DNA of 24,978 nt from a virus. The position numbers and the translations under genes are program-made. Each line of letters starts with the position of its first letter. The stretch's first letter is position 1. The stretch lies in IMG/VR virus record IMGVR_UViG_3300033978_000033, positions 1 to 24,978 of that record; one strand, 5' to 3'. Below, piece after piece: positions 1-24,978 of the stretch. The notes beneath the pieces were generated by a model. The model searched no databases. It was not told the DNA's origin and saw only the letters and a program-made list of their open reading frames with translations.

Positions 1-746
1 AAGCAAAAGATAAAGCATTACAAGACGAAATAGACGCTTTAAACGAACAATCTAAAATTCTTGCACAAGGTCGTGAAATAGCTAAAGCAAATGACGAAAA
101 AAGAATAGAAGATTTAAAAGCGTTTGGAGAAAAGAAAACAGAAGAATTAAATAATCAATTAGCACAACAAGAAGCTATAAGACAAAAAGAATTAGAAAAT
201 GAACAAATTCTTTCTGATGGTAAAAAAGCAATTCAAGAATCTTCATTTGCGGTTGTTGAAAGTGGTCTTGGTTTACTTAAAACTTTGTTTGAAAAAAATA
301 AAGGATTGCAAAAAGCCGCATTGATTGCTGAAAGTGCTATTGGTATTTCTAAAATTGTAATTAACACACAAGCCGCAAACGCTGCAGCAAGATTAAAATA
401 TGCTTTAATTCCCGGTGGTGCTGCTTTAGCTGCTGCTGAAATTACTTTAAATAGAATTGGTGCAGGTATTGGTATTGCTACAAATATAGCTGCTACTGCA
501 AAAGGTTTAAGTGCTTTAGGTGGTGGAAGTGCAAAGGGTGGAAGTTCAAGTGGTGGCGATACAGGTGGCGGAAGCGCTCCTACTATGGCTGCTCCAAGTT
601 TCAATGTTGTAGGCAATAGCGGAGTTAATCAAATTGCACAAACTTTAGGCGCTCAACAACCCGTTCAAGCGTATGTAGTTGCTAACAACGTAACAACTCA
701 ACAGGCGTTAGACAGAAACATCGTAAGAAACGCAAGTATAGGATAA
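1..746 (+). CDS. Tape measure protein, C-terminal part (5' truncated by window edge)
   Basis: The frame is open from base 3 to the TAA at 744-746, so the gene begins outside the window. The visible 247 residues start with a charged, Gln/Glu/Lys-rich helical stretch (about residues 1-80), followed by hydrophobic Ala/Ile-rich helices (about 95-165), a Gly/Ser-rich linker (about 166-190) and a polar tail ending in a VVANNVTTQQALDRNI-type segment. Long helical repeats, a membrane-like helical segment and a Gly-rich linker fit the tail-length ruler of a siphovirus. The right end of the window carries tail chaperone and tail-completion genes, which normally precede a tape measure gene, so the missing 5' part probably lies beyond that end of a permuted genome. 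A tail-associated helical protein other than the ruler cannot be excluded. Confidence 0.7.
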   Translation, partial: AKDKALQDEIDALNEQSKILAQGREIAKANDEKRIEDLKAFGEKKTEELNNQLAQQEAIRQKELENEQILSDGKKAIQESSFAVVESGLGLLKTLFEKNKGLQKAALIAESAIGISKIVINTQAANAAARLKYALIPGGAALAAAEITLNRIGAGIGIATNIAATAKGLSALGGGSAKGGSSSGGDTGGGSAPTMAAPSFNVVGNSGVNQIAQTLGAQQPVQAYVVANNVTTQQALDRNIVRNASIG

Positions 747-766
747 AAAAACAATTTAATTAAAAC

Positions 767-784
767 TTAATTTTTAAAATAAAA
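767..784 (+). repeat. 18-base leader element before protease (copy 1)
   Basis: TTAATTTTTAAAATAAAA ends three bases before the protease ATG and is repeated exactly before the tail chaperone ATG at 23221. The AT-rich, non-Shine-Dalgarno leader fits Bacteroidota translation starts; a promoter role is possible. Confidence 0.5.
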
Positions 785-787
785 CAA

Positions 788-1687
788 ATGAATCTAATAG
801 AATTAATTATAGACGACAAAGAAGAAATGCAAGGTGTAGAAGCTATTAGCGTAGTTGAATCACCTGCTATTGAATCCGATTTTGTAGCGTTAAAGTCTGA
901 AGAAATTAAACTTGCTGAAATAAATAAAGAGAAACGTATTTTAATGGGTGCGGTTTTAATTCCTGAAAAGCCAATTTACCGACGTAATGGCGAAGATGAA
1001 TACTATATATATTTTTCAAAAGATACTGTCGTAAAAGCGTCTCAGTTGTTTTTAAAGAATGGCAATCAAGGCAATTCAACATTAGAGCATTCTAAAGTTA
1101 TTGAAGGTTTAACAGTTGTAGAATCTTGGATCGTTGAAGATTTAACTAAAGATAAAAGTGCGTTGTATAATTTAAACGTTCCACTTGGTACTTGGATGGC
1201 AAGTATAAAAGTTGACAATGACGAAATTTGGAACGACTACGTTAAAACAGGCAAGGTAAAAGGTTTTAGTTTAGAAGGACATTTTGCCGATCAATTAGAA
1301 AAGAAAAAAGAATTAAGCAAAGTACTTACTGAAGAAGAAGAATTAATTGAAAAGATAAAAGAAATCATTTTAAAAACTGAATTAGAATCTTATACTGATT
1401 ATCCTGATGCAGTTAGTAACAATGCAAAAAGAGGAATTGAATTAAACGAAAAAAACGGAAATAAATGCGCTACGCAAGTTGGTAAAGTTAGAGCGCAACA
1501 ATTAGCAAACAAAGAACCAATTAGCGAAGAAACTATTAAACGTATGTTTTCTTATTTAAGCAGAGCAAAAGAATATTATAATGAAAATGATACTGAAGCT
1601 TGTGGTACAATAAGCTATTTATTATGGGGTGGTGATTCTGCCTTAAGTTGGTCTGAAAGAAAATTAGAACAAATTACAAAAGCATAA
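788..1687 (+). CDS. XkdF-type prohead serine protease with extra C-terminal domain
   Basis: This 299-residue protein starts with the phage-protease-like segment EAISVVESPAIE (about residues 18-29). It then carries an XkdF-like core: LEHSK with His101, VVESWIVEDL, LGTWMASIKV and KGFSLEGHF with Ser161. His101 and Ser161 are the natural candidates for the catalytic pair. The family cleaves scaffold and capsid N-termini during procapsid maturation. After a Lys/Glu-rich linker, residues about 200-295 form a separate module (NNAKRGIELNE, TQVGKVRAQQLANKEP, ISYLLWGGDSALSW) that I recognise from other phage head proteins as a small domain of unknown function. The start ATG follows an A-rich leader with the 18-base element found also before the tail chaperone. 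The stop overlaps the next start as TAATG. Confidence 0.72.
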   Translation: MNLIELIIDDKEEMQGVEAISVVESPAIESDFVALKSEEIKLAEINKEKRILMGAVLIPEKPIYRRNGEDEYYIYFSKDTVVKASQLFLKNGNQGNSTLEHSKVIEGLTVVESWIVEDLTKDKSALYNLNVPLGTWMASIKVDNDEIWNDYVKTGKVKGFSLEGHFADQLEKKKELSKVLTEEEELIEKIKEIILKTELESYTDYPDAVSNNAKRGIELNEKNGNKCATQVGKVRAQQLANKEPISEETIKRMFSYLSRAKEYYNENDTEACGTISYLLWGGDSALSWSERKLEQITKA

Positions 1688-2307
1688 TGAAAAATACTGC
1701 ATTTAGAGTTCACGTTCAAACTGCTAATCAATCGGAAGTTGACGATGTAAATATCGAACAAGGTGCTATGCTTGTAACCGATGAAGCATTATTTATGGGT
1801 TTCAATGGCGAACAAGTTAGAGTATATCCACCTCAATCGGGAAATATGGGTTTAGGTTGGGCAAGATACGATGATACGCAATATACAAGTGCTTCACCTT
1901 TTAATTTTACTACAACTGCTTTTACAGTTCCAAATAATAAAGGTTTTGTAATTGACACAAATATAAATTCTGCAATAGATTATTATTCAGGCAATAAATT
2001 AAGAGCAGAGTTTAATAACGATGTATATTTAATTACAATAGCATTTAAAGCACAAATAAGCAACGCAAACGGACACGTTGATATTTATCTTGAAGGTGGC
2101 AATGGAACGCCTTACGATAGAGTTAGAGATGTTATAACATTCCCAAAAGGAAACAATGTAGAACACACCTACGCAAAAACGTTTCAATACTATGCTGATT
2201 CAGACGTAGTAACAAATGGTTTAAGCGTTAAAATGAAACCAAGTCATTCAGGACATATACACGATGTAATATATTTTATTCAAAGAACACAAAACAATAA
2301 ATACTAA
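1687..2307 (+). CDS. Putative beta-rich virion protein (decoration or fibre)
   Basis: I do not recognise this 206-residue protein as a named family. It has no signal peptide or membrane segment. The composition is rich in Asn, Tyr, Thr, Phe and Val in alternating patterns, with phrases such as ARYDDTQYTSASPF, FTVPNNKGFVID and GHVDIYLEGG that suggest an all-beta, possibly jelly-roll (TNF/C1q-like) fold. It starts inside the stop codon of the protease gene (TAATG), indicating translational coupling. It is followed after one base by the Cys-rich small gene. Its place between protease and scaffold/capsid genes suggests a head decoration or attachment protein. That role is inferred from context only. 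Confidence 0.6.
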   Translation: MKNTAFRVHVQTANQSEVDDVNIEQGAMLVTDEALFMGFNGEQVRVYPPQSGNMGLGWARYDDTQYTSASPFNFTTTAFTVPNNKGFVIDTNINSAIDYYSGNKLRAEFNNDVYLITIAFKAQISNANGHVDIYLEGGNGTPYDRVRDVITFPKGNNVEHTYAKTFQYYADSDVVTNGLSVKMKPSHSGHIHDVIYFIQRTQNNKY

Positions 2308-2308
2308 T

Positions 2309-2506
2309 ATGAGCAAACAAACTAAAAGCAGAACAAGCCCAACGGGCGGAAACAGAGGTTGTCTATGTGCAGACAGTACCTACAGTAAAGAATGTTGTAA
2401 TGGTGATTTACAAAATCAAGGAATTGGTTCAACAGTAGGTCAAAACGCAAATTCAACAATTACAAATGTTAACGAGCCAAGAACAATAGTGCGAGTTAGT
2501 AACTAA
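2309..2506 (+). CDS. Small Cys-rich conserved phage protein, function unknown
   Basis: The 65-residue product contains RGCLCADSTYSKECCNGDL, with four cysteines within 14 residues (C18, C20, C29, C30), then QNQGIG and a polar tail. A CxC...CC cluster of this kind could bind a metal or form intersubunit links. I recall similar GCLCxDxTYSxxCCxG proteins in Bacteroidota phages near structural genes, but I know no experimentally assigned role. It lies one base after the preceding stop and before the scaffold/capsid block, so it is probably translated with the structural genes. Confidence 0.6.
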   Translation: MSKQTKSRTSPTGGNRGCLCADSTYSKECCNGDLQNQGIGSTVGQNANSTITNVNEPRTIVRVSN

Positions 2507-2558
2507 TTGTTAAAAATGTAACAAAACTTTATAATATTAATTTTAAAACAAAAATCAA

Positions 2559-3107
2559 ATGTCGAACGTAATTAACCAAATTAAAACCTTATTGGGAATG
2601 GAAGTAAAACTTGCTCAAATGGCTTTAGAGAATGGTACTATTATCGAAGCTGAAGTATTTGAAGCAGGTGCAAGTGTTTTCATCGTAAACGAAGAAGATA
2701 GAATTGCTTTACCTGTTGGAGAATATAAGTTAGAAGATGGTATGATTTTAATCGTAGCCGAAGAAGGTATTATTGCTGAAATCAAAGAAATGGAAGTACC
2801 GGTTGCTGAAGAAGCACCTGCTGAAGTAGAAGTTGAAGTAGAGCAAGAAATGGCCGAAGTAAAAGAACCTAAAAGAGTAATTGAATCAGTTACTAAAGAA
2901 ATGTTCTTTGCTGAAATCGAATCTTTAAGAAAAGAAATCGAAGAATTAAAATTAGCTAAAGTTGAAGTTAAAGAAGTAGAATTATCTGCTGAGCCTTTAA
3001 CACACAACCCTGAAGCTACAACTAAAAGAGAATTACATACTTTCTCACAAAATAGAACAAAAACAACTTTTGATTCTGTATTAAACAAAATTTCAAACTT
3101 TAAATAA
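2559..3107 (+). CDS. Putative scaffold / capsid assembly protein
   Basis: This 182-residue acidic protein sits seven bases upstream of the major capsid gene. The N-terminal part (about residues 20-75) is a short beta-rich module with the repeated idea ENGTIIEAEVFEAG and EEGIIAEIKEM. The middle (about 78-105) is a run of Glu/Val/Ala residues. Residues about 110-140 (AEIESLRKEIEELKLAKVEV) form a coiled coil. The C-terminus ends in a basic, amphipathic FDSVLNKISNF segment. Acidic composition, coiled coil, basic tail and position are typical of phage scaffolds, and the XkdF-type protease upstream could process it. A capsid-stabilising role for the N-terminal module is an alternative. Confidence 0.6.
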   Translation: MSNVINQIKTLLGMEVKLAQMALENGTIIEAEVFEAGASVFIVNEEDRIALPVGEYKLEDGMILIVAEEGIIAEIKEMEVPVAEEAPAEVEVEVEQEMAEVKEPKRVIESVTKEMFFAEIESLRKEIEELKLAKVEVKEVELSAEPLTHNPEATTKRELHTFSQNRTKTTFDSVLNKISNFK

Positions 3108-3114
3108 TTAAAAA

Positions 3115-4047
3115 ATGGCGACTACAACTTCTATTACAACTACTTATGCAGGTCAGTTTGCAGGGAAATATATTTCTGCTGCTTTATTGTCTGCCTCTAC
3201 TATCGAAAACGGTGGTATTGAAGTAAAACCAAACATTGCTTTTAAAGAAGTAATTAAAAAATTAGCAACTAACGATTTAGTTAAAGATGCTACTTGTGAT
3301 TTCGATGCAACTTCTACAGTTACTTTAACTGAAAGAATCATTACTCCTGAGGAATTCCAAATTAACCTACAATTATGTAAAAAAGATTTCCGTTCAGATT
3401 GGGAAGCGATTGAAATGGGATATTCTGCATTCGATTCAATGCCACCTTCTTTTCAAGATTTCTTATTAGCGCACGTTGCTGCTAAAGCTGCTCAAAACAA
3501 CGAAGTATCAATTTGGAGAGGTGCTACTGCTACTGCAGGTCAGTTTGACGGATTTGTTACTTTAGCTACTGCTGATGCAACTGTTATCGACGTAGTTGGT
3601 ACTACTGTAACTGCTGCTAACGTTATTGCTGAATTAGGAAAAGTAGTTGATGCTATTCCTGCTGCTTTATACGGAAAAGAAGATTTATATATCTATGTAT
3701 CTCAAAACGTTGCTCGTGCTTACGTTCGTGCTTTAGGTGGTTTTGCTGCTTCAGGTTTAGGTGCTAATGGTACTAACACAATGGGTACACAATGGTTTAA
3801 CAACGGAAGTTTAACTTTTGACGGAGTTAAAATATTTGTTGCAAACGGATTAGCTAACAACTATATGATGGCTGCTGAAAAATCTAACTTATATTTCGGA
3901 ACAGGTTTATTATCTGACCATAACGAAGTGAAAGTGATTGATATGGCTGACATCGACGGATCTCAGAATGTAAGAATCGTAATGAGATTTACTGCAGGTG
4001 TTCAATACGGAATTGGTTCTGATATCGTTCTTTACACTCCTGCTTAA
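3115..4047 (+). CDS. Major capsid protein (HK97-fold type)
   Basis: The 310-residue product forms the icosahedral shell. It matches the Bacteroidota phage capsid pattern I know: an N-terminal Thr-rich segment, GGIEVKPNIAFKEVIKK, then ERIITPEEFQINLQLCKKDF and the RSDWEAIEMGYSAFDSMP segment (about residues 72-112), a central NNEVSIWRG, and a beta-rich C-terminal half ending in MRFTAGVQYGIGSDIVLY. Codon use is more regulated than in neighbours, with many GCT, GTT and TTA codons, as expected for a highly expressed gene. It is preceded by the scaffold-like gene and followed immediately by a strong intrinsic terminator. The scaffold-capsid-terminator arrangement supports the call. Confidence 0.85.
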   Translation: MATTTSITTTYAGQFAGKYISAALLSASTIENGGIEVKPNIAFKEVIKKLATNDLVKDATCDFDATSTVTLTERIITPEEFQINLQLCKKDFRSDWEAIEMGYSAFDSMPPSFQDFLLAHVAAKAAQNNEVSIWRGATATAGQFDGFVTLATADATVIDVVGTTVTAANVIAELGKVVDAIPAALYGKEDLYIYVSQNVARAYVRALGGFAASGLGANGTNTMGTQWFNNGSLTFDGVKIFVANGLANNYMMAAEKSNLYFGTGLLSDHNEVKVIDMADIDGSQNVRIVMRFTAGVQYGIGSDIVLYTPA

Positions 4048-4067
4048 TTTTAAGCAAACTAAACTTC

Positions 4068-4101
4068 AAGGGGTGGTGAAATAAACGCCACCCTTTTTTT
4101 T
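4068..4101 (+). terminator. Intrinsic terminator after the major capsid gene
   Basis: The stem AAGGGGTGG (4068-4076) pairs with CCACCCTTT (4088-4096), with one G-T wobble and an 11-base loop. Eight T residues follow from 4094. It lies 20 bases after the capsid stop codon and would end or attenuate the capsid transcript before the tail tube gene. Confidence 0.85.
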
Positions 4102-4125
4102 AATTAACTAATAAAATATATACAT

Positions 4126-4653
4126 ATGGCTTGTGATTTATCAAGTGGAAGATTAGAAGTATGTAAAGATTCAGTAGGTGGCTTAAAAGCGGTTTATTTC
4201 GTTAATTACGGAGACGCAACAGGTTATACTTACGATGTTACAAATACCGACGTAATCGATGCAGTATTAGGAACTCCAACTGCTTACAAATACGATTTAA
4301 AAGGTGCTTCTACATTTACACAAAACGTAAATAGCTCAAGAGAAAACGGAACAACGTTTTACGAGCAAGTATTAGAGTTGACTTTCAAAAAGTTAACAGT
4401 TAAAGACCACAAAGAATTGAAATTAATGGCTTACGGGCGTCCACAAGTTATCGTAGAAGATAACAACGGAAATTTCTTCTATGCAGGTTTAGACCACGGA
4501 ATGGATGTTACAGGTGGTACTATCGTAACCGGTGGTGCTATGGGTGATTTAAGTGGTTACACATTAACGCTAACAGGGCAAGAACAAGTACCTGCTAACT
4601 TTATTGGTGACACACTTACTGCTGCAGGATTCACTGTAGTTGTTGGTTCTTAA
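4126..4653 (+). CDS. Major tail tube protein
   Basis: This 175-residue protein has the pattern of Bacteroidota siphovirus tail tube proteins: MACDLSSGRLEVCKDSVGG at the N-terminus, a central FYEQVLELTFKKLT strand-helix segment, and a conserved C-terminal half with LMAYGRPQVIVEDNNGNFF and TGGAMGDLSGYTLTLTGQE (about residues 105-155). It would polymerise into the tube of a flexible tail. It is a single gene bracketed by the capsid terminator upstream and its own terminator downstream, which suits a protein made in large amounts. The ATG follows the AT-rich leader ACTAATAAAATATATACAT. Confidence 0.78.
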   Translation: MACDLSSGRLEVCKDSVGGLKAVYFVNYGDATGYTYDVTNTDVIDAVLGTPTAYKYDLKGASTFTQNVNSSRENGTTFYEQVLELTFKKLTVKDHKELKLMAYGRPQVIVEDNNGNFFYAGLDHGMDVTGGTIVTGGAMGDLSGYTLTLTGQEQVPANFIGDTLTAAGFTVVVGS

Positions 4654-4674
4654 TAATCAACTTTAAATTTAATT

Positions 4675-4703
4675 AAGGGTAGCTTTTTAGTTACCCTTTT
4701 TTT
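4675..4703 (+). terminator. Intrinsic terminator after the tail tube gene
   Basis: AAGGGTAGCT (4675-4684) pairs with AGTTACCCTT (4689-4698) around a TTTT loop, with one G-T wobble, followed by a run of seven T residues (4697-4703). Confidence 0.87.
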
Positions 4704-4745
4704 GTTTTAACAATTCAACACATTATTTATTTTTAAATAAAAAGA

Positions 4746-5075
4746 ATGATAATTTTAAAAGAACAAGCAACGGCACAAAATCTTTACGCTACGATTGATG
4801 GTTTAGAAGCTGATGCTATTGTTTTAAGAGATGAAGAAGCAAATACAGAAGAAACTATCGGGTGCGTATTTTCGATTGATAAATATTACGCAGTTACTAA
4901 TTTGGTATTTCCGATAATAGAAAACAAATTCTACAATTTGACTATTTTAAATGGTACTGATGTAGTTTACAGAGACAAAATATTTTGCACAAACCAAATA
5001 ATTGAAGAATTTAGTATAAACAAAAATGTTTACACGCAAAGAACTTCAGATAACGAATTTATAATTTATGGATAA
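4746..5075 (+). CDS. Unknown protein translated ahead of the portal
   Basis: I do not recognise this 109-residue product. It is predicted soluble and beta-rich, with phrases such as MIILKEQATAQNLYATIDG, YNLTILNGTDVVYRDKIF and DNEFIIYG. Its last eight bases overlap the portal start, so the two are probably translationally coupled. The gene follows the tail tube terminator and an A-rich leader (TTTTTAAATAAAAAG), hinting that a new transcript starts here. Position suggests a small virion or assembly protein; nothing in the sequence defines the role. Confidence 0.6.
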   Translation: MIILKEQATAQNLYATIDGLEADAIVLRDEEANTEETIGCVFSIDKYYAVTNLVFPIIENKFYNLTILNGTDVVYRDKIFCTNQIIEEFSINKNVYTQRTSDNEFIIYG

Positions 5076-6846
5076 CGTACACATTTTAAGTTTAAGCGCT
5101 TATAATTCTCCAACTATAACTGAATCTAAAAACAAAGAGTTCGTTGAATATGGCGTAGATAACAACTATTTTCAATACCTTATTGATAGATTTTTGTACT
5201 CAAATACAAATCACGCTATTATAACAGGTGTTGCTAATATGATTTATGGAAAAGGAATCGATGCTACTGATTCAAATCGTAAGCCAAACGAGTATGCACA
5301 AATGATGTCTATCTTAAAAAAGGATTGTTTGCGTAAAGTTGCTTTAGAACGTAAATTGCTTGGAATGGCTGCAATGCAGGTTATTTACTTGAATGGTAAA
5401 GTTAAATCAGTTGAGCATTTTCCAATGCACACGTTAAGAGCAGAAAAATGTAACGATAAAGGCGAAATTGAAGCGTGGTTTTATCATCACGATTGGTCAA
5501 ATTACAGAAAAGGTGACGTATTAAAACGCATACCTGCTTTTAAATTTGGTAACGGAAAAGAAGTTGAATTATACGTTATTAAACCATACGTTTCAGGTTA
5601 TCACTATTATACTCCGATAGATTATTCGGGTGCTTTACCATACGCAACTTTAGAACAAGAAATTTCCGATTACTTGATCAACGATGTAATGAATGGTTTT
5701 AGTGGTACAAAAGTAATTAACTTTAACAATAACATACCACCTGAAGAAAAACGTCAAGAAGTAGCAAACGAAGTTAAACGTAAATTAACAGGAAGCAAAG
5801 GCGACAAAGTAATTGTATCTTTTAACGCAAGTGCTGAAAATAAAACTACAGTTGACGATATTCCATTAAACGAAGCTCCTGCACATTATCAATATTTATC
5901 TACCGAATGTTTTGAAAAATTAATCGTTGGGCATAGAGTTACAAGTCCAATGCTTTTAGGAATTAGAGATACAGGCGGTGGTTTAGGTAACAATGCTGAT
6001 GAAATAGAAACTGCTACACGTTTATTTGACAATATTGTTATTAGACCTTATCAATTAGAAATCATTGAAGCGTTAGACGAAATACTATCTGTAAACGGAA
6101 TTGCTTTAAACCTATATTTTAAGACAATACAACCACTTGATTTTATAGATGTAAATACATTAAACGCAGAAACGAAAGAAGAAGAAACAGGCGTTAAAAT
6201 GAGTAAAGTATGTTGTTCAAGCGACAATACTTTAGACGACGAAGTTGCAAATGATTTAATAGACTTGGGAGAAACACCTAACGAAAATTGGTTATTAATT
6301 GACGAAAGCGAAGTTGACTACGATACCGACGATGCCGAAAACGAATTATTGAATAAAGAGCCAAAACAAAGTTTACTATCTAAAATTTATAATTTTGTAA
6401 GTACCGGTTCTGCAAGACCAAACGCTAAAAGTGAGCAAGACGAAAACATTGACGGAATTAGATTTATAACTCGTTACGTTTATGCGGGTGAAATTTCTGC
6501 TGATAGTAGATTGTTTTGTAAAAAAATGAAAGAAGCTGATAAAATTTATCGTAAAGAAGATATTATTAGAATGTCGGAACAAGCGGTAAATAAAGGTTGG
6601 GGACCACGTGGCGCTGACACTTATTCAATATGGTTATACAAAGGCGGTGGTGCTTGTCATCATAGATGGAATAAACAAGTTTACGCAAGTTTTGAAGGTG
6701 TAAACATTGATGTTAATTCACCTAAAGCAAGAATAATAGCAGGTGCAAAAGCTGCACAATATGGTTATATAGTTAAAAATGAGGAATTAGTTTCCAAACG
6801 ACCAATAGATATGCCAAACAAAGGATTTTTACCTAAAAACAATTAG
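5068..6846 (+). CDS. Portal protein with additional C-terminal Cys/His domain
   Basis: The 592-residue product has a portal-like core in about residues 1-380: NKEFVEYGVDNNYFQYLIDRFL, NHAIITGVANMIYGKG, a helical YATLEQEISDYLIND region, ECFEKLIVGHRVTSPMLLG, and GLGNNADEIETATRLFDN followed by IRPYQLEIIEALDEIL. This is the standard order of portal helices forming the DNA entry ring. An acidic linker (about 385-440) joins a second domain (about 465-592) with DSRLFCKKMKEADKIYRKED, NKGWGPRGADTYSIWLYKGG and ACHHRWNKQVY. It recalls domains in Bacteroidota phage head proteins and, more loosely, the Cys/His part of Mu F-type minor head proteins. The gene lies downstream of the tail tube, not beside the terminase. 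Confidence 0.78.
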   Translation: MDNVHILSLSAYNSPTITESKNKEFVEYGVDNNYFQYLIDRFLYSNTNHAIITGVANMIYGKGIDATDSNRKPNEYAQMMSILKKDCLRKVALERKLLGMAAMQVIYLNGKVKSVEHFPMHTLRAEKCNDKGEIEAWFYHHDWSNYRKGDVLKRIPAFKFGNGKEVELYVIKPYVSGYHYYTPIDYSGALPYATLEQEISDYLINDVMNGFSGTKVINFNNNIPPEEKRQEVANEVKRKLTGSKGDKVIVSFNASAENKTTVDDIPLNEAPAHYQYLSTECFEKLIVGHRVTSPMLLGIRDTGGGLGNNADEIETATRLFDNIVIRPYQLEIIEALDEILSVNGIALNLYFKTIQPLDFIDVNTLNAETKEEETGVKMSKVCCSSDNTLDDEVANDLIDLGETPNENWLLIDESEVDYDTDDAENELLNKEPKQSLLSKIYNFVSTGSARPNAKSEQDENIDGIRFITRYVYAGEISADSRLFCKKMKEADKIYRKEDIIRMSEQAVNKGWGPRGADTYSIWLYKGGGACHHRWNKQVYASFEGVNIDVNSPKARIIAGAKAAQYGYIVKNEELVSKRPIDMPNKGFLPKNN

Positions 6847-6849
6847 AAA

Positions 6850-7362
6850 ATGGCTTACGCATTATTAATAAGTACTGAGGATGTAAAAAGATTCACTATA
6901 CTAAATGGAAATTTAGACGTTGATGATTTTATCCAATATATAAAAATAGCACAGGATATAACTATTCAAAACTATTTAGGAACTGATTTATATAACAAGT
7001 TTCAAACCTTGATTATAAGCGGTGATATTAGTTTAACTATTAACACAAAGTATAAGAACTTGCTTACTGATTACATTAAACCGATGTTAATTCATTTTGC
7101 TATGGTTCAATATTTACCTTTTGCTGCTTATACAATAGCTAATAAAGGAGTATTTAAACATACTGCTGAAAATTCTACAAGTGTAGAGAAAAACGAAATT
7201 GATTACTTGGTAGAAAAAGAACGTGATATTGCACAACATTATACACAACGTTTTATAGATTTTATGTGTTTTAACAACGCAACTTTTCCTGAATATAATA
7301 GTAACTCTAACGGGGATATGTTCCCTGATACCGACAATTTCTATGGATCTTGGGTGTTGTAA
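6850..7362 (+). CDS. Head-tail adaptor / head completion protein (DUF6712-like)
   Basis: This 170-residue, mostly helical protein begins ALLISTEDVKRFTILNGNLD, followed by DDFIQYIKIAQDITIQNYLG and LLTDYIKPMLIHFAMVQYLPF. It ends with an aromatic, Asp-rich tail (GDMFPDTDNFYGSWVL). The pattern of an N-terminal seed followed by helices reading iaQd..iq..LG and a central Pro-containing helix matches the gp6-type connector adaptors that dock below the portal, and I associate it with DUF6712 in Bacteroidota phages. It sits three bases after the portal stop, which supports that job. Its end overlaps a very small gene at 7343. Confidence 0.68.
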   Translation: MAYALLISTEDVKRFTILNGNLDVDDFIQYIKIAQDITIQNYLGTDLYNKFQTLIISGDISLTINTKYKNLLTDYIKPMLIHFAMVQYLPFAAYTIANKGVFKHTAENSTSVEKNEIDYLVEKERDIAQHYTQRFIDFMCFNNATFPEYNSNSNGDMFPDTDNFYGSWVL

Positions 7363-7459
7363 AAAGAAAAGAAAAAAGGTAGGTAGTTATACCAAACCTA
7401 AAGAAGAAAACAAAAAGAAGTTAGAATTATTTTTAACAAAAATAGAAAATGGCAAATAA
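7343..7459 (+). CDS. Very small basic protein bridging adaptor and WGQG gene
   Basis: A 38-residue frame begins at ATG 7343, inside the last 20 bases of the adaptor gene, and ends at TAA 7457-7459, overlapping the next start at 7449. The product starts MDLGCCKKKRKKVGSYTKPK and continues with a Lys/Glu-rich helix. It fills what would otherwise be an 86-base gap. Overlaps at both ends and a vicinal CC followed by a basic cluster, a pattern I recall in small phage proteins of this group, support it. Shortness means chance cannot be excluded. Confidence 0.45.
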   Translation: MDLGCCKKKRKKVGSYTKPKEENKKKLELFLTKIENGK

Positions 7460-7685
7460 TATAGATTGGGGGCAAGGTGTAAATAACAATGATATTTATT
7501 GGGGGCAAGGTGCTATCACTAATGATATTAGTTGGGGTAGTGTTTACTCTGTAAGTTGGTCGGGTGAAACTGAAATATTAGGAAACGAAATAGAGGCAGT
7601 AATAGATTTCATAGCAAGGGTTGCTGCTGATAGCGGTACGTTTGAGGCGAAACAATGTTTAATTAATATAATAGAAAATATATGA
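7449..7685 (+). CDS. Small WGQG-repeat protein next to fibre gene
   Basis: The 78-residue product has three near-identical units at its N-terminus: NNIDWGQGVNN, NDIYWGQGAIT and NDISWGSVY, followed by SWSGETEILGN and a helical C-terminus with two short helices (about residues 46-78). The repeats are also visible in the DNA as repeated ATTGGGGGCAAGGTG. I recall such IDWGQG proteins beside fibre genes of flavobacterial phages, without a known role. The stop overlaps the fibre start as ATGA, so both are probably translated together. It could be a fibre-tip, attachment or assembly protein. Confidence 0.6.
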   Translation: MANNIDWGQGVNNNDIYWGQGAITNDISWGSVYSVSWSGETEILGNEIEAVIDFIARVAADSGTFEAKQCLINIIENI

Positions 7686-9448
7686 GTTTATTTGATAGTG
7701 CTTCACTTTGCGTGACGCCGAACGCGTATAAGGAAGACAAACTTTATTCGATAAAACCTACTGATGGTAGTGGTGATTTGGTAGTAACGAGAGCAACGAC
7801 TGCAACGAGAGTTAATAGTGCGGGGTTAATTGAATCTGTGCCTTATAACTTAATTAATTATTCTAATACTTTTACGAGTGGAGATTGGAATCCATCTGAG
7901 GCAACTGTAACAGGTGGGCAAACAGGATTCGATGGAACTTCAAACGCTTATAAATTACAGGCAACAGGTACACAATGTTATCTTTATCAAGGTAGTTTTA
8001 ATTTCAATAGACTTCAAAGTGTTTATGCTAAAGCAGGAAATTATACTCAACTTTCGTTTATAGTAGGTGGTTATGGTAATGGGGTACAATTTAATTTAAG
8101 TACAGGAACTGTTGCAAATAATACAAATACATCGTTTTTTACTCCTACTATTGAAAGTGTTGGTAATGGTTGGTATCATTGTTCGGTTGCGGTATCGGCT
8201 GCATCCTTTCCGAGTTATGGATTTTTAATTGCTCCTGATTTTGTAGGTGGTAGTAATTCTGTTTCGGGAGATTATATTTATATTCAAAATGCACAATTAG
8301 TTAAAAATTATTCAGCAAAAGAATACTTCCCTACAACTGATAGATTAAACGTACCTCGTATTGATTACACTAATGGAAGTTGTCCGAGTATATTGGTAGA
8401 GCCACAGAGAACTAATATAGCTACTTACTCTGAGTTATTTGATAATGGTAATTGGAATAAAAATAATGTTGCTTTAACCGCTAATAATACTACTTCTCCC
8501 GATGGGACTACAACTGCTGATTTAATATCTGCTGACACAAACAATCAAGAGCATAATGTATATAGTAATGTATTTGTAATTACGCCAAATGTAGATTATA
8601 CATTTTCTTATTTTGTAAAAAAGGGTACAGGTAGATATATTGCAGTAGCTATTTATTATGTAGGTATTACTACAGGTTTTGGTGCTTATGCAACGTATGA
8701 TTTAAATACAAATACTTTAGTTGCGAGTGGAGCACCGAATGGTACTTTTACAGGAACTAAAATAGAAACTTTTGCTAATGGTTGGGTAAAAATATCTGTA
8801 ACAGGTAAAGGTAATGCTGTTGGTGCAATAGTAGATATTGATATTAGAAATGCATCTAATTTAATTCCCGGAGTATTTTTTACAGGTGCAAATGAAACGT
8901 TTAATATTTGGGGTGCTCAATTAGAATTAGGAAGTTACGCTACTTCATACATTCCTACAGTAGCAAGTGCAGTTACTCGTAATGCTGATGTTATTTCTAA
9001 AACAGGAATAAGTAGTTTAATAGGTCAGACTGAGGGGACTGTATTTGTTGATATTGATTTTAATGGAACAGGTTACAGTTCTACAAATGATTTTTTTGTT
9101 TATGTAGGTGATGGTGCTAATACTGATGCTATTTACATTGATTATTTTAATAATACTTTTAGATGGGTAGTTTTTAATGGTAGTACACTTGCATTTTATA
9201 CTGACATTGCAACAACAAACGGTAGGAAAAAACTTGCTTTAGGTTATAAGTCAGGTCAATATGTAGCATATTTAAACGGTAATTTAGTTTTAGCAGATAC
9301 AAACGCAACAGCACCACCAACAAGTGCTAATTTTTCTATTGCTCAAAATGTTTCAGGTTTTGGAAATATGACAAAAAACATAAAATCTGCTGCACTTTGG
9401 AAAACAAGATTAACGAATACTGAGTTAGCAACTTTAACAACTATCTAA
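7682..9448 (+). CDS. Fibre/spike protein with two carbohydrate-binding-like modules and a LamG-like end
   Basis: The 588-residue protein opens with the conserved virion segment RATTATRVNSAGLIESVPYN (about residues 38-58). Two related beta-sandwich modules follow: about 60-205 (NTFTSGDWNPSEATVTG, WYHCSVAVSA) and about 245-425 (ELFDNGNWNKNNVALTAN, NGWVKISVTGKG). Between them lies RIDYTNGSCPSILVEPQRTN. The C-terminal third (about 440-588) reads GTVFVDIDFNG, INGR-type and KLALGYKSGQYVAYLNGNLV, typical of concanavalin/LamG-like lectin folds. This architecture resembles 'head spike fibre' proteins and suggests binding of host surface glycans. It is translationally coupled to the WGQG protein upstream (ATGA) and to the small gene downstream (TAATG). 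Confidence 0.72.
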   Translation: MSLFDSASLCVTPNAYKEDKLYSIKPTDGSGDLVVTRATTATRVNSAGLIESVPYNLINYSNTFTSGDWNPSEATVTGGQTGFDGTSNAYKLQATGTQCYLYQGSFNFNRLQSVYAKAGNYTQLSFIVGGYGNGVQFNLSTGTVANNTNTSFFTPTIESVGNGWYHCSVAVSAASFPSYGFLIAPDFVGGSNSVSGDYIYIQNAQLVKNYSAKEYFPTTDRLNVPRIDYTNGSCPSILVEPQRTNIATYSELFDNGNWNKNNVALTANNTTSPDGTTTADLISADTNNQEHNVYSNVFVITPNVDYTFSYFVKKGTGRYIAVAIYYVGITTGFGAYATYDLNTNTLVASGAPNGTFTGTKIETFANGWVKISVTGKGNAVGAIVDIDIRNASNLIPGVFFTGANETFNIWGAQLELGSYATSYIPTVASAVTRNADVISKTGISSLIGQTEGTVFVDIDFNGTGYSSTNDFFVYVGDGANTDAIYIDYFNNTFRWVVFNGSTLAFYTDIATTNGRKKLALGYKSGQYVAYLNGNLVLADTNATAPPTSANFSIAQNVSGFGNMTKNIKSAALWKTRLTNTELATLTTI

Positions 9449-9804
9449 TGAACATATCAAAATTAAAATACACAGACAAAGAAACTGCAATAGCTGATTT
9501 ATTAGCAAAGAAAGTTTATGTAGAAGTAGAAAACCTTGACAAAGAAATTATCTTGTCTTACGGGCAAGGTATACAAGCTATTGTAGAGATAGGTTTAATA
9601 GTTTTAGAGAACGGAACTTATGATAGTGACTTTAAAGAAATTACTGCACCTGTTTACGCTGATGGTTACCATTACGATGTAATGAGTGAAAACGAAATTG
9701 TGTTTGATAATGCTATTGAGGTTAAGAATCCTAAACATACTTTTGCAGGTTATGAAGTTGTTAGCGATTTGATATATCCTTTTGATAAAATAATCAATGA
9801 GTAG
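9448..9804 (+). CDS. Conserved small protein downstream of fibre, possible fibre partner
   Basis: This 118-residue soluble protein contains ATAIADLLAKKVYVEVEN-type helix-strand units, QGIQAIVEIGLIVLENG, VYADGYHYDVMSENEIVFDN and the end motif NPKHTFAGYEVV. I recall homologous small proteins after fibre genes in Bacteroidota phages, without a confirmed function. It starts inside the fibre stop codon (TAATG) and its own end overlaps the holin candidate by eight bases. A role as fibre assembly chaperone or fibre-associated protein is inferred from position only. Confidence 0.6.
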   Translation: MNISKLKYTDKETAIADLLAKKVYVEVENLDKEIILSYGQGIQAIVEIGLIVLENGTYDSDFKEITAPVYADGYHYDVMSENEIVFDNAIEVKNPKHTFAGYEVVSDLIYPFDKIINE

Positions 9805-9997
9805 TAAAGAAAAAATAGATTTATTCCTTAACAAGTGGGTAAGTCGTAAATTAACAGTTTTTGTAGTAGCATCTGCAGGTTTATTCTCAGGTGTTATAAC
9901 TTCTACTGATTGGGTTATTATTGGAACTTCTTACATTACGATCGAAGGAGTTACAAATATTGTTGAACGTTTAATGAAAGCTAAAAATGTCAATTAA
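9797..9997 (+). CDS. Holin candidate 1 (two hydrophobic segments)
   Basis: The 66-residue product has a charged N-terminus (MSSKEKIDLFLNKW). Two hydrophobic stretches follow, about residues 19-36 (LTVFVVASAGLFSGVIT) and 39-56 (WVIIGTSYITIEGVTNI), and then a basic tail (ERLMKAKNVN). Size, membrane topology and position before the endolysin gene fit a holin that opens the inner membrane at lysis. It overlaps the upstream gene by eight bases and the second membrane gene by eleven, so the cassette is translationally linked. No holin family is identified with certainty. Confidence 0.6.
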   Translation: MSSKEKIDLFLNKWVSRKLTVFVVASAGLFSGVITSTDWVIIGTSYITIEGVTNIVERLMKAKNVN

Positions 9998-10154
9998 CGA
10001 TTTGAAACTATACGGACTAAATTCACTTGCTATGGCAATTAGCTTTTCTAATGTAGAATCTACGCTAAAAATATTTTTATTGTGTGTGTCTATAATTTAT
10101 ACAATAATGAAAACTATTGAATTGATAAATAAAAAAAATGATGAGAGAGATTAA
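9987..10154 (+). CDS. Holin candidate 2 / small membrane protein
   Basis: A 55-residue frame runs from ATG 9987 to TAA 10152-10154. The product starts MSINDLKLYGLNSLAMAISF and has a clear membrane helix at about residues 26-48 (STLKIFLLCVSIIYTIMKTI), then a charged tail (NKKNDERD). It overlaps the first holin candidate by 11 bases and the amidase start by 17, explaining the otherwise empty 140 bases between them. The start segment LYGLNSLAMAISFSN followed by one helix is a pattern I recall in lysis cassettes of related phages. It may be a holin, antiholin or accessory lysis protein. Confidence 0.6.
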   Translation: MSINDLKLYGLNSLAMAISFSNVESTLKIFLLCVSIIYTIMKTIELINKKNDERD

Positions 10155-10551
10155 ATACATAGTTATTCATTGCACAGCTTGCCAACCAAATACAAAAAAA
10201 GAAGCTATTATAAATTATTGGAAAAATACTTTAAAATGGAAAACTGTAGGTTATCATCGTTTAATTGATGCTAATGGTGTTATTCACGAATTGGCTAAAT
10301 ACGAACAAGTAACAAATGGTGTTAAAGGTTACAACTCTGAATCAATACATTTTAGTTACATTGGTGGAATAGATGAATCAGGTAGACCAAAAGACACACG
10401 TACAATTAAACAAAAAGAAAGTTTATTGTATTTAGTTAAACAAGCTAAAAAACAATTTCCTAATGCTATTGTTCAAGGTCATAAAGATTTCAAAAACGTA
10501 GCTAAAGCGTGTCCAAGTTTTGATGCTAAAAGCGAATATAAAGACATTTAA
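10138..10551 (+). CDS. Endolysin: N-acetylmuramoyl-L-alanine amidase (amidase_2/PGRP type)
   Basis: This 137-residue enzyme is the size of T7 lysozyme and should cut the amide bond between muramic acid and the stem peptide. Visible features are YIVIHCTA with His11, GYHRLIDANG with Tyr39-His40, SIHFSYIGGID and a C-terminal GHKDF...KACPSFD with His115 and Cys125. His11, His115 and Cys125 match the zinc ligands of the family, and Tyr39 and Lys123 match the catalytic Tyr/Lys of T7 lysozyme. No signal peptide is present, so a holin is needed for export, in agreement with the two membrane genes just upstream. Start may be Met1 or the adjacent Met2. Confidence 0.87.
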   Translation: MMREIKYIVIHCTACQPNTKKEAIINYWKNTLKWKTVGYHRLIDANGVIHELAKYEQVTNGVKGYNSESIHFSYIGGIDESGRPKDTRTIKQKESLLYLVKQAKKQFPNAIVQGHKDFKNVAKACPSFDAKSEYKDI

Positions 10552-10562
10552 GACACTTTTAT

Positions 10563-10946
10563 ATGAAAATAGTATATTTACTTATCTTATTAATTTTAAC
10601 GTCTTGTGGTGTAGTTAAAAAGAGTTCTGAAGAATCAGTTGTAAAGGATAATAGTACAACTGAAATTGATGCAACAAAATACTCTAATAGTTATACGCTT
10701 GAACCGGTAGATTTAGACAAACCTATTTTAATAGGAAAAGATACTATTTATAACACAAGGGTTATTTATAATAACACAAAAGAAATAGTTAAAGAAAAAC
10801 AAGCTAATAATATAGAAATTAAAGAAGAAAAAAAAACTAAAGAAGTAGATTACTCAGAAACTATAAAAATACTTGCTAATCGCTTAATAATAGTTTTAGT
10901 TATATTATTTGTTTTATCTGCAGTTTTAAAGAAATTTACTTTTTAA
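10563..10946 (+). CDS. Unimolecular spanin (lipoprotein with C-terminal membrane helix)
   Basis: The 127-residue protein begins with a lipoprotein signal (KIVYLLILLILTSC), with the lipobox ending at Cys15. A polar periplasmic stretch of about 85 residues rich in Asn, Thr and Lys follows, with a Lys/Glu-rich helix (NNIEIKEEKKTKEVDYSE). The protein ends with a membrane helix at about residues 107-122 (LIIVLVILFVLSAVL) and the basic KKFTF tail. An outer-membrane lipid anchor at one end and an inner-membrane helix at the other is the layout of u-spanins such as T1 gp11, which fuse inner and outer membranes at the last step of lysis. It follows the amidase by eleven bases. No separate Rz/Rz1 pair is seen. 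Confidence 0.72.
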   Translation: MKIVYLLILLILTSCGVVKKSSEESVVKDNSTTEIDATKYSNSYTLEPVDLDKPILIGKDTIYNTRVIYNNTKEIVKEKQANNIEIKEEKKTKEVDYSETIKILANRLIIVLVILFVLSAVLKKFTF

Positions 10947-11127
10947 AAATAACTACCCCCTTATACAATTACTTCACTTATTTTGTTTTTGAAAACATTT
11001 TTTGTTTTTGGTATTTATTTTTTTTAGTTTTAAATACTTATTTTGTTTTTAAGAACAAGGCAAAGTTACAACTTTTTTTTGACATTTACAAATTAACTTA
11101 TTGACTACTTTGTTAATAACTAATGCT
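10947..11127. other. T-rich non-coding boundary tract with repeated TTTTGTTTTT
   Basis: These roughly 180 bases separate the lysis cassette from the early/middle region and contain no convincing gene. The + strand is strongly T-rich here, whereas the coding strand elsewhere is A-rich. TTTTGTTTTT occurs three times (10981-10990, 11000-11009, 11041-11050), and the 15-base ACTTATTTTGTTTTT occurs twice exactly 60 bases apart (10976, 11036). No stem-loop terminator is obvious. It could hold regulatory sites or an origin-type unwinding element; this is inference. Confidence 0.5.
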
Positions 11128-11135
11128 TATATTTG
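11109..11135 (+). promoter_or_regulatory. Bacteroidota-type promoter before NinG
   Basis: TTTG at 11109-11112, leading into TTAATAAC, lies 15 bases before TATATTTG (11128-11135), a full match to the TAnnTTTG -7 box. Transcription would start about four bases past the box, at or just before ATG 11141, giving a leaderless or nearly leaderless mRNA. The decamer TGTTAATAAC at 11111 recurs at the same distance from a -7 box at 15416. Confidence 0.5.
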
Positions 11136-11140
11136 TATCA

Positions 11141-11527
11141 ATGAAAGTAAAGCGTTCAACTTTAGTAAAGAATTTAGATACTGTATTTTCGCAGTACATA
11201 CGTTTGCGTTATGCTAAAGATGAAATAGCTGAATGTTATACTTGTGGTAAACAAGATCATTACAAAAAGCAACAAGCAGGTCATTTCGCATCACGTAGGC
11301 ATTATTCAACACGTTGGAACGAATATAACGTGCAAGTTCAATGTTATGGGTGCAATATCGGAAATCAGGGTTTGCAGTTTGAGTTTGGCAAAAGATTAAA
11401 TAAAGAATTTGGTAATGATTTTGCAGAACAGTTATTAATTGAATCTAAAAAGACAGTTAAATTATCTGATAATGATTTGCAAGATATGATACAACACTAC
11501 AAAGATAAATTAAAAGAATTTCTATAA
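11141..11527 (+). CDS. ninG: NinG-like recombination protein (HNH/zinc finger)
   Basis: From ATG 11141 the product is 128 residues: VKNLDTVFSQYIRLRYA (about 9-25), ECYTCGK with Cys32 and Cys35, QAGHFASRRHYSTRWNEYNV (His48, Asn63) and VQCYGCNIGNQGLQFEFGK with Cys68, Cys71 and Asn72. This is the arrangement of lambda NinG/Rap proteins, which act on branched recombination intermediates; the two Cys pairs should bind zinc and the His/Asn residues resemble an HNH site. An in-frame ATG at 11123 would add six residues but lies upstream of the -7 box of the promoter, so 11141 is preferred. An intrinsic terminator follows, making this a likely single-gene unit. Confidence 0.8.
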   Translation: MKVKRSTLVKNLDTVFSQYIRLRYAKDEIAECYTCGKQDHYKKQQAGHFASRRHYSTRWNEYNVQVQCYGCNIGNQGLQFEFGKRLNKEFGNDFAEQLLIESKKTVKLSDNDLQDMIQHYKDKLKEFL

Positions 11528-11567
11528 ATTACATTATAATTTCTGATTGTTTTCTAATTGTTTGAAG

Positions 11568-11599
11568 AAGGAGTAGTTTAGCGACTACTCTTTTTTTTT
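11568..11599 (+). terminator. Intrinsic terminator after NinG
   Basis: GAGTAGT (11571-11577) pairs with ACTACTC (11584-11590) around a six-base loop. It is extended by GAA/TTC-like flanks that include a G-T pair, and is followed by nine T residues (11591-11599). Confidence 0.88.
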
Positions 11600-11621
11600 G
11601 TTAATGAAATGTTAATGTTTA

Positions 11622-11650
11622 TTTTTGTATTAAAATTCTTTATATATTTG
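11622..11650 (+). promoter_or_regulatory. Bacteroidota-type promoter for the ERF operon
   Basis: TTTTTG at 11622-11627 is separated by 15 bases from TATATTTG (11643-11650), which matches TAnnTTTG. The leader to ATG 11675 is about 24 bases and contains AATTAAAAACAA, shared with the leader of the gene at 18815. The preceding terminator makes a fresh promoter here necessary. Confidence 0.6.
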
Positions 11651-11674
11651 CTTCATAATTAAAAACAATTACAA

Positions 11675-11845
11675 ATGAAAGATTTAATCGACTACCAAAG
11701 ATTTCAAGTTGAAGCATTACAAAAACGTATTTGCGAACTTGAAACAAAATTAAATGATGTTAAAGCACATATATTTGAATTATGTGACGAAGATTGCCCA
11801 CAAGAGTACAAAACAATTATTAAACAAAAAACTTACGAATTATGA
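11675..11845 (+). CDS. Small unknown protein upstream of ERF
   Basis: The 56-residue frame from ATG 11675 ends at TGA 11843-11845, overlapping the ERF start as ATGA. The product is charged and helical (QVEALQKRICELETKLNDV, a likely coiled coil), with three cysteines (20, 37, 41), the last two in ELCDEDCPQEY. It is the first gene after a clear promoter and is coupled to ERF, which argues that it is real. I do not recognise a family; a small regulator or partner of the annealing protein is possible but unproven. Confidence 0.62.
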   Translation: MKDLIDYQRFQVEALQKRICELETKLNDVKAHIFELCDEDCPQEYKTIIKQKTYEL

Positions 11846-12417
11846 AAAATTTAACATTAAACGAAAAGCTATCTAAAATTCAAGTAGAATTTAAAGCTAA
11901 CAAATCAAAGTTTAATTCTTTTGGAAAATATAACTTCCGTTCTGCTGAAGATATTTTAGAAGCGTTAAAACCTTACAACGAAAAATATGGTGTATCTTTT
12001 ACTATTAACGAAAGTTTAATTTGTGAAAACCCACCTGTATTGAAATCAACTGCAAGTATTATTGACAATAACGGAATTAACGTTATAAAAGCTATTGCAA
12101 TAGTAGGAGTAGATTTGCAACAAAAAGGAATGCAAGTACCTCAACAATATGGTTCTGCTTCTTCTTATGGTAAAAAATACGCATTAGGTAACTTACTTTT
12201 AATTGACGACACGCAAGATGCTGATGCAACTAATACACACGGACGAGATAACGCAAAAAGTGCGACAACTGAAGATGAACAAAAATGGTTAAATGTTAAC
12301 ACACCTGAATTTACAAAAGCTATTGAATATTTAAAAAGCGGTGGAACTATTGAAGTTATCGAAAAAAAGTATAAATTAGCAGCCAAAACAAAACAAGAAC
12401 TTTTAAAAGTTAAATAA
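11842..12417 (+). CDS. erf: ERF-family single-strand annealing protein
   Basis: The 191-residue protein anneals complementary single strands in phage recombination. The N-terminal domain has KYNFRSAEDILEALKPYNEKYG (about 29-50), LKSTASIID and then the diagnostic ERF segment QQYGSASSYGKKYALGNLLL with IDDTQDADATNTHG (about 101-134). The C-terminal 55 residues are a variable linker and a small helical end (VIEKKYKLAAKTKQELLKV). It lies in an operon with an upstream 56-residue gene (ATGA overlap), and the SSB-like gene follows after the interrupting HNH gene. The matching exonuclease candidate is about 7 kb downstream. Confidence 0.88.
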   Translation: MKNLTLNEKLSKIQVEFKANKSKFNSFGKYNFRSAEDILEALKPYNEKYGVSFTINESLICENPPVLKSTASIIDNNGINVIKAIAIVGVDLQQKGMQVPQQYGSASSYGKKYALGNLLLIDDTQDADATNTHGRDNAKSATTEDEQKWLNVNTPEFTKAIEYLKSGGTIEVIEKKYKLAAKTKQELLKVK

Positions 12418-12418
12418 A

Positions 12419-13066
12419 ATGAAAATTTGTTCTAAATGTAAAATAGAAAAATCTTTTGAAAATTTTACAAAAGATAAACATAGACCTGATGGATATAAAA
12501 TATATTGCAAAAGTTGTGTTAAATCTAATTACAAACCAAAAGAATTGACTATTGAACAAAAGGAACGTAAAAAATTAAGTAATAAATCTTGGAGAGAAAA
12601 AAACCAAGATTATGTTAAACTTAAAAAAACAGAATATTATATAAATAATAAAGAACACGTTATAAATAAGTCAAAAGAAAACTACTTAAAAAATAGAGAA
12701 AAATACAATGAAACAAAAAAAGCTTATATTCTAAATAAGTTAAAAAATAATAGTGATTTCAAATTTAAAAGTAGTATTAGTAATTTAATAAGATGTTCTT
12801 TTTATAGGGCTTGTAATGGCACTTATAAAAAATCAAATAAAACAGAAGAAATTCTTGGATGTAGTATTAATGAATTTTCTTTATATTTGCAAAAACAATT
12901 TAAAGATGGTATGACATTTGAAAATTATGGCGAATGGCATCTTGACCATATTTATCCAATTAGTTTAGCAACTACCGAAGAAGAAATTATAAAATTAAAT
13001 CACTACACAAATTTTCAACCATTATGGGCTTCTGAAAATATTAGAAAAAGTAATAAATTAATTTAA
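12419..13066 (+). CDS. HNH endonuclease (free-standing, homing-type)
   Basis: The 215-residue protein has an N-terminal zinc-finger-like pair CSKCK (Cys4, Cys7) and CKSC (Cys30, Cys33). A long Lys/Asn-rich helical linker (about 40-110) follows, then a C-terminal HNH core GEWHLDHIYPIS with His174, Asp176 and His177, and HYTNFQPLWASENIRKSNK with His195, Asn198 and Asn207. This is typical of phage HNH nucleases that make site-specific cuts and spread as selfish genes. The DNA is even more A/T-rich and Lys-biased than neighbouring genes, suggesting separate acquisition. It is wedged between ERF and the SSB-like gene, which are normally adjacent in function. Confidence 0.83.
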   Translation: MKICSKCKIEKSFENFTKDKHRPDGYKIYCKSCVKSNYKPKELTIEQKERKKLSNKSWREKNQDYVKLKKTEYYINNKEHVINKSKENYLKNREKYNETKKAYILNKLKNNSDFKFKSSISNLIRCSFYRACNGTYKKSNKTEEILGCSINEFSLYLQKQFKDGMTFENYGEWHLDHIYPISLATTEEEIIKLNHYTNFQPLWASENIRKSNKLI

Positions 13067-13098
13067 TTCCGATTGCAAGGATAAGTGCTACAAAAATT

Positions 13099-13398
13099 AT
13101 GAGTTCATTATTAAATTTAAGTATTAGAGTTGACAAATTGCCTCGTGAAAAGTTTGTAATGGGTAAGGATGGTGCTGTATATTTTAACTTTACAGTAGCC
13201 ATTAACGATGAAGCAAATCAATTTGGGCAAAATGTTTCTGCTTATGATTCACAAACAAAAGAAGAAAGAGATGCAAAGAAAACAAAAGCATATCTTGGAA
13301 ACGGGAACGTTGTTTGGACTGATGGAAACATTAAAGCAGTAAAAAAAGAAACTGCAACACAACAAGCAGTATTGGTAGATGATAATTTACCATTCTAA
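13099..13398 (+). CDS. Single-stranded DNA-binding protein (SSB-like)
   Basis: The 99-residue product begins SLLNLSIRVDKLPREKFVMG with a following AVYFNFTVAINDEANQFGQN, a strand pattern compatible with an OB fold. QTKEERDAKKTKAYLGNGNV and WTDGNIKAV follow, and the protein ends with the acidic tip VDDNLPF. A DD-x-x-PF end is the hallmark of SSB tails that recruit partner proteins, and I recall this small SSB-like family in Bacteroidota phages. It is shorter than cellular SSB (about 170 residues). Recombination genes around it support the role. It ends in an intrinsic terminator. Confidence 0.7.
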   Translation: MSSLLNLSIRVDKLPREKFVMGKDGAVYFNFTVAINDEANQFGQNVSAYDSQTKEERDAKKTKAYLGNGNVVWTDGNIKAVKKETATQQAVLVDDNLPF

Positions 13399-13405
13399 AT
13401 TAATT

Positions 13406-13431
13406 GGGTAGTGTAAAAGCTACCCTTTTTT
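13406..13431 (+). terminator. Intrinsic terminator after the SSB-like gene
   Basis: GGGTAG (13406-13411) pairs with CTACCC (13420-13425) around an eight-base loop and is followed by six T residues (13426-13431). Confidence 0.85.
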
Positions 13432-13443
13432 ACACAAACAATT

Positions 13444-13896
13444 ATGAAAATAGATATATTTAGAAAAAATGCTTTTATTTATAAATTTTATGGTAAAAAA
13501 TATAAAATTGATGAATATGAAGATAAAAGTGGATTATATATATTAATTAAAAACAAAGAAATTATTTATATAGGTGTTTCTGATTGTTTATCAAGAAGAA
13601 TAATGACACATAAAAAAGATAAAGATTTTGATGTTATTTGTATTTTACAAGATGAAACAATGTTTTATTCAAAAGAAAAGTTAGAAACAATTCTTATTAA
13701 TATTTTTTTACCTAAGCATAATAAAAAAGTTCCAAGTATTGTTGGTTATGTTCCATATACTAATAAACTTAAAGAAATTGAAGAAGATGATTATTTAACA
13801 AAAGATTTGCTTGAGTTAACAGAATCAAAAGAAGGTAAATTAACTAAATTTTTAAAAAATAATAAGGAAATGTTTAAATTATTATCTGAAATATAA
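13444..13896 (+). CDS. GIY-YIG endonuclease (free-standing)
   Basis: The 150-residue protein has GLY (residues 30-32) and IYIG (41-44) as the two strand motifs. Arg51/Arg52 in CLSRRIMTHK, Glu81 in KLETILINIFLP and Asn93 in PKHNKK match the catalytic Arg and Glu and the conserved Asn of the GIY-YIG fold. The C-terminal third is Lys-rich and may bind DNA. Lys, Ile and Asn codons dominate and G+C is lower than in flanking genes, as for the HNH gene. It lies immediately after a terminator and before the ATPase gene, with no obvious promoter of its own. A homing-type or mobile nuclease is the best reading; a host-DNA-degrading role is possible. Confidence 0.75.
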   Translation: MKIDIFRKNAFIYKFYGKKYKIDEYEDKSGLYILIKNKEIIYIGVSDCLSRRIMTHKKDKDFDVICILQDETMFYSKEKLETILINIFLPKHNKKVPSIVGYVPYTNKLKEIEEDDYLTKDLLELTESKEGKLTKFLKNNKEMFKLLSEI

Positions 13897-13899
13897 ACA

Positions 13900-14751
13900 A
13901 TGACAGAACAAGAAACAATCAATAGAATGATGATGCAAGTGCTTGAAGAAGATTGCTACATTAACCCTGAAAAAGAAATAGAATATCCAATACCTGCTTT
14001 GTCTTTTGGTGAAAAAGAATACGAAACAAAAGATGGTTATAAAACATATCCAATTCCTATTGGAACTTATGGCAACTTTAGTTTTATTCAAGCACCACCT
14101 AAATCAAAAAAAACGTTCTTTATATCGCTTTTAAGCGCAGTTTATATGAAAAATGAGTTACAGGGCTTTGGTGGTAAATTAAGAGGTAACAGACAAGATA
14201 AACACGTTATACATTTTGACACCGAGCAAGGAAATTTTCACGCTTCAATGGTTTTTAAAAGACCATTACAAATGACAGGTTTAAAAGATGATAAATACCA
14301 TACTTACGCATTAAGACAATTAGGATTTAAAGAACGAGTTTTATTTATTGAATACATACTTTACGATAAATTAGAAGGTCAAGATATTGGTTTGGTTATT
14401 ATTGATGGTATTGCAGATTTATGTTCCGATGTTAATAGCATAGAACAAGCAAGTGAAGTAGCACAACATTTAATGCGTTGGTCAAAAGAATTAAATTGTC
14501 ATATAGTTACTGTTATTCACTCAAACTTCGGAACTGATAAACCAACAGGACATTTAGGATCGTTCTTGGAAAAGAAAGCAGAAACACAAATACAATTAGA
14601 ACTAAACACAGTAAATAAAGAACTTGTTAAAGTAAGCTGCAAAAGAAGTAGAAACGCAAGTTTTGAAGATTTTAATTTTAAAGTTAACAATTTTGGTTTA
14701 CCGCAAGTTGAAGGTGATTTATACGATATATTAAAAGACATAAAAATATGA
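13900..14751 (+). CDS. RecA/RepA-type P-loop ATPase with altered Walker A
   Basis: The 283-residue protein has a RecA-like core. YGNFSFIQAPPKSKKTFFIS carries a P-loop at residues 65-72, where both usual glycines are replaced (A-PPKS-K-K-T). HVIHFDTEQ (103-110) has the expected strand and glutamate. DIGLVIIDGIADL (162-174) is Walker B with Asp169, and IVTVIHSNF resembles the sensor motif. The layout resembles RepA/DnaB-type helicase or RecA-fold replication ATPases found in Bacteroidota phages and mobile elements, where I recall K-x-R-K-T variants of the P-loop. It probably acts in DNA replication or recombination with the SSB-like protein. It overlaps the next gene by four bases. Confidence 0.72.
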   Translation: MTEQETINRMMMQVLEEDCYINPEKEIEYPIPALSFGEKEYETKDGYKTYPIPIGTYGNFSFIQAPPKSKKTFFISLLSAVYMKNELQGFGGKLRGNRQDKHVIHFDTEQGNFHASMVFKRPLQMTGLKDDKYHTYALRQLGFKERVLFIEYILYDKLEGQDIGLVIIDGIADLCSDVNSIEQASEVAQHLMRWSKELNCHIVTVIHSNFGTDKPTGHLGSFLEKKAETQIQLELNTVNKELVKVSCKRSRNASFEDFNFKVNNFGLPQVEGDLYDILKDIKI

Positions 14752-15413
14752 AAATATTAAATTTATATGCTTGTTTAGGTGGTAACCGATACAAGTGGGA
14801 TGAAGTAGCAAAAGAAGCTAACATTGAAATTGAAGTAACTGCAGTTGAATTAGATGAAGAAGCAGCAAGATTATATCAGGAACGCTTCCCAAATGATAAA
14901 GTAATAGTTGCAGATGCACACCAATACTTGTTAGATAACTTTAAAAACTTTGATTTTGTTTGGAGTTCTCCACCCTGTCCAAGTCATAGTAAAGTAAGAA
15001 TAACACAAAAGACAAGACAAAATTTTAAGTTCTTATATCCTGATTTAAAATTATATGAAGAAATTATTTTTTTAGACAATTTTTTTAAAGGTAAATATGT
15101 AGTAGAAAATGTAACTCCATATTATGAACCTTTAGTTGCTGCTCAAAAAAGAGGTCGGCATTTATATTGGGCAAACTTTACTTTACCAAATGATATTAAT
15201 GAAAGAAAATTAAAAGGAATTTTATGCTCAATGGAAAATGAAGTAGATACACTTTGCGAATTTCACGATTACGATTTTAGAAAATATAAAGGCAAACAGT
15301 CAGTTCAAAAAATGGCTCGTAATTTAGTAGACTATGAAGCAGGAAGAACTATTTTTGAAATAGCTTTAGGAATAGTAAGTAAAAAAGAAAGCAATCAAAT
15401 TGAATTATTTTAA
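14748..15413 (+). CDS. DNA (cytosine-5) methyltransferase, short form
   Basis: The 221-residue protein has NLYACLGGNRYKW as SAM-binding motif I (about 5-17), an acidic VELDEEA (33-39), and SSPPCPSHS with catalytic Cys77 in the PC motif. VVENV (118-122) is motif VI and KRGRHLYW (134-141) is motif VIII-like. It would transfer a methyl group to C5 of cytosine. At 221 residues it is much shorter than typical type II enzymes (300-400), leaving little room for a target recognition domain. A GNxV-like end (MARNLVDYEAGRTIFEIAL) is present. Likely jobs are protection of phage DNA from host restriction or from its own endonuclease. Confidence 0.78.
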   Translation: MKILNLYACLGGNRYKWDEVAKEANIEIEVTAVELDEEAARLYQERFPNDKVIVADAHQYLLDNFKNFDFVWSSPPCPSHSKVRITQKTRQNFKFLYPDLKLYEEIIFLDNFFKGKYVVENVTPYYEPLVAAQKRGRHLYWANFTLPNDINERKLKGILCSMENEVDTLCEFHDYDFRKYKGKQSVQKMARNLVDYEAGRTIFEIALGIVSKKESNQIELF

Positions 15414-15415
15414 AA

Positions 15416-15440
15416 TGTTAATAACTTATTAATAAATTTG
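15416..15440 (+). promoter_or_regulatory. Bacteroidota-type promoter before gene 15445
   Basis: TGTTAATAAC (15416-15425) is followed by TAAATTTG (15433-15440), a full TAnnTTTG match. The spacing is the same as at 11111/11128 (17 bases from start to start). ATG 15445 lies only four bases beyond the box, so the mRNA should be leaderless or nearly so. Confidence 0.5.
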
Positions 15441-15444
15441 AACA

Positions 15445-15741
15445 ATGGAAAACTTGACAATTAAAAATCATTTACAGGAATTAAAAGTAAGCACATCAAG
15501 AATGTTGGTTTACAATTCTGATAACCCTGAATTATTATCTTACTTTAAAGATGTTACTTTTAAGTTAGATATGATAGAACAATTATTGCAGGTTGATTCT
15601 ATTATTGATTGGAATGCTATCGAAGGTGCTTACAAATCAATTCTAAATTTAGATAGTGAATTAACAAACGTTGAAATAAATATTGCTTTAAAACCGGCAA
15701 AAGAAAAAAAGGTTGGAAAAATAACTGCTAAACTATATTAG
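15445..15741 (+). CDS. Unknown helical protein between the two methyltransferases
   Basis: I do not recognise this 98-residue protein. It is soluble and predicted mostly helical (NLTIKNHLQELKVSTSRML, VTFKLDMIEQLLQVDSIID, SILNLDSELTNVEINIAL), with a basic C-terminus (KPAKEKKVGKITAKLY). It has its own candidate promoter directly at the start codon and is followed after two bases by the DPPY methyltransferase, so it probably heads that operon. A small regulator or nucleic-acid-binding protein would fit the basic tail, but nothing specific supports this. Confidence 0.6.
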   Translation: MENLTIKNHLQELKVSTSRMLVYNSDNPELLSYFKDVTFKLDMIEQLLQVDSIIDWNAIEGAYKSILNLDSELTNVEINIALKPAKEKKVGKITAKLY

Positions 15742-15743
15742 TT

Positions 15744-16385
15744 ATGAAAGTAACAGATAAAATAACAATAACAAACGAAGATAATATGTTATTGATGGCA
15801 AGATACCCTGATAATTATTTTGATTTAGCAATAGTTGACCCACCTTATGGAATTGCAAGATTTGGTAATAGGGTAGAGTTATCAAATAGATTATGTAAAT
15901 CAGCTAAATTAAATGAATGGGATATTAAACCAACTGAAGAATATTTTAATGAATTATTTAGAATATCAAAATTTCAGATTATTTGGGGTGCTAATAACTT
16001 TATTTTACCAACTACAGAATATTTTTTAATTTGGAATAAAAAACAAACTGTTGAAAATTTTGCATCAGCAGAGTATGCTTGGACTAATGTAAAAAAACCT
16101 GCTCAAATATTTGATTACTCAATACATAAAACAATGGCAGACAGAAAAGAAGAAGGTGGTAAAATACACCCAACACAAAAACCTGTAGCACTTTATAAAT
16201 GGTTACTTGATAAATACACAAAGCAAGGCGACAAAATACTTGATACACATTTAGGTTCAGGAAGTATTGCAATAGCTTGTCACGATTACGGATTTGAACT
16301 TACCGCTTGTGAATTAGATAAAGAGTATTACGATAAAGCAATAGAGCGTATTAGTAATCACGTAGCACAACAAAAACTATTTTAA
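15744..16385 (+). CDS. DNA N6-adenine/N4-cytosine methyltransferase (beta-class order)
   Basis: The 213-residue enzyme has the catalytic motif VDPPYG at residues 31-36 near its N-terminus, HPTQKPVALYKWLL (142-155) and the SAM-binding motif GDKILDTHLGSGSIAIAC (162-179) near its C-terminus. Catalytic motif first and SAM-binding motif last is the beta-class order. DPPY is most common in N6-adenine enzymes but occurs in N4-cytosine ones. It would modify phage DNA; the target site cannot be read from sequence. It is one of three DNA-modifying or restriction-type genes within 3 kb, with the C5 methyltransferase upstream and the MjaI-like nuclease downstream. Confidence 0.85.
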   Translation: MKVTDKITITNEDNMLLMARYPDNYFDLAIVDPPYGIARFGNRVELSNRLCKSAKLNEWDIKPTEEYFNELFRISKFQIIWGANNFILPTTEYFLIWNKKQTVENFASAEYAWTNVKKPAQIFDYSIHKTMADRKEEGGKIHPTQKPVALYKWLLDKYTKQGDKILDTHLGSGSIAIACHDYGFELTACELDKEYYDKAIERISNHVAQQKLF

Positions 16386-16387
16386 AT

Positions 16388-16579
16388 ATGATTTACATTT
16401 TATTAGCATTAATAGGTATTCTTTTAATTTGGGCAGACCAAACAGGAAAAGAAATTCAAATAGCATCAATACAAGGTTTTATGGTAGGTGTTCTTTATGA
16501 TTGTGACGAACAAGACGAAGAAAAATATTATACTATTCAAATCCTGTTAGGTGTTTTGTCAATTAACATATATTGGTAA
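16388..16579 (+). CDS. Small membrane protein, unknown
   Basis: The 63-residue product starts with a membrane helix (IYILLALIGILLIWA, about 2-16). QTGKEIQIASIQGFMVGVLY follows, then an acidic loop DCDEQDEEKYY and a short hydrophobic end YTIQILLGVLSINIYW. The gene lies two bases after the methyltransferase stop and directly abuts the sigma-like gene (TAA then ATG). The IQ-L-G-I-W end motif is a pattern I recall in small phage proteins of this phylum, without a known function. Confidence 0.6.
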   Translation: MIYILLALIGILLIWADQTGKEIQIASIQGFMVGVLYDCDEQDEEKYYTIQILLGVLSINIYW

Positions 16580-17092
16580 ATGGAAATATTAGAACGAGTT
16601 GCAAAGTATCACAAAGATTGGGTAGAACTTGCTGAAGTGTTTGACAAAGATTTTGCAGAAGATATAGTACAAGAAATGTATCTGCTGCTGCATAAATACA
16701 AAGTTACCGAGCAACAAATGTTTACTAATGATAAACCAAATCGTGGTTATGTTTTTATAATAATTAGAAACATACATTTTCAACTTCATAATATTAGAAA
16801 GCGTATTGATAAATGCGAATTAAACGAAGAAATATATAATCTAATAGACGATTACAACGAAGAACAAGAGTTAGAATGGGATAACTTTAGAATAAAAGCT
16901 GAAGATGAGGTTAATAGTTGGGAATGGTACGATAAAAAACTATTTACTTTATACCGAGATAATAAAACATCAATACGCAAATTAGCGAAAGAAACAGGAA
17001 TATCATTTGTAAGTATATTTCACACATTAAAAGCTAACAAGCAAAAACTTAAAAGATTATTACAAGACGATTACGATAACTTAAAACTTTAA
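16580..17092 (+). CDS. Sigma-70-like transcription factor (candidate late regulator)
   Basis: The 170-residue protein resembles a minimal sigma factor. FDKDFAEDIVQEMYLLLHKY (about 21-40) looks like region 2 helices (compare AEDIVQEVFLRL), and FIIIRNIHFQLHNIRKR (59-75) like the following DNA-contacting helix. After an acidic linker, LYRDNKTSIRKLAKETGISF with VSIFHTLKANKQKLKRLL (about 124-161) forms a helix-turn-helix like region 4. ECF sigma factors are of similar length. Phages of this group carry similar proteins, and direction of host RNA polymerase to late promoters is plausible. A DNA-binding regulator without sigma activity is the alternative. Confidence 0.62.
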   Translation: MEILERVAKYHKDWVELAEVFDKDFAEDIVQEMYLLLHKYKVTEQQMFTNDKPNRGYVFIIIRNIHFQLHNIRKRIDKCELNEEIYNLIDDYNEEQELEWDNFRIKAEDEVNSWEWYDKKLFTLYRDNKTSIRKLAKETGISFVSIFHTLKANKQKLKRLLQDDYDNLKL

Positions 17093-17096
17093 AAAA

Positions 17097-17474
17097 ATGG
17101 CAAGACAAAGAAAATCAAAAGGACTTGGTGATACAATAGAAAAAATCACTGAAGCAACAGGAATTAAAACAGTAGTTGATGCAATTTCGGAAGCTACAGG
17201 AATAGACTGCGGTTGTGGCGAACGTAAAGACTTATTAAACAAATTGTTTCCTTACAAACAAGCTGAATGTTTAACCGATGAAGATAACGAATGGTTAACT
17301 AATTTCTTTTCAATAACTAATAATCAGTTAACACCGAAGCAACAAAACAAAGTTACTGAAATTTACAAGAATGTATTTAATGAAAAAATACAACCTTCAA
17401 ATTGTGGTTCTTGTTGGAGAGATAAAATAAACGATCTTAAAAGAGTTTACGACACGCAAAATGCAAGTAAATAA
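17097..17474 (+). CDS. Conserved Cys-containing phage protein, function unknown
   Basis: This 125-residue protein begins with a basic segment (MARQRKSKGLGDTIEKITEATGIKTV). DCGCGERKDLLNKLFPYK (about 37-54), ECLTDEDNEWLTNFF and a C-terminal NCGSCWRDKINDL (about 102-114) follow. The CxC and CxxC pairs could bind a metal. I recall GLGDTxEKITxATGIK...DCGCxERKxxLNxLFP proteins in several Bacteroidota phages, without an assigned role. The basic N-terminus and position between the sigma-like and nuclease genes suggest a nucleic-acid-related job. Its end overlaps the nuclease start by 14 bases. Confidence 0.62.
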   Translation: MARQRKSKGLGDTIEKITEATGIKTVVDAISEATGIDCGCGERKDLLNKLFPYKQAECLTDEDNEWLTNFFSITNNQLTPKQQNKVTEIYKNVFNEKIQPSNCGSCWRDKINDLKRVYDTQNASK

Positions 17475-18120
17475 ACAGAATAGATTTGAAGTAACATTTG
17501 ATAAAGCAAAATTCAGCTTATTAAACAAAGACAGAAAGATTTCGTGGTTGTTTAGGAGTTCTGAAGTTGGAAAATGTGCAAAGATATTCGATGACTATTA
17601 TAATTCCGAACAAGTATTAACTCCAAAAGGTTGGTTCTTGTTTTATAAATCAGTAATGGGTGTTGACATACTAAAAGAAGTTTCTAATAAAATAATGGAA
17701 ATAACAAAATTAGATGAAGACACCTGTTTTCAATATACAAAGTTTAGAGTACTTGGTCAAACTTGGAATGGTATGTTAAACGAAATAGATTTAATCAATG
17801 AACTAAAACAAGAATTTCCAAACATTGAATTTAGAAAAGCTGATTATAATTTAGATGAAAACTATTTTACTGATTGGGAAGCGTATAGTAATGGAAAGTT
17901 ATTTTTAGGTTTACAAATTAAACCAATAACGTATCAGTATATGAATACTCAATATCAGAATCAAGCCAAGTTAAATCACGAAGCACAAAGACAAAAGTAT
18001 AAAGATGAATTTAAAGTCCCGCATTTTTTAATATACTACGAAAACAATAAATTGCAAGACAAACAAAAAGTAATAGATAGAATAAACACATTATTAATAA
18101 ATTTAATAGAAGTTAGATGA
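17461..18120 (+). CDS. MjaI-like PD-(D/E)XK restriction endonuclease
   Basis: The 219-residue product carries a PD-(D/E)XK-type core. Glu108 lies in helix WNGMLNEIDLINEL, Asp138 in NYFTDWEAY and Gln152-Ile-Lys154 in LFLGLQIKPITYQYM. The Q-x-K form of the third motif occurs in several restriction enzymes. The segment order and the phrases FTDWEAY and GLQIKP are what I associate with the MjaI family, whose archetype cleaves CTAG. By eye no CTAG is present anywhere in this window. It could destroy host or competitor DNA while sparing the phage. The gene overlaps its neighbours by 14 and 4 bases. Family assignment is from memory, not from a search. Confidence 0.6.
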   Translation: MQVNKQNRFEVTFDKAKFSLLNKDRKISWLFRSSEVGKCAKIFDDYYNSEQVLTPKGWFLFYKSVMGVDILKEVSNKIMEITKLDEDTCFQYTKFRVLGQTWNGMLNEIDLINELKQEFPNIEFRKADYNLDENYFTDWEAYSNGKLFLGLQIKPITYQYMNTQYQNQAKLNHEAQRQKYKDEFKVPHFLIYYENNKLQDKQKVIDRINTLLINLIEVR

Positions 18121-18479
18121 GCGCAATAGAAAACCCAATACAATTAGAATATTTAAAGCAAGTGATACTTTCACAACTGCTTTTAGAATGCAACGAAAAT
18201 TTACGATTTACAATACAATATAAGCAACAAATTAAGAATAGAATAAATAACCTAAACAAAGACTTGGAAAGTGTCGTACATAAAGAATACACAAGTATTT
18301 ATAAAACCGACCCTGAAATGACTACAAACATTTTAAGCAAGATTGAAAGTTTGGTTACTAAATTAAGTACTTCAACACTTGACGAATTAATTATGATTGA
18401 TGCGATTATTGAAAAGTACAACGATAACAAAGAATGGTTTAAAGAATACGCTGAAGCTGAATTTTTAAAAATAGACTAA
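18117..18479 (+). CDS. Unknown helical protein
   Basis: The 120-residue product is highly helical and charged, with likely coiled-coil stretches NLRFTIQYKQQIKNRINNLN (about 28-47) and ILSKIESLVTKLSTSTLDEL (about 72-91). It has an aromatic, acidic end (EWFKEYAEAEF). There are no recognisable catalytic motifs. It overlaps the endonuclease gene by four bases (ATGA) and the DUF3310 gene by one base (TAATG), so it belongs to the same translationally coupled operon. A multimer-forming accessory protein is plausible, but no family is recognised. Confidence 0.6.
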   Translation: MSAIENPIQLEYLKQVILSQLLLECNENLRFTIQYKQQIKNRINNLNKDLESVVHKEYTSIYKTDPEMTTNILSKIESLVTKLSTSTLDELIMIDAIIEKYNDNKEWFKEYAEAEFLKID

Positions 18480-18709
18480 TGAGCAAGATAACACCAATGC
18501 ATTATATGACAGAATCAAGAGTTGACGTCATAGACTTTTGTAAAATGTACGATATGAATTTTAATCGTGGAAATATAGTTAAGTATTTAGCACGAGCCGG
18601 TAAAAAAGATAACGAACTTGATGACTTACGAAAGGCATTAAACTACTTGATGCGGGAAATAGAACATCACGAAAAGTTACAAGAACAATGGATTGAAAAT
18701 AATAAGTAG
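18479..18709 (+). CDS. DUF3310 family phage protein
   Basis: The 76-residue product matches the DUF3310 pattern: MHYMTESRVDVIDFCKMYDM, then FNRGNIVKYLARAGKKDNEL and DDLRKALNYLMREIEHHEKL. The GNIxKYLxRaGKK...DLxKAxxYL signature is widespread in phages, often near nucleotide-metabolism genes. It is helical and resembles MazG-like nucleotide pyrophosphohydrolase folds, but the function is not established. It ends the operon, with a terminator overlapping its stop codon. Confidence 0.82.
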   Translation: MSKITPMHYMTESRVDVIDFCKMYDMNFNRGNIVKYLARAGKKDNELDDLRKALNYLMREIEHHEKLQEQWIENNK

Positions 18710-18730
18710 GCTAACACCTACTTTTTTTTT
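18704..18730 (+). terminator. Intrinsic terminator overlapping the DUF3310 stop codon
   Basis: AAGTAGG (18704-18710) pairs with CCTACTT (18717-18723) around a six-base loop, followed by a T run to 18730. The TAG stop codon (18707-18709) lies inside the left arm. Confidence 0.87.
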
Positions 18731-18759
18731 GTTAAACTTTTATTAAAGTTTTGTTAAAA

Positions 18760-18791
18760 TGTTAATAAGTAAAAAATAAGTTATATATTTG
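18760..18791 (+). promoter_or_regulatory. Bacteroidota-type promoter before gene 18815
   Basis: TGTTAATAAG (18760-18769) precedes TATATTTG (18784-18791), a full TAnnTTTG match. The leader of 23 bases contains AATTAAAAACAA, as in the ERF operon leader. A promoter is expected here because a terminator lies just upstream. Confidence 0.6.
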
Positions 18792-18814
18792 TTGAAACAA
18801 TTAAAAACAAGTAT

Positions 18815-19003
18815 ATGGAAACATTTAAGTATCGTAATCAAGAAATTCAAGTTGATTATCACACAGTAGAAGTAAAAGGCGACCAAATGCCTGATGTTAT
18901 TATTGGTTCAGTATTTTATCAAGGTACTGATATAACAATGATACTATCACAAAAAGACGAACAAGAAATATTAGAAACAATTTACGATAAACTAAACAAC
19001 TAA
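18815..19003 (+). CDS. Unknown small protein
   Basis: The 62-residue soluble product reads METFKYRNQEIQVDYHTVEV, then PDVIIGSVFYQGTDITMIL and an acidic helical end (QKDEQEILETIYDKLNN). A strand-rich N-terminus with a helical tail suggests a small alpha/beta fold; no family is recognised. It is the first gene after a clear promoter and overlaps the next start by one base (TAATG). Confidence 0.62.
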   Translation: METFKYRNQEIQVDYHTVEVKGDQMPDVIIGSVFYQGTDITMILSQKDEQEILETIYDKLNN

Positions 19004-19209
19004 TGAAAACAGAAATTATAAACGATTTAGATATCTTAATTCAATTAAGCAAAGATTTAGATAACGCATATATGAAAAACAAATTGCGTAATATTAAAAA
19101 GCTATTATTAGAAGAATGGAACGAAACTGATTTGTATTACGAACAAATAAAAGAAGTTTTAAGGCACGATGAAACAATGAACAATTTAAACAACATAAAA
19201 ATAAGATAA
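19003..19209 (+). CDS. Unknown small helical protein
   Basis: The 68-residue product is almost wholly helical and charged (DILIQLSKDLDNAYMKNKLR, NIKKLLLEEWNETDLYYEQI), with a basic end. It has no recognisable motif. It is coupled to the upstream gene by a TAATG overlap and stands one base before the exonuclease gene, so it is in the same operon. A small regulator or accessory protein of the nuclease is possible but unsupported. Confidence 0.58.
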   Translation: MKTEIINDLDILIQLSKDLDNAYMKNKLRNIKKLLLEEWNETDLYYEQIKEVLRHDETMNNLNNIKIR

Positions 19210-19210
19210 T

Positions 19211-19975
19211 ATGATAACAACATTTGATAACAAGCAATGGACTAAAGAAGAAATCCTTTCTAATATGTACGATGATAGTTTTTATTATGGTTACTTGGGA
19301 CAAAACGCATTAAGTAGTTCAAGTATTAAAACATTAATATCTTCACCTAAAACGTATTACTTTACAACCAAATACGGAAGTGGTGAAACACAAGCGTTGC
19401 GTGATGGTAGACTATTTCACACAATGATATTAGAACCTGAAAAGTTAGACGATATTATATTTGTAGACGCTGCAACAAAAGCAAGTAAAGAATACAAACT
19501 TGCAAAAGAAACAGGAAAAGAAGTTTACACTAAAAACGAAAAGAAAGCAGCAGAACGTTTATGCGATGCGTTATTGAGAAACGAAGCAGTAAAAGAATAC
19601 TTAACAAAAGCAGAATACGAAGTACCACAAATAGCAATGATTGATGGAATACCAATAAGAGCAAAAGCAGATATATTAAAAGGCAATACTATTATTGATT
19701 TAAAAACCACAACAGGTATTAAAGACTTTAGATATTCAGCAGATAAATACAGTTACGATTTACAAGCGTGGCTATATCGTGAAATGTTTGGAGTAGAAGA
19801 TTTTGTATTTATAGCTATCGACAAAGGTAGTTTAGATATTGCTATCTTTGAATGTAGTGATGAGTTCTACGCAAAAGGTAAAGAAAAGTTTGAGCAAGGA
19901 GTTAGTAATTATAAACACTTTTTTCAAACAGAAGGAGTAGATTTAGACCAATATGTATTAAGAGGAGTATTATAA
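19211..19975 (+). CDS. RecE-type PD-(D/E)XK exonuclease
   Basis: The 254-residue protein matches the exodeoxyribonuclease VIII/PDDEXK family. LSSSSIKTLISSPKTYYFTT (about 35-54) and ALRDGRLFHTMILEPEKLDD (about 62-81) contain the conserved His. EVPQIAMIDGIPIRAKADIL (about 137-156) contains the catalytic Asp, TIIDLKTTTGIKDF (about 159-172) contains the D-x-K motif, and YSYDLQAWLYREMFG is the Q-containing helix of the family. It would resect double-stranded ends to single strands for annealing by ERF. The two genes lie about 7 kb apart and in different transcription units, unlike the adjacent pairs of lambda or Rac. Confidence 0.83.
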   Translation: MITTFDNKQWTKEEILSNMYDDSFYYGYLGQNALSSSSIKTLISSPKTYYFTTKYGSGETQALRDGRLFHTMILEPEKLDDIIFVDAATKASKEYKLAKETGKEVYTKNEKKAAERLCDALLRNEAVKEYLTKAEYEVPQIAMIDGIPIRAKADILKGNTIIDLKTTTGIKDFRYSADKYSYDLQAWLYREMFGVEDFVFIAIDKGSLDIAIFECSDEFYAKGKEKFEQGVSNYKHFFQTEGVDLDQYVLRGVL

Positions 19976-19986
19976 TGTAATTTAAA

Positions 19987-20214
19987 ATGGAATTAACAAA
20001 AGATGAAGCGTTTGCTATGACGCTATACGATATAAGTCAAGGCGAAACATTAGAAACAATGCGAATGGTTTTAACAGACTACGAAGAACGTGAAGAGTTT
20101 GAAGTTTGTGCAGGTATACATTTAGCAATAGAGGTATCTTCGTTTCTTACATTAACCGCAGTAGTACAAGAATTTAACCCAATAGAATTAGAATTAACAT
20201 TTGACGAATTATGA
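19987..20214 (+). CDS. Unknown small acidic protein
   Basis: The 75-residue product is acidic and helical: KDEAFAMTLYDISQGETLET, MRMVLTDYEEREEFEVCAGI, HLAIEVSSFLTLTAVV and the acidic end ELELTFDEL. No family or catalytic motif is recognised. It lies 11 bases after the exonuclease and overlaps the DnaA-like gene by four bases (ATGA), so it is probably co-translated with it. Confidence 0.58.
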   Translation: MELTKDEAFAMTLYDISQGETLETMRMVLTDYEEREEFEVCAGIHLAIEVSSFLTLTAVVQEFNPIELELTFDEL

Positions 20215-20666
20215 TAATAGAAAAAATAAAACAAGAATCAGGAATTGATGTAACAATAAAAAGCAGGAAACGAGAACAAGTAGAAATGAAAGCATTAGCA
20301 TCATTCTTATTTAGACAAAAAGGATATTCTTTAATACAAATAGGAAAAGAATTAAACTTAAATCACGCTACAATAATACACCATTTAAAAATATACCCAA
20401 GTATAAAATACTACAATCCACGAGTACAAGAAATAGAAAATAGTGTAATAGGAATAAAACCCGATTTAGTAGTTGAATCATTACAAAAAACATTAGAGTT
20501 AAAAGACCAAGAAATTAACAATCTAAAAGAAACTATAAAACAAATACAAACAAACAAAGATATAAACCGATTACTTCCTTTATTAGAACACGAAGATATA
20601 AAAGAAAAGTTTGAAGCGTTTTTAACTATTAACGAAAAAGCAAAATACTATAAAAAATATGAGTAA
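20211..20666 (+). CDS. DnaA-C-terminal-like DNA-binding protein with coiled coil
   Basis: The 151-residue product has KSRKREQVEMKALASFLFRQ followed by KGYSLIQIGKELNLNHATII and HHL (about residues 17-59). This corresponds to the helix-turn-helix of DnaA domain IV, where the signature reads R-x-x-V...IG...H-x-T-V-x-H; here His52, Thr54 and His57 are in place. The rest (about 80-150) is a long charged coiled coil (LQKTLELKDQEINNLKETIK). There is no AAA+ domain, so it is not full DnaA. It may bind the phage origin as an initiator, or act as a dimeric repressor. Its end overlaps a micro-gene by eight bases. Confidence 0.68.
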   Translation: MIIEKIKQESGIDVTIKSRKREQVEMKALASFLFRQKGYSLIQIGKELNLNHATIIHHLKIYPSIKYYNPRVQEIENSVIGIKPDLVVESLQKTLELKDQEINNLKETIKQIQTNKDINRLLPLLEHEDIKEKFEAFLTINEKAKYYKKYE

Positions 20667-20748
20667 ATATATTTTAATTTGGATAGCTTACGAATTAGTA
20701 AGAGCAGTGATAATAAAACTATGGTATAACAAAATGAATAAAGAATGA
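20659..20748 (+). CDS. Micro-protein with one membrane helix (29 residues)
   Basis: ATG 20659 opens a 29-residue frame (MSKYILIWIAYELVRAVIIK and a basic end LWYNKMNKE) whose first bases overlap the upstream stop by eight and whose TGA overlaps the next ATG as ATGA. The hydrophobic N-terminal 20 residues could span a membrane. Overlap at both ends is the main support; the size makes it uncertain. Confidence 0.4.
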   Translation: MSKYILIWIAYELVRAVIIKLWYNKMNKE

Positions 20749-20861
20749 GTAATCTACAAAGAATATTAAGAGTAATGAGCTTCTATTATAAAAGAGGTTG
20801 CAATAAAGAATCAGTAAACACTATTTATAAAAAAATACTAAAACAAAAATACAATGCCTGA
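20745..20861 (+). CDS. Micro-protein, basic (38 residues)
   Basis: The frame from ATG 20745 gives MSNLQRILRVMSFYYKRGCN followed by KESVNTIYKKILKQKYNA. It is strongly basic with helical potential and may bind nucleic acid. It shares ATGA with the gene before and overlaps the gene after by eight bases, forming a gap-free chain. No family is recognised. Confidence 0.45.
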   Translation: MSNLQRILRVMSFYYKRGCNKESVNTIYKKILKQKYNA

Positions 20862-21009
20862 TATAACAATGTGCAACGGAAAGAATTGTGATTTAGCTTC
20901 AACCTGTTATAGATATAAAGCTGAACCAAGTGGATATTATCAAAGCTACTTTACTGAAGCGCCTATTGAAGATGACCAATGTGATTACTATTGGGAAGTA
21001 GAAGATTAA
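20854..21009 (+). CDS. Small conserved Cys-cluster phage protein (51 residues)
   Basis: The frame from ATG 20854 to TAA 21007-21009 encodes MPDITMCNGKNCDLASTCYR, then YKAEPSGYYQSYFTEAP and an acidic end with QCDYYWEVED. Cysteines 7, 12, 18 and 43 look like a four-Cys metal site. I recall very similar MxDITMCxGxxCxLxxxCYRYxAxPSxYQSYF proteins in many Bacteroidota phages and prophages; their function is unknown. It is overlapped by the preceding micro-gene and stands about 60 bases before the small terminase gene. Confidence 0.72.
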   Translation: MPDITMCNGKNCDLASTCYRYKAEPSGYYQSYFTEAPIEDDQCDYYWEVED

Positions 21010-21070
21010 CAATAAGTAAAACCTATTATTTTTAAATTGAGTATAATTAATATTAATTGCTTTTATAATT

Positions 21071-21364
21071 ATGGAAGATAGAAGAAAAAATAATGGTGGT
21101 CATAAATCTGCAGGACGTAAACCTAAAGTAGAAGAACAAAAAGTAAATACATTATTTGTAAATGCTTTGAAACAATTATATAATACAGAAGTAGACGACG
21201 AAGCTAAAATTACTTTTGTTAAAGATACTTTGTTAAGTTCGCAACGTGGACAGTTATTTGTAGCCGAGCATATATTTGGCAAACCAAAAGAAACAATCGA
21301 AACAACGCATAACATTAACGACTTCGATATAAAAGATATATTCAAAATTGATAAGTCTAAATAA
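21071..21364 (+). CDS. terS: Terminase small subunit (putative)
   Basis: The 97-residue protein starts with a basic, Gly-rich segment (RRKNNGGHKSAGRKPKVEEQ), typical of small terminase DNA-binding ends. Helices follow (NTLFVNALKQLYN, DEAKITFVKDTLLSSQRGQL) and then the segment FVAEHIFGKPKETIETTHNI. G-KPKE followed by an acidic tail is characteristic of small terminases in this phage group, where the tail contacts the large subunit. It overlaps the large terminase frame by 17 bases. It would recognise the packaging site and form a ring on DNA. Confidence 0.72.
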   Translation: MEDRRKNNGGHKSAGRKPKVEEQKVNTLFVNALKQLYNTEVDDEAKITFVKDTLLSSQRGQLFVAEHIFGKPKETIETTHNINDFDIKDIFKIDKSK

Positions 21365-22553
21365 CAAATATAATTTATTAGGTTCCGATAGTAGATACTT
21401 TGTAATTACAGGTGGAAGGGGAAGCGGTAAATCCTATTCCCTTAACTCCTTTTTATTATTGCTTACTTACGAAGTAGGACACGTTATATTGTTTACACGT
21501 TATACTTTAACTTCTGCAAACGTTTCTATTATTCCTGAATTTATAGACAAGATAGAATCAGCTGATTTAAGCAATGATTTTTATATTACTAAAGACGAAA
21601 TAATTAATTTAAAAACAGGTTCTAAAATACTCTTTAAAGGTATTAAGACAAGCAGCGGAACTCAAACTGCAAACTTGAAATCATTAGCCGGTGTTACAAC
21701 TTGGGTATTAGATGAAGCAGAAGAACTAACAGATGAAGAAACATTTGAAAAGATAGACTTTAGTATAAGAACAAAAGGAATACAAAACAGAGTTATATTA
21801 GTTTTGAATCCTGCAACAAAAGAACACTTTATATATAAGAAATTCTTTGAAGATAAAGGAATCCAATCAGGCAGCAATTTAATAAACGGAGATACTACAT
21901 ATATCCATACAACGTATTTAGATAATATAGAAAACCTTTCTGAATCTTTTATTAACCAAATAGAAAACATTAAGAATAGAAGACCCGAAAAGTATAAGCA
22001 TCAAATATTAGGTGGTTGGTTGGATAAAGCAGAAGGAGTTATATTTACAAATTGGGTAATAGGTGAATACAAACAAATAGGTAAATCTGTTTTTGGACAA
22101 GATTATGGATTTGCTGCGGATGCGTCAACTTTAGTTGAGTGCAATATAGATACAGCAAACAAAAGAATATACATAAATGAAAGATTTTATTTACACGGAC
22201 TAACTACTTCACAAATATATCATTTAAATAGACAACACGCTAACGATGCTTTAATAGTTGCTGATAGTGCAGAGCCAAGATTAATAAGTGAGTTAGCTAC
22301 ATTAGGTTTAAATATAGTTCCTGCCATTAAAGGACAAGGCAGCGTTACATACGGAATCAGTTTACTACAAGACTACGATTTAATAGTATCACCTGAATCA
22401 ATTAATTTAATTAAAGAATTGAATAACTATTGTTGGTTGGAAAAAAAGTCAAAAACACCACAAGATGCGCACAACCATATTATTGACCCATTGCGTTATG
22501 CAGTAAGCTACCAATTAGAAAACCCACACAAAGGAAACTATTATATCTACTAA
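21348..22553 (+). CDS. terL: Terminase large subunit (PBSX-like ATPase-nuclease)
   Basis: The 401-residue packaging motor has Walker A TGGRGSGKSY (Gly22-Ser29), Walker B WVLDEAEE with Asp122-Glu123, and the coupling segment VILVLNPATKEH (about 149-160). An RNase-H-like nuclease follows with Asp252 in FGQDYGFAAD, Asp306 in LIVADSAEP and Asp380 in NHIIDPLRYAVSY. Order and length agree with PBSX/phage terminases. The longest frame begins with TTG at 21348 (MISLNNKYNLLGS...), and no ATG lies between it and Walker A, so an unusual start codon is likely. The 17-base overlap with the small subunit gene favours coupling. It translocates DNA into the procapsid through the portal and cuts the concatemer. 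Confidence 0.88.
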   Translation: MISLNNKYNLLGSDSRYFVITGGRGSGKSYSLNSFLLLLTYEVGHVILFTRYTLTSANVSIIPEFIDKIESADLSNDFYITKDEIINLKTGSKILFKGIKTSSGTQTANLKSLAGVTTWVLDEAEELTDEETFEKIDFSIRTKGIQNRVILVLNPATKEHFIYKKFFEDKGIQSGSNLINGDTTYIHTTYLDNIENLSESFINQIENIKNRRPEKYKHQILGGWLDKAEGVIFTNWVIGEYKQIGKSVFGQDYGFAADASTLVECNIDTANKRIYINERFYLHGLTTSQIYHLNRQHANDALIVADSAEPRLISELATLGLNIVPAIKGQGSVTYGISLLQDYDLIVSPESINLIKELNNYCWLEKKSKTPQDAHNHIIDPLRYAVSYQLENPHKGNYYIY

Positions 22554-22715
22554 ATGACATACGGAGAAATCATAGCAACTATTGAATGTTACATTTATTT
22601 GGTAACGAATAACAATGTACAAATAGCTATGCCTCGTAATGTAGGTGAAATAAAGAAGATGAAAGCTATGTATGAAGTAGCTAAACAGAATGTTGCTTAT
22701 ATGGTAATGTGTTAA
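22554..22715 (+). CDS. Unknown small protein after terminase (53 residues)
   Basis: The frame opens at ATG 22554, directly after the terminase stop, and closes at TAA 22713-22715. The product reads MTYGEIIATIECYIYLVTNN, then NVQIAMPRNVGEIKKMKAMY and a hydrophobic helical end (EVAKQNVAYMVMC). No family is recognised. Immediate adjacency to the terminase stop suggests co-translation. Confidence 0.55.
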   Translation: MTYGEIIATIECYIYLVTNNNVQIAMPRNVGEIKKMKAMYEVAKQNVAYMVMC

Positions 22716-22739
22716 TTTTATGTTAAAGTTTGTGAAAAG

Positions 22740-22770
22740 TTTTGTATGTTTAAAACTTTGTGTAATTTTA
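22740..22770 (+). promoter_or_regulatory. Possible Bacteroidota-type promoter (imperfect -7 box)
   Basis: TTTTG (22740-22744) is followed after 18 bases by TAATTTTA (22763-22770), one mismatch from TAnnTTTG. A 28-base A-rich leader runs to ATG 22799. Confidence 0.35.
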
Positions 22771-22798
22771 CCTCATCAAACAATAACAAATAGAAATT

Positions 22799-22936
22799 AT
22801 GAGAACAGTATCAGGAGTTTTATCAGCATCAATAGCAATGGCAAGTAACGATTATTTAGTTCAAATAGCTTTTGCATTATTAACCTTTTATTTAATTTAC
22901 CGTGAACTTAAAAGCGATAAAGAATTGTCTGAATAA
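22799..22936 (+). CDS. Small membrane protein (45 residues)
   Basis: ATG 22799 opens a frame ending at TAA 22934-22936. The product begins MRTVSGVLSASIAMASNDYL, has a membrane helix at about residues 19-34 (YLVQIAFALLTFYLIY) and ends with a charged RELKSDKELSE. It follows a candidate promoter and A-rich leader and overlaps the next gene by 35 bases. Function unknown. Confidence 0.5.
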   Translation: MRTVSGVLSASIAMASNDYLVQIAFALLTFYLIYRELKSDKELSE

Positions 22937-23126
22937 CGGAATAACTATTTATCCAATAGTGATAGACGATGTTTATTTTGTAGGCAAACGAAAAATCAAT
23001 TACGTTAAAATAGAAATAAACGTAAATGGTGCAAAGAAATTAGGAAACGATAAATACAAACAAGACGAAACTTTAACGAATAAAGTATTTGAATTGTATG
23101 AAGTATTAAATTTAAAATTAGTTTAG
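22902..23126 (+). CDS. Unknown small protein, probable GTG start
   Basis: The 74-residue frame begins at GTG 22902 (GTG AAC TTA AAA), as no ATG exists in the frame. The product reads MNLKAIKNCLNNGITIYPIV, then DDVYFVGKRKINYVKIEINV and NGAKKLGNDKYKQDETLTNK with a helical end. An alpha/beta small domain seems likely. It overlaps the membrane micro-gene by 35 bases and is followed by a terminator. The use of a non-ATG start and the long overlap make the exact start uncertain, but codon use and length support a real gene. Confidence 0.58.
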   Translation: MNLKAIKNCLNNGITIYPIVIDDVYFVGKRKINYVKIEINVNGAKKLGNDKYKQDETLTNKVFELYEVLNLKLV

Positions 23127-23152
23127 AGTTAGTTTAAAGTTGGTTAAAAATT

Positions 23153-23178
23153 GGTAGTCAGAAATGGCTACCTTTTTT
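23153..23178 (+). terminator. Intrinsic terminator with GAAA tetraloop
   Basis: GGTAGTCA (23153-23160) pairs with TGGCTACC (23165-23172), with one G-T wobble. A GAAA tetraloop (23161-23164) caps the stem and six T residues follow (23173-23178). It separates the terminase-side genes from the tail chaperone gene. Confidence 0.88.
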
Positions 23179-23201
23179 GTTTTATACAATTCCTACTTTA
23201 A

Positions 23202-23219
23202 TTAATTTTTAAAATAAAA
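23202..23219 (+). repeat. 18-base leader element before tail chaperone (copy 2)
   Basis: TTAATTTTTAAAATAAAA here is identical to 767-784, just upstream of the protease start. Shorter variants lie before the scaffold gene (2537-2554) and the gene at 4746. All are immediately upstream of structural genes that begin a new block, suggesting a late promoter or translation-enhancing leader. Confidence 0.5.
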
Positions 23220-23220
23220 T

Positions 23221-23892
23221 ATGAAAGTAGATATTAATGTACCTGAATCATTAAACGAAATTACTTTATATCAATACCAAAAGTTTGAGAAGTTAATACA
23301 AAACAATGAAGCAAGTCATTTTGTAAATCAAAAGACTATTGAAATATTTTGTGATATTGAACTTAAGGATGTAGCAAGAATAAAAGTAGCTGATACTGAT
23401 TCTTTGCTTGTGCATTTAAATACATTACTACAAACAAAACCTAAACTAACAAGAACATTTAAACTTGGTATTTACGAGTTTGGTTTTATTCCTAAAATAG
23501 AAGATATTACTTCAGGTGAATTTATAGATTTAGAAACATACCTTGGTGATACTGAAACTCTGCATAAAGCTATGGCAGTTCTTTTTAGACCAATTAAAAA
23601 TAAAGTTAAGGATTTATATATCATAGAAGATTACGAAGCCGCAGACAAGTACTCAGAGGTTTTAAAATATATGCCTTTAGATATTGCACTTGGTTCTATG
23701 CTTTTTTTTTGGACTTTGCTCAACGATTGCGGGATCGCTTTGAGTCATTATATACAGAACGAAGTGGAACAGTCGGAAGCAGCGAAGCAAGTTTTGGAAA
23801 AAAATGGGGTTGGTATCAATCAATTTACGCAGCAGCTCAGGGGGATATTCTCCGATTCAATTCAGTTACCAAACTACCCATCACAACTTTAA
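23221..23892 (+). CDS. Tail assembly chaperone, short (zero-frame) product
   Basis: The 223-residue zero-frame product reads VPESLNEITLYQYQKFEKLI, FVNQKTIEIFCDIELKDVAR and FIPKIEDITSGEFIDLETYL. It continues with the conserved helix HKAMAVLFRPIKNKVKDLY and DIALGSMLFFWTLLNDCG (about 156-173), and ends INQFTQQLRGIFSDS and a short tail. The arrangement (ubiquitin-like start, then helical bundle with FRP motif) matches Bacteroidota siphovirus chaperones analogous to lambda gpG. These coat the tape measure protein before tail tube polymerisation. A T9 run at 23702-23710 allows part of the ribosomes to shift into the -1 frame and make a longer product. Tail-completion genes follow directly. Confidence 0.72.
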   Translation: MKVDINVPESLNEITLYQYQKFEKLIQNNEASHFVNQKTIEIFCDIELKDVARIKVADTDSLLVHLNTLLQTKPKLTRTFKLGIYEFGFIPKIEDITSGEFIDLETYLGDTETLHKAMAVLFRPIKNKVKDLYIIEDYEAADKYSEVLKYMPLDIALGSMLFFWTLLNDCGIALSHYIQNEVEQSEAAKQVLEKNGVGINQFTQQLRGIFSDSIQLPNYPSQL

Positions 23893-23963
23893 TGACTTGG
23901 TTAATGTTTGAAAAGGAAAAAACAGAAATAGAAATTAAAAACATAAGAAAAAATGGTGTATAG
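23221..23963 (+). CDS. Tail assembly chaperone, long product made by -1 frameshift
   Basis: Reading the zero frame to the T run (codons TTT TTT at 23704-23709, residues 162-163) and then the -1 frame from 23709 gives a fusion of about 163 + 84 = 247 residues. The -1 part reads LDFAQRLRDRFESLY, then FGKKWGWYQSIYAAAQGDIL, RFNSVTKLPITTLMTWLMFE and KEKTEIEIKNIRKNGV, ending at TAG 23961-23963. The W-x-x-I-x-x-A-GD-I and LxxLxFEKEK pattern is the typical C-terminal domain of the long chaperone (gpGT analogue). The -1 frame has no ATG of its own in the overlap, which argues for frameshifting rather than an independent gene. Confidence 0.75.
23702..23744 (+). promoter_or_regulatory. -1 programmed ribosomal frameshift signal
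   Basis: The slippery tract is nine T residues (23702-23710), with the heptamer T TTT TTT in phase with the zero frame. An eight-base spacer (23711-23718) follows, then a hairpin: CTCAACGAT (23719-23727), loop TGCGGG, ATCG, a two-base bulge and TTGAG (23740-23744). Heptamer, spacer and stem are the standard three parts of such signals. Confidence 0.75.
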
Positions 23964-24378
23964 AATTATTAGAGAAATCAAAGAAGCGTTATTAGAAGAA
24001 CCTTTTGTAAACACAGTTACCGAAGGTGATATATTCGCAGTTGATTTAAACAAACAAACAATGTTTCCTTTGAGTCACATTATTATTAATCAAGCAACGC
24101 ATCAAGGCAATGTGTTATCGTTTAATATTACAATGTTGTTAATGGATGTTATCGATCAAAAAGAAGAAGTAGATAATAAGGTAGATATTTGGAATACTCA
24201 AATGTTAGTAGGCACACGAGTTTTAAATAGATTGAATCGTGGTGATTTGCGTAGTGACTTTTGGGAGTTAACAGGCAATCCTACATTTGAACCTTTTACC
24301 GAACGATTTGAAAACGATTTAGCGGGTTGGGCAGTTACGTTTGATGTATTAGTTAGAAATGATATTACTATTTGCTAA
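23953..24378 (+). CDS. Tail terminator / minor tail protein (putative)
   Basis: The 141-residue product starts MVYRIIREIKEALLEEPFVN, then TVTEGDIFAVDLNKQTMFPL, a beta-rich centre (NVLSFNITMLLMDVIDQKEE), LVGTRVLNRLNRGDL and a beta-rich end (FENDLAGWAVTFDVLVRND). An N-terminal helix and strands reading fplshi.i......g....f.i...v.D.id fit the small alpha/beta fold of tail terminators (lambda gpU type), which I recall in this position in Bacteroidota phages. Its start overlaps the frameshifted chaperone product by 11 bases. A neck protein is the alternative. Confidence 0.58.
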   Translation: MVYRIIREIKEALLEEPFVNTVTEGDIFAVDLNKQTMFPLSHIIINQATHQGNVLSFNITMLLMDVIDQKEEVDNKVDIWNTQMLVGTRVLNRLNRGDLRSDFWELTGNPTFEPFTERFENDLAGWAVTFDVLVRNDITIC

Positions 24379-24948
24379 ATGCAAAATAAAGAACAAACAA
24401 GAAAGTATCTAAACGACTTTGCTAAATATGTAATTCAGCAGAGTAGAAGTAATTTATCTAAAAGCGGAAAAATTTACGAAAAGAAATTATATAATTCGCT
24501 TGATGCTGAAGTAGAAGTAAGCGCTAATAGTTTTAGAATGATTTTCTTGATGGAAGATTACGGTGCGTTTGTTGACAAAGGTGTTAGAGGTAAAGACCCA
24601 AGTAAGGTATCTCCTAATGCAAAGATAAAAGGGCAACAGGCGCCACAATCAGAATATAGGTTTGGTAGTGGTAACTTCAGCGGTAAATGGGGTGACTTTA
24701 CAAACAAATTAGAAAAGTGGGTTAAGTCAAAGAATTTAAGATTAAGAGATTCAAAAGGTAGATTTAGTCAAGGAAATGTTAAAACTATTGCTCAAATAGT
24801 AGCACGTAATATTTATGCTCGTGGTATTAAACCAAGTTTATTTTTTACAAAACCATTTGAAAAAGCATTTGAACGTTTGCCTGATGAATTAGTTGAAGCC
24901 TATGGTTTAGATGTAGAACAATTTTTAAAATATACAATTACAAAATAA
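24379..24948 (+). CDS. HK97 gp10-like tail/neck completion protein
   Basis: The 189-residue product begins with a helical basic region (KYLNDFAKYVIQQSRSNLSK). The family segment LYNSLDAEVEVSANSFRMIF with LMEDYGAFVDKGVRGKDPSK (about 40-78) follows: a strand followed by E-Y-G-x-F-V-D-K-G is typical of gp10-like proteins that join head and tail. The remainder is basic (LEKWVKSKNLRLRDSKGRFS), then helices (AQIVARNIYARGIKPSLFFT, KPFEKAFERLPDELVEAYG). It directly follows the tail-terminator-like gene (TAA then ATG) and is linked to the next gene by TAATG. Confidence 0.68.
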   Translation: MQNKEQTRKYLNDFAKYVIQQSRSNLSKSGKIYEKKLYNSLDAEVEVSANSFRMIFLMEDYGAFVDKGVRGKDPSKVSPNAKIKGQQAPQSEYRFGSGNFSGKWGDFTNKLEKWVKSKNLRLRDSKGRFSQGNVKTIAQIVARNIYARGIKPSLFFTKPFEKAFERLPDELVEAYGLDVEQFLKYTITK

Positions 24949-24978
24949 TGAAGAAAATATTTATCAGAAGCCCTTACT
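24948..24978 (+). CDS. Start of next structural gene (3' truncated by window edge)
   Basis: ATG 24948, overlapping the previous stop as TAATG, opens a frame reading MKKIFIRSPY before the window ends. I recall MKKIFIRSPY-type starts on a structural protein of Bacteroidota phages, but ten residues are too few for assignment. It is expected to lie between the completion proteins and the tape measure gene. Confidence 0.5.
   Translation, partial: MKKIFIRSPY

What the first reader, a model, noticed from the sequence alone, without database searches (positions are those of the whole stretch)
23702..23744. Programmed -1 frameshift with T9 slippery tract, 8-base spacer and hairpin in the tail chaperone
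The zero frame contains T TTT TTT in phase. Eight bases later a bulged 9-bp hairpin begins. The -1 frame then stays open for 84 codons, encodes a chaperone-type C-terminal domain and ends beside the next start. This is the lambda G/GT strategy in a Bacteroidota phage, with an all-T slippery tract. The overlap region codes in two frames for about 180 bases and has locally higher G+C.
Basis: partly seen in the sequence, partly recalled or inferred. Interest (0 to 1): 0.72.

Follow-up and report, generated by a model that had tools for sequence, protein, structure and literature searches.

The report
Length-locked T-run recoding in phage gene
A gene of a large group of viruses of Bacteroidota bacteria carries a run of nine or ten T bases, kept at that length even where its position moves, at which the cell's machinery must slip to make a second, longer protein; the pattern points to slipping by the RNA-copying enzyme rather than, as in the classic phage lambda case, by the ribosome.

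Summary
The frameshift is real and conserved. T9 (23702-23710) lies in phase in the 0-frame ORF 23221-23892; the -1 frame is open to 23963. Every genuine relative read keeps both overlapping ORFs and a T run at the junction (287 unique genes: T9 239, T10 47, T8 1; 32 more loci found by N-terminus only, all T9 or longer). The isolate Nonlabens phage P12024S has it too, at 31% identity. Internal starts cannot explain it: 286/287 have no ATG ahead of the conserved -1 block. What is conserved is the run's length, not only a ribosomal heptamer: where the first T is lost, the run is extended 3' to 10 or 11 (one exception); where the eighth is lost, it is extended 5' to 10; synonymous Phe codons flip (TTC 23/23 versus TTT 27/28) so that the run stays at 9-10. 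That favours programmed RNA-polymerase slippage (as in Shigella mxiE, T9) over -1 ribosomal frameshifting, but this is inference; no RNA or protein data exist. Tail-chaperone identity is plausible but unproven: no Pfam or PDB match, unusual gene order. I found no report of this in the library searched.

The parts
23221..23892 (+). 0-frame ORF (223 aa; place of lambda gpG in the scheme); residues 1-163 precede the slip, a 60-residue 0-frame tail follows
   Evidence: PHROG 32199 (unknown function) E 1.4e-18; AlphaFold2 mean pLDDT 83.5
23702..23710 (+). T9 slip run; length conserved (9-10, rarely 11, once 8) across the family
23703..23963 (+). -1 frame ORF (FFLDFAQRLRDRF...KKWGWYQSIYAAAQGD...), C-terminal part of the 247-aa fusion
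   Evidence: no usable independent start
23711..23892 (+). Region read in two frames; nucleotide variability switches to -1-frame periodicity right after the run; G+C 42.9%
23718..23745 (+).
23953..24378 (+). Next gene (141 aa, PHROG 30964, unknown), overlapping the end of the -1 ORF
24379..24948 (+). Following gene (189 aa, PHROG 29822, unknown), same orientation, directly downstream
21348..22553 (+). Terminase large subunit upstream (context)
   Evidence: Pfam Terminase_3 E 7.4e-31
3..746 (+). C-terminal part of the tape measure protein (context; in relatives it lies downstream of the slip gene)
   Evidence: PHROG tail length tape measure E 0.0011; relative L422 tape measure E 1.8e-8

Best explanation
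A single phage late gene is decoded into two proteins by programmed slippage at a homopolymeric T run: a 223-aa 0-frame protein and a 247-aa fusion of its first 163 residues with the -1 frame. Shown by comparison: both frames, the junction and the run are kept by selection, and the -1 part cannot start on its own. Inferred: host RNA polymerase slips on the T9-T10 run (about the length of its RNA:DNA hybrid) and adds one U (U10; or loses two), so that some mRNAs carry the fusion in a continuous frame; mRNAs in the third phase end a few codons later. Inferred further: the two forms act like lambda gpG and gpGT, as tail assembly chaperones made in a fixed ratio.
For: Recoding: run in phase in 80/80, 77/77, 80/80 and 60/60 loci of independent searches and in every genuine gene of a scan anchored only on DNA downstream of the run. 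The conserved block begins at the run (FFLSFRER) with no ATG ahead of it in 286/287, no ATG/GTG/TTG in 207, and a -1 stop at most 3 codons upstream in 30. Nucleotide variability takes on -1 periodicity right after the run. Length, not heptamer: scans for loss of T8 or T1 that leave the rest of the run free: all T8-less genes have T10 extended 5'; T1-less genes have T10 extended 3', with one T8 exception (L478). At least 2 origins of each of the two shifted forms on a tree of 116 representatives. Third -1 codon with T1 and T8 present: TTA 172, TTG 46, TTC 23, TTT 0; with T1 absent: TTT 27, TTC 1, while Phe is 83% TTT elsewhere in the same ORFs. N-terminal-only query: 32/32 with T>=9, including T11 and a T9 shifted 3' in a 26%-identity relative. 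No conserved stimulator. Long T runs are depleted in other genes (T8 5 against 18.4 expected). The third frame closes within 4-12 codons in 287/287. Literature: T9 in mxiE and A9 in Thermus dnaX slip transcriptionally; hybrid 8-10 bp (PMC1088944; PMC6260861).
Against: No transcript or protein data. Every run still contains a T TTT TTT, T TTT TTC or T TTT TTG heptamer, so ribosomes could slip there too. L478 has only T8. The independent relocations are few (about five), and substitutions may be held by amino-acid needs in either frame. A run of U is slippery for ribosomes and DNA polymerase as well, so avoidance elsewhere is not specific. Slippage by Bacteroidota polymerase at T9 has not been measured to my knowledge. 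Tail-chaperone function: no Pfam or PDB match, only weak BFVD matches to annotated chaperones (E 0.11 and 0.56), unusual gene order.
Confidence: 0.6

Rival explanations
1. Classical -1 programmed ribosomal frameshifting on the heptamer T TTT TTT (23703-23709), as in lambda G/GT, perhaps with group-specific stimulators.
For: Heptamer in phase in nearly all genes; lambda-type tail chaperones use -1 frameshifting (PMC5009743); a hairpin 8 nt downstream exists in this sequence; avoidance of C at T8 would also be expected from a ribosome that slips better on UUU.
Against: Hairpin not conserved, no consensus fold; positions T1 and T10 lie outside the heptamer yet covary so as to hold the run at 9-10; runs relocate by 1-3 nt with length kept.
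Confidence: 0.32
2. The -1 ORF is an ordinary overlapping gene with its own start (as annotated for gp39 of P12024S).
For: P12024S was annotated with two genes, gp38 and gp39; in the window a TTG at 23709 could start it.
Against: No ATG ahead of the conserved block in 286/287, no ATG/GTG/TTG in 207, -1 stop 0-3 codons upstream of the run in 30; conservation begins at the FF of the run; it would not explain the T run.
Confidence: 0.03
3. Sequencing or assembly error, or a decayed gene with a one-base indel in a homopolymer.
For: Homopolymers are error-prone; the contig is metagenomic.
Against: Same run, phase and two ORFs in hundreds of independent contigs, an isolate phage at 31% identity and MAG contigs; no relative with the two frames joined was seen.
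Confidence: 0.01
4. The recoded protein is not a tail chaperone but another virion or assembly factor (for example for the neck) that needs two forms. (About function; compatible with either slip mechanism.)
For: The gene follows the terminase and precedes two small genes of unknown function, five genes before the tape measure, with the tail-tube-like ORF elsewhere; no family match to known chaperones.
Against: Same strand and upstream of the tape measure; two-form expression by a -1 shift is typical of tail chaperones; weak structural matches include annotated chaperones.
Confidence: 0.38

Closest known systems
Lambda gpG/gpGT tail assembly chaperone frameshift and its relatives (Xu, Hendrix and Duda 2004, cited in PMC3711429 and PMC5009743)
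   Same: One late tail-region gene, short form plus -1-frame C-terminal extension, two overlapping ORFs, upstream of the tape measure
   Different: All-T run with conserved length; no sequence or fold match found; not adjacent to the tape measure; probably a transcriptional rather than ribosomal event
Shigella flexneri mxiE (T9) transcriptional slippage (PMC1088944, PMC6260861)
   Same: T9 run at the overlap of two ORFs; one inserted U joins them into the longer product
   Different: Cellular transcription activator, unrelated protein; there slippage was shown by experiment, here it is inferred
IS elements using 9A/9T transcriptional slippage (PMC1088944)
   Same: Conserved long homopolymer at an ORF overlap, needed for the fused product
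   Different: Transposases, with A runs; here a phage late gene
PHROG 32199 and PHROG 38404
   Same: 0-frame protein (E 1.4e-18) and, weakly, -1 products (best 8.5e-4) fall in these two separate families of unknown function
   Different: The library treats the halves as two proteins; the recoded link is not noted
Nonlabens phages P12024S and P12024L (Inhavirus), gp38 and gp39 of P12024S
   Same: Same gene, T9 and -1 ORF in an isolate
   Different: Annotated as two hypothetical proteins

Membership tests
Programmed recoding (-1 fusion from two overlapping ORFs) | Both frames open and conserved, slip site invariant, no independent start | tested here: met
Programmed recoding (-1 fusion from two overlapping ORFs) | Fusion protein is made | not testable with these tools
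   No proteome or ribosome profiling data
-1 programmed ribosomal frameshifting | In-phase X XXY YYZ heptamer | tested here: met
   T TTT TTT at 23703-23709; T TTT TTC or T TTT TTG in T8-less lineages
-1 programmed ribosomal frameshifting | Conserved downstream RNA structure (usual, not universal) | tested here: not met
Programmed transcriptional slippage | Homopolymer of about 9 or more A/T at the junction, length under selection | tested here: met
   287 genes: 239 T9, 47 T10, 1 T8; compensating changes; one exception, L478
Programmed transcriptional slippage | mRNA heterogeneous in run length | not testable with these tools
   No RNA reads available
Tail assembly chaperone (gpG/gpGT type) | Two overlapping ORFs joined by a -1 shift, upstream of the tape measure gene | tested here: met
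   (five genes upstream, not adjacent)
Tail assembly chaperone (gpG/gpGT type) | Homology or fold match to known tail chaperones | tested here: inconclusive
   No Pfam or PDB match; BFVD chaperone matches only at E 0.11 and 0.56
Tail assembly chaperone (gpG/gpGT type) | Binds tape measure and tail tube protein, absent from virion | not testable with these tools
   Needs experiments

The most novel reading that the evidence does not exclude
A whole clade of Bacteroidota phages sets the ratio of two forms of a tail assembly chaperone by programmed RNA polymerase slippage at a length-locked T9-T10 run, in place of the ribosomal frameshift used by lambda-like phages.
Probability: 0.42. Interest if true: 0.72.

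Novelty: new variant of a known kind. Interest (0 to 1): 0.6.

Why it matters
Tail chaperone recoding is the textbook case of conserved ribosomal frameshifting in phages. A large clade that keeps a homopolymer's length through repeated shifts of its position is a natural experiment separating slippage by polymerase from slippage by ribosome, and would extend programmed transcriptional slippage to phage late genes and to Bacteroidota. It also shows that phage genomes are annotated with this one gene split into two hypothetical proteins.

Tried and rejected
A longer two-stem structure (window 23724-23775) pairs in 84% of cells but shows no covariation beyond shuffles; dual coding can explain it. 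Internal start for the -1 ORF: rejected. Sequencing error: rejected. Pfam, PHROG, PDB and BFVD searches for a chaperone identity gave nothing firm. The fused protein was not folded because the structure tool takes proteins read in one frame; the two parts were folded apart (the -1 part only pLDDT 73). A pooled alignment was too diverse for the genome scan; a narrower one found four MAG contigs. In one search the looser anchor counted the 18 genes with the 5'-shifted T10 twice and one false upstream site (L388); the counts are the ones used. Literature searches for this combination found nothing; the library lacks most subscription journals.

Full report
What is there. The window is an IMG/VR virus record of 24,978 bases. 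T9 lies at 23702-23710, read CTT TTT TTT TGG in ORF 23221-23892 (223 aa). The -1 frame is open from the run to 23963 and ends over the start of the next gene at 23953. In the RNA, one extra U (or two lost) would join the frames into a 247-aa (246-aa) protein; one lost U gives a 173-aa protein.

Is it conserved? Searches with the 0-frame protein and the -1 product gave loci with the run in the same phase in 80/80 and 77/77. The nearest isolate, Nonlabens phage P12024S, matches at 31% and has the same T9 with FFLSFRERLRDLYPELYT in the -1 frame, annotated as two hypothetical genes. Searches from that phage reached very diverse relatives: again the run in all 80 and in 60/60 readable loci. A scan for a 16-base motif downstream of the run, which leaves the run free, found chance sites with 0-2 T and genuine genes always with T9. 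A query with only the N-terminal part of a divergent member gave 32/32 with T9 or longer. Three Bacteroidota MAG contigs and one contig labelled Euryarchaeota carry it too.

Selection in the -1 frame. In 55 close relatives mean column variability is 0.36 upstream, 0 in the run and 0.15 in the overlap, and the most variable codon position moves from position 3 of the 0 frame to position 3 of the -1 frame right after the run. In 286 of 287 unique genes no ATG precedes the end of the conserved block, in 207 no ATG, GTG or TTG, and in 30 a -1 stop lies at most three codons upstream of the run. The -1 part must therefore be reached through the run. The 0-frame tail (median 62 codons) is somewhat longer than most synonymous recodings of the -1 frame allow (median fraction 0.06), so the short form is probably also kept.

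Not the hairpin. Among 47 distinct relatives it pairs in 66% of cells, the same as shuffles, and RNAalifold finds no consensus structure. A longer structure pairs in 84% without covariation. No conserved stimulator was found.

Length, not position. Two scans asked for exceptions: loss of T8 or loss of T1. All genuine genes without T8 (18 unique) have a T10 run extended 5' (cagT10C, caaT10G, cccT10C). Of genuine genes without T1, all but one have T10 extended 3' (L478 has T8). Among 287 unique genes the lengths are T9 239, T10 47, T8 1; the N-terminal query adds T10 genes with two T11. On a tree of 116 representatives the 5'-shifted form needs 2-3 changes and the 3'-shifted form 2 (some long branches). 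The third -1 codon shows the rule: with T1 and T8 present it is TTA 172, TTG 46, TTC 23 and never TTT; with T1 absent it is TTT 27 and TTC 1, although TTT is 83% of Phe codons in the rest of these ORFs. T1 and T10 are outside the ribosomal heptamer T2-T8. Their covariation holds the run at 9-10. The number of independent events is small, and sequences are related, so these counts are not probabilities.

How it most likely works. Bacterial RNA polymerase slips on homopolymers of about 9 A/T, near the length of its RNA:DNA hybrid; Thermus dnaX (A9), Shigella mxiE (T9) and IS elements use this (PMC1088944; PMC6260861). Here an added U would place the -1 part in frame in a share of mRNAs. The third phase ends within 4-12 codons in 287/287 genes, as would suit a mixed mRNA pool, though this may follow from dual coding. 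Long T runs are depleted in other genes of these contigs (T8 5 against 18.4 expected; T>=9 4 against 8.8), so the run is a marked exception; such depletion is not specific to the polymerase. I put transcriptional slippage at about 0.6 and ribosomal frameshifting at about 0.3; recoding by one or the other at about 0.97. Both may contribute.

What the product is. In a longer relative the order is terminase, this gene, two small genes, two large genes, tape measure. The AlphaFold model of the 0-frame protein is fairly confident (pLDDT 83.5) but has no PDB match; BFVD matches are uncharacterised phage proteins, with annotated chaperones only at E 0.11 and 0.56. No Pfam family fits the 43 members scanned in any consistent way. 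A tail chaperone in the manner of gpG/gpGT is the best guess (about 0.6), not a finding.

Known or new. Frameshifted tail chaperones and T9 transcriptional slippage are each known; I found no paper joining them or describing this family, within a library that lacks most subscription journals. Hence a new variant of a known kind.

Noticed in passing
L002:2495-3189 (JQ823122 23136-23830): P12024S gp38 and gp39 are one recoded gene annotated as two; P12024L carries the same arrangement; gp40 on the minus strand there is probably spurious.
   Followed up: partly
window 10828-10836: An A9 run inside ORF 10563-10946 (a lipoprotein-like ORF): another possible slip site in a coding region.
   Followed up: no
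L514:4001-4219: This phage gene sits in a contig filed as a Euryarchaeota MAG (PBGL02000003.1); probably a misbinned phage contig.
   Followed up: no
window 23953-24948 and 4126-4653: Unusual module order: chaperone-like gene after the terminase, five genes before the tape measure; a tail-tube-like ORF (4126-4653, PHROG 19091, unknown) lies with the capsid genes.
   Followed up: partly
L002, L478, L512 and others: In 219 of 287 genes the third (+1) frame meets a stop four codons after the start of the run (TTTATCATTTAG), kept also where the Arg codon AGG became Ser AGC (L478, L512).
   Followed up: partly
window 11591-11599 and 18722-18730: Two further T9 runs lie between ORFs.
   Followed up: no
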